In this document: piece after piece, positions 1 through 43,610 of the stretch
How positions within the stretch are numbered: the first letter of the stretch is position 1
How the letters are laid out: each line of letters starts with the position of its first letter
Origin: Hyphomicrobiales bacterium
GTDB lineage: Bacteria > Pseudomonadota > Alphaproteobacteria > Rhizobiales > Beijerinckiaceae
DNA: 43,610 nucleotides
Assembly: GCA_947455455.1 (NCBI GenBank)
Contig: CANGOE010000015.1
Coordinates: 1 to 43,610, forward strand
Direction of reading: 5' to 3'
Made by a program: the position numbers and the translations under genes
Notes under the pieces: generated by a model
What the model was told of the DNA's origin: nothing
The model's database searches: none
The model's input: the letters and a program-made list of their open reading frames with translations, nothing else

Positions 1-1288
1 AAGGCACGTTCTGGCCACCATAGCGGCGTACCCGCACATTGGCCTGTTCGGCATGGCCGACAAAGCCTTCCAGCAGGCACAGGCGCGAGCAATAGGCCCC
101 GATTGTGGCCGAAGCCTCATCGGTGGTGACCTTCTGCCAGGTGCAGGTTTTCATGAATTTGCCAACCCACAGACCGCCGGTATAGCGCGCGGCCTTCATG
201 GTCGGCAGGGTATGGTTGGTGCCGATTACCTTGTCGCCGAAGGCCACATTGGTGCGCGGACCCAGAAACAGCGCACCGAAATTGCGCATATTGTCACGGA
301 ACCAGTCATCGCGATCGGTCATCACCTGCACATGCTCGGATGCGACGAAATCGGCCTGTGCCAGCATCTCTTCATAGCTGTCACACACGATCACTTCGCC
401 GAAATCGGTCCAGGCCTGACGCGCCACTTCGCCGGTCGGCAGGATCGTCAGGATCCGTTCGATCTCGGCCATGGTTTCGCGCGCCAGCTTTTCCGAATTG
501 GTGATCAGCACGGCGGGGGATGTCGGGCCGTGTTCGGCCTGACCGAGCAAATCGGTGGCACAGATTTCCGCATCCACGGTCTCGTCGGCAATCACCAGCG
601 TTTCGGTCGGACCGGCAAACAGATCGATGCCGACGCGGCCATAGAGCTGGCGCTTGGCTTCGGCCACAAAGGCATTGCCCGGACCCACCAGCATATCGAC
701 CGGCTTGACGCTCTGGGTGCCCAAGGCCATGGCGGCAACAGCCTGCACACCGCCCAGAACCAGAATTTCATCCGCGCCACCCATATGCATGGCCGCGACA
801 ATCGCCGGATGCGGACCCCCCTGATGGGGAGGCGCCGAGGCAATCACCCGGTCCACGCCGGCCACTTTGGCTGTCACAACCGACATATGGGCCGAAGCCA
901 CCATCGGATAACGGCCGCCCGGCACATAGCAACCAACGGCCTGCATCGGCACATTGCGATGGCCGAGAATCACTCCCGGCATGGTTTCCACTTCCAGATC
1001 TTTCAGGCAGGCTTTTTGCGCCTGTGCGAAATTGCGGACCTGTGTCTGGGCAAAAGCAATGTCTTCGAGATCGCGCGGGGCGACCCGATCCATCGTTTCC
1101 TTGATTTCCTTCGGAGAGAGGAAAAATTCCTTGGGCTCCCAGCCGTCGAATTTTTTCGACAGATCACGGATCGCCGCATCGCCGCGGGCTTCGACATCGG
1201 CCAGAATGGTTTCGACGGTTTCGCGGACCTGACGGTCGTAATCTTTGCGGGCTTGGGCATCTCTGCCATGCTTCAGGTGGCGTGCCAT
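1..1288 (-). CDS. HisD-family NAD-dependent dehydrogenase (histidinol or sulfopropanediol dehydrogenase-like), 3' end cut by window
   Basis: This is a zinc- and NAD-dependent dehydrogenase of the histidinol dehydrogenase family; about 429 codons are present and the C-terminal end runs off the window. The ATG at 1288 is preceded by GGAGAG at good spacing. Family residues are in place: GQAEHGPT near residue 249 (zinc-binding Gln and His), SEHVQV near 319 (catalytic Glu-His), [13 protein letters not shown] near 352 (zinc Asp region) and EGFVGHAEQ near 410 (last zinc His). The nucleotide-binding segment reads [16 protein letters not shown], which I recall as typical of the non-histidine HisD paralogues such as sulfopropanediol dehydrogenase HpsN. 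No other his gene is near; the neighbours are catabolic, so a role outside histidine synthesis is more likely. The family is certain, the substrate is not. Confidence 0.88.
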
Positions 1289-1384
1289 GGGGCTTCTCTC
1301 CGGTTTTCGTGTGATTATTCAATCATGAAGGTTAGGTAGGGCGAACAATCTGTGCAGGCAAGGGCGGGATGATCGGTTCACGCT

Positions 1385-1846
1385 TCAGTCTGACAGATGG
1401 AAGGTCAATGCACCGCAGGTGACAAGCGCGAGGGCCAGCCACTTCATCGGCGAAATGGTTACGCTTTGCAGGCCCCACATGCCGAAACCATCGGCCGTAA
1501 TCGCGCCGATCAATTGTCCGGCAATGACCGCAAGCAAAAACACCACGCTTCCGGTGCGCGGAACCACCACCAGTGCGCCGATCACGAAGACAGCGCCGGT
1601 AATGCCGCCAATCCAGGCCCACCACGGCGCTTCGGCCATGGCTTCAAGGGTCGGCAATTCCCTGACGGTAAAAAGGGCGAAGACAAACACCAGCAAGACG
1701 CTGGTGCCGATCGAATAGAGGGCGGCAAGCGCAGGCGCACCGAGGCGGCGGGCCGCCTCGGCATTGACAGGCGCCTGCCATGTCAGAAACAGACCCAGCA
1801 TCATGCAAAACAGGATCAGGACGATTTTCTCGGTTAAGCCGGACAT
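1385..1846 (-). CDS. DMT-superfamily small membrane transporter, YdcZ/DUF606 type
   Basis: A 153-residue very hydrophobic protein with about five predicted membrane helices, the size of half an EamA-type transporter, as in the YdcZ/DUF606 family of inner-membrane proteins. The start ATG at 1846 has AGGAAAG upstream and is preferred over an in-frame start 42 codons earlier, because that longer N-terminus is hydrophilic and would overlap the upstream GST gene. The protein begins with a membrane helix (KIVLILFCMMLGLF) and ends with an ALALVTCGALTFHL helix. It lies 25 bases after the GST-like gene on the same strand, so the two are probably cotranscribed. The transported compound is unknown. Confidence 0.75.
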   Translation of the reverse strand: MSGLTEKIVLILFCMMLGLFLTWQAPVNAEAARRLGAPALAALYSIGTSVLLVFVFALFTVRELPTLEAMAEAPWWAWIGGITGAVFVIGALVVVPRTGSVVFLLAVIAGQLIGAITADGFGMWGLQSVTISPMKWLALALVTCGALTFHLSD

Positions 1847-1871
1847 CGAGGGTCTTTCCTGAGTGCAACCG

Positions 1872-2519
1872 TCAGATTTGCGGTGCGCCGGGCTGGCGCA
1901 AGGGATGGGAGTCCATGAAAGCGGGATTGGCAAAGCAGGTCTCGCCCAGGGCTTTGACCGTAGGATAGGCACTCAAATCCATTTTGAACAATTGCGCCGA
2001 TACCAAATGACCGGCAATCCCGATATCGGCAATGCCCGGGGTCGAGCCGACAGCATAGGGGCTAGGCGGGCGCTTTTTCAGCATGGTTTCATAGGTGTTC
2101 AGACCGCGTGCGATCCAATGGGTCGCCCATTGGTCGATGGCGGGTCCGTCGGCACCCAGCGACTGGCCCAGATAGCCCCGCACACGCGGCACGATCAGCG
2201 GATGGGCATCGGCGATGTTGACCATGGCCAAAGCCCGCGCATAGGCACGATCCACCGGATCCTTCGGCAACAAAGCCGGTTCGGGATGGGTTTCATCCAG
2301 ATATTCGATGATCGGCAAGGATTGGAAAAAGCTGTTGGCACCGTCCACCAGTGTCGGGACGGCATGTTCGGCATTGATCGCGCTATAGTCGGAAGAGAAC
2401 TGCTCGCCCGACAGAATATCAACAGAAACCTCATCAAACGGCAGATGCTTGAGCCGCAAAGCGGTACGCACACGGAACGCCGCAATAGAACGCCAGAACC
2501 CGTAAAGTTTGATGGCCAT
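1872..2519 (-). CDS. maiA: Maleylacetoacetate isomerase-like glutathione S-transferase (zeta class)
   Basis: A 215-residue soluble glutathione S-transferase. The N-terminal thioredoxin-like half begins KLYGFWRSIAAFRVRTAL, with the Ser-containing active-site loop seen in zeta-class enzymes, and has the usual VPTLVDG cis-proline segment and the QSLPIIEYLDE glutathione-binding segment near residues 63-75. The all-helical C-terminal half carries the GIADIGIAGHLVSAQL N-capping region. Length fits maleylacetoacetate isomerase (about 212 residues), which isomerises maleylacetoacetate in tyrosine/homogentisate breakdown. The ATG at 2519 is chosen because GGAGAG lies just before it; an ATG five codons upstream overlaps that ribosome-binding site. 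No homogentisate dioxygenase or fumarylacetoacetase lies nearby, so the substrate may differ. Confidence 0.8.
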   Translation of the reverse strand: MAIKLYGFWRSIAAFRVRTALRLKHLPFDEVSVDILSGEQFSSDYSAINAEHAVPTLVDGANSFFQSLPIIEYLDETHPEPALLPKDPVDRAYARALAMVNIADAHPLIVPRVRGYLGQSLGADGPAIDQWATHWIARGLNTYETMLKKRPPSPYAVGSTPGIADIGIAGHLVSAQLFKMDLSAYPTVKALGETCFANPAFMDSHPLRQPGAPQI

Positions 2520-2646
2520 TGTGTTTCTCTCCATGATCTTGTTCTGGGGCTAACCAACCCTGCTTTCATTGGTCTGACAAGGCCTATGCAAGCGGATGGG
2601 CCGCGCTGTTAAAGCATAGCTGGCGCAAAAATCAGGCCGTGTGGTC

Positions 2647-3582
2647 TTATATCTGGCCATCCGTCCCTGCGCCGCAGACAATGATGCAGACATGCTGGTC
2701 GGGCTGGATCGTGACGGCACCGGTCTGCAGGGCGGCCAGCGTCGCCGCGCCCGACAGGTCGGCGGCAATGCCGCATTCGAACCACAGGGTCTTGGCCGCA
2801 TGTGCCATATCGTCATCGCTGATCAGGACCACGTCATCGAGTGTCGAGCGGATCAGTTCGAACACCCGTTCGTCGGTCCGTTTCGAGGCCATGGTCGGCA
2901 CGCGGGTTTCGATCCTGTCGAGCGTGACTACCTGATTGGCGGCAAGGCTGGCATGCAAAGTGGGCGCACCGAACGGTTCGATCCCGATCACCTTGACCTG
3001 CGGACGGCGGGCCTTGATGGCCGTGCCAAGTCCGGCGGCCAGTCCACCGCCGCCAATGGCCACAAGCACGACATCGACATCGGGCATGTCGTCAAGAATT
3101 TCGAGGCCGAGCGTGCCCTGTCCGGCCACCACAAAGGGATCGGAAAACGGATGGACATAGGCCGCGCCGGTGCTTTGCGCATAGGCCAGCGCCTGGACAT
3201 TGCATTCATCGAATGAATCGCCAGCGATCACCGTATCGGCATTCCAGCCCTTGAATTTGGGCAATTTGTCGGGCGCGACATTGGAGGGCAGAAAAATCCT
3301 GGTCGGCACACCCATCACATAGCCGGTGCGGGCAATCGCCAATCCATGATTGCCACCGGAGGCTGTCACAAGCCCTTTGGCAATGGTTTCGGGCGGCAGG
3401 GTCAAAAGCCTGTTGATGGCCCCGCGTGCCTTGAACGAGCCGGTCACCTGTTGCAATTCAAGTTTCAACGTGGCGCGGAAAGGCAGGGCATCGCGCCATT
3501 GGCTGACAGGCAGAACAGGGGTATGACGCACATAGGGACTGATGCGGGCGCGGGCGGCTTCGATATCGGCAATCGTAATCAT
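2647..3582 (-). CDS. Threonine/serine dehydratase, fold-type II PLP enzyme
   Basis: A 311-residue pyridoxal-phosphate enzyme of the threonine ammonia-lyase / serine racemase group. The Schiff-base lysine is Lys51 in GSFKARGAIN, the substrate loop is TASGGNHGLA near residue 73, and the phosphate-binding glycine loop is GGGGLAAGLG near 178. It ends soon after the catalytic domain and so lacks the ACT regulatory domain of biosynthetic IlvA; this is the catabolic or racemase-like form. It likely deaminates L-threonine or L-serine (or a hydroxylated analogue) in the cytoplasm. The ATG at 3582 has AAGGATAA upstream. The gap of 127 bases to the GST gene suggests separate or weakly linked transcription. 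Exact substrate uncertain. Confidence 0.85.
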   Translation of the reverse strand: MITIADIEAARARISPYVRHTPVLPVSQWRDALPFRATLKLELQQVTGSFKARGAINRLLTLPPETIAKGLVTASGGNHGLAIARTGYVMGVPTRIFLPSNVAPDKLPKFKGWNADTVIAGDSFDECNVQALAYAQSTGAAYVHPFSDPFVVAGQGTLGLEILDDMPDVDVVLVAIGGGGLAAGLGTAIKARRPQVKVIGIEPFGAPTLHASLAANQVVTLDRIETRVPTMASKRTDERVFELIRSTLDDVVLISDDDMAHAAKTLWFECGIAADLSGAATLAALQTGAVTIQPDQHVCIIVCGAGTDGQI

Positions 3583-3720
3583 AATGGGTCTTATCCTTGA
3601 TATGGCCGGTGTGATGAAGCGCTGGCCCGAATTTTTCTTCTGCGGGATAGTCCCAAATCAGACGATCTCATGCAACACTGTGTTTGAAGACTTAACATGA
3701 ATGGCAATCGGGAGACAAAA

Positions 3721-4479
3721 ATGGCTGATGATCTGAACGCGCGTGTCGCGCATACCCTTGTAGAGGCCTATAAAAGCGGCCATCGCGCGCCGGTGGATGC
3801 CGATGCACGGGCGCTGTCGCGCGAAGGCGCTGTGGCTGTGCAAGGGCTGGTCGCCAAGGGCACGGGCGATCATCCGACCGGTTGGAAAGTGGCTGTGATC
3901 GAAGGCACTCCGGCCTATGCACCGATGATGGATTCGGTGATCAAGCCATCCGGGGCCACGTTCAAGATCCCCGAAGAAGGGTTTCTGGTCGAAATCGAGG
4001 TTGCCGCGCGTCTGTCGCATGATCTGACCCCGCGTCCGGGCAAGCCCTATACACGCGAAGAGGTGACCGCCGCGATTTCGGAATGGGTGGTCGGCATCGA
4101 ATTGATCGGTTCGCGCTTCCAGAAATCACCCGGCGATGCGCCGTTTCCGGCATGGCTGGCCGACAGCATGGGCAATGCCGCCTATATCACCGGCCCGTCG
4201 GTTGCCGCCGCGCAAGTGGGCGATCTGCCGACCCTGCGCGTGCGCTGGTGGCTTGATGGCGAGCAAAAGCATGACAAGGTCGGCGGTCATCCGCAAAACG
4301 ACCCGATCCTGCCGATCCTGTTGAATGCCAATGCGCCAGCCGATGCGTTCGGCGGTTTCAAGGCGGGTCATCTGATCACGACAGGCAGTTTGACCGTGCC
4401 GTTGGTGGTCAGCCATGCCAGCACGATCAAGGCTGAAATCGACGGCATCGGCGTTGTCGAATGTGTGTTGGTCGCCTGA
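3721..4479 (+). CDS. 2-keto-4-pentenoate hydratase / MhpD-like protein of the FAH fold
   Basis: A 252-residue protein of the 2-oxopent-4-enoate hydratase (MhpD, COG3971) type. Recognisable parts are GWKVAVI near residue 55, the acidic metal-site segment EGFLVEIEVAARLSHDL near residues 85-101, and the C-terminal GHLITTGSLT where the family carries its conserved GxxxxTGS motif. Such enzymes hydrate 2-hydroxydienoates in meta-cleavage pathways, using Mg or Mn. The ATG at 3721 is preceded by GGGAGA at seven bases and is preferred to an ATG eight codons upstream. It is alone on the plus strand between two minus-strand blocks and ends in a strong terminator. The actual substrate is unknown. Confidence 0.8.
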   Translation: MADDLNARVAHTLVEAYKSGHRAPVDADARALSREGAVAVQGLVAKGTGDHPTGWKVAVIEGTPAYAPMMDSVIKPSGATFKIPEEGFLVEIEVAARLSHDLTPRPGKPYTREEVTAAISEWVVGIELIGSRFQKSPGDAPFPAWLADSMGNAAYITGPSVAAAQVGDLPTLRVRWWLDGEQKHDKVGGHPQNDPILPILLNANAPADAFGGFKAGHLITTGSLTVPLVVSHASTIKAEIDGIGVVECVLVA

Positions 4480-4513
4480 TCCCCGATCGGTCTCTGGCAG
4501 GCCTATGAGACAG

Positions 4514-4541
4514 AACCGGCGCTCTATGCGCCGGTTTTTTT
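4514..4541 (+). terminator. Rho-independent terminator after the hydratase-like gene
   Basis: A perfect 9-base-pair GC-rich stem (4514-4522 with 4528-4536, loop TCTAT) runs straight into seven T residues. It lies 35 bases after the plus-strand stop codon and touches the stop codon of the converging ABC permease gene. Confidence 0.9.
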
Positions 4542-5403
4542 ATTTGCTGCGCGGGTCGAGCGCATCGCGCAAGCCGTCACCCAGCAGGTTGAAACAGATC
4601 ACCGAGACGAAAATCGCCAGCCCCGGCCACACCGCCATCCACGGCGCATTGGTCAAAAAGCGTTGGGCGGCATTGAGCATCGAGCCCCACGAAGGAAGCG
4701 GCGGTTGCTGGCCCAAACCCAGAAACGACAGGCTGGCTTCGGCAATGATTGCAGTGGCGACCGTCAACGTGGCCTGCACCAATAGCGAGGGCAAGACATT
4801 CGGCAGGATATGGCGCAGGGCAATGCGGTGCACCGGATTGCCGACGGCACGTGCGGCCTCGATATAATCCTCGGTCTTGATTGCCAGCGTCTGGCCACGG
4901 GTCAGCCGGACAAAAATCGGCGTGGCGGTAATGCCGATGGCGATCATCGCATTGCCCAGACTCGGGCCCAGAAAGGCGGCCAATGCAATCGCCAGAATGA
5001 GAAAGGGGCAGGCCAGCATCGCATCGGTGAAGCGGCTGATCAGCATATCGGTCCAGCCGCCGCGATAGCCTGCAATCAGGCCTAGCGGAACGCCGATCAG
5101 CAAAGCGATACCGACGGAAATCACGCCAGCCGACAGCGAGGCCCGGGCTCCCCAGATCACGCGGGCCAGCAAATCGCGTCCCACCTCGTCGGTCCCCATC
5201 CAGTGGAGCCAACTGGGAGCTTTGCGCACCAGCAGGTAATTCTGTTTGATCGGATCATAGGGCGCGATCAGCGGAGCGAACACCGCCATCCCGATCAAAA
5301 GCACAATCACAGCCAGCGCAACCAGTGCCGAGGGCCGCGCCTTCAGCCGCCGCCAGGCGCGGGCACCGGGGGATTCGAGGGTAAGCGGGGAGGAGGTGCT
5401 CAT
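4540..5403 (-). CDS. Peptide-type ABC transporter permease, DppC/OppC family
   Basis: A 287-residue inner-membrane permease. It has the N-terminal OppC segment (one helix at about residues 29-50, VALAVIVLLIGMAVFAPLIA, followed by a periplasmic loop with HWMGTDEVGRDLLARVIWG) and a five-helix BPD_transp_1 domain with the EAA coupling loop near residue 185 (YIEAARAVGNP). It pairs with the DppB-like permease two bases upstream. The ATG at 5403 follows the stop codon of that gene within TGAGCATG; a TTG two codons upstream is less likely. It is the last gene of the gamma-glutamyltransferase operon. Substrate is inferred from context to be a peptide or gamma-glutamyl compound. Confidence 0.92.
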   Translation of the reverse strand: MSTSSPLTLESPGARAWRRLKARPSALVALAVIVLLIGMAVFAPLIAPYDPIKQNYLLVRKAPSWLHWMGTDEVGRDLLARVIWGARASLSAGVISVGIALLIGVPLGLIAGYRGGWTDMLISRFTDAMLACPFLILAIALAAFLGPSLGNAMIAIGITATPIFVRLTRGQTLAIKTEDYIEAARAVGNPVHRIALRHILPNVLPSLLVQATLTVATAIIAEASLSFLGLGQQPPLPSWGSMLNAAQRFLTNAPWMAVWPGLAIFVSVICFNLLGDGLRDALDPRSK

Positions 5404-5405
5404 GC

Positions 5406-6347
5406 TCAATCCCTCAGCCGCGGATTAACGAGGATATAGCCGATATCCGCCAGCAGGTTCAAAAGAATATAGGTGGAGGCGGTGACCAGCACCACGCCCT
5501 GCACCACCGCATAATCACGGTTGAACACCGCATCGACAATCAATTTGCCAAAACCCGGAATGGTAAAAATCTGCTCGGTCAACACCGCGCCCGACAGCAG
5601 GGTGCCGAATTCCAGCGCGCCGAGCGTGATGACGGGGGTCAGGGCATTGCGCATCGCATGTTTGATCACCACCACGCGTTCCGACAGGCCCTTGGCGCGC
5701 GCGGTGCGGACATAGTCGGATGACAAAGCCTGCAACATCGCCCCGCGGGTGTGCCGCATCAAGACACCGGCAATCGCGTTGCCCAGCACGAAGGCGGGCA
5801 TGATGGTGGTGCGCATGGATTGCCAGAAATCCTCGAACGGGCTGACATAGCCCGAAGCGGGCAACCAGCCCAACTCGACCGAAAACAGGAAAATCAGCAT
5901 GATGCCGAGCCAGAAATTCGGGGTCGAAATGCCGATCAATCCCAGCACATTCACCAGTGAATCCAGCGCCCGGCCTTTATAGACCGCAGAGAGAATCCCA
6001 AGTCCCACCCCGATCACCAGCGCAATGATCATCGCCATCACGGCCAGTTGCAGGGTCACCGGCAGTTTGGTGGTCACCAGCTCGGACACCGCCACTTTCA
6101 GCCGCATCGACTCGCCCAGATTGCCCGACAGCACGCCCTTGATCCAGAACAGATACTGGATCGGTATCGGTTGATCGAGATGGTATTGGGCGCGGATTTG
6201 CGCGATCACGGCCGGATCATTGTCCTCGCCCGCCATGATCATGGCAGGGTCGCCCGGCAACAGATGTTGCAAGGAGAAAATAATCACCGACACGAAAAAC
6301 ACCGTCGGCAATAATTGGATGAGGCGTTTGCTGATCAGCGTGAACAT
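5406..6347 (-). CDS. Peptide-type ABC transporter permease, DppB/OppB/GsiC family
   Basis: A 313-residue inner-membrane permease with the typical OppB start (an amphipathic LISKRLIQLLPTVFFVSVII helix), a periplasmic domain carrying LLPGDPA, and a C-terminal BPD_transp_1 domain. The EAA-like coupling loop is at YVRTARAKGLSERVV near residue 227. Length matches DppB/GsiC. It is separated from the upstream binding-protein gene by 69 bases that hold a strong hairpin (6379-6409), and is followed within two bases by its partner permease. Together they should form the membrane channel of the importer whose ATPases are encoded at 8042-10113. Confidence 0.93.
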   Translation of the reverse strand: MFTLISKRLIQLLPTVFFVSVIIFSLQHLLPGDPAMIMAGEDNDPAVIAQIRAQYHLDQPIPIQYLFWIKGVLSGNLGESMRLKVAVSELVTTKLPVTLQLAVMAMIIALVIGVGLGILSAVYKGRALDSLVNVLGLIGISTPNFWLGIMLIFLFSVELGWLPASGYVSPFEDFWQSMRTTIMPAFVLGNAIAGVLMRHTRGAMLQALSSDYVRTARAKGLSERVVVIKHAMRNALTPVITLGALEFGTLLSGAVLTEQIFTIPGFGKLIVDAVFNRDYAVVQGVVLVTASTYILLNLLADIGYILVNPRLRD

Positions 6348-6378
6348 TCAATCGTCCGCTTGTGTGTCCGGTCAGAAA

Positions 6379-6409
6379 CAGGGGTGGACCCCTCGTGGCT
6401 CCACCCCTG
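6379..6409 (-). promoter_or_regulatory. Intercistronic hairpin between binding-protein and permease genes
   Basis: A perfect 10-base-pair stem, CAGGGGTGGA (6379-6388) with TCCACCCCTG (6400-6409), has an 11-base loop. On the transcribed minus strand it follows the binding-protein stop codon by eight bases and has no U-run after it. It probably protects the upstream message from 3' exonucleases or partly terminates, so that more binding protein than permease is made. Confidence 0.7.
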
Positions 6410-6416
6410 CAAAGGC

Positions 6417-7946
6417 TTATTTGAGTTTGGCACCGGTCAGACGGATCAGGCCGTCTGCCAGTTGCTTGTAACCGTCGAGCTTGTCGCTATGGGCCACCAG
6501 AACCTTGGAATGGTACAGGTAGAGCACGCCGCCTTCATCCTGCATGATCTTGGTGATCTTTTCATAGACAGGCTTGCGCTCGGCCACGCCGTTTTTGGAA
6601 CGGGCTTCAGCCAGCAAAGCATCGACATCCTTGTTGCAATAGCCGGTATAGTTCAAGGGCTGGCCGCAGGCATGGAAGCTGTAGGAATTGCCGTCGGGAT
6701 CGGTCCGGCCCGACCAGTTGAGCAGATAGGCCTGATAGTTGCCCTGCTCGGCCTGTGTCAGCGAGGTGGCGAATTCGGTGACGCGGATTTTGAAATCAAA
6801 GCCCGCTTCAGCCGCCATGGACTGGATCACTTCGGCCACGGAACGGGCTTCGGGATTGTTGGGAACCATGAAATCAATTGCCAGCGGGGTTTTGACACCG
6901 GCCGCTTTCAGCAATTCCTTCGCCTTGTTCACATCACGCCCGGTGACCGGAAAAGACTTCTGGTAATAGGGATTTTCGGGATTGACCCACTGGTTGCCCG
7001 GCATGAATTCGCCGTTGAACACCACCTCGTTGATGGCGGCACGGTCGATGCTGTAATTGAGCGCCTGCCGCACGCGCGGATCAAGGCCGAGACCGGTTTT
7101 GCCCGCATCCTTGTTGGCAATATTCATGGTGATGCCGGTATAGGCCAGCGACACGACCGAAGACAGGCGCAGTTTGGGATTGGCCTTGATTTCCTTGATA
7201 TCGGTCGCCGGAGTGCGCTCGATCAGATCAAGCTGGCCGGACCGCAGATTGGCCAGCCGCACCGTGGAATCGGCAATCGGCGTAAAGGTGACTTTGTCGA
7301 AATGGATGTTGGACTTGTTCCAGTAATCGGCAAATCTTTCCAGAACGATCCGGTCCTGCTGGATGCGCTCGACAAATTTGAACGGACCGGCGCAAACCGG
7401 CTTCTGGCCGAATTTATCACCGGCCTCCTTGGCCGCCTTCGGCGAGACGATCATGCCCGCGCGGTCGGTCAACTGGGCCAGCAAGGGCGAGAAGGGCGCT
7501 TTCAGCACCAGCTTCACCGTCAGGGGATCAACGACCACAATCTCGGAGACTGCGCCCAGTTCGGGCTTGCGGAACGAGCCGGGCATGTTGAGATGGCGGT
7601 CGAGCGAGAAGCGCACGGCTTCGGCATCCATCGGCTCGCCGTCATGGAATTTCACATCGGGACGCAGTTTGATGACCATTTCCTTGCCGTCGGCCGAAAC
7701 CGTCGAGGACAAAGCCAGTTGCGGGACAATGTTGAGCTTGTCGTCAATATCGAACAGCTTGTCGCACAAGGAGGCGAACACGATACGGCCGACATAGGAG
7801 CGTGCAAGGCTGGGATCGAGCACATCAGGGTCTTCAGCGAGCCCGATCTTGAAATTGGTCTGGGCCGATGCCGCGCCCAAGCCGAACAGTCCGGCACTGG
7901 CGACAAGACATCCGGTCAGCAAAAGCGTTTTCCATTTCGGTGTCAT
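6417..7946 (-). CDS. Peptide-type ABC transporter periplasmic substrate-binding protein (SBP_bac_5)
   Basis: A 509-residue exported binding protein of the DppA/OppA/GsiB family. It starts MTPKWKTLLLTGCLVASAG and has a Sec signal peptide with cleavage expected after ASA near residue 29. The mature part opens with the SBP_bac_5 pattern (LDPSLARSYVGRIVF, then LRPDVKFHDGEPMDAEAVRFSLDR near residue 100). The ATG at 7946 has AGGAGT upstream and is preferred over an in-frame start 13 codons earlier. It is the fifth gene of the operon, after two ATPase genes and before two permease genes. The ligand is not determined by sequence; the operon points to gamma-glutamyl peptides or glutathione. Confidence 0.93.
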   Translation of the reverse strand: MTPKWKTLLLTGCLVASAGLFGLGAASAQTNFKIGLAEDPDVLDPSLARSYVGRIVFASLCDKLFDIDDKLNIVPQLALSSTVSADGKEMVIKLRPDVKFHDGEPMDAEAVRFSLDRHLNMPGSFRKPELGAVSEIVVVDPLTVKLVLKAPFSPLLAQLTDRAGMIVSPKAAKEAGDKFGQKPVCAGPFKFVERIQQDRIVLERFADYWNKSNIHFDKVTFTPIADSTVRLANLRSGQLDLIERTPATDIKEIKANPKLRLSSVVSLAYTGITMNIANKDAGKTGLGLDPRVRQALNYSIDRAAINEVVFNGEFMPGNQWVNPENPYYQKSFPVTGRDVNKAKELLKAAGVKTPLAIDFMVPNNPEARSVAEVIQSMAAEAGFDFKIRVTEFATSLTQAEQGNYQAYLLNWSGRTDPDGNSYSFHACGQPLNYTGYCNKDVDALLAEARSKNGVAERKPVYEKITKIMQDEGGVLYLYHSKVLVAHSDKLDGYKQLADGLIRLTGAKLK

Positions 7947-7992
7947 GGTAACTCCTGTCAGTAAGGTCATTCGGAGATCGAACAAGAAGGGG

Positions 7993-8058
7993 TATCGAAG
8001 AGGTTAAGGGGTATGAAAGGGTTTAGGGAGTGTGAAAGGGTTTAGGGAGTGTGAAAGG
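7993..8058. repeat. 19-base tandem repeat, about 3.5 copies, at the end of the ATPase gene
   Basis: Copies lie at 7993-8011 (degenerate, 13 of 19 matching), 8012-8030 and 8031-8049 (TGTGAAAGGGTTTAGGGAG type, differing at one base), and a half copy at 8050-8058. On the minus strand each full unit repeats the last four codons of the upstream ATPase gene plus its stop (Phe-His-Thr-Pro-stop), so the array looks like a duplication of the gene's tail. Confidence 0.85.
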
Positions 8059-9106
8059 CTTGCATCAGGCGTTCAAGTCGCGGGTCGTAATCGACCTGAC
8101 CGCGCGCCTGATGGTCATCGGGGATGGATCGATGTTGCCAGCAGGCCACGGCATGGTGATCGGTTTGCAGGTCCAGTGGCGGCCGCTCCTGCGCGCAACG
8201 GGCCACGACAAACGGACAGCGGGTCTGGAAATGGCAACCCGGTGGCGGGTTGAGCGGTGAGGGCACATCGCCTTCCAACGGCACTATTTCTTTGGTTCTC
8301 TGCGGTGTCGGAACCGGAATCGCATCCAGCAAAGCCCGCGTATAGGGGTGGCGCGGATGATCGAACACATCGGTCACCGGACCCGTCTCGACGATCCGTC
8401 CCAGATACATGACCGCCACACGATCCGCGATATGGCGCACCACCGACAGATCATGGCTGATGAAAATATAGGACAGGCCGAGTTGGGCCTGCAGATCCTT
8501 GAGCAGATTGAGCACCTGTGCGCGGATCGACACATCCAGTGCCGAGACCGGCTCGTCGCAGACAATCAGTTGCGGTTCGACAGCGATTGCGCGTGCAATG
8601 GCAATGCGCTGGCGTTGCCCGCCGGAAAATTCGTGCGGATAGCGGCCCGCATGTTCGGGTTTCAATCCGACCTGTTGCAACAATTCGCCGACACGCGTGG
8701 TGCGGTCGGCTTCCGGCACGATCTGGTGCAACATCAGGGGTTCGCTCAGCAGATCCCCCACGGTCATGCGCGGATTGAGCGAGGCAAACGGATCCTGGAA
8801 AATCAGTTGCGCCCAGCGGCGCATGTCGCGCAGATCTGCGGGGGCGAGCGCCAGCATATCGCGTTCGAGAAAGCTGACCTGTCCTTGTGATGGCTCGATC
8901 AGGCGCAGGATCAACCGTCCGAGCGTTGACTTGCCACAACCCGATTCGCCGACAATGGCCAGCGTCTCGCCCCTGTGCAATTCCAGATCGACCCCGTCGA
9001 CTGCCCGCACGGTGGCTATGGAGCGGCCAAAGAAATTGCGCTTGGCCACGAAGGATTTGCCCAAGCCTTTCACAGTCAGCAAAGGGGGAACCGGATGCCC
9101 TGTCAT
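8042..9106 (-). CDS. Peptide-type ABC transporter ATP-binding protein, DppF/OppF family
   Basis: A 354-residue cytoplasmic ATPase. Walker A is GESGCGKST near residue 54, the signature is FSGGQRQRIAIARA near residue 164, and Walker B is LIVCDEPVSALD near residue 181, followed by the switch His in FISHDLSVV. The C-terminal oligopeptide-transporter domain (oligo_HPY) carries the Cys-containing GCHFQTRCPF segment near residue 290, typical of this family. The start ATG overlaps the stop codon of the partner ATPase gene by four bases (ATGA). Its last codons lie within the 19-base tandem repeat. It works as a heterodimer with the 9103-10113 product. Confidence 0.95.
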   Translation of the reverse strand: MTGHPVPPLLTVKGLGKSFVAKRNFFGRSIATVRAVDGVDLELHRGETLAIVGESGCGKSTLGRLILRLIEPSQGQVSFLERDMLALAPADLRDMRRWAQLIFQDPFASLNPRMTVGDLLSEPLMLHQIVPEADRTTRVGELLQQVGLKPEHAGRYPHEFSGGQRQRIAIARAIAVEPQLIVCDEPVSALDVSIRAQVLNLLKDLQAQLGLSYIFISHDLSVVRHIADRVAVMYLGRIVETGPVTDVFDHPRHPYTRALLDAIPVPTPQRTKEIVPLEGDVPSPLNPPPGCHFQTRCPFVVARCAQERPPLDLQTDHHAVACWQHRSIPDDHQARGQVDYDPRLERLMQAFHTP

Positions 9107-10113
9107 GCCACCAGCCTTTCAAGCGGGGCCTTGATGCACCGGCTGGCGCGATGGGGCCCGATGGCGGTCAGGGCGGGATCCTGGCTCCGGCACGCCGCAT
9201 CGACAAAGGGGCAACGGTCGGCAAAACGGCACCCTGTCTGCGGGCGGCTCATATCGGGCACAGCCCCGTCAATGGCGGCAAGGCGGGCGGTGCGGCTTTC
9301 CAGCCTCGGCAACGAGCCCAAAAGGCCCACCGTATAAGGGTGTTGCGGGAAGGAGAATATATCGGCGACCGGAGCCTGTTCGACCACTTGTCCGGCATAC
9401 ATCACGGCCACCTCGTCGCAGACTTCGGCGACGACACCGAGATCATGGGTGATCAGGATCACGGCCGTTTGCTGTTCACGTTGCAAGGAGCGGATCAGCC
9501 GCAAAATCTGCGCCTGAATGGTGACATCCAGCGCGGTGGTCGGCTCGTCGGCAATCAGCAATTGCGGATCCAGCGCCAGTGCCATGGCAATCATCACCCG
9601 CTGGCGCATGCCACCCGATAGCCGGTGCGGATAATCGAAAAAGCGTTGCTCGGGGGTCGGAATCCGCACCTTGCGCAACATCTCGACCGCTCTGGCATTG
9701 GCCTCGGCCTGACTGACATTGCGGTGACGCAGGATCACTTCGGCAATCTGGTCGCCGATTGTATATGCGGGATTGAGCGAGGTCATCGGCTCTTGAAAAA
9801 TCATCGCCATCTGGTTGCCGTTCAGATCGCGCTGGCGGTTGGTTTGCGCGCCGAGCAATTCCTCGCCCTTGAAACGGATACTGCCCGCAATGCGGGCATT
9901 GTCCTTGGGCAACAGACCCATCACCGACAGCGAAGTGACGCTTTTCCCGCTGCCTGATTCCCCGACAATCCCCAAAGTCCTGCCCGATCGCACCGACAGG
10001 CTGACCCCGTCCACCGCCACCACGCGGCGGCCATCGGCCCCGTCGAAGGCCACCGACAGGTCGGAGATCTGCAAAAGCGGATCGTGGCTCGACTGGTTCA
10101 TGGGTGTGTTCAC
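9103..10113 (-). CDS. Peptide-type ABC transporter ATP-binding protein, DppD/OppD family
   Basis: A 336-residue ATPase that pairs with the DppF-like protein. Walker A is GESGSGKSV near residue 52, the signature is [15 protein letters not shown] near 157, Walker B is [12 protein letters not shown] near 176, and the switch His is in LITHDLGVV. The C-terminal [10 protein letters not shown] segment marks the oligo_HPY domain. The GTG at 10113 overlaps the stop of the DUF1028 gene (GTGA). An ATG four codons later (10101) has GGAG about ten bases upstream and may be the true start. The tight coupling ties the importer to the DUF1028 and gamma-glutamyltransferase genes. Confidence 0.94.
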
Positions 10114-10826
10114 TCCGCTGAATCTGCGGCCATGCTGGCGGCAATCAGCCGTTCCAGCTCCTGCCGGTCGATGATACCGAAGGGGCTGGCTTTGGAAGGC
10201 ATGAATTTGCGGTAATGCATATAGCGGCCGCGGCTTTTCTCTTCGACCCGCATCAATTCGGCCAAGGGGTCGGCATGGTCGTCCACGCGGATATCGAGAT
10301 AGGCATAGTCTTCCTGATCATGGATCAGCAAGGCGGCTGACTGCTTGCCGCGCTTGTCGCCACCGGCATCCTCGCCTGCTTTGAGCGCCAGCAACAGGCG
10401 TTGTGCAAAGGGCAATTCGGGATGGGCGGCATAGAAATCGGCGGTCTGTTCGATCACTTGCGGTCCGGCCAGCATATTGCCGGCCACCGAGAAATGGTCG
10501 CGGATCAGATGGCCGCACCAGTCGACGCAACCATCCCCCGTATAGGCGGCAAAGCGGAACTGGTTGTCCATGATATGGACCTGCCGTTGCGAACGGCCCT
10601 CATCTGCACCGGTGACCGCGTCCACGGCTTCTTGCGCCGAGGCCCCCTGTTTGAGCAGAGCCAGAGCTTGCGGCCCGTAAAACGGATTGACGAAAGACTG
10701 GCTGGCAACAACCCCGACACCGGTTTCAATCGACGGCACCCGCGCTCCCACTGCAAAAGCGCAGGTGGACACGGCAAGGCCGACCATTCCGGTTTTGGTG
10801 TCATGGGCGATGATGGACCACGTCAT
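10110..10826 (-). CDS. DUF1028 family protein (putative Ntn-hydrolase)
   Basis: A 238-residue protein of the DUF1028 family, beginning MTWSIIAHDTKTGMVGLAVS, which is the family's hallmark N-terminus (SIxAxDxxTGxxGVAVxS). Further family features are the VGARVPSIETGVGVVASQS segment near residue 30 and GDGCVDWCGHLIRDHFSVAGNML near residues 100-120. The fold is predicted in the literature to be Ntn-hydrolase-like; the reaction is not known to me. The ATG at 10826 has AAGGATG upstream, and an in-frame extension upstream overlaps the gamma-glutamyltransferase gene and is not family-like. It sits between that enzyme and the ABC importer, which supports a role in peptide or gamma-glutamyl compound processing. 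Confidence 0.88.
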   Translation of the reverse strand: MTWSIIAHDTKTGMVGLAVSTCAFAVGARVPSIETGVGVVASQSFVNPFYGPQALALLKQGASAQEAVDAVTGADEGRSQRQVHIMDNQFRFAAYTGDGCVDWCGHLIRDHFSVAGNMLAGPQVIEQTADFYAAHPELPFAQRLLLALKAGEDAGGDKRGKQSAALLIHDQEDYAYLDIRVDDHADPLAELMRVEEKSRGRYMHYRKFMPSKASPFGIIDRQELERLIAASMAADSAE

Positions 10827-10858
10827 TGAAACATCCTTACCACTCGTGTTGTCAGGTC

Positions 10859-12661
10859 TTAACGGCCTGCCGCATAGGCTTGCATGCCGCGGGGATTGGC
10901 GGCGGCGCGACGGCGTTTGCCGAGTTTGGAAGCGGCAACCAATCGTCCTTCCGACCATGCATCACCCACCTCGACCTGATGGCCGCGCCGTTTCAATTCG
11001 GCAATGGTGGCTTCCGGCATCCGGGATTCCACCACCAGCACACCCGGACGCGACATGCGCGGCCAGAACGAGCCGGGGAAATGTTCGGAATGCCAGGCTG
11101 GCGCATCAATCGATTCCTGCAAATTCATGCCGCAATGGACATGGCGCAAGAACATCTGCGGGATCCACTGGTCCTGCTGGTCGCCACCCGGTGAACCCCA
11201 CACCATATAGGGCTCGCCGTCTTTGTGGGCGAGGGTCGGGGTCAGGGTCGAGCGCGGACGGCGGCCCGGAGCCAGTGCGGCAGGGTGGCTTTCGTCAAGC
11301 CAGAACATCTGGGCGCGGGTGCCGAGGCAGAAGCCGAGTTCGGGGATAATGGGCGAGGATTGCAACCAGCCGCCCGACGGGGTTGCGGCCACCATATTGC
11401 CCTCTTTGTCGATAATATCGAAGTGGACCGTATCGCCCTTGCTTTCGCCCATGCGGCCCACTGTCGGTTCGCCTGCCCCTGTGGCATCCACGGCGGTGCG
11501 CGGCCCGCTCGAGATACGGGCATCGACACGTCCGCCCGCGCCTTCGATATGGCCGGGGCTGAGTTCCATCGAAGCCTGCATGGTGATCAGCTTGCGCCGT
11601 TCGTCGTTATAGGCATCCGACAGCAGGGTTTCGATCGGCACATGCACAAAATCGGGATCGCCATAGAAGGCTTCGCGGTCGGCAAAGGCCAGCTTGGAGG
11701 CCTCGACAATCCAGTGGATGAAATCGGGATCGGTCGGCGACATGCCATCGAGCGGGAAGCCCTTGACCAGTGCCAGTTGTTGCAAAGCCGCCAGCCCTTG
11801 CGACCACGGCCCGCATTTCATGACGCGGTAGCGGCCGTAATCATAATGGATCGGCGCTTCGACATGGGCCTGCCAGCCCGCCATATCGGCCCCGTTGAGC
11901 ACGCCGCGATGGGCGCGGCCAGAGACATCCATCACATCCTGCGTCCGGCAGAACCGGTCGATTGCCTCGGCGACAAAGCCTTGCGACCAGATTGTGCGGG
12001 CCCGTTCGATCACCGCTTCGCGGTTCCCGCCACCGGCTTCCGCCTCGTCCAGAATTCGCTGATAGGTTTGGGCCAGCACCGGATTGGCAAACATGTCACC
12101 GGTTTTGGGCACCTGCCCGTTGGGCAGATAGAGTGCGGCCGAGGTCGGCCAATGGGTCTTAAACAGCTCTTCGACCGTGCCGATGGTGGCCGTAATGCGC
12201 TCGACCAGCGGATATCCGTCCCGTGCATAGCCGATGGCCGGTGTCAGCACCTCGCGCAGGCTCATGGTGCCGTAATCGCGCAACATCAGCATATAGGCAT
12301 CGAATGTGCCCGGAATACAGGCGGCAAGCAGTCCGGTGCCGGGGATCAGGTCCAGTCCCAATCCTTTGTAATGGTCGATGGTGGCCCCGGCGGGTGCCGG
12401 ACCCTGACCGCAGATCACCTCGGATTTGCCGCGCTTCTGGTCGTGCAGGATGATTGGCACATCGCCGCCCGGACCGTTCAGATGCGGTTCGACGACCTGC
12501 AGGGTGAAAGCCGTGGCCACACCCGCATCAAAGGCATTGCCGCCTTTTTCAAGGGTTCCCATGCCGACGGCCGTGGCAATCCAGTGGGTGGTGGCCACCA
12601 CGCCAAAAGTGCCTTCGATTTCGGGGCGGGTGGTGAAAGGATTGGGATTGATAAAACTCAT
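10859..12661 (-). CDS. ggt: Gamma-glutamyltransferase family protein without signal peptide
   Basis: A 600-residue protein of the gamma-glutamyltransferase / cephalosporin acylase family of Ntn-hydrolases. The large-subunit half has GGNAFDAGVATAFTLQVVEP near residue 37 and GPGGDVPIILHD near 61. The autoprocessing nucleophile is the Thr of KGDTVHFDIIDKEGN, aligning with Thr391 of the E. coli enzyme; the small-subunit half has the ATPSGGWLQSSP and GSPGGDQQDQWIPQ substrate-binding stretches. No signal peptide is seen, so it should act in the cytoplasm, unlike periplasmic E. coli Ggt. The ATG at 12661 has AGGGTG upstream. It is the first gene of an operon with DUF1028 and a peptide importer. It may cleave imported gamma-glutamyl compounds; other amidase substrates are possible. 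Confidence 0.92.
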   Translation of the reverse strand: MSFINPNPFTTRPEIEGTFGVVATTHWIATAVGMGTLEKGGNAFDAGVATAFTLQVVEPHLNGPGGDVPIILHDQKRGKSEVICGQGPAPAGATIDHYKGLGLDLIPGTGLLAACIPGTFDAYMLMLRDYGTMSLREVLTPAIGYARDGYPLVERITATIGTVEELFKTHWPTSAALYLPNGQVPKTGDMFANPVLAQTYQRILDEAEAGGGNREAVIERARTIWSQGFVAEAIDRFCRTQDVMDVSGRAHRGVLNGADMAGWQAHVEAPIHYDYGRYRVMKCGPWSQGLAALQQLALVKGFPLDGMSPTDPDFIHWIVEASKLAFADREAFYGDPDFVHVPIETLLSDAYNDERRKLITMQASMELSPGHIEGAGGRVDARISSGPRTAVDATGAGEPTVGRMGESKGDTVHFDIIDKEGNMVAATPSGGWLQSSPIIPELGFCLGTRAQMFWLDESHPAALAPGRRPRSTLTPTLAHKDGEPYMVWGSPGGDQQDQWIPQMFLRHVHCGMNLQESIDAPAWHSEHFPGSFWPRMSRPGVLVVESRMPEATIAELKRRGHQVEVGDAWSEGRLVAASKLGKRRRAAANPRGMQAYAAGR

Positions 12662-12889
12662 GACACCCTGACTGGTAATAATGCTTTGGTTTAAGACTAG
12701 CGCGTCAGGGACAGAATACCAGCCCGCATTTTGAAATTTTCTGCACATACAGCAATTCCCTTGCCGGATTTTCAGGCATTGTGATGAAGGATTTCACGCT
12801 GTTGCAGACCTGCATCCCGCCGATCCCACTTGTCTCGCCCGCCAAGGAGAGAGACAGTAAGATCACGTTTTGATCAGGGCGCGGCTCAT

Positions 12890-13732
12890 ATGTCTTTGAC
12901 AGTTTTTCTGATGGCACTGGGCAGTGCGGTTTTGCACGCGGTCTGGAATACGCTGGCCCGCTCTAGACCCGATCCGGGCTTTGGCTTTGCCGCCATGGTG
13001 GTCAGTGCCGGTGTGATCGGACTTCCGTTGCTGGCCTATGCCGGATTACCCAACCCCGAATCCTATATCTGGCTGGCATGCAGTTGCCTGTTCAATCTGG
13101 CGACCTTGCGCCTGACCATGATGGCCTACCGGCTGTTGCCTCTGTCGCTGGCCTATCCGATTTCGCGGGCGGCCGCGCCGCTGATTGTGACCTTCATCCA
13201 GATTGTGGTGTTGGGGCAGGAGCGCGGTGGGTTCGGCATTGTGTTGGGGATCGGGGTGATTTCCTTTTCCATCATGCTGTTGGCGGCTTCTGCCCGCACC
13301 GAGGACAAGCTCGATCCGCGCGGCTTGATGTTTACGCTGGCGGCCGGTGTGTTTACCGCCATTGTGGTGGTGGTGGATTCCATCGGCGTGCGTTTGAGCG
13401 GCAATACGCTGGGCTATGCGGCGGTCGCGGCGGTTGTGAATGCGGTGACCCTGCCGATCCTGCTGGCCTTTGAAGGCGTGCATCCGCGCCAGCTTCTCAA
13501 AGGCAACAAGCGGTTCGGCATGATGGGGGCCAGCGTGTCGATGGTGTCCTATCTGTTGATTCTGCTGGCCTATCAGAACGGTCCTGTTGCGCCGTCATCG
13601 GCCATCCGCGAAACCAGCGTGGTGTTTGCCACCGCCTTTGCCGCCCTTTTATTGGGCGAAACCATCGGCCGCTTGCGTTGGCTGGCGGTGGGCCTGACCT
13701 GTATCGGCATGGTGATCATCCGACTGGTCTGA
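12890..13732 (+). CDS. EamA/DMT-superfamily transporter
   Basis: A 280-residue membrane protein with about ten predicted helices in two EamA repeats. The first repeat begins MSLTVFLMALGSAVLHAVWN and holds the SLAYPISRAAAPLIV segment near residue 95; the second ends with the FAALLLGETIGRLRWLAVGL segment typical of EamA proteins. It probably exports a small metabolite or amino acid. The ATG at 12890 opens directly into the first helix and is preferred over an in-frame ATG at 12830 that would add 20 charged residues; the ribosome-binding site is weak in either case. It is divergent from the gamma-glutamyltransferase operon and converges on hrcA with almost no gap. Confidence 0.85.
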   Translation: MSLTVFLMALGSAVLHAVWNTLARSRPDPGFGFAAMVVSAGVIGLPLLAYAGLPNPESYIWLACSCLFNLATLRLTMMAYRLLPLSLAYPISRAAAPLIVTFIQIVVLGQERGGFGIVLGIGVISFSIMLLAASARTEDKLDPRGLMFTLAAGVFTAIVVVVDSIGVRLSGNTLGYAAVAAVVNAVTLPILLAFEGVHPRQLLKGNKRFGMMGASVSMVSYLLILLAYQNGPVAPSSAIRETSVVFATAFAALLLGETIGRLRWLAVGLTCIGMVIIRLV

Positions 13733-14824
13733 TCAGCGCGGAGTTTGGGTCAGCATTTTTGAAATCACCCGTGCGGTAAAATCGACCATCGGCACAATGC
13801 GGGCATAATTGAGCCGTGTCGGGCCGATCACCCCCAATACGCCGATAATTTTCTGCGAACCATCCCGGAACGGCGCGGCAATGACCGAGGAACCGGACAG
13901 CGAGAACAATTTGTTTTCCGATCCGATATAGATGCGCACCCCGTCACCGGTTTCGGCCCGCCCGATCAGGTCGATCAATTCTTTTTGTGTTTCGATATCG
14001 GCAAACAGCAGTCTGATCCGCTCCAGATCACTCATGGCGGTCAGATCATCGAGCAGATGCGCCTGCCCGCGAACGATCAACTGGCGCGAGCTGTCCTCGC
14101 CCGCCCAGACGGCCAAGCCGGTTGAAACCAGTTTGGCGGTCAGGGTATCGAGTTGCTGTTCGGCACTGGTGCGCGCCGCTTCGATTTCCGAACGCAGATC
14201 ATTCAGGGTGCGGCCGCGGATTTTTTCCGACAGATAATTGCTGGCCTGCATCATCGCCGAAGCCGGAAGTCCCGCGGGCAGTTCGATGATGCGGTTTTCA
14301 ACCGATCCGTCCTCGCCGACCAGAATGGTCAGAGCGCGGCCATGGTCAAGCCGGACAAATTCGATATGGCGCAGGGTTGTTGTCACTTTTTGTGTCACCA
14401 CCACCCCCGCACTGCGCGTCAGGCCCGACAGCATCTGCGAGGCTTCCGTCAGCATGGTTTCGAGCGATCCGGCATTGCCGGTGGCGCGGATTTCACTCTC
14501 GATGCGGGTGCGGTCGGCTTGCGAGACATCGCCGGTTTCCATCATGGCATCGACAAAAAACCGCAAGCCCTGTTCGGTCGGCAAGCGTCCCGCGCTGGTA
14601 TGGGGCGCATAAATCAGCCCCGCCGCTTCCAGATCCGACATGACATTGCGGATCGAGGCGGGCGACAGCGACAATTGCAACAGTTTCGACAGATGCCGCG
14701 ATCCGACCGGCTCGCCCGAATCCAGATAGCTCTCGACAATCCGCTTGAATATATCGCGCGACCGCTGATTGAGATCAGACAGCTGGGCACTGGCAACGCC
14801 TGTCAAAGACGGATGGATCGGCAC
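13733..14824 (-). CDS. hrcA: Heat-inducible transcription repressor HrcA
   Basis: A 363-residue repressor of groESL/dnaK-type heat-shock genes that binds CIRCE operators. The N-terminal winged helix runs from [26 protein letters not shown] through [18 protein letters not shown] to [18 protein letters not shown], all HrcA hallmarks. The C-terminal GAF-like domain ends with [25 protein letters not shown] at 14824 with AGGGAG six bases upstream is chosen; a TTG eleven codons earlier has no ribosome-binding site. The gene converges on the EamA transporter gene, its stop codon directly following that of its neighbour. No CIRCE element or groESL gene lies in the window. Confidence 0.96.
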
Positions 14825-15016
14825 GATGGCTCCCTCATGTGCGGATGCACCCTTCAAAGATGAGGATGGCGGGGGGAATAATCAAGCAGGCAATGGGCAA
14901 AGAGGGCGAGTTAAATAAGTCCAGCAAGAAACAGGAGCACTGAACATTCGCCCGGTTATCCTTCAATCCCCTAGGGGAATTAGGCACAATCTATCCGCAA
15001 CCCATCATGCAAAAGG

Positions 15017-15043
15017 ATCCTGATTTTTCACTGAGATCAGGAT
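15017..15043 (-). terminator. Probable terminator of the orphan two-gene cassette
   Basis: An 8-base-pair inverted repeat, ATCCTGAT (15017-15024) with ATCAGGAT (15036-15043), overlaps the stop codon of the small downstream gene. On the minus strand it is followed by CCTTTTGC, a short and imperfect U-run, so termination may be partial. Confidence 0.5.
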
Positions 15044-15207
15044 GACGTGCGTTTGGCGGGCACAATTTTTTCTCTGTAACTCTGCATCAACTCAAAGGCC
15101 TCGGCACGCTGTTGTTTTGAGCGTGGTGTCTCTCTGATGCGCTTGGCGCGCTCTTTGTCACGCTGTTCTGCAGTGAGGATCACATCTGATGTTAGCTTGG
15201 TGCTCAT
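15037..15207 (-). CDS. Small charged hypothetical protein, second gene of an orphan pair
   Basis: A 56-residue protein that I do not recognise. It is strongly charged and helical in character (AEQRDKERAKRIRETPRSKQ followed by AEAFELMQSYREK), with no membrane segment and no cysteine. The ATG at 15207 overlaps the stop codon of the preceding gene by four bases (ATGA), so it is translationally coupled to it. A longer in-frame start 11 codons upstream lies inside that gene and is less likely. The low GC content, unlike the flanking housekeeping genes, matches its partner. A small basic partner of an unknown protein could be an antitoxin or an accessory subunit, but nothing in the sequence proves this. 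Confidence 0.55.
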   Translation of the reverse strand: MSTKLTSDVILTAEQRDKERAKRIRETPRSKQQRAEAFELMQSYREKIVPAKRTSS

Positions 15208-15689
15208 GGGTTGACCCGTGGGTTCATTTTGAATTGCCAAGATCGGACGCCTAAACTTATTCCAGTATGCTCAAGTTTGTATCCTGAATCCTCGAAAATT
15301 TCAACGATTTTAGCAAATTTTACCAGAGCCTTATCGGGAAGGCGAAATTGACCTGTGATCAAGATCACGTGATCGGGTTTGCAGTGTTCAAGTAAATTCC
15401 GAATGGCATCCATCAAAATCAAGATGATTTGACTGCTTGCATATCGATCAAGAAAGCGCGTTCGTTGCCCGTCTCGATACTGTTCAATGTTACCATTCTC
15501 GGACTCTGCCTCGATCCAGAATGACAGTTCATCACCTGCACCGGGAAGGATATCGAGTTGGACGATGAGCCAATAAACATGCCCCTGATTTGGATCGATA
15601 CCGATACGCAATCTGATGAAGCGCATGGCTCTTTCATGATCAGGTTCGACATCAGGGTTAAAAGGTTCGATTGCGAGGATAAAAGTCAC
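15204..15689 (-). CDS. Hypothetical protein, first gene of a low-GC orphan pair
   Basis: A 161-residue soluble protein that I do not recognise. Its start (VTFILAIEPFNPD) looks like a beta strand, then come a strand-rich part (MRFIRLRIGI, GHVYWLIVQLDILPG, LSFWIEAESENGN) and a helical part (SSQIILILMDAIRNLLEHCK), then HVILITGQFRLPDKA and a final IVEIFEDSGYKLEHTG segment. There is no signal peptide. The GTG at 15689 is my choice; a TTG 17 codons upstream (15740) and an ATG 21 codons downstream are alternatives, and none has a strong ribosome-binding site. GC content is about 43 % against about 58 % around it, which suggests acquisition by transfer. It is coupled to the 56-residue gene by an ATGA overlap. 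Confidence 0.6.
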   Translation of the reverse strand: MTFILAIEPFNPDVEPDHERAMRFIRLRIGIDPNQGHVYWLIVQLDILPGAGDELSFWIEAESENGNIEQYRDGQRTRFLDRYASSQIILILMDAIRNLLEHCKPDHVILITGQFRLPDKALVKFAKIVEIFEDSGYKLEHTGISLGVRSWQFKMNPRVNP

Positions 15690-15870
15690 AGCCGGTTCCG
15701 CGTGTCTCGATGAAGGGGGAACGCAAACTGACCGAATCAAACTCTTGAAGGGGGATTATCTCTTGTCCGCTTCAAAAAGAGCAATGCCTGGCAGGAGCCA
15801 AACGGTCACCCCGCTTGCCGTCTTGCCACACACGGCCTAGAAAGGCGATTGAAGCAAGAAAGGTTTTTTG

Positions 15871-16584
15871 ATGCGCCCGTCCAAACGCAATGCCGACCAA
15901 CTCCGCGATGTCACGCTCGAGCGCAATGTCGCGCGCTATGCCGAAGGCTCCTGCCTTGTGAAATTCGGCAATACGCATGTGCTGTGCTGTGCGACGCTGG
16001 AGGAGCGCGGGCCGTCATGGTTGCGCGGCACCGGCAAGGGCTGGGTGACTGCAGAATATGCCATGTTGCCACGCGCCACGCTGGAGCGGACACGCCGTGA
16101 ATCCACCGCAGGCCGTCCGACCGGCCGCACACAGGAAATCCAGCGCCTGATTGGCCGCAGTCTGCGCGCGGTGGTTGATCTGGGTGCTTTGGGCGAACGC
16201 CAGATTGTGGTTGATTGCGATGTCCTGCAGGCCGATGGCGGCACGCGCACGGCGGCGATCACCGGCGCCTGGGTGGCCTTGCGCGATTGCCTGACATGGA
16301 TGCATGGCCGGTCGATGATTGCCAAAATGCCGTTGCGCGATCATGTGGCGGCGATTTCATGCGGGATTACCAATGGCACCGCGGTGCTGGATCTCGATTA
16401 TGCCGAAGATTCGGGTGCCGAAACCGATGCCAATTTTGTGATGACCGGTTCGGGTGGCATTGTCGAAGTGCAGGGCACAGCCGAAGGCGCGCCTTTCTCG
16501 GAAGCGCAATTGCTGGAGATGATGGCACTGGCCCGTAAGGGCATTGTCGATCTGGTCGCTTTGCAAAAAGTGGCGATTGCCTGA
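15871..16584 (+). CDS. rph: Ribonuclease PH
   Basis: A 237-residue phosphorolytic 3'-5' exoribonuclease that trims tRNA 3' ends. It begins [20 protein letters not shown] and has the family's [18 protein letters not shown] signature near residue 112 and [13 protein letters not shown] near residue 205. Length is that of a full enzyme. The ATG at 15871 has AAAGG upstream; the codon just before it, TTG, is not used. The order rph-rdgB-hemW, divergent from hrcA, is common in Alphaproteobacteria and confirms the call. The orphan low-GC pair is inserted between hrcA and rph. Confidence 0.97.
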
Positions 16585-16595
16585 GGGATCTGACG

Positions 16596-17228
16596 ATGGC
16601 TCAACGTCGGCTTCAAGGCAAAGTGGTGATTGCTACCCATAACCATGGCAAGCTGGTTGAAATGCGCGATCTGCTCGCGCCTTTCGGTCTGGAGGCGGTG
16701 TCGGCGGCTGAATTGTCCCTGCCCGAGCCGGAAGAGACCGGCGTGACTTTCGCCGAAAACGCCGCCATCAAAGCGCTTGCGGCCACAAAAGCCACCGGAT
16801 TGCCGGCTTTTGCCGATGATTCCGGCATCTGCATCGAGGCTTTGGGGGGCGAGCCGGGCATCTATTCGGCCCGATGGGCTGGACCGGAAAAAGACTTCGA
16901 CCGCGCCATGCGCCATATCGAGGAATTGTTGCAAGCCAAAGGCGCGATGCTTCCCGAGCAACGCAAGGCGTGGTTTGTTTCTGCGCTCACGGTGGCCTGG
17001 CCTGACGGACATCTGGCCGAGGTCGAAGGCCGTGTTGACGGCACGCTGGTCTGGCCGCCGCGCGGTCCTGCCGGTTTCGGTTATGATCCGATGTTTCTGC
17101 CCGAGGGTGATACCCGCACTTTCGGCGAGATGAGCCGCGAGGAAAAACACGGCCTGCCGCCTTTGGGCCGTGGCCTTTCGCATCGCGCCAGAGCATTTGT
17201 AGCGCTGGTCGATCAGGTTCTGACATGA
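16596..17228 (+). CDS. rdgB: XTP/dITP diphosphohydrolase (RdgB/HAM1)
   Basis: A 210-residue nucleotide-pool sanitising pyrophosphatase that removes ITP and XTP and their deoxy forms. The N-terminal [17 protein letters not shown] contains the substrate-binding T/SxNxxK-type motif, [24 protein letters not shown] (near residues 70-95) is the family core, and GFGYDPMF near 160 and LSHRARA near 195 complete the site. It lies 11 bases after rph and overlaps the hemW start by four bases (ATGA), so the three genes form one operon. Confidence 0.97.
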
Positions 17229-18403
17229 AAACCACCGCGCCAGCGGTCCTTTCCGGTCCTGATGATCCCGGTTTCGGGGTCTATCTGCATTGGCCGTTCT
17301 GCCTGTCCAAATGTCCCTATTGCGACTTCAACAGCCATGTCCGCCATCACCGGATCGACGAGGACCGTTTTATCGCCGGCTTTGCCCGCGCCATGGCGCA
17401 ACAGGCGCAACTGGTGCCTGACCGGATTGTCACCAGCATCTTTCTGGGCGGCGGCACGCCTTCGCTGATGGCTCCCGCAACCGTCGGTGCTTTGCTGGAT
17501 GCCGTCGGCCGCCACTGGTCGGTGGCCGGCAATGTCGAAGTGTCGATGGAGGCCAATCCGACCAGTGTCGAGGCCGGACGGCTGGCCGATTATCGCGCCG
17601 CGGGGGTCAATCGCCTGTCGATTGGCGTGCAGGCGTTGAATGATTCCGATCTTCAGGCTCTGGGGCGCAAACATTCGGTGGCCGAAGCCCTTGATGCCGT
17701 GGCCAAAGCGGCCGCCGTGTTCGACCGTTATTCCTTTGATCTGATCTATGCCCGCCCCGACCAAACCGAGGCGGCCTGGCGGGCTGAACTGAAGCAGGCG
17801 ATTGCGCATGCGGCCGAGCATCTCTCGCTCTATCAATTGACCATCGAGCCGGGGACGATGTTTGAACAGCGTGTCAGAGCCGGACAATTGATCCCGCTGG
17901 ATGCAGAACGGGCGCGTGGCCTGTTCGATGTCACCCAGCAGGTCTGTGCGGATGCCGGATTGCCCGCCTACGAGATTTCCAACCACGCCAGACCGGGAGC
18001 CGAGAGCCGCCACAATCTGATCTATTGGCGCTATGGCGAATATGCGGGGATCGGGCCGGGGGCGCATGGCCGGCTGGTGGTCGATGGCACCCGCCGTGTA
18101 CTGGTTTCGCAAAAGCACCCCGAACAATGGCTGGAACAGGTTGAGCAATCCGGCGCGGCCCTTGTGGAAGAAGAACAATTGACGCGCGAGCAGGAGGGCG
18201 ACGAAATGTTGCTGATGGGCCTGCGCCTGCGCGAGGGCATTTCACCGCAACGCTATGCCGATCTGTCGGGAAGGCGGCTCGATCCGGCCAAAATTGCCGA
18301 TCTCGTCTCCGATGGGGTGCTTGAAAGCCTGCCCGATAACCGGCTTCGGGCGACCATTGCCGGTGTGCCGGTGCTGGATGCGGTGATTGCCGCTTTGAGC
18401 TGA
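17225..18403 (+). CDS. hemW: Radical SAM heme chaperone HemW (formerly HemN-like coproporphyrinogen oxidase)
   Basis: A 392-residue radical SAM protein. The iron-sulfur CxxxCxxC motif is [13 protein letters not shown] near residue 25; the absence of a further cysteine right after this motif separates HemW from true HemN oxygen-independent coproporphyrinogen oxidase. [12 protein letters not shown] near 76 and MEANPTSVE near 110 are radical SAM core motifs, and the C-terminal HemN_C domain includes [10 protein letters not shown] and [11 protein letters not shown]. HemW inserts heme into respiratory enzymes. It is the last gene of the rph operon. Confidence 0.95.
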
Positions 18404-18441
18404 TACGACTTTCCAGGCCTTATCAAAAGCCGATTTCAGGC

Positions 18442-18488
18442 AAAAAAAGCGGTGTTCGATCCATGCGCGGACAGGGATCGAACACCGC
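18442..18488 (-). terminator. Strong Rho-independent terminator on the minus strand, downstream of luxR
   Basis: A perfect 14-base-pair inverted repeat, GCGGTGTTCGATCC (18449-18462) with GGATCGAACACCGC (18475-18488), has a 12-base loop. Read on the minus strand it is followed directly by seven T residues (18448-18442). It lies about 200 bases beyond the luxR stop codon and would end a transcript coming from luxR or from the lux-box-like site at 18656-18675. Confidence 0.9.
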
Positions 18489-18625
18489 AACGGCTCTTCC
18501 GTCTGGGGTCGGAAGCGACCGATTAGGGATGAGCAACACCGCTTGGTGGTTGTCAGAAGGACCAGTCAGGGCTTCATGAAACAACGGAGTTTCTGGGGTC
18601 TCGCAAGCGGTCGTTACTCATTGAC
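18449..18625 (-). ncRNA. Candidate small RNA between a lux-box-like site and a terminator
   Basis: If the palindrome at 18656-18675 is a LuxR-activated promoter, transcription to the left would begin near 18623 and end at the terminator at 18442-18488, giving an RNA of about 180 bases. A weak -10-like TTATGG sits 21-26 bases after the box on the minus strand. The copy of GCGGTGTT near 18535-18543 (minus strand) could also pair with the right arm of the terminator, hinting at alternative folding. The only small reading frame, about 15-19 codons starting MVRSMSND, has GGTGAGG before an ATG. This is inference; no RNA family is recognised, and the region may simply be the luxR 3' tail. Confidence 0.3.
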
Positions 18626-18655
18626 CTCACCATAAGTCACCTTGAGATTTGCCGA

Positions 18656-18675
18656 ACCTGTCCGTTCTGACAGGT
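18656..18675. promoter_or_regulatory. lux-box-like palindrome just after the luxR stop codon
   Basis: The 20-base site ACCTGTCCGTTCTGACAGGT is a perfect 7-base inverted repeat with a 6-base spacer and fits the CTG-N10-CAG pattern of LuxR/LasR-type boxes. It starts eight bases after the luxR stop codon. It could instead be a simple hairpin at the end of the luxR message, but no U-run follows it on either strand. Confidence 0.5.
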
Positions 18676-18683
18676 AACCCGTC

Positions 18684-19400
18684 TTATTTGCGGTTGATCA
18701 GTCCCATCGAAACCGCTTTGCCGACACTTTCCATCGTGGTGTGGCTGCCGAGTTTGACGCGGATATTCTCGCGGTGAAAGCGCACGGTGCGTTCGCTGAT
18801 CCCCATCAATCGGGCCGTCTCGGCAAGGGTTTTGCCCGCCGCAGACCAGCTGATGCATTCGGTCTCGCGTGCGCTGAGAGTGCCGCTCATATCCTTGGAG
18901 CGTAGCAATTGATTGGCGCGGGCATGGCAATGCATCGCCAGCAGGGTCAGCGAGGCCATGGTGGCAGATGAGGGGCCCCAGTCATCGGTCTGCTGGTCGG
19001 CGGTAAAGGACACAAGCCCGAAACTGCCATCGGGACTGCGCAAAGGCACGCTGATGCCGGTTTTGCCGATGCCGTAATCCACCGCCTCGCCAACCAGATT
19101 GCGCGCTTCCTTGCTGTTGATCGGCACCGTATCCCAGTTGACCGGCAACATGGCGTGCGAACAGGCATTGAGCACGGGATCAAGTGCGGCATAGGAGCGG
19201 TCGATATAACGGCTTTGCCATTCCCGCGGATAGGTGGTGGACACCACCCAATCTTTCGGGGCGAGCATGGGTGAGCGCAGGGTCAGATAAGCGACATGCC
19301 GGAAGCCGAAATCCAGCAAATGCGCCTGGCACAGGCGGCTGATATGCTCGATGCTCTTGCACCGGCCAATCGCATGGATTGCGTTTGCATGTAACAGCAT
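18684..19400 (-). CDS. LuxR-family transcriptional regulator with autoinducer-binding domain (LuxR solo)
   Basis: A 238-residue quorum-sensing type regulator. The N-terminal acyl-homoserine-lactone-binding domain keeps the conserved residues of TraR/LasR: Trp61 and Tyr65 (WQSRY), Asp74 (AALDP), Trp89 (VNWD) and Gly116 (KTGISVPL). The C-terminal GerE helix-turn-helix has LSARETECISWSAAGKT near residue 175 and ISERTVRFHRENIRVKL near 201. The ATG at 19400 is chosen; an in-frame TTG six codons upstream lacks a ribosome-binding site. No luxI synthase is in the window, so it may answer signals made elsewhere in the genome or by other cells. A lux-box-like palindrome lies eight bases past its stop, and it has its own sigma70-type promoter at 19458-19485. 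Confidence 0.93.
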   Translation of the reverse strand: MLLHANAIHAIGRCKSIEHISRLCQAHLLDFGFRHVAYLTLRSPMLAPKDWVVSTTYPREWQSRYIDRSYAALDPVLNACSHAMLPVNWDTVPINSKEARNLVGEAVDYGIGKTGISVPLRSPDGSFGLVSFTADQQTDDWGPSSATMASLTLLAMHCHARANQLLRSKDMSGTLSARETECISWSAAGKTLAETARLMGISERTVRFHRENIRVKLGSHTTMESVGKAVSMGLINRK

Positions 19401-19457
19401 GTTGACAATTCTCGCCAAGGAAAAAACGCTAAAAAAATCAACAACACAATTTCTGAA

Positions 19458-19485
19458 ATTATAGGCCGCAAGATTGGCAAATCAA
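19458..19485 (-). promoter_or_regulatory. Sigma70-type promoter of the luxR gene
   Basis: On the minus strand TTGATT (19485-19480) and a perfect TATAAT (19463-19458) are separated by 16 bases, about 58 bases before the luxR ATG. The region is AT-rich compared with its surroundings. Confidence 0.6.
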
Positions 19486-19508
19486 TCCTTATAATGGTCA
19501 ATTTGCTC

Positions 19509-20738
19509 TTAAAAACTTTGCTTGGCGGTCTGGATCACGGTTGTCGCGCCGGATGAGATTTGCGAAATCGTCAAGGGACGCTCGGTGCCGCCCCCCGCCT
19601 TGAAACGGAACAGGCCATCGGTACCGATCATGCCGTCTGTGTTGTGCAAGGTCGCTTCGCTAAAGGCCTGTGGGCCATACTGGTTCATCAAGGCATTGAC
19701 CAGAAATACCGCATCATAGCTCAAACTGGCCAGACGCGGTGGCTCTTCGCCGTATTTTGCCTGATAGCGTTTGGCAAAGGCGGCAAATCCGGTGCGGTCG
19801 GGCGAGGCAAACCAGCCCCCTTGAAAGGCCTGGGTCTTGATCAGGCGGGGATCATCCCATGCGCTGGTGCCAAGCAATTGCCATTTTTTCGTTTCGATGC
19901 CTGCGGCCTGCAAGGCGGCCCCTGCGGTGGCGGCGCCATCGCCGTTTTCGGGGACGAACAGGGCATCGACCGGCACGGTGACTGCGGCAATGGCTTTGGC
20001 GGCTTGGTCGGCGTTTGAGGCGTTGTAGCGCTCGAGGGTTGCCACGCGCAGGCCGCGGCGGGCACAGGCCTCCTGAAAGGCCGCAGCCACCACATTGCCA
20101 TAGGCCCCTTCGGGAATCATGGCGGCAAAAGAGGTTTTGCCTTTGGACGCGGCAAAGCCGATGATCTGGTCGACATCGTTATCGGGCAGGAAGCTCAGCA
20201 AATAGACCCCGCGCCCTCCTACCGATTGATCGGTTGAAAAGGCAATCATCGGCTTGTTGGCCGCGCGGGCCACATCGCCTGCCGCTTTCACCGAGGGGGC
20301 GAGCAAGGGGCCAAGCACCACTTGTGCGCCTTCAGCCAAAGCACTGCGGGCGGCACTGCGCGCGCCTTCCGGCGTGCCCATATCGTCCTTGATCACCAGT
20401 CTGATTTTTGCGCCCTTGTATTCGGACAGGGCCAGTTCTCCGGCATTGCGCAATGCAGAGGCGACCGCACCGGTATTGCCGCTTGCGCCCAAGGGCAACA
20501 AAAGGGCCACGGTGGTGCCGTCAGACGGCGCAAGGGCGCTGGCGGGAGCATCGGCTGTCGGGGGCAGATCCAGCGGTTGTTCGGTCACAGTGCCGATGGG
20601 GGCTGACAAAGTCGGCGTGGCCTCGCGCGGTGATCCGAAGCGGCTGGATCCCATACAGCCGGCCAGCATGCAGGCCAGAACCACCGATAGCGAGAGCCGA
20701 AGCATCGTCTTGAGTATCCCGCCCTGATTCCCTTGCAT
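19509..20738 (-). CDS. Penicillin-binding protein activator LpoA-like lipoprotein (LppC/COG3107)
   Basis: A 409-residue exported lipoprotein. The signal segment MLRLSLSVVLACMLAGC ends in an LAGC lipobox, so the mature protein is lipid-anchored. The rest has the periplasmic-binding-protein-like fold of the LppC/LpoA group: VALLLPLGASGNTGAVASALRN near residue 78, QVVLGPLLAPSVKAAGDVA near 135 and LASLSYDAVFLVNAL near 345. In enterobacteria LpoA activates the peptidoglycan synthase PBP1A; that role is inferred here. Divergent location from rsmI-yraN-gshB matches the usual lpoA/rsmI/yraN cluster. An ATG at 20705, directly at the hydrophobic segment, is a reasonable alternative start; GGGAGG lies upstream of the ATG at 20738. 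Confidence 0.9.
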   Translation of the reverse strand: MQGNQGGILKTMLRLSLSVVLACMLAGCMGSSRFGSPREATPTLSAPIGTVTEQPLDLPPTADAPASALAPSDGTTVALLLPLGASGNTGAVASALRNAGELALSEYKGAKIRLVIKDDMGTPEGARSAARSALAEGAQVVLGPLLAPSVKAAGDVARAANKPMIAFSTDQSVGGRGVYLLSFLPDNDVDQIIGFAASKGKTSFAAMIPEGAYGNVVAAAFQEACARRGLRVATLERYNASNADQAAKAIAAVTVPVDALFVPENGDGAATAGAALQAAGIETKKWQLLGTSAWDDPRLIKTQAFQGGWFASPDRTGFAAFAKRYQAKYGEEPPRLASLSYDAVFLVNALMNQYGPQAFSEATLHNTDGMIGTDGLFRFKAGGGTERPLTISQISSGATTVIQTAKQSF

Positions 20739-20908
20739 CGGCCTTTGGCCTCCCTATTGGCTCGTTGGCTATTGTTAGCGCGCCGGATGGGAAAAAAATA
20801 GAGCTGAAACACGGAGAAAATAAGATGGTTTCTTTCAAAATAACGGATTTGACCGCCTGCAAACCGCTCGGTGCTTTTCGATGGGGTCCGGCTGTGGCAT
20901 GGTAGGGT

Positions 20909-21844
20909 ATGACAATGCATTCATCAGGTTCGGGAAGCGGTCCGTCGCGTTCCTCTTATACTCTGCTGGGCCTTGAGGCCGAAGCGGAGCCGATTGCGCC
21001 CGGTTTGCACGTGGTGGCAACGCCGATCGGCAATTTGCGCGATATTTCATTGCGCGCCTTGTCGACTTTGTCGGCGGCCGATCTCATTCTGGCTGAAGAC
21101 ACGCGGGTCACCAAAGTGCTGTTGGCCCATTACGGCATTACCACGCCTCTGATGGCCTATCACGAGCATAATGCCGCCGAGATGAGGCCCAAAATCATGG
21201 AGCGGCTGGCCCGCGGGCAGGCTTTGGCGCTGGTGTCGGATGCCGGCACACCGTTGGTGTCGGACCCCGGTTACAAGCTGGTGGAAAGCGTGGTGGCCGA
21301 GGGCCTGTCGGTTACTCCCATCCCCGGGGCTTCGGCGGTGCTGACCGCTTTGGTCGTGGCCGGATTGCCGACCGACCGTTTCTTTTTCGAAGGATTTCTG
21401 CCCTCCAAAACCACGGCCCGCAAGGAACGTTTGCAGGTGTTGTCGGTCATTCCGGGAACGCTGGTGTTTTTTGAATCGCCGCACCGACTGGTCGATATGC
21501 TCAATGATGCGCATGCGATGCTGGGCCCGCGTCCGGCGGCGGTGGCGCGGGAATTGACCAAATATTTCGAGACCGTGCGGCGCGGGACCCTGCCGGAACT
21601 TGCGGCGCAATATGGCAGTGAAAACAAGCCCAAGGGCGAGATTGTCGTGCTGATCGGCCCGCCGCAGGATGATGCTTTCGTGATCGACGAGAGTGATCTC
21701 GATGCCCGTTTGCGCCAGCATTTGAGCCATTTATCGGTCAAAGACGCGGTGGATGTCACCGTGCAGGAGACCGGACAACCCCGCCGCCAGATCTATGCCC
21801 GTGCGGTGGCACTGGCCCGCGAAGGTGGCAATCAGGACGGATGA
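20909..21844 (+). CDS. rsmI: 16S rRNA (cytidine(1402)-2'-O)-methyltransferase RsmI
   Basis: A 311-residue SAM-dependent methyltransferase of the tetrapyrrole-methylase fold that methylates the ribose of C1402 in 16S rRNA. Family motifs are VVATPIGNLRDISLRA near residue 36, LILAEDTRVTKVLL near 60, LVSDAGTPLVSDPGYKLV near 110, and IPGASAVLTALVVAGLP near 132, followed by the FFEGFLPSK segment. It is of full length. It overlaps yraN by four bases (ATGA) and begins the rsmI-yraN-gshB unit. Confidence 0.97.
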   Translation: MTMHSSGSGSGPSRSSYTLLGLEAEAEPIAPGLHVVATPIGNLRDISLRALSTLSAADLILAEDTRVTKVLLAHYGITTPLMAYHEHNAAEMRPKIMERLARGQALALVSDAGTPLVSDPGYKLVESVVAEGLSVTPIPGASAVLTALVVAGLPTDRFFFEGFLPSKTTARKERLQVLSVIPGTLVFFESPHRLVDMLNDAHAMLGPRPAAVARELTKYFETVRRGTLPELAAQYGSENKPKGEIVVLIGPPQDDAFVIDESDLDARLRQHLSHLSVKDAVDVTVQETGQPRRQIYARAVALAREGGNQDG

Positions 21845-22248
21845 ACCCAACACTTTCCCCGCAAAAACCGCACATCAAACGCTCGAAACACCAGCGTCGG
21901 CGGGCTTTGCGGCAAGGAATGTGGGCCGAATGGCTGGCCGCTTTCAGCCTGTGGTGCAAAGGCTACCGGCTTCTGGACTATCGCTATGCCGGACATGGCG
22001 GCGAGATCGATCTGGTCGTGCGGCGCAAACAGGTGATTGCCTTTGTCGAGGTCAAATATCGCGCCGATCATGATCAGGCTTTGGCGGCGATTGACGCAGG
22101 CAAGCAAAGCCGGTTCAACAAGGCGGTGAACCTGTGGCTGATGCGCAATGGCTGGGCCCAAAACCACGATCTGCGCGGGGATGCGGTGCTGGTGGTGCCC
22201 TGGCGCTGGCCCCGCCATATCGAAGATGCCTTCACGCTCGCCGAATAA
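21841..22248 (+). CDS. yraN: YraN family protein (UPF0102, predicted endonuclease-like)
   Basis: A 135-residue protein of the UPF0102/YraN family with a restriction-endonuclease-like fold. The N-terminal part has RQGMWAEWLAAFSLWCKGYRLLDYRYAG, and the nuclease-like core GEIDLVVRRKQVIAFVEVKYR near residues 56-76 keeps the E-x-D and E-V-K acidic-lysine arrangement of the fold. Its cellular role is not established. The start overlaps the rsmI stop codon, which is the usual arrangement. Confidence 0.93.
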   Translation: MNPTLSPQKPHIKRSKHQRRRALRQGMWAEWLAAFSLWCKGYRLLDYRYAGHGGEIDLVVRRKQVIAFVEVKYRADHDQALAAIDAGKQSRFNKAVNLWLMRNGWAQNHDLRGDAVLVVPWRWPRHIEDAFTLAE

Positions 22249-22301
22249 ACGGCTAGACTGCCTTCCAGAACAGACTTCCAGCGCAAGACAAGGATCCTCC
22301 C

Positions 22302-23246
22302 GTGAAATCATTGACTGTTGCCGTGCAGATGGACCCCATCCAAGCCATTAAAATCGCGGGTGATTCCACCTTCGCTTTGTTGCTTGAAGCGCAAGCGCGC
22401 GGCCACAAACTCAAATTCTACACACCGGACCGGTTGTCGATGCGTGATTCCCGCGTTTTCGCGCCCATGCAGGATCTGGTGGTGCGCGACGTGGTGGGTG
22501 ACCATTGCAGTCTGGGTGAACCGGTCCGCACCGATCTGTCGGATGTCGATGTCGTGCTGTTGCGGCAGGATCCGCCCTTCGACATGGCCTATGTGACCTC
22601 GACCCATCTGCTCGAACGCGTGCATCCGCACACGCTGGTGGTCAATGATCCGGCCCATGTGCGCAACGCGCCCGAAAAGATCATGGTGACGCTGTTCCCC
22701 GATCTGATGCCGCCGACTTTGATCACCCGTGACCGCGAGGCGATCGAGCAATTCCGCGACGAGCATGGCGAGATTGTCATGAAGCCGCTTTACGGCAATG
22801 GGGGTGCGGCGGTGTTCAAGACCGGCGCGAAAGACCCCAATTTCGGCTCGCTGTTCGATCTGTTCTCGACCCTGTTCCGTGAACCATGGGTGGTGCAACG
22901 GTTCCTGCCTGCGGTGGTCAAGGGCGACAAGCGGATCATTCTGGTCGACGGCGAACCTTTGGGCGGCGTCAACCGCGTTCCGGCCGAAAACGACATCCGC
23001 TCCAACATGGTGCGCGGCGGCGCGGCCGAAACCACCCAACTGACCCCGCGCGAAAAGGAAATCTGCGACCGCATCGGCCCGACCCTGAAAGAGCGTGGCC
23101 TGCTGTTTGTAGGCATCGACGTGATCGACGGCCACCTGACCGAAATCAACGTGACCTCCCCAACCGGCCTGCGCGCCATCAAGCGGCTGGGCGGTCCTGA
23201 TCTGTCCAAGGCGATCTGGGACCGGATTGAAGCCAAGCGGGGGTGA
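22302..23246 (+). CDS. gshB: Glutathione synthetase
   Basis: A 314-residue ATP-grasp enzyme that joins gamma-glutamylcysteine and glycine in the last step of glutathione synthesis. It begins with [29 protein letters not shown] after a GTG start, with AAGGA upstream; [32 protein letters not shown] spans about residues 108-140, [14 protein letters not shown] near 160 is the ATP-grasp lysine loop, and [17 protein letters not shown] near 283 closes the site. It follows yraN by 53 bases. Two other genes in the window belong to glutathione chemistry (the maiA-like GST and the gamma-glutamyltransferase). Confidence 0.97.
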
Positions 23247-23275
23247 GGGGAGAGGCCACAAATACGGGAAATGGA

Positions 23276-23306
23276 TTGAAAAACGGGAATGGTCATTTAT
23301 ATTCCC
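23276..23306 (+). promoter_or_regulatory. Promoter and likely operator of the Panacea operon
   Basis: TTGAAA (23276-23281) and TATATT (23298-23303) are 16 bases apart. An inverted repeat GGGAAT (23285-23290) and ATTCCC (23301-23306), ten bases apart, covers the spacer and the -10 region, a fitting place for an autorepressor. A related ACGGGAAATGG lies just upstream at about 23264-23274. Confidence 0.55.
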
Positions 23307-23374
23307 AAAATATGGAAAACACGGGGCGTTTAAATTTTTTGTAAGGAATTTTGTTTCAAGAGGAGGTCGCCGCT

Positions 23375-23878
23375 ATGCCATACAGTGCTGCGTCTGTTGC
23401 GAATAAGTTTCTTGAATTGTCCTTCCGGGACAACAAACCGATTACCCCGATGAAAATTCAAAAACTTCTATACATTGCGCATGGCTATTCTCTTGTTGAA
23501 CTGTCCAAGCCTATGCTGAATGAGGTTTTTGAAGCATGGCAATTCGGACCCGTTCTTTCGACATTGTATCATGAATGCAAACATTATAGAGCGGCACCCA
23601 TCTCCAAAATGTTGAGAGATATTGATCCCATTACAGGCAAGGAAGCATCCGCCGATGCGCCTGATAATGCGGAGGTCCTTGATATTATTTCATTTGTCTG
23701 GGACCAGTTCAAAGACATCAATGCCACTGTTTTATCCGATTGGACCCATGACAAGGATGGACCTTGGTACAGCGTGACCAAAGGTGGCACCGAGATTTTG
23801 CGGCATCAGGATGTTCCCAATGATTTGATTAAAACATATTTTGAAAGCAATCTTTATGGTGAAGAAAAAGCCGCTTAA
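23375..23878 (+). CDS. Panacea-domain (SocA/DUF4065-type) protein, probable antitoxin
   Basis: A 167-residue protein with the Panacea domain found in SocA and in many type II antitoxins. The hallmarks are all present: ITPMKIQKLLYIAHGYSL near residues 23-40, EAWQFGPVLSTLYHE near 53-67, and LSDWTHDKDGPW near 120-131. The ATG at 23375 has AGGAGG at ideal spacing and is preferred to a TTG eight codons upstream. GC content is about 43 %, well below the neighbours. A small membrane-protein gene starts inside its last 23 bases, an arrangement expected of a toxin-antitoxin operon. In known pairs Panacea proteins neutralise unrelated toxins; antitoxin function here is inferred from domain and context. 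Confidence 0.88.
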   Translation: MPYSAASVANKFLELSFRDNKPITPMKIQKLLYIAHGYSLVELSKPMLNEVFEAWQFGPVLSTLYHECKHYRAAPISKMLRDIDPITGKEASADAPDNAEVLDIISFVWDQFKDINATVLSDWTHDKDGPWYSVTKGGTEILRHQDVPNDLIKTYFESNLYGEEKAA

Positions 23879-24182
23879 GAGGCCCCAAAATTGGTCAATT
23901 GATCCTACGGTCATAGACAAAGACAGTGATTATACTGCACCCGATGCACCCGGACGCTTTTTCTACATCAATCTGGGGATTATCCGCTTCGGTACAGATG
24001 ATAAATTTCAAAGTGTGGCGTTTATTTTCGGCATCATCTTTGTGCTTTTGTGGATTGTTGTTGGCTGGAAGGGTTTTTCATCCGAATTGGCAAACAAGCA
24101 ATGGGCCAAGGAGTGGAGTACGTCGATACAGGGATTACTGGCAGGAATTGTTGGTGTTGCCATTGGCCGCAGTTTGAAATGA
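23856..24182 (+). CDS. Small membrane protein, candidate toxin partner of the Panacea protein
   Basis: A 108-residue protein that I do not recognise. A basic N-terminus (MVKKKPLKRP) and a polar stretch lead to one clear membrane helix at about residues 53-71 (SVAFIFGIIFVLLWIVVGW), a short charged loop with Trp and Lys, and a second hydrophobic segment at about 90-104 (IQGLLAGIVGVAIG). The start codon lies 23 bases before the end of the Panacea gene in another frame, so translation is coupled; its own ribosome-binding site (GAAAG) is weak. No toxin motif is visible. Membrane-acting small proteins are among known partners of Panacea antitoxins, so a membrane-damaging toxin is the leading guess. 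Confidence 0.7.
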   Translation: MVKKKPLKRPQNWSIDPTVIDKDSDYTAPDAPGRFFYINLGIIRFGTDDKFQSVAFIFGIIFVLLWIVVGWKGFSSELANKQWAKEWSTSIQGLLAGIVGVAIGRSLK

Positions 24183-24191
24183 TCAAGAGAT

Positions 24192-24220
24192 AAAAAATCC
24201 GGCCATGGGGTATGGCCGGA
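24192..24220 (-). terminator. Rho-independent terminator of the PhnA-like gene
   Basis: A perfect 9-base-pair stem (24198-24206 with 24212-24220, loop GGGGT on the plus strand) is followed on the minus strand by six T residues. It lies 44 bases past the stop codon of the minus-strand PhnA-like gene; it may also act weakly against the plus-strand operon ending at 24182. Confidence 0.85.
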
Positions 24221-24263
24221 CGATATTTTGAGTCGGAATTAGTCTGATCGGAAGCCCGACAGC

Positions 24264-24500
24264 CTATGAATTCACCCGCTTCAAAAACGCGGTTTTCAGC
24301 ACCAGCCCTTTGATGTTTTCGACGCGGCATTCGACTTCTTCGGGGTTGCCGGTCAGGCGGATGCCCTTCACCTTGGTGCCCTGTTTCAGGGTGGTGTTGG
24401 TGCCTTTGACCTTCAGATCCTTGATGATGTGGACGGTGTCGCCATCATGGAGCTGGGTGCCGTTGCAGTCTTTGGTGATGTCCTGATCGTCGTCAGACAT
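24264..24500 (-). CDS. PhnA-like protein (YjdM/alkylphosphonate operon PhnA C-terminal domain)
   Basis: A 78-residue protein made only of the PhnA/YjdM C-terminal SH3-like domain: CNGTQLHDGDTVHIIKDLKVKG near residues 12-33 and TKVKGIRLTGNPEEVECRVENIKGLVLKTAFLKRV to the end. The N-terminal zinc-ribbon of full-length YjdM is missing. Despite the name it is not linked to phosphonate breakdown here, and its function is unknown. The ATG at 24500 has AAAGGA upstream. It lies about 20 bases after the OsmC gene and ends in the terminator at 24192-24220. Confidence 0.88.
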   Translation of the reverse strand: MSDDDQDITKDCNGTQLHDGDTVHIIKDLKVKGTNTTLKQGTKVKGIRLTGNPEEVECRVENIKGLVLKTAFLKRVNS

Positions 24501-24520
24501 GGGGATGTCCTTTCAAGGGG

Positions 24521-25030
24521 TTAGGCGCGGTTCATCACCACGGCGAGGGCGGGTTTGGTGTTGATGGTCTGGAACACCACGCAATAGCGCTCGGTCAGTT
24601 TCAACAGCGTATCGAGCTGTTCCTGCGGAGCGTCGGTATCGACCTCGAAGGTCAGGCGGATCTCGCGGAAACCGACAGGGGCTTCGCGGTCGACACCCAA
24701 AGTGCCACGGAAATCGAGATCGCCCTCGGCCTTGACCACGCCTTTTTTCAGCGTGATGCCCAAAGCGGTCGCAACCGCTTTCAGGGTGACACCGGCGCAG
24801 GCCACCAGAGCTTCCAGCAACATATCGCCCGAGCACAATTCGGCACCCGAACCGCCGGTGGCCGGATGCAGACCCGCCACCATCATGGCGCGGCCGGTTT
24901 CGACCTTGCAGGCGATGTGCTGGTCATCCAGCTCGCCCGAAGCGCGCAGGGTGATGATGGCGGTATTCGGGTCTTCTTTATATTTGTTCTTGATCGGAGC
25001 CTGCAGGCTACGAAGTGTATCGGCGTCCAT
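24521..25030 (-). CDS. OsmC family protein
   Basis: A 169-residue OsmC/Ohr-type protein. Typical parts are GGSGAELCSGDMLLEALVACAGVTLKAVA (around residues 58-86), with a Cys and the helix bearing Ala-Cys-Ala, and a C-terminal LDTLLKLTERYCVVFQTI segment that holds the second redox Cys. Members reduce organic hydroperoxides through a cysteine pair. The ATG at 25030 has GGAGG six bases upstream and is preferred to a start 18 codons earlier that reaches into the ABC ATPase gene. It is read in the same direction as ssuABC-like genes and the PhnA-like gene. Confidence 0.88.
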   Translation of the reverse strand: MDADTLRSLQAPIKNKYKEDPNTAIITLRASGELDDQHIACKVETGRAMMVAGLHPATGGSGAELCSGDMLLEALVACAGVTLKAVATALGITLKKGVVKAEGDLDFRGTLGVDREAPVGFREIRLTFEVDTDAPQEQLDTLLKLTERYCVVFQTINTKPALAVVMNRA

Positions 25031-25074
25031 GATGGCCTCCGTTGAATGTCGGAACAGGGAAATGATGCGAGGTC

Positions 25075-25860
25075 TTACCACCAATGCGAGGCATTATCTG
25101 CCCCTTTTTGGGCGGGGGCGGATTTTTCGGGCTGTAAGGAGCGGTCGAGCGCGTGCAAAATCCGGCGTTTGGCCTTGTCGAAACCCAAAGCCAGGCGGTC
25201 GCGCGGGCGGTCCAGTGTGACCGAAATGGTTTCCATCATCCGCCCCGGTCGCGGCCGCATTACCACCACGCGGTCAGCCAGCGTAATGGCCTCTTCGACA
25301 TCATGGGTGACCATGACCACGGTGGGTTTGGTTTCGGCCCAGAGCAACAGGAGGTGGTCGTGCAGACTGGCCCGGGTAAAGGCATCGAGGGCCGAAAACG
25401 GCTCATCCAGCAACAGGACTTTCGGGGCCGTAACAAATGCGCGGGCAATGGCAACCCGTTGTTGCTGGCCGCCGGACAGTTCGCGTGGCCAGCGTTGATC
25501 ATAGCCTGCCAGCCCGACCTTTTCGAGCGCATGCAGGATCCGCGCCTGCCGCTCTTGCGGGGCCAGATCGGCGAGGCCGAAGCCGACATTGCCTGCCACC
25601 GTCAGCCAGGGCAGAAGCCGCGGCTCCTGAAACACGATGCCGATCGATGCGTGCGGTCCCTTGATGGTTTCCCCATTCACGGTAATCGCACCCGCACTGG
25701 CCACATCCAATCCGGCAATGAGGCGCAACAGGGTGGTTTTGCCGCAACCCGAACCGCCGACCAGCGCCAGAATTTCGCCCTTGCCGACCTGCAAGCTGAT
25801 GTCGCGCAAGGCTTCGGTGCCGTCGGCATAGGTTTTTGACAGGCCGTTCAACCGCAACAT
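25075..25860 (-). CDS. ABC transporter ATP-binding protein, SsuB/TauB/NrtD type
   Basis: A 261-residue ATPase of the nitrate/sulfonate/taurine importer family. Walker A is GGSGCGKTT near residue 38, the signature is [16 protein letters not shown] near 130, Walker B is VLLLDEPFSALD near 151 and the switch His lies in MVTHDVEEA. The ATG at 25860 shares one base with the permease stop codon (TGATG), so the pair is translationally coupled; a much longer in-frame extension overlaps the permease gene and is rejected. It powers the permease encoded at 25860-26711. Confidence 0.92.
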   Translation of the reverse strand: MLRLNGLSKTYADGTEALRDISLQVGKGEILALVGGSGCGKTTLLRLIAGLDVASAGAITVNGETIKGPHASIGIVFQEPRLLPWLTVAGNVGFGLADLAPQERQARILHALEKVGLAGYDQRWPRELSGGQQQRVAIARAFVTAPKVLLLDEPFSALDAFTRASLHDHLLLLWAETKPTVVMVTHDVEEAITLADRVVVMRPRPGRMMETISVTLDRPRDRLALGFDKAKRRILHALDRSLQPEKSAPAQKGADNASHWW

Positions 25861-26711
25861 CACAAGGCCCCCCGTGCTGTATCCTGCCAGACCAACAGAG
25901 GTTTGCTGATCATGACCAGCACGCCATCGGCCAGCTTGCCGAGCACGGCAAAGGTGATGATTGCCGCCAGAATTTGCGCTGGCTTGCCCATCTGCTGGCC
26001 ATCGACCAGCAAAAAGCCCAAGCCTTCCGATGCGCCCATGAATTCGGCGGCGACAACAAACATGAAACCGAGCCCGAGGCCGGAGCGCAGAGAAATGATC
26101 CAGGCAGGCAAAACGGCGGGCAACATCACGCGGTGGATCATGGCCCAACGGTTGAGGCGGAACACCTGCCCGACCTCGATCAGCTTGCGGTCAATGCCCT
26201 CGATCGCCCCGGCAACGCCGAGATAGACAGGGAAAAACACACCGACCGCGATCAGGGCGACTTTGGAGGTCTCGAAAATCCCCATCCAGAGAATGAACAG
26301 CGGCACCCACGCAATCGACGGCACGGCCCGCAGGGCTTGCAGGGTCGGATCAATCAGGCGGCGCACCACCACCAATGCACCGGCCCCCGCGCCAATGATT
26401 GTGCCGAGCAGTGCACCCAGCGCAAAACCGGCCAGCACCCGCCCCAGCGTGGTCAGACAATGCAGTTGCAATTCACCGCTTTTGGCCAGTTCCCACAAGG
26501 TGGCTCCGATGGTTGAAGGAGGCGGCATCAAACGGCCTACGGCCAAGCCACTGCGAATGGCGGCTTCCCACAAGACGGCCAACAGCAATGGCAACAACAC
26601 TCCCGCCAGCGCAAAGCTGCGGGAAGGCCTCGAACCCTTCATGCGCAAACTCCGCGGATCACGGGGATCCACGGAGTGTAACGGTTCGCTGTTTGACGAG
26701 ATTTCGGTCAT
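25860..26711 (-). CDS. ABC transporter permease, SsuC/TauC type
   Basis: A 283-residue inner-membrane permease. After a polar N-terminus of about 30 residues there are roughly six membrane helices, starting FALAGVLLPLLLAVLWEAAI. The coupling loop is IEGIDRKLIEVGQVFRLNRW near residue 190, followed by MLPAVLPAWIISLRSGLGLGFMFVVAAEFMGA, all typical of SsuC/TauC. It lies 37 bases after the binding-protein gene and overlaps the ATPase gene by one base. Confidence 0.92.
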   Translation of the reverse strand: MTEISSNSEPLHSVDPRDPRSLRMKGSRPSRSFALAGVLLPLLLAVLWEAAIRSGLAVGRLMPPPSTIGATLWELAKSGELQLHCLTTLGRVLAGFALGALLGTIIGAGAGALVVVRRLIDPTLQALRAVPSIAWVPLFILWMGIFETSKVALIAVGVFFPVYLGVAGAIEGIDRKLIEVGQVFRLNRWAMIHRVMLPAVLPAWIISLRSGLGLGFMFVVAAEFMGASEGLGFLLVDGQQMGKPAQILAAIITFAVLGKLADGVLVMISKPLLVWQDTARGAL

Positions 26712-26748
26712 GCGCGCTTCAACTTGGGGGACACGGGGGTCCGGATGA

Positions 26749-27732
26749 TTACTTTTTAGCAGTTAAATAGGATCCATCAATCAAATCTGCCACCACAGTT
26801 TTGATATTGACTTCTGGCTTGAGCACACCTGCCTCCTGTAAGGCAAGCCCTGCGGCGATAATTGTTTCGCTTTGGGCCACACCAATCGGGCCGTGGGTCA
26901 ATTCGGTCCGCTCAAGCTGTTTGGCAATCACGGCTTCCGACAGCTTGGTCGCCTCAACCAGAGACTTCGACAATTCTTTCGGATTGGCCAGCGACCACAG
27001 ACGGGCGGTTTCATAGACGGCCAGCACGCGTTTGATCACATCTGGATAGTTTTTGGCGAATTCCTCGCGGGCATTCAGCACGCCCCATGTGTTGTCCGCC
27101 GGTTTGCGGAAAAACAGCCGTGCGCCGCTTTCGACTTCGGCCGAAGCCATGATCGGATCAAGGCCCGCCCAAGCCTCGACATCGCCGCGCTCCAGTGCGG
27201 TGCGGCCATCGGCGTGTTGCAACAGCACGAGCTTCACGTCTTTTTCGGTCAGCTTGGCATCGGCCAAGGCGCGGACGAGGAAGATATGCGGATCGGTGCC
27301 GCGTGTCACGGCAACGCGCTTGCCCTTCAGATCGGCCACGGTCTTGATGGCATCGGATTTGGTGACCAAAGCGGTCCATTCGGGACGCGAGTACACATAG
27401 ATCGATTTGATCGGGTTGCCGTTGATCTTGCCGATCAAAGCCGCCGCACCGGCGGTGGAGCCGAGATCAAGCGAACCGGCATTGAGAAATTCCAGCGCCT
27501 TGTTGGAACCCGCCGATTGCACCCAGCGGATGGCAATGCCGTCTTTCTCGAATTCCTTTTCCAGCAGTTTCTGGTCTTTCAGCACCAGCGAGACGGGGTT
27601 GTAGGTCGCCCAGTCAATCCGGATTTCCTTCAAAGGGTCGGCCGCCTGTGCAGGCTTTGCACCCATGCCGAGCGACAGGGCCGCCGTCAGTGCTACACTC
27701 AAAATGATCCGGCGATTGATCAGGTTCGACAT
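26749..27732 (-). CDS. ABC transporter substrate-binding protein, aliphatic sulfonate (SsuA)-like
   Basis: A 327-residue exported binding protein. The N-terminal NLINRRIILSVALTAALSLGMGA is a Sec signal with a twin-arginine-like RR, ending near AQA at about residue 30. The mature part shows the NMT1/SsuA pattern: RIDWATYNPVSLVLKDQKLLEKEF, then LDLGSTAGAAALIGKINGNPIK and KGKRVAVTRGTDPHIFLVRAL. The ATG at 27732 has GGAGG upstream. No monooxygenase (ssuD, tauD) is next to it, so the ligand could be a sulfonate or a related small molecule. A good promoter lies at 27817-27845. Confidence 0.87.
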   Translation of the reverse strand: MSNLINRRIILSVALTAALSLGMGAKPAQAADPLKEIRIDWATYNPVSLVLKDQKLLEKEFEKDGIAIRWVQSAGSNKALEFLNAGSLDLGSTAGAAALIGKINGNPIKSIYVYSRPEWTALVTKSDAIKTVADLKGKRVAVTRGTDPHIFLVRALADAKLTEKDVKLVLLQHADGRTALERGDVEAWAGLDPIMASAEVESGARLFFRKPADNTWGVLNAREEFAKNYPDVIKRVLAVYETARLWSLANPKELSKSLVEATKLSEAVIAKQLERTELTHGPIGVAQSETIIAAGLALQEAGVLKPEVNIKTVVADLIDGSYLTAKK

Positions 27733-27816
27733 CGACTCATCCTCCAAAATACAGTGAAGCTCTTTGCGGGAGCGTTGCGGTGAAGCCGGAGGGGTTGACC
27801 CCGACCATTAATCCGC

Positions 27817-27845
27817 TATGTAGGACTAATCGTTCTTTATGTCAA
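27817..27845 (-). promoter_or_regulatory. Sigma70-type promoter of the SsuABC-like operon
   Basis: On the minus strand a perfect TTGACA (27845-27840) and TACATA (27822-27817) are 17 bases apart, about 85 bases before the binding-protein start codon. The sequence upstream is AT-rich, as for an UP element. Confidence 0.7.
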
Positions 27846-27972
27846 ACAAACAAATTCATTTTGTGAATAAAAATAATAATCATTTTTTTAATGTGAATTA
27901 GATGGCTCCGTCCGGTCCAGCTCCCGATCCGGCGCATGTCTGTTCTGTCGGGGCGGGTGTGGTCTTGGCAAG

Positions 27973-28001
27973 TTGGCACTTGGCAAGCGCGGTTTTATCC
28001 T
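27973..28001 (+). promoter_or_regulatory. Possible promoter of the ldh-like gene
   Basis: TTGGCA (27973-27978) and TATCCT (27996-28001) are 17 bases apart on the plus strand, about 100 bases before the GTG start. The match is moderate. Confidence 0.35.
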
Positions 28002-28048
28002 CCACGCTGTCGCAATCATTGGTGCAACAATGCGCCGATCGGGGCAGA

Positions 28049-28077
28049 GGCATGGCTTATTCCGGCCATGCCCTTTT
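28049..28077 (+). promoter_or_regulatory. Leader hairpin before the ldh-like gene
   Basis: A perfect 8-base-pair stem, GGCATGGC (28049-28056) with GCCATGCC (28065-28072) and an 8-base loop, is followed by CTTTTC. It ends about 30 bases before the GTG start and resembles a weak intrinsic terminator, so it could act as an attenuator or simply as a stable leader structure. Confidence 0.4.
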
Positions 28078-28103
28078 CGTGACAAGAGTTCAGGGAGGTT
28101 AGC

Positions 28104-29201
28104 GTGGCAAAAGCCGTGGGTGAAGTGTGGTTGGAAGAGCCAAAATTGCTTGCATTGGTGCAGGCGATGTTTGCGTCGGCCGGATCCAATCCGCATGAAT
28201 GCGGGATCGTTTCGCGCCATCTGATCGAGGCGAATTTGCGAGGCCATGATTCCCACGGCGTGGGCATGATACCCGCCTATCTCGGCAATGCGCTGACCGG
28301 TGAAATGAAGCTCAACCACCATCCGAAACTGGTGCTCGATCAGGGCAATATGCTGATTTTCGACGGCGAATTGGGTTTGGGCCAGACCAATGCCACCGAG
28401 GTGATCGATCAGGCGATTGCACGCGCCGAAAGCACCGGGTCCTGTGTGATGGCATTGCGCAACAGCCACCATATCGGCCGGATCGGCCATTGGTCCGAGC
28501 AATGCGCGGCGCGCGGCATGATTTCACTGCATTTCGTCAATGTGGTCTCCAAGCCGTCGGTGGCTCCCTATGGCGGACTAGCCGCCCGACTGGGCACCAA
28601 TCCGGTGTCAATCGGGATACCGCGTCGGCAAGGACCGCCGGTGATTGTCGATTTTGCCACCAGCGAACTGGCCGTCGGCAAGATCCGTGTTGCCTATAAC
28701 AAGGGCGTTCCGGTGCAGGCCGGTGCGTTGATCGACGGACAGGGCGAACCGACCACCAATCCCGCCGCCTTGTTCGAGGAGCCTTACGGGGCTTTGACCT
28801 CGTTCGGGGCGCATAAAGGCTGGGCGCTGGCCTTTGCCTGCGAGGCCTTGGCGGCGGCTTTGAGCGGCGGCAAAACCCAATCCGGCCCGAAATCACGCGA
28901 TGCCATCATCAATTCGATGTTCTCGATTGTGGTCTCACCCGATAAAATGGGCACAAAAGACAGCTATTTCAGCGAGTTGGAAGCCTTCATCCGCTGGGTG
29001 CAATTGCCACCCGAAGGACGCGATCCGACGGTGCAATTGCCCGGTGATCCCGAACGCGCCAAGCGGGCGGACCGGCTCAAGCGCGGCATTCCGGTGGACG
29101 AGACCACTTGGAACCAGTTGCTCGATACCGGTGTTGCAGTCGGCATGACCCGCGAGGCCATGCTGGCCATCGCCCAGCCGCATCAGGCCCCGATCGCCTG
29201 A
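28104..29201 (+). CDS. Malate/L-lactate dehydrogenase family oxidoreductase (Ldh2 type)
   Basis: A 365-residue NAD(P)-dependent dehydrogenase of the Ldh2/MDH family (PF02615), which includes malate, L-lactate, ureidoglycolate and sulfolactate dehydrogenases. Typical parts are IEANLRGHDSHGVGMIPAYL near residues 37-56 with the catalytic His, ALRNSHHIGRIGHWSE near 114, and a GALTSFGAHKGWALAFACE segment near 230 with the glycine/lysine NAD loop. The GTG start has GGGAGG seven bases upstream. It is followed by a hairpin terminator. The substrate cannot be told from the sequence; the HisD-like and SsuABC-like genes in the window make a sulfonate-derived substrate possible but unproven. Confidence 0.88.
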   Translation: MAKAVGEVWLEEPKLLALVQAMFASAGSNPHECGIVSRHLIEANLRGHDSHGVGMIPAYLGNALTGEMKLNHHPKLVLDQGNMLIFDGELGLGQTNATEVIDQAIARAESTGSCVMALRNSHHIGRIGHWSEQCAARGMISLHFVNVVSKPSVAPYGGLAARLGTNPVSIGIPRRQGPPVIVDFATSELAVGKIRVAYNKGVPVQAGALIDGQGEPTTNPAALFEEPYGALTSFGAHKGWALAFACEALAAALSGGKTQSGPKSRDAIINSMFSIVVSPDKMGTKDSYFSELEAFIRWVQLPPEGRDPTVQLPGDPERAKRADRLKRGIPVDETTWNQLLDTGVAVGMTREAMLAIAQPHQAPIA

Positions 29202-29218
29202 CACCGTTGCAAGGACCG

Positions 29219-29256
29219 ATGGAAAGGGTTTACTGCGATAAAACCCTTTCCATTTT
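29219..29256 (+). terminator. Hairpin terminator after the ldh-like gene
   Basis: A 13-base-pair stem (29219-29231 with 29241-29253, beginning ATGGAAAGGG) with a 9-base loop is followed by TTT. It begins about 17 bases after the stop codon and separates the gene from malonyl-CoA synthetase. Confidence 0.75.
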
Positions 29257-29331
29257 GTGTTGGACAGGCCAATAAAGGCCGATCAACCCACAAGCGCGAC
29301 AGGCGCATGTCATTCCAGCAGGACCCTTGTC

Positions 29332-30849
29332 ATGAGCAATCATCTGTTTGACATCATCGCTGACACCTCCCATCCCGCCACCCACAACGTGGTGCGGTTT
29401 CCCGATGGGTCGGCCTGGACACGCGCCCAATTGCTCGAGCGCACGGCCCGCTATGCCAATGTGTTGCATAGCCTCGGTGTGAAACCGGGGGACCGGATTT
29501 GCCTGCAAATCGAAAAATCGGTTGAAACCATGGCCCTGACGCTGGGGGCGGTGCGGGCCGGCGCGGTGTTTGTGCCGCTCAACACGGCCTATACCACGGC
29601 GGAAATCAGTTACTTCATCGGCGATGCCGAGCCCCGCTTGCTGGTTTGCGATCCGTCACGCCGCGAAGCCCTGTCGCAGGCCGCTGACAAAGCGGGCGTT
29701 ACCCATGTCGAAACGCTTGGTGCGGATGGTCTTGGCTCCTTGGCCAGCCTGGCGGACGCGGCCTCGCCCGATTTTGCACCTGTGGCCCGCGGTGCCGATG
29801 ATATTGCCGCTATTCTTTACACTTCGGGCACCACAGGGCGCTCGAAAGGCGCGATGCTGAGCCATGACAATCTGGCCTCCAATGCTCTGACACTGAAAGA
29901 CTATTGGCAGTTCACCCCGCAAGACGTGCTGTTGCATGCTTTGCCGATCTATCACACGCATGGCCTGTTTGTGGCCATCAACACCGTTCTGGTGTCGGGC
30001 GCGTCGATGATCTTTCTGTCGAAATTCGATCCGGACCAGATCCTGCGCCTGATGCCGCAAGCGACCTGCATGATGGGCGTGCCCACCTTCTATACCCGCC
30101 TGCTACAGCATGAGGGTTTGACCCGCGACGCAACCAAACATATGCGCCTGTTCGTCTCGGGTTCGGCGCCCCTGCTGGCCGAAACGCACCGCGAATGGTC
30201 GGCCCGGACCGGCCACGCCATTCTGGAACGCTATGGCATGACCGAAACCAATATGAACACCTCGAACCCCTATGAGGGTGATCGGGTGGCGGGCACGGTC
30301 GGCTTTCCCCTGCCGGGCATTACGGTGCGGGTGGTCGATCCCGACACCGGCAAGCATTTCGGCGTGGACGAGATCGGCATGCTCGAAGTCAAAGGCCCGA
30401 ATGTGTTCAAGGGCTATTGGCGGATGCCGGAGAAAACCGCGTCCGAATTCCGGGCCGACGGATTTTTCATCACCGGCGATCTCGGCAAGATCGATGCGCG
30501 CGGCTATGTCCACATTGTTGGCCGTGGCAAGGATCTGATCATCTCGGGCGGGTTCAATGTCTATCCGAAAGAGGTGGAAACAGAGATTGATTCCATGGAT
30601 GGCGTGATCGAGAGCGCGGTGATCGGCGTGCCGCATCCCGATTTCGGCGAAGGCGTGGTGGCGGTGGTGGTGGTGACAAAAACCGCCAAGCTCGACGACA
30701 AGCAGATTATCGCCCATCTGGCCGATCGGTTGGCCAAGTTCAAACAGCCCAAATTCGTGTTTATCGTCGATGATCTGCCGCGCAACACCATGGGCAAGGT
30801 CCAGAAAAATCTTCTGCGCGACCAGCACAAGGACCTTTTCAAAGCCTGA
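29332..30849 (+). CDS. matB: Malonyl-CoA synthetase (MatB-like acyl-CoA ligase)
   Basis: A 505-residue adenylate-forming ligase that makes malonyl-CoA from malonate, CoA and ATP. Core motifs are ILYTSGTTGRSKGAMLSHDNL (from about residue 162, the AMP-binding P-loop), YGMTETNMNTSNPYEGDRVAGTVG near 303, the FITGDLGKID aspartate near 382 and the C-terminal catalytic lysine in PRNTMGKVQKNLLRD near 485. Length and the MTETNMNTSNPYEG segment fit MatB rather than acetyl-CoA synthetase. The ATG at 29332 has AGGA upstream. No malonyl-CoA decarboxylase gene (matA) is adjacent. It ends 36 bases before phoR. Confidence 0.88.
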   Translation: MSNHLFDIIADTSHPATHNVVRFPDGSAWTRAQLLERTARYANVLHSLGVKPGDRICLQIEKSVETMALTLGAVRAGAVFVPLNTAYTTAEISYFIGDAEPRLLVCDPSRREALSQAADKAGVTHVETLGADGLGSLASLADAASPDFAPVARGADDIAAILYTSGTTGRSKGAMLSHDNLASNALTLKDYWQFTPQDVLLHALPIYHTHGLFVAINTVLVSGASMIFLSKFDPDQILRLMPQATCMMGVPTFYTRLLQHEGLTRDATKHMRLFVSGSAPLLAETHREWSARTGHAILERYGMTETNMNTSNPYEGDRVAGTVGFPLPGITVRVVDPDTGKHFGVDEIGMLEVKGPNVFKGYWRMPEKTASEFRADGFFITGDLGKIDARGYVHIVGRGKDLIISGGFNVYPKEVETEIDSMDGVIESAVIGVPHPDFGEGVVAVVVVTKTAKLDDKQIIAHLADRLAKFKQPKFVFIVDDLPRNTMGKVQKNLLRDQHKDLFKA

Positions 30850-30885
30850 CCGGCTTGTGTGAGGGGTCTGTCGAAAGGATAGAGG

Positions 30886-31968
30886 ATGGAGCGGGGCGGT
30901 CTGGCCAAGACCAATGCGATTTTGACCGAGGCGCTGGAGGCGGTGCCTGATCCGGTGATCCTGATCGACCCGCGCCGTCTGGTGAGCTTTGCCAATGCCG
31001 CGGCCCGTCGGGTCTGGCCAATGCTCCAGCTTGGCCGCCCGTTGTTTTTCACCCTGCGGATGCCCGATCTGGTCGATGCGGTCGAGCGGGTCATGAATCA
31101 GGGCGTGGCGGTTGATCTGGAAATCGCCGAGAAAACCCCGATCGAACGGGCCTTCCGCGTTAAAATCCTGCCTCTGCCGACCGGCTATACCGCGCCGGAG
31201 CGTGACCAACCGGTGATGATGCTGATGCTCCATGATCTGACGCCGGAGCGGCGGCTGGAGCATATGCGGGTCGATTTTGTTGCCAATGCCAGCCATGAAT
31301 TGCGCACGCCGCTGGCCTCCCTGCTCGGCTTTATCGAAACCCTGCAGGGTCCGGCCAAAAATGACGAGGCGGCGCGTGAACGCTTTCTCGAAATCATGCG
31401 CTCGCAAGCCCGCCGGATGACGCGGTTGATCGACGATCTTCTGTCGCTGTCGCGTGTGGAATTGAACGCGCATCGCCAGCCGGTTGATCCGGTCGATCTG
31501 GCTCCACTGGTGGTGCAGATGGCCGAAAGCCTGATGACACTGGCCAAAGAGCGCGGCGTGGTGCTTGGTCTGTTCCAGACCGACCGCCCGTTCTGGGTGG
31601 CGGGAGATGTCGATGAATTGTCGCGGGTGATCGAAAATCTGATCGAGAACGCCATCAAATACGGCCAATCGGGAGGCCGCGTCGATGTCACTTTGTCCCT
31701 GGTCGACCAGCCCTCCGGCGGGCAGGATGTCTGTCTGGAGGTGCGTGATTATGGCGCGGGGATTCCGGCCGAGCATCTGCCACGGCTGACCGAGCGGTTT
31801 TATCGGGTCGATGTCTCGCAAAGCCGCGAAAAAGGCGGCACGGGGCTGGGTCTGGCTCTGGTCAAGCATATTGTCAGCCGCCATCGCGGCCGTCTGCAGA
31901 TTGACAGCCTGACAGGGCAGGGCGCGGTCTTCCGTGTGCTTTTGCCGCACAAGCCCATGCCGCTGTAA
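30886..31968 (+). CDS. phoR: Phosphate regulon sensor histidine kinase PhoR, form without membrane helices
   Basis: A 360-residue histidine kinase. It has a PAS-like N-terminal domain (VPDPVILIDPRRLVSFANAAARRVW, about residues 20-44), a HisKA domain with the phosphorylated His137 in ANASHELRTPLASLLGFIE, and a HATPase domain with NLIENAIKYG (N box), DYGAGIPAEHLPRLTERFYRVD (G1/F box) and GGTGLGLALVKH (G2). Unlike classical PhoR, no N-terminal membrane helix is seen. The ATG at 30886 has GGATAGAGG upstream and nothing in frame before it would add a membrane anchor. It phosphorylates PhoB (36623-37321) when phosphate is scarce, with PstSCAB and PhoU as the signal input. Confidence 0.92.
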   Translation: MERGGLAKTNAILTEALEAVPDPVILIDPRRLVSFANAAARRVWPMLQLGRPLFFTLRMPDLVDAVERVMNQGVAVDLEIAEKTPIERAFRVKILPLPTGYTAPERDQPVMMLMLHDLTPERRLEHMRVDFVANASHELRTPLASLLGFIETLQGPAKNDEAARERFLEIMRSQARRMTRLIDDLLSLSRVELNAHRQPVDPVDLAPLVVQMAESLMTLAKERGVVLGLFQTDRPFWVAGDVDELSRVIENLIENAIKYGQSGGRVDVTLSLVDQPSGGQDVCLEVRDYGAGIPAEHLPRLTERFYRVDVSQSREKGGTGLGLALVKHIVSRHRGRLQIDSLTGQGAVFRVLLPHKPMPL

Positions 31969-32028
31969 ACCACGTCATGTCCTGCTGAATTTCCAGCGGG
32001 GTTTGAGGGTCGGTGGATTATGACAAAC

Positions 32029-32068
32029 CTGTCATCTTAGTGTCACACAAGGGGACTAAACCTGTCAT
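32029..32068 (+). promoter_or_regulatory. Pho box (PhoB binding site) upstream of pstS
   Basis: CTGTCAT at 32029-32035 and GTGTCAC at 32040-32046 form a Pho box with the standard 11-base repeat. A further CTGTCAT lies at 32062-32068, in the same 11-base phase. The site lies about 50-90 bases before the pstS start codon, so PhoB probably activates pstSCAB-phoU-phoB and thus its own gene. A possible -10 is ACTAAA near 32055-32060. Confidence 0.85.
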
Positions 32069-32116
32069 CACTGCCAGTCCGAAGGATGTGGCAGGGCTTG
32101 AAACAGGAGTTATCCC

Positions 32117-33136
32117 GTGAAACTGTCCTCAGTCTTTGCCGCTTTCGGTTTGATGCTCGGCCTTGTGGCACCTGCCGCCCATGCCGCCGATATTTCGGGC
32201 GCAGGTTCGACCTTCGCCTTTCCGATCTTTTCCAAATGGGCCGATCTTTACAAGAAAGAGACCGGCAATGGTTTGAATTACCAGTCCATCGGTTCGGGTG
32301 CGGGTATCAAGCAAATTCAGGCCAAGACCGTGACATTCGGGGCCAGCGATGCGCCTTTGACCGTCGACGAGTTGAAAAAGTCCGGTCTGGTGCAATGGCC
32401 GATGGTGATGGGCGGCATTGTGCCGGTTATCAATCTCGACGGGATCAAGCCGGGTGAACTGGTGCTCGACGGGCCGACACTGGCCAATATTTTCCTCGGC
32501 ACCATCAAGAAATGGGATGATGCGGCGATCAAGAAGCTCAATCCGTCACTGACCCTGCCTTCGACGGCGATCACCGTCGTCCGCCGCTCGGATGGGTCGG
32601 GCACGACCTTCAATTTTACCGATTATCTGTCCAAGGTCAGCGCCAACTGGAAGGCCGATGTCGGTGCCGGTGCGTCGGTTGAATGGCCTGTCGGTGTCGG
32701 AGCCAAGGGCAATGACGGGGTGGCGGGCAATGTCGGCCAGACCAAAAACGCCATTGGCTATGTCGAATATGCCTATGCCAAGCAAAACAAGATGACCTAT
32801 GTCAATCTGGTCAACAAAGCGGGCAAGACCGTCTCTCCTACCATTGCGGCCTTCCAGTCCGCGGCCGCCAATGCCGACTGGGCCAATTCACCCGGCTATT
32901 ACCAGATCCTGACCGAACAGGCGGGCGAGCAATCCTGGCCGATCACTGCGGCAACCTTCATCCTGATGCAGGCAACTCCGAAAGATGCCGATGCCTCGGC
33001 CGAAGCGATCAAATTCTTCAAATGGGCCTTCAAATCGGGTGACAAGACAGCCGAGGAGCTCGACTATATCCCGATGCCGGATTCGGTGGTCGCACTGGTC
33101 GAAAAGACGTGGGCAACCGAGCTGAAAATGAAATAA
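32117..33136 (+). CDS. pstS: Phosphate ABC transporter substrate-binding protein PstS
   Basis: A 339-residue periplasmic phosphate-binding protein. The signal peptide [23 protein letters not shown] is cut before [15 protein letters not shown], where GAGSTF is a phosphate-contact motif. Other contacts are [13 protein letters not shown] near residue 54, FGASDAPLT near 74 and [16 protein letters not shown] near 155. Length and motifs match E. coli PstS closely. The GTG start has AGGAG eight bases upstream. It is under the Pho box at 32029 and is followed by an intercistronic hairpin before pstC. Confidence 0.97.
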
Positions 33137-33173
33137 CCCGGTCTTTTGCCTCGATCATGGCTTGGCTATTGCG

Positions 33174-33194
33174 GGGAGAGGATTTACCTCTCCC
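33174..33194 (+). promoter_or_regulatory. Intercistronic hairpin between pstS and pstC
   Basis: A perfect 8-base-pair stem, GGGAGAGG (33174-33181) with CCTCTCCC (33187-33194), has the loop ATTTA and no U-run. It probably stabilises the pstS message or reduces read-through into pstC. Confidence 0.7.
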
Positions 33195-33224
33195 TCATCG
33201 GGATCAACCAGAGCAGTGAACATC

Positions 33225-34232
33225 ATGGCTTCCAGCGAAATGGACCGCGTGGCGACACAAGCGGATAAAACCGGCAGTCTGGCGCGTGCGCGCGTGTTGC
33301 GGTCGATGCGTTGGGGCGATGTGGTGTTTGAAAGCCTGACCCGCACCGCCGCCATCTCTGTGCTGTTGTTGCTGGGCGGCATTATCATCTCGCTGTTTAT
33401 CGGGGCCTGGCCCGCCATCAAAACCTATGGCTTCGATTTTCTGACCACCCAACGCTGGGCGCCTTCGTTGAAGCCACAGCCGATTTTGGGGGCATTGGGG
33501 CCGATTTACGGCACGCTGGTCTCCTCGCTCTTGGCGATGGTGATTGCCGTGCCGGTCGGTCTCGGCATCTCGATCTTCCTGACAGAACTCTGCCCGCACG
33601 CCTTGCGCCGCCCGATCTCGATTGCGATTGAACTCTTGGCCGGTATTCCCTCGATCATTTACGGCATGTGGGGGTTTTTCGTGCTGGGGCCGTTTCTGGC
33701 CGACCACTTCCAGCCTGCCGTGATCGACTTTTTCGCCGATGTGCCGGTGCTGAATGTGATTTTTGCCGGACCCGCCAGCAATCTGAGTCTGTTTAATGCC
33801 GCACTCATTCTGGCGATCATGGTGTTGCCTTTCATCACCGCCATTTCACGCGATGTGTTTGCGACTGTGCCGACCGTGTTGAAAGAGGCTGCCTACGGGG
33901 CAGGTTGCACCACATGGGAAGTGGTGTGGAATGTGGTGATACCCTATACCCGCGTCGGCGTGATCGGCGGTGTCATGCTCGGTTTGGGACGCGCTTTGGG
34001 TGAGACCATGGCGGTGGCCTTCGTGATCGGCAATGCCTTCAAAATCAAAGCGTCGCTGTTTGCACCCGCCACCACCATTTCAGCCGCCATTGCCAGCGAA
34101 TTTGCCGAAAGTGACGGCTTGCACCAGTCCTCGCTGATCCTGCTGGGGCTGTTGCTGTTCGTCCTGACCTTCATGGTTTTGACCGCCGCGCGCATCATGC
34201 TGATGCGTCTCGAACGCAATCAGGGGAAATAA
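33225..34232 (+). CDS. pstC: Phosphate ABC transporter permease PstC
   Basis: A 335-residue inner-membrane permease. After a polar N-terminus the first helix is [21 protein letters not shown]. The PstC family segment [35 protein letters not shown] follows, and the coupling loop [21 protein letters not shown] is near residue 230, preceded by the conserved [16 protein letters not shown]. The ATG at 33225 is chosen; a GTG three codons upstream (33216) is possible, and ribosome-binding signals are weak at both. It pairs with PstA. Confidence 0.94.
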
Positions 34233-34236
34233 GGGC

Positions 34237-35097
34237 ATGAGCAATCCCAAAGCCAATCCCTATTATGCCGGTCGCAAGCGCGTCAATCTTCTGGCGATGG
34301 CGCTGTGTTATGGTGCCACTCTGTTCGGGTTAACATGGCTTGTGATGATTCTGGGGACGCTGGTCAGCAATGGCCTGCCCGGTTTGAGCCTTGATCTGCT
34401 CACGCAAAACACCCCGCCTCCCAATTCCGAAGGCGGCGGACTGGCCAATGCCATTGTCGGCTCGCTGATGCTCACCTTCATCGGTGTCGGCATCGGTGCG
34501 CCGATCGGTCTGTTGGCCGGTACCTATATGGCCGAATATGGCCGCCACTCGAAGTTGACCTCGGTGATCCGCTTCATCAACGATATTCTGTTGTCGGCGC
34601 CTTCGATCATCATCGGCCTGTTTGTCTATGGGGCTGTGGTGGTGCCGATGGGCGGCTTTTCCGGCATCGCCGGTGCGCTGGCTCTGGCGGTGATCGTCAT
34701 TCCGGTTGTGGTCCGCACCACCGAGGATATGCTGTTGCTGGTGCCAAACCCCTTGCGCGAAGCCGCCAGCGCCCTTGGCCTGCCGCGCTCGCTGGTGATC
34801 CGTCGTGTCGCCTACCGCGCCGCCAAAGCCGGATTGGTGACCGGCGTGTTGCTGGCCGTCGCCCGCGTCAGCGGTGAAACCGCACCCTTGCTGTTTACCG
34901 TGCTGAACAACCAGTTCTGGAGCCTTGATCTGACAGGCTCGATTGCCAACCTGCCGGTGACCATCAATAATTTCGTCAACAATCCCGACCCTAACTGGAA
35001 AAAACTGGCCTGGTCCGGCGCTTTGCTGATCACCTTTGCCGTGCTTTCCCTCAACATCGCCGCCCGTGTGCTCGGCTCTTCAAGGAACGAGAAATGA
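34237..35097 (+). CDS. pstA: Phosphate ABC transporter permease PstA
   Basis: A 286-residue inner-membrane permease with about six helices. Features include the [37 protein letters not shown] segment near residues 66-100 and the coupling loop [31 protein letters not shown] near 178, both PstA hallmarks, and [10 protein letters not shown] near 214. It begins four bases after pstC and overlaps pstB by four bases (ATGA). Confidence 0.96.
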
Positions 35098-35867
35098 ACG
35101 ACAGCATGCCCCATCCGGTCAAAATCGATGTCCGCGATCTGCGTTTCTATTATGGCGACACACAGGCGCTCAAAACCATTTCCCTGCCGCTTTATGCCAA
35201 CAAGGTGACAGCCTTTATCGGCCCGTCGGGGTGTGGCAAATCGACGCTGTTGCGCGTGCTGAACCGGATGTATGATCTCTATCCCGGCCAGCGCGCCGAG
35301 GGCGAGGTGATCTTCGAGGGCCGCAACCTGCTCGACAAGAGCGAGGATCTCAACCTCTTGCGCTCGCGCATCGGCATGGTGTTCCAGAAACCCACACCCT
35401 TCCCGATGACGATCTATGACAACATCGCTTTCGGCATCAAACTCTACGAGCGGTTGAGCAAATCCGAGATGGACGAGCGCATCGAAACCGCTTTGATGAA
35501 AGCCGCGTTGTGGAACGAGGTCAAGGACAAGCTCAATGCCTCCGGCCTCAGCCTGTCGGGCGGCCAGCAACAACGCCTGTGCATCGCGCGCTCGGTGGCG
35601 ATCCGTCCCGAAGTGATCCTGTTCGACGAGCCATGCTCGGCGCTCGATCCGATCTCGACCGCCAAGATCGAAGAGCTGATCGATGAATTGAAATCCGATT
35701 ACACCATCGCCATTGTCACCCATAATATGCAACAGGCGGCGCGCGTGTCGGAATATACCGCCTTCATGTATCTCGGCGAATTGATCGAATTCAGCGACAC
35801 ATCCAAAATTTTCACCTCGCCGCGTGACCAGCGCACGCAGGATTACATCACCGGCCGCTTCGGTTGA
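35094..35867 (+). CDS. pstB: Phosphate ABC transporter ATP-binding protein PstB
   Basis: A 257-residue ATPase. Walker A is GPSGCGKST near residue 43, the signature is [16 protein letters not shown] near 152, Walker B is [12 protein letters not shown] near 173, and the switch His is in IVTHNMQQA. The [20 protein letters not shown] segment near 101 and the final [16 protein letters not shown] are specific to PstB. Its start overlaps the pstA stop codon. Confidence 0.97.
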
Positions 35868-35884
35868 TCAAGGAGACTCCTGTT

Positions 35885-36601
35885 ATGTCCGAACATATTG
35901 TCAAATCCTACGGCGAAGAATTGATGGAACTGGGCCGCAAGATCGCCGAAATGGGTGGTCTGTCGGAAACCATGCTGTCGAATGCCATTCAGGCACTGGT
36001 GCGCGGTGATACCGATCTCGCACAACGGGTGATCGAGACCGACCACCGCCTTGATGTGCTCGAACGCGATGTCGAGGAAAAAGCCATTCTGACCATTGCC
36101 AAGCGCCAGCCGATGGCGGTGGATTTGCGGGCGATTGTGTCTTCGATCCGGCTGGCCTCCGATATGGAGCGGATCGGTGATCTGTCCAAAAACAACGCCA
36201 AGCGGGTTGTGGCCATCAATGGCCAGTTCGCACCGCAAAAGATTGTCGGCGGGGTCGTGCATATGAGCGAATTGGCGCTCGATCGCCTCAAGCGCGTGAT
36301 CGATGCCTATGCCCAGCGCGATGTGGCCGCCGCCTTGGATGTCTGGAACCATGACGAGGAAATCGACCAGCTCTACAATTCGCTGTTTCGTGAATTGCTG
36401 ACCTATATGATGGAAGATCCGCGCAATATCGGCTTTTGTACGCATTTGCTGTTCTGCGCCAAAAACATCGAGCGCATCGGCGACCATGCCACCAACATTG
36501 CCGAGACCATCCATTATCTGGTGACCGGCACGGCGATCAGCACCGACCGTCCGAGGGTTTCGGGCAATTACGCGCCGCTTGATCTGACCGGCAAGCAGTA
36601 A
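35885..36601 (+). CDS. phoU: Phosphate transport system regulator PhoU
   Basis: A 238-residue all-helical protein with two PhoU repeats; each carries the acidic, metal-binding E/DxxxD pattern, seen here around DLRAIVSSIRLASDMERIGDLSKNNAK near residue 80 and NIGFCTHLLFCAKNIERIGDHATNIAE near 183. PhoU links PstB and PhoR so that the kinase is held off when phosphate is plentiful. The ATG at 35885 has AAGGAG upstream and is preferred to a TTG seven codons earlier. It lies 17 bases after pstB. Confidence 0.96.
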   Translation: MSEHIVKSYGEELMELGRKIAEMGGLSETMLSNAIQALVRGDTDLAQRVIETDHRLDVLERDVEEKAILTIAKRQPMAVDLRAIVSSIRLASDMERIGDLSKNNAKRVVAINGQFAPQKIVGGVVHMSELALDRLKRVIDAYAQRDVAAALDVWNHDEEIDQLYNSLFRELLTYMMEDPRNIGFCTHLLFCAKNIERIGDHATNIAETIHYLVTGTAISTDRPRVSGNYAPLDLTGKQ

Positions 36602-36622
36602 GGACCGGACGAGGGCGCGATC

Positions 36623-37321
36623 ATGACCAAGCCCCGGATTCTGGTGGTCGAGGACGAGGAGGCGCTGACGGTTCTGTTGCGCTACAATCTGGAAGCGGCC
36701 GGCTATCAGGTGACCAGCACCGATGATGGCGACGAGGCCGATCTGCTGTTGCGCGAGAGCCTGCCGGATCTTGTCTTGCTTGACTGGATGTTGCCGGGTC
36801 TTTCAGGCATCGAGCTGTGCCGCCGCCTGCGCCAACGCCCCGAAACGCAACGCCTGCCGATCATTCTGCTGACGGCCCGCGGCGAGGAGAACGAGCGCGT
36901 GCGCGGCTTGGCCACCGGTGCGGATGATTATATCGTCAAGCCGTTTTCGGTACCGGAATTGCTGGCCCGTATCAGTGCGCTGTTGCGCCGTGCCGCACCG
37001 GAGAAGGTCGCCTCACTGTTGCAGGCCGGCACTCTGGTGCTCGACAGAACCAGCCATCGTGTCAAACGCGGCTCGCGTGACCTGCATCTGGGACCGACGG
37101 AATATCGCATTCTGGAGTTTCTGATGGAACGCCCGGGCCGCGTTTTCAGCCGCGCCCAATTGCTGGATTTCGTCTGGGGCGATGACAGCGAGATCGACGA
37201 ACGCACGGTCGATGTCCATGTCGGCCGCCTGCGCAAAGCCGTGAACAACGGCAAGGAACGCGACCCGATCCGCACCGTCCGCGGCGCGGGCTATGCCTTT
37301 GACGAGACCTTTTCGGCCTGA
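36623..37321 (+). CDS. phoB: Phosphate regulon response regulator PhoB
   Basis: A 232-residue OmpR-type response regulator. The receiver domain has the acidic pair in VVEDEEA, the phosphorylated Asp54 in LLDWMLPG, Thr in LLTAR near 84 and Lys in DYIVKPFSVPEL near 106. The C-terminal winged helix ends with ERTVDVHVGRLRKAVNNG and IRTVRGAGYAFDE. It binds Pho boxes such as that at 32029-32046. It is the last gene of the pst operon, 21 bases after phoU, with a bidirectional terminator behind it. Confidence 0.97.
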   Translation: MTKPRILVVEDEEALTVLLRYNLEAAGYQVTSTDDGDEADLLLRESLPDLVLLDWMLPGLSGIELCRRLRQRPETQRLPIILLTARGEENERVRGLATGADDYIVKPFSVPELLARISALLRRAAPEKVASLLQAGTLVLDRTSHRVKRGSRDLHLGPTEYRILEFLMERPGRVFSRAQLLDFVWGDDSEIDERTVDVHVGRLRKAVNNGKERDPIRTVRGAGYAFDETFSA

Positions 37322-37354
37322 GTGCCGGTGGGTTGGCCGTTTGACAGCACGCAT

Positions 37355-37381
37355 AAAAAAAGCACCCGCAGGTGCTTTTTT
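37355..37381. terminator. Bidirectional Rho-independent terminator between phoB and gcrA
   Basis: The stem GCACC (37362-37366) / GGTGC (37371-37375) is flanked by seven A residues on the left and six T residues on the right, so it can end transcripts from both the plus-strand phoB and the minus-strand gcrA. Confidence 0.85.
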
Positions 37382-37422
37382 AAGTGGGGGTGCTTTTTAG
37401 AAAGAAATTGGCAAAAGCCTGA

Positions 37423-37941
37423 TCAGCCGTGGCTGTATTGCTTCTTTTCACGCTGGCGCAGGGTCGAGGGTTGGTAGGCGATGCGCTCGTGGAAGGTGCA
37501 ATAGGGGGTGCCGATCGGGGAAGGGCCGCCGCAGAAACGGAATTCGCTGGTGGAAGGATCGCCCAACGGCCAACGGCACATCGATTCACGCAGTTCCATA
37601 ATCGTCACACGCTCGGACATCGGCACAACGACATCTTCGGCGACAATGGCAGGCTGGTATTCGACAACCGGACGCGGGGTCGGCGCAATGCGCGGCGCAA
37701 GCGCCAGATTGCCGCGGGTGGTCATGGTCATCGGATGGCTCGGAGCACGGGTAGCCTTGCGCACGCGCGGGGCCGATGATGATGGTGCTTTGGCACGGCC
37801 GGACAGGCCAAGACGGTGGACCTTGCCGATCACAGCATTGCGCGTGACCCCATGACCCAGTTCGGCCGCAATCTGACTTGCGCTCAATCCCTGGTTCCAC
37901 AGTTTCTTCAACTGTTCGACCCGTTCCTCAGTCCAGCCCAT
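37423..37941 (-). CDS. gcrA: Cell-cycle regulator GcrA
   Basis: A 172-residue protein of the alphaproteobacterial GcrA family. The N-terminal helix-turn-helix is MGWTEERVEQLKKLWNQG followed by SASQIAAELGHGVTRNAVIGKVHRLGLSGR, which is near-diagnostic. A Pro/Ala/Thr-rich linker (about residues 50-110) leads to the C-terminal sigma70-binding domain with ELRESMCRWPLGDP and FRFCGGPSPIGTPYCTFHERIAYQP. In Caulobacter GcrA acts with sigma70 at promoters with methylated GANTC sites (CcrM). I saw no GANTC site in its own upstream region. It is transcribed alone. Confidence 0.97.
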   Translation of the reverse strand: MGWTEERVEQLKKLWNQGLSASQIAAELGHGVTRNAVIGKVHRLGLSGRAKAPSSSAPRVRKATRAPSHPMTMTTRGNLALAPRIAPTPRPVVEYQPAIVAEDVVVPMSERVTIMELRESMCRWPLGDPSTSEFRFCGGPSPIGTPYCTFHERIAYQPSTLRQREKKQYSHG

Positions 37942-38187
37942 TCTATGCTCCAGTTCGGTTGAAGCGTCTCGACCCGATCAATCACAGGCGGTTGTGGTTT
38001 GTCATCAAGACAGAACCGACGCGTATGATCGAGCCAATAAACCCCATATGTCGTATTTATTGATTTGCAAAGTACTACATGCGGCATCTGATGCCTAAGC
38101 CGAACCGATGCTGATCCGATGTTTTCAACAGCCATGACGTGGGGATAGAGTGCGCCGCACCAAAATCGGGGTCTTGACAAGGTGGAA

Positions 38188-38215
38188 TTGACAGGCGCGA
38201 CAAGCGTTTTAGAAT
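38188..38215 (+). promoter_or_regulatory. Sigma70-type promoter of argD-argF-hslO
   Basis: A perfect TTGACA (38188-38193) and TAGAAT (38210-38215) are 16 bases apart. Transcription should start near 38222, directly in front of the leader hairpin. Confidence 0.65.
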
Positions 38216-38227
38216 AGACCCTGTTGT

Positions 38228-38256
38228 GCCGCCCTTGACGGGCGGCTATTTCTTTT
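38228..38256 (+). promoter_or_regulatory. Terminator-like hairpin in the argD leader
   Basis: The stem GCCGCCC (38228-38234) / GGGCGGC (38240-38246) with loop TTGAC is followed by TATTTCTTTT. It lies 37 bases before the argD start codon and just after the predicted transcription start. It could be an attenuator or a message-stabilising 5' hairpin. Confidence 0.5.
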
Positions 38257-38292
38257 CGCGGATGACCGCATTGACCAGAAAGTGAGACCGCC

Positions 38293-39504
38293 ATGGGAGA
38301 GAGCCAGTTGTCGCCTTTGTTGCCGACTTTTGCGCGTATAGATCTCTCCTTCGAGCGAGGCGAGGGGCCATGGCTCATCACGCCGCAGGGGGAACGCTAT
38401 CTGGATTTTGCCGCCGGGATTGCGGTGAATTCGCTTGGCCATTCGCATCCGCATCTTGTCGAGGCCCTGAAAACCCAGGGCGAGAAGCTGTGGCATATTT
38501 CCAACCTCTACCACATCCCCGAAGGCGAGAAGCTGGCACAGCGGCTGACCGACAACACCTTTGCCGATACGGTGTTTTTCACCAATTCGGGTGCGGAGGC
38601 GATGGAATGTGCCATTAAAATGGCGCGCAAATACCATTCGGCCAACGGCCATCCCGAACGCTACCGGATCATCACCTTTGAAGGGGCCTTTCATGGCCGC
38701 ACATTGGCCACCATTGCCGCAGGCGGGCAGGCCAAATATCTGGAAGGCTTCGGCCCCAAGGTCGAAGGTTTCGATCAGGTGCCGTTCGGTGATCACAAGG
38801 CTATGGAAGCCGCGATCGGGCCTGAAACGGCCGCCATTCTGGTAGAGCCGGTGCAGGGCGAAGGCGGCGTGCGTCCGGTGCCGCCGCAATGCCTGCGCGG
38901 CCTGCGTGAATTGTGCGACAAGCACGGTCTGCTGTTGATTTTTGACGAGGTGCAGGCGGGTGTGGGCCGGACGGGCAAATTCTTTGCCCATCAGAAGGCC
39001 GGTGTCGCGCCCGATATCATGGCTGTGGCCAAGGGCATTGGCGGCGGTTTTCCGCTGGGGGCCTGTTTGGCAACAACCGAAGCAGGCAAGGGCATGACAG
39101 CGGGTGTGCATGGCACCACCTATGGCGGCAATCCGCTGGCCATGGCCGTGGGCAATGCCGTGCTGGATGTCGTGCTGGAGCCGGGCTTTCTGGACCATGT
39201 CGAGCGGATGGGCCTGTTGCTCAAGCAAAGTCTGGCCTCTGTCGCCGATCGCCATCCCACCATCATTGAATCGGTGCGCGGCGAGGGTTTGCTGATCGGC
39301 CTCAAAGCCAAGATCAACAATGGCGAGCTTGTGACGGCCTTGCGCGACCAGCATCTGCTGAGCGTCGGAGCCGGTGACAATGTCGTGCGCCTGTTGCCGC
39401 CGCTGATCATTGATGAAAGCCATGTGGCCAGCGCGATCGAGCGGCTGGAAAAGGCCTGTGTCGCGCTTGAACAGCAAGCGGCGCACAAGGCCAAAACTGC
39501 CTAA
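38293..39504 (+). CDS. argD: Acetylornithine aminotransferase
   Basis: A 403-residue class III PLP aminotransferase that makes N-acetylornithine in arginine synthesis, and often succinyldiaminopimelate in lysine synthesis. Motifs are [17 protein letters not shown] near residue 95 (phosphate binding), [18 protein letters not shown] near 130, [20 protein letters not shown] near 215 (PLP Asp), the Schiff-base lysine in [14 protein letters not shown] near 246 and [11 protein letters not shown] near 276. The ATG at 38293 begins 37 bases after the leader hairpin. argF follows 14 bases later. Confidence 0.95.
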
Positions 39505-39518
39505 AAGGACCAAAGAAA

Positions 39519-40463
39519 ATGACCCAAACAGCCATGTCGGGCGGGGCCCGGCATTTTCTGGATTTGTCGGAGTTTTCGACAGAGCAGTTGCAGCAGATTA
39601 TGGACGGCGCCAAATCCATCAAGGCCGCCCGCAAGCGCGGTGTCAAAGCCACCTCGCGTCCGCTGGAAGGCAAGACGCTGGCGATGATCTTTGACAAGCC
39701 GTCCACCCGTACCCGTGTATCCTTCGATGTCGGGATGCGCGAATTGGGCGGCGAGACGCTGATGCTGACAGGGGCCGAGATGCAACTGGGGCGCGGCGAG
39801 ACCATTGCCGATACCGCCCGTGTGCTGTCGCGCTATGTCGATGCCATCATGATCCGGATGCTCGATCATGCCGCCGTGCGTGAATTGGCCGCCCATGCCA
39901 GCGTGCCGGTCATCAATGGTCTGACCAAGCTGTCGCACCCGTGTCAGGTGATGGCCGATCTGATGACCTATGAGGAACATCGCGGCCCGATCAAGGGCCG
40001 CCATGTCGCCTGGATGGGCGACAGCAACAATGTGCTGGCCTCATGGGTGCATGCCGCCGCCCGTTTCGATTTCCGCCTGACCATTGCCACGCCCGATGAA
40101 TTGGCCCCTTCGGCCGAAATGATCGCTTGGGCGCGGCGCGAGGGTGCGAAGGTGACCGCCACCAAGGATCCCTATGATGCGGTGGAGGGTGCCGATGTTG
40201 TCGTCACCGACTGCTGGGTGTCGATGGGCGACGAGGATGCCGGCCGCAGGCACAATCTGTTATTGCCCTATCAGGTCAACAGCCGCTTGATGCGGGCGGC
40301 TTCGCCCAAAGCCCTGTTCATGCACTGCCTGCCCGCCCATCGCGGCGAGGAGGTGACGGACGAGGTGATGGACGGTCCGCAATCGGTGGTGTTCGACGAG
40401 GCCGAAAACCGGTTGCATGCCCAGAAGGGGATTCTGGCCTGGTGTCTGGGAGCTTCGGCGTGA
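39519..40463 (+). CDS. argF: Ornithine carbamoyltransferase
   Basis: A 314-residue cytoplasmic enzyme that makes citrulline from ornithine and carbamoyl phosphate. The carbamoyl-phosphate site is [13 protein letters not shown] near residue 63 (the STRT motif), with HPCQ in [12 protein letters not shown] near 142, [19 protein letters not shown] near 166, the ornithine site DCWVSMGDE near 233 and [16 protein letters not shown] near 275. It is the second gene of the argD operon, and its stop codon overlaps the hslO start (GTGA). Confidence 0.97.
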
Positions 40464-41419
40464 GCGCTGTCGAGGTGCGCGTGACGGCTGAGGATCAGGT
40501 TCTGCCCTTCACGGTCGAGGCGCTGGATGTGCGCGGCCGACTGGTGCGGATCGGGCCGATGCTGGATACGATCCTGCATCGGCACGCCTATCCGCACGCT
40601 GTCGCACGGTTGCTGGGCGAAGCGGTTGCCTTGACGGCCCTGCTGGGTGCGGCGTTGAAAATCGACGGGCAATTCCAGTTGCAGGCCCGCACCACCGGTG
40701 CGGTCGAATTGCTGGTGGTCGATTATGACCTGCCCGAAAACATCCGCGCCTATGCCCGTTATGACGAGGCGGCGGTGGCGGCGGCACCCGAGGCTTCGCC
40801 AGCCGAATTGCTCGGTCACGGCCATCTCGGCCTGACCATCGAACAGGGCATCCAGAATGCCCGTTATCAGGGCATTGTCGCGTTGAGCGGGCAGGGTCTT
40901 GAAGAGGCCGCGCACCAATATTTCACCCAATCCGAACAAATCCCGACCCGTGTCCGGCTGGCTGTCGGGCAGGTGATCGAGGGCGGCAAAGAGGTGTGGC
41001 GGGCGGGCGGCATTGTCGTTCAATTCCTGCCCTCCTCGCCCGAAAAGCGCCGCCACGCCGATCTGCATCCCGGCGATGCGCCGGCCGGTGCCGATATCAT
41101 GATCCAGAATGACGATGATGACTGGCTGGAAGCGCGCGCGCTGGTCGAGACCGTCGAGGATCACGAATTGGTCGATCCGCTATTGACCAGCGAGGAGTTG
41201 CTCTACCGGTTGTTTCACGAGCGCGGCGTTCGGGTGTTCGAAACCCAGTCCCTGCTGGACCGTTGCCGCTGTTCGCGCGAGCGGATCGTCGGCATGATCG
41301 AACGCTTCAGCGAAGACGAACGCCGCCACATGATCGCCGACGACGGCACCATCACCGTCACCTGCGAATTCTGCTCGACCCATTACCACGTGGCACCAGT
41401 TGAGGTCGGGGTGGGGTGA
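40460..41419 (+). CDS. hslO: Redox-regulated molecular chaperone Hsp33
   Basis: A 319-residue chaperone turned on by oxidation. The N-terminal domain has [35 protein letters not shown] near residues 28-62 and [10 protein letters not shown] near 122. The C-terminal redox switch keeps all four zinc cysteines: the CRC pair near residue 271 and the CEFC pair near residue 304. The GTG at 40460 overlaps the argF stop and has GGGAG upstream; a GTG six codons earlier is less likely. The argD-argF-hslO order is common in Alphaproteobacteria. A palindrome at 41451-41473 lies past its end. Confidence 0.96.
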
Positions 41420-41450
41420 GCGGGGATGGCTTGAGACACTCAAGTCGTGG

Positions 41451-41473
41451 ATGGCCGGAACAAGTCCGGCCAT
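41451..41473. repeat. Palindromic element (REP-like) after hslO
   Basis: A perfect 9-base-pair palindrome ATGGCCGGA / TCCGGCCAT with loop ACAAG lies between the converging hslO and argE genes. The form resembles small dispersed palindromes common in alphaproteobacterial intergenic DNA and may also help end transcription. Confidence 0.6.
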
Positions 41474-41514
41474 GACGGTTGGGTGTTAAGCGCCGAATCT
41501 ATCCAAACGCTGTC

Positions 41515-41537
41515 ATCCTAGGCCTTGTGCCTAGGAT
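41515..41537. repeat. Second palindromic element (REP-like) before the end of argE
   Basis: A perfect 9-base-pair palindrome ATCCTAGGC / GCCTAGGAT with loop CTTGT lies 32 bases before the argE stop codon side. It has the TGTCATCC...GGATCCA frame often seen in alphaproteobacterial dispersed palindromes. Confidence 0.6.
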
Positions 41538-41568
41538 CCACGTCTTAAATCAATCGTTTAAACAACCC

Positions 41569-42732
41569 TCACTGCGACAACTCGGCAATCAATGCCCGAT
41601 TAAACGCCAAGCCCCGATCGATTTCACTCAAAGCAATCCATTCATCGGGTTGGTGGGCCTGGTTGATCGAGCCGGGGCCGCAGACCACGGTGGGGATGCC
41701 GGCGCGCTGGAAATGGCCCGCCTCGGTGCCGTAGGGCACGGAAATGGTGGCGTTGCGGCCTGCCAGTCTCAGCGCCAAGGTTTCGGCGGGCGAACCGGTT
41801 TCGGGATTGAGACCGGGCACATCGACCAGCACTTCGGTGGTGATGGAGGCAGGCCAGCCATCGGCCTGCAATCTGGGGACGATCACATCGCGCGAATAGG
41901 CATCCAGACGCGCCAGCGCGGCATAGGGATCAGTGCCTGCCACCGAGCGGATTTCCCAATCGAGCGTGCACAGATTGGCCAGAATATTGCGGCCATGCCC
42001 GCCGTGGAACATGCCGATATGCAGGCTGGCATAGGGGGGATCGAACCGGTTGAGCGGATCACCGGCGGCCTTGAGTTCGGCCGCGATCACTTCCGCCTCG
42101 GCACCAAAGGCGATCCCGCCCGAAATGGCATGCGCGCCCAGATGCGGTTTGGAGGAATGGGCCTCGTGGCCATGGATCAGCGTGCGGAACACGGTGACAC
42201 CCTTATGGGCATCGGCCACTTCCAACTCGGTCGGTTCGCCGACGAAGACGACGGAGGGTCGCGGCAGGCTGTGGCCCATCAAGGCGATGGTGTCGACCAC
42301 GCCGAGGCAGGTGGTTTCCTCGTCATAGCTGAACATCAGATGGATCGGCCGCTTCAAGGGGGCGGCCAGCATCTCGTCGACCTGCGACAAGGCAATGGCG
42401 GCAAAGGCTTTCATATCGACCGCACCGCGCCCATAGGCCTTGTCGGCGGTTACGCGCAGGGTGAAGGGATCACTGCTCCAGTGCTGGCCCGCCACGGGCA
42501 CGACATCGGTGTGGCCGGATAACACAATACCGCCATCGGTTTGCGGGCCGATGGTCGCAAACAGTGTGGCCTTGTCGCCGGTGGCATTGGGCACGCGCAT
42601 CACGGGCACGCCCTTGGCGGCCAGATAGGCTTGGACATAATCCTGCAAGGCCAGATTGGACTGGTCGCTCACGGTGTTGAAACCGACCAGTCTTTCAAGA
42701 ATGGTCAACACATCCTGTCGTGTGGCGGTCAA
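41569..42732 (-). CDS. argE: Acetylornithine deacetylase
   Basis: A 387-residue M20-family zinc amidohydrolase that removes acetate from N-acetylornithine. The first metal site is GGIVLSGHTDVVPVAGQHW near residue 68 with the catalytic HTD, the second is AYGRGAVDMKAF near 94, FSYDEETTCLG near 128 has the catalytic Glu pair, and GTEAGHFQRAGIPTVVCGPG near 340 supplies the last metal ligands. Length is right for ArgE. It overlaps the end of apaG by four bases (ATGA) and converges on argD-argF-hslO, so three arginine genes meet here. Confidence 0.93.
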   Translation of the reverse strand: MTATRQDVLTILERLVGFNTVSDQSNLALQDYVQAYLAAKGVPVMRVPNATGDKATLFATIGPQTDGGIVLSGHTDVVPVAGQHWSSDPFTLRVTADKAYGRGAVDMKAFAAIALSQVDEMLAAPLKRPIHLMFSYDEETTCLGVVDTIALMGHSLPRPSVVFVGEPTELEVADAHKGVTVFRTLIHGHEAHSSKPHLGAHAISGGIAFGAEAEVIAAELKAAGDPLNRFDPPYASLHIGMFHGGHGRNILANLCTLDWEIRSVAGTDPYAALARLDAYSRDVIVPRLQADGWPASITTEVLVDVPGLNPETGSPAETLALRLAGRNATISVPYGTEAGHFQRAGIPTVVCGPGSINQAHQPDEWIALSEIDRGLAFNRALIAELSQ

Positions 42733-43121
42733 TGCAGCACCCGTTTTGTTGTCTGGCTGTCGAGTGAAAAGGCAGGGATTGCCACGCTGATCATCTCGCC
42801 ATCCGGCTTCACCATGGCATAGTCACCAACCATGATACCCTCGGGAGTCTCCAATGGGCAACCACTGGTATAGCTGAAACTGCCGCCTGCTTCGATCAGC
42901 GGTTGTTCGCCGATCACGCCCTCGCCGCGCACCTCGTGGACACGGCCCTTGCCGTCGGTGATGCGCCAGTGGCGGCTGAGCAGTTGCACGGCCTCGTCCG
43001 AATGGTTGGTGATGGTGATCGTATAGGCCCAGAACCAGCGGCCCTGTTGCGGGGCGGACTGGTCGGCCAGATAGATCGGCTCTGCCGTCACTTCGATTCC
43101 GTGTGTCTTAGCCCGATACAT
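42729..43121 (-). CDS. apaG: ApaG (Co2+/Mg2+ efflux-associated) protein
   Basis: A 130-residue protein made of one ApaG/DUF525 immunoglobulin-like beta-sandwich domain. Family motifs are WAYTITITNHSDEAVQLLSRHWRITDG near residues 31-57, the glycine-rich VRGEGVIGEQPLI segment near 63, FSYTSGCPLETPEGIMVGDYAM near 81 and the IPAFSLDS end. The function is not settled; names in databases refer to cobalt resistance phenotypes. The start at 43121 follows an intergenic region with the rpsA terminator. Confidence 0.95.
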   Translation of the reverse strand: MYRAKTHGIEVTAEPIYLADQSAPQQGRWFWAYTITITNHSDEAVQLLSRHWRITDGKGRVHEVRGEGVIGEQPLIEAGGSFSYTSGCPLETPEGIMVGDYAMVKPDGEMISVAIPAFSLDSQTTKRVLH

Positions 43122-43202
43122 GCCAACGCACCCTTAAACCCGTATCCACTTTACGCATCATCCCTGCGAGCGGATCGATTGGCTTTGTTTGATCCTGAAA
43201 TG

Positions 43203-43233
43203 AAAATCCCGTGTGGATCGCTCCACACGGGAT
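43203..43233 (-). terminator. Rho-independent terminator of rpsA
   Basis: A perfect 12-base-pair stem (43206-43217 with 43222-43233, loop TCGC) is followed on the minus strand by TTTTCATTTC. It lies 45 bases past the rpsA stop codon. Confidence 0.85.
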
Positions 43234-43278
43234 CAGATGGTGATGGGTCAGGCAGATCTCCCGCCTGACAGGAGCGGC

Positions 43279-43610
43279 TTATTCGCCGTCCTTGCTGGCC
43301 TTTTTCAGGGCCGCGCCGAGAATGTCACCCAGCGAGGCACCGGCATCAGCCGAACCATATTGTGCAATGGCTTCTTTTTCTTCAGCCATTTCCAGCGCCT
43401 TGATCGACACCGAGACCTTGCGGGTCTTGCGGTCGAAGGTGATGACGCGGGCGTCGATCTTTTCGCCTGCGGCGAAACGTTCCGGACGCTGTTCCGAACG
43501 ATCACGGGCCAGTTCCGAACGCTTGATGAAGGTGGTGAATTCGGTTCCGGCGATTTTCACGTCGATGCCGCCTTCCTTCACTTCGGTCACTTCACAGGTC
43601 ACGATGGCGT
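43279..43610 (-). CDS. rpsA: 30S ribosomal protein S1, C-terminal part (cut by window end)
   Basis: About 110 codons of the C-terminal end of ribosomal protein S1 are present; the rest lies past the window edge. The fragment holds most of the last S1/OB-fold repeat: VTCEVTEVKEGGIDVKIAGTEFTTFIKRSELARDR, then the FAAGEKIDARVITFDRKTRKVSVSIKALE strand pattern, and ends in the SLGDILGAALKKA tail typical of alphaproteobacterial S1. S1 binds mRNA and helps initiate translation. It is followed by the terminator at 43203-43233. Confidence 0.95.
   Translation of the reverse strand, partial: AIVTCEVTEVKEGGIDVKIAGTEFTTFIKRSELARDRSEQRPERFAAGEKIDARVITFDRKTRKVSVSIKALEMAEEKEAIAQYGSADAGASLGDILGAALKKASKDGE

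Follow-up and report, generated by a model that had tools for sequence, protein, structure and literature searches.

We propose that a LuxR-type acyl-homoserine lactone (AHL) receptor switches on comM and a small RNA, belonging to a new family, that is encoded directly behind the receptor gene; from comparison of the sequences, we give this reading a probability of about 0.7. The fuller proposal, in which the AHL receptor, the adjacent small RNA with its fixed C-rich loop and the comM recombination helicase form one lux-box regulon that is set simultaneously, is more tentative, and we would place it slightly short of even odds. The box, its spacing to a -10-like hexamer, the RNA fold, the covariation and the gene order are observed; binding of AHL and of DNA by the receptor, transcription of the RNA and its pairing with targets are inferred. 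The locus lies in a window of 43,610 nucleotides, the whole stretch of DNA analysed here, which forms contig C15 in a draft genome (G000) of 2.7 Mb and 86% completeness. A first-pass annotation had suggested a quorum-controlled small RNA behind luxR. Comparison of gene order, RNA core and covariation supports this main claim and gives it a wider scope than was stated. The features of the locus are collected in Table 1.

Table 1 Positions of the receptor gene, the predicted RNA and their neighbours in the window
Feature	Position	Strand	Remarks
hemW	17225..18403	+	PF04055/PF06969; convergent neighbour that fixes synteny; same position in 8/8 genomes
Predicted small RNA	18442..18622	-	about 181 nt; start inferred from the -10 hexamer
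Intrinsic terminator	18442..18488	-	stem 18488-18475 / 18462-18449 (14 bp), 12-base loop, T7 at 18448-18442
Conserved hairpin	18491..18521	-	8-nt loop ACCCCAGA at 18509-18502, putative seed
Variable 5' domain	18522..18622	-	39% identical in G004; different in g5
Predicted -10 hexamer	18629..18634	-	TATGGT; 22 nt after GACAGG
lux-type box	18656..18675	-	ACCTGTCAGAACGGACAGGT; ACCTGTC-N6-GACAGGT; arms kept in 5/5 same-genus genomes
luxR-type AHL receptor gene	18684..19400	-	ATG at 19400, alternative TTG start at 19418; no adjacent luxI
LPO/LppC-like lipoprotein gene	19509..20738	-	PF13458, PF04348; upstream of luxR; same position in 8/8 genomes

We examined the receptor and its surroundings in order to place it among LuxR-type proteins. 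The genes around the locus are rph, rdgB and hemW on the plus strand, luxR and the LPO/LppC-like gene on the minus strand, and rsmI on the plus strand. The receptor matches PF03472 (1.2e-31) and PF00196 (5.6e-13), both above cut-off. Six pocket and fold residues, which we take to be W57, Y61, D70, P71, W85 and G113 of LuxR-type proteins in TraR numbering, are present in all eight solo receptors and in the other 11 receptors aligned. A scan of contigs confirmed eight loci, namely four from the same genus and four Acetobacter LuxR genes (30-33% identity). Receptors of this type that lack a neighbouring synthase gene are widespread, and for many of them no targets are known. The present gene had been called a LuxR solo, a name that holds for its immediate surroundings (its neighbours are hemW and LPO, without luxI, in 8/8 genomes) but perhaps not for the genome, where a separate luxI-luxR pair, whose AHL may serve this receptor, lies elsewhere, on contig C1. 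The abstract of a paper on LuxR solos (PMC4338825) applies the term to receptors whose genome has no cognate synthase gene; our receptor resembles them in its AHL-binding and HTH domains and in having no luxI beside its gene, and differs in that its genome carries one luxI, next to another luxR.

The repeat behind the gene begins, as annotated, eight bases past the luxR stop codon (18684-18686), running from 18675 to 18656 on the minus strand. It had been described as a perfect palindrome fitting CTG-N10-CAG; the fit is there, but the six-base centre is not self-complementary and only the 7-base arms pair. Within the window, ACCTGTC-N6-GACAGGT has one match without mismatch and two further matches with three mismatches, where 1.13 matches with up to three mismatches are expected and 10 of 100 shuffles reached three. 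Across the genome, CTGTC-N6-GACAG occurs 12 times versus 8 for the reversed control, and CCTGTC-N6-GACAGG with one mismatch 23 times versus 21. Because these genome counts are near the control, the motif alone is weak evidence, and its position and conservation carry the case. We count it against our main reading that in G003 the solo luxR lacks the usual stop and its frame continues through the box (L012:1505-2287).

We searched the DNA of 60 relatives and found the region in five genomes (G000-G004), all of the same genus and including the window's own. Identity of G001-G003 to the window is 95-99% in the RNA core, 86-93% in the 5' part, 83-84% in luxR and 85-88% in hemW, with 61-63% over the 38 bases between terminator and hemW and 46-68% in the luxR-LPO gap. 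The more distant G004 is 52% identical in luxR, 39% in the 5' part, 80% in the core and 65% over the 20-base box, with the arms kept. The first-pass annotation had asked whether relatives keep only the terminator: box and RNA core are both kept in 5/5 same-genus genomes. In three genomes of a second genus, g5, the core is kept in 3/3; the box is perfect in G008, has one changed base in the CTGTC/GACAG arms in G073 and has decayed in G107, a loss that weighs against our reading.

Two of the g5 loci came from a covariance model. A model built from the five same-genus cores only (R1) matched 16 of 199 family genomes at E <=0.1, the five of the same genus and 11 others, with marginal values in G008 (0.001) and G107 (0.006). 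Since similar values occur at unrelated places (for example, 0.002 in G150), the R1 E-values alone were not decisive and such scores are counted against our reading; G008 and G107 were settled by the adjoining LuxR gene, which a receptor search placed directly upstream of the R1 matches, and these two loci count in favour of our reading. The loci of G008, G107 and G073 share gene order and RNA core with the window's genus, and the order hemW>, <RNA-luxR-LPO is thus found in 5/5 same-genus genomes and these three. A second model, R2, built from all eight sequences, gave E <=2e-12 only in its eight training genomes among the 397 of the family, which again counts against us; its next match in another genome has E 6e-4 and no CCCCAGA. 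The RNA seems confined to two genera within the sampled family, with coverage outside the family given by the DNA search of 60 relatives. We also scanned weak R1 and R2 matches for nearby CCCCAGA (11 loci, L108-L118, and 22 loci, L181-L202) and found it in five, the true members L108 and L110 and the loci L185, L186 and L193. L186 and L193 (~1501-1570), weak model matches from two other genera, have a similar CCCCAGA hairpin, and by eye we saw no LuxR in the adjoining frames.

The predicted transcript has a length of 181 nt from a start at 18622, agreeing with the RNA of about 180 bases proposed earlier, and the terminator with its 14-bp stem and seven T residues was located as described, with a 12-base loop, at 18488-18442. 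A simple terminator scan did not report the 18442-18488 hairpin, probably because it takes loops of 3-8 only. The region 18442-18643 folds at -79.6 kcal/mol (z = -5.34), and 0 of 200 shuffles were as stable. Four terminator pairs show compensatory change among the five same-genus sequences, and with all eight sequences of the two genera the raw count, made without a shuffle control, is 8 of 17 pairs. Taken together, core and gene order in eight genomes of two genera and these 8/17 compensatory pairs count in favour of the small RNA. The fold of the 5' domain drew no covariation support from 56 pairs in four sequences, where the one double change lies in the terminator and six pairs are broken, each in one sequence. 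The U run is present in G000-G003, interrupted in G004 and absent from the three g5 RNAs, which end in a strong hairpin; we count the broken run of G004 and the missing g5 runs against the main reading.

The loop of the conserved hairpin, (A/C)CCCCAGA, is kept in 8/8 sequences of the two genera, and a constant loop beside a variable 5' domain suggests a seed for target pairing. In G000-G003, a second CCCCAGA occurs within the variable 5' domain itself (18599-18592 with the preceding A). We compared the loop with 26 start regions of seven genes (comM, solo luxR, paired luxR, luxI, the BcsS-like gene, LPO and hemW) and obtained no clear duplex, the best being equalled in 11 of 100 shuffles, a negative result that counts against our reading. 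The window contains no Rfam match at gathering score, and 18380-18760 gave one chance-level match, to a plant snoRNA at E 6.6. The RNA is like 6S RNA (RF00013) in being an intergenic structured RNA of similar length; this candidate was rejected, as the only 6S match of G000 sits on contig C56. An antiterminator was likewise dropped: a second GCGGTGTT copy, which had been thought able to pair with the terminator arm, is present at 18542-18535 but is changed in G001, G002 and G003.

comM is preceded by the box in 8/8 genomes, perfectly in six and with one mismatch in G004 and G107, and in G073 this is the sole perfect CTGTC-N6-GACAG site. In G004 and G073, mutS lies directly before the comM box. 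In the five same-genus genomes together, CTGTC-N6-GACAG has 39 sites versus 20 for the control. We inspected all 39 and found that 15 fall into four syntenic groups: behind luxR (five genomes), before comM (G000-G003), between radC and a gene that matches BcsS weakly (G000-G003; Pfam supports RadC in one genome and BcsS in two), and between genes for a 2-hydroxyacid dehydrogenase and an SH3-domain protein (G000 and G003; Pfam in G000). Three of these 15 (L012, L063, L069) are inside a mechanically called frame, as are 22 of the other 24, the remaining two lying between frames. The three g5 genomes have seven perfect sites versus four for the control; of the seven, one belongs to the RNA (G008), two stand before comM (G008, G073) and four lie elsewhere. 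The modest excess over the control in both genera counts against the main reading. The predicted regulon is short: the RNA, comM and, in the first genus, also the BcsS-like gene.

If the box is an operator, a promoter should lie at a set distance from it, and class II lux-box promoters have their dyad near -42.5. We took as hexamer the best of seven offsets (19-25 from GACAGG). At the RNA promoters this is TATGGT in G000-G003, TATAGT in G004 and TAAATT in G008 (22 nt), with only 3/6 positions matching in G073 and G107. The distance comes to 22 nt in 7/8 genomes, G073 included, and to 23 nt in G107, and before comM it is 21-23 nt in 8/8. Matches to TATAAT at the RNA and comM promoters amount to 3-5 of six, and hexamers this weak, chosen as the best of seven offsets, count against the main reading. 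A simple scan gave no sigma-70-type promoter for the RNA, its sole promoter match (19485-19458) being upstream of luxR. In G004, the box arms and TATnGT keep their spacing while the intervening bases have diverged, which we count in favour. The luxI promoters cut both ways: the best hexamer lies 22 nt behind their own box in 3/3 g5 genomes (scores 3-4), which favours our reading, but in only 3/5 genomes of the window's genus, g1, and of two promoters of genus g21 at 22 nt one scores 3 and the other 1, which does not.

This geometry bears on an alternative that we consider unlikely, namely that the hairpins are the luxR 3' untranslated region and terminator, shared with convergent hemW, and that the repeat is a post-stop hairpin of the genus and not an operator. 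The position of the box 8 nt past the luxR stop would suit such a hairpin, as would the copies that follow the mutS and radC stops and the g5 RNAs without a U run. The same holds for the comM box of G008 and G107, which is a few bases past the stop of a reading frame between mutS and comM (L212, L213, ~990-1430). Against this alternative, mutS itself ends ~440 nt before the box there, and the box has stayed with comM and not with mutS. A hairpin of this kind also leaves unexplained why the best hexamer is 21-23 nt away at 16/16 RNA and comM promoters when offsets of 19-25 were allowed, and why the loop is kept in 8/8 sequences though it is unnecessary for termination. In a simulation, a hexamer of >=4/6 at one common offset arose in three random lineages with a probability of 9e-5, for lineages (G000, G004, G008) that were picked because they score >=4, G073 and G107 scoring 3.

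Using 23 luxR-luxI gaps, a subset of those fetched, we asked which receptor reads the box. ACCTGTC-N6-GACAGGT is present at two luxI promoters, both of genus g21, which counts in favour of our reading; others have ACCTGA- or CCGTC-type dyads, and the luxI box of g1 and g5 is of the CTGC...CAG type, not CTGTC. In the recognition helix, the position after RTV/RTI holds R in all eight solos and in the two g21 paired receptors that have a CTGTC box; the seven g1 and g5 paired receptors examined, that of G003 excluded, have K, and another two g21 receptors have T. By eye, R goes with the GTC/GAC dyad in each of the six pairs, out of 23, that carry it (L128-L131, L133, L147), and K occurs only with other dyads; R also occurs with other dyads (L132, L135, L136). 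This correlation of helix residue with box type points to the solo receptor as the probable reader of the CTGTC box, and together with the comM box in 8/8 genomes it counts for the main reading.

It also makes it improbable that control of the RNA and comM falls to the paired LuxR at the luxI locus and not to the neighbouring receptor, given that the luxI boxes of both genera are not CTGTC and that one helix residue differs in step. Some observations do lean towards the paired LuxR. Both receptors retain the six pocket and fold residues, and one lux-type box may serve several receptors. In BLASTP, two of the three g5 solos (G107 and G073) are closer to the paired LuxR than to the window's solo, and a tree built with 19 receptors did not resolve the solos from the two genera as a single group; we count both results against the main reading. 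Finally, we regard it as very improbable that the RNA serves as a short mRNA with a micropeptide encoded from its 5' end: one base past the predicted start there begins a 15-codon frame, which is kept in G000-G003, and G004 has by eye a different 30-codon frame near the RNA 5' end (L013:2450-2646), but seven of the eight substitutions in the 15-codon frame change the peptide and one is silent, no peptide is common to the lineages, and the conserved part is the 3' core.

In the mechanism that we favour, activation by the neighbouring receptor, the solo would bind AHL, probably the product of the LuxI whose gene lies elsewhere in the genome, and in its AHL-bound form would occupy the box 8 bases behind its own gene. 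There, overlapping the -35 region, it would work as a class II activator and give rise to a separate transcript from ~18622. The ~181-nt transcript would end at the hairpin with T7 and act as a small regulatory RNA, whose exposed loop would most probably base-pair with target mRNAs. This receptor may also activate comM via the same type of box upstream, and cell density would then raise the recombination helicase and the RNA together.

Receptor-controlled small RNAs are already known. RhlS of Pseudomonas aeruginosa arises from the 5' UTR of rhlI and the same promoter, is controlled by an AHL receptor and has an intrinsic terminator (PMC6786874). By description, not by sequence, our RNA resembles RhlS in its predicted AHL-receptor control and, in the window, in its predicted intrinsic terminator, and differs in being a unit by itself that follows a receptor gene, has a separate box and lies next to no luxI. 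Likewise, passages from work on Dinoroseobacter shibae report that com genes including comM respond to AHL, that CtrA sites are predicted for all three com genes with CtrA named as their regulator, and, in one passage, that CtrA and quorum-sensing sites overlap for competence (PMC6473078). The tie between comM and AHL, which we propose from the box, is common to both; there CtrA is named as regulator of the com genes, whereas here a lux-type box directly precedes comM. The available text of the LuxR-solo paper (PMC4338825) has no mention of small RNA or competence, and in titles and abstract beginnings, mostly of papers free of subscription, we found no description of a module of AHL receptor, own small RNA and comM box. 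If our reading is true, AHL sensing in Hyphomicrobiales would be linked to post-transcriptional control through a small RNA adjacent to its AHL receptor, and quorum sensing would act directly, through the comM box, on the recombination of incoming DNA. The helix residue, R or K, offers a testable idea about specificity.

Further boxes were seen at other genes. The luxI promoter of the window's genus has its own conserved box of another type, CTGCTCTTTTGATCAG or CTGCCCTTAAGATCAG (L028-L032). A perfect box lies between the 2-hydroxyacid dehydrogenase and divergent SH3-domain genes at G000:C43:18576 (L062) and G003:C250:7879 (L063). The box between radC and the BcsS-like gene, of ~265 codons, is located at G000:C62:6290 (L065), G001:C13:13438 (L078), G002:C8:45503 (L069) and G003:C56:6058 (L067), and in all four genomes a CANAAT hexamer follows it at a distance of 21 nt.
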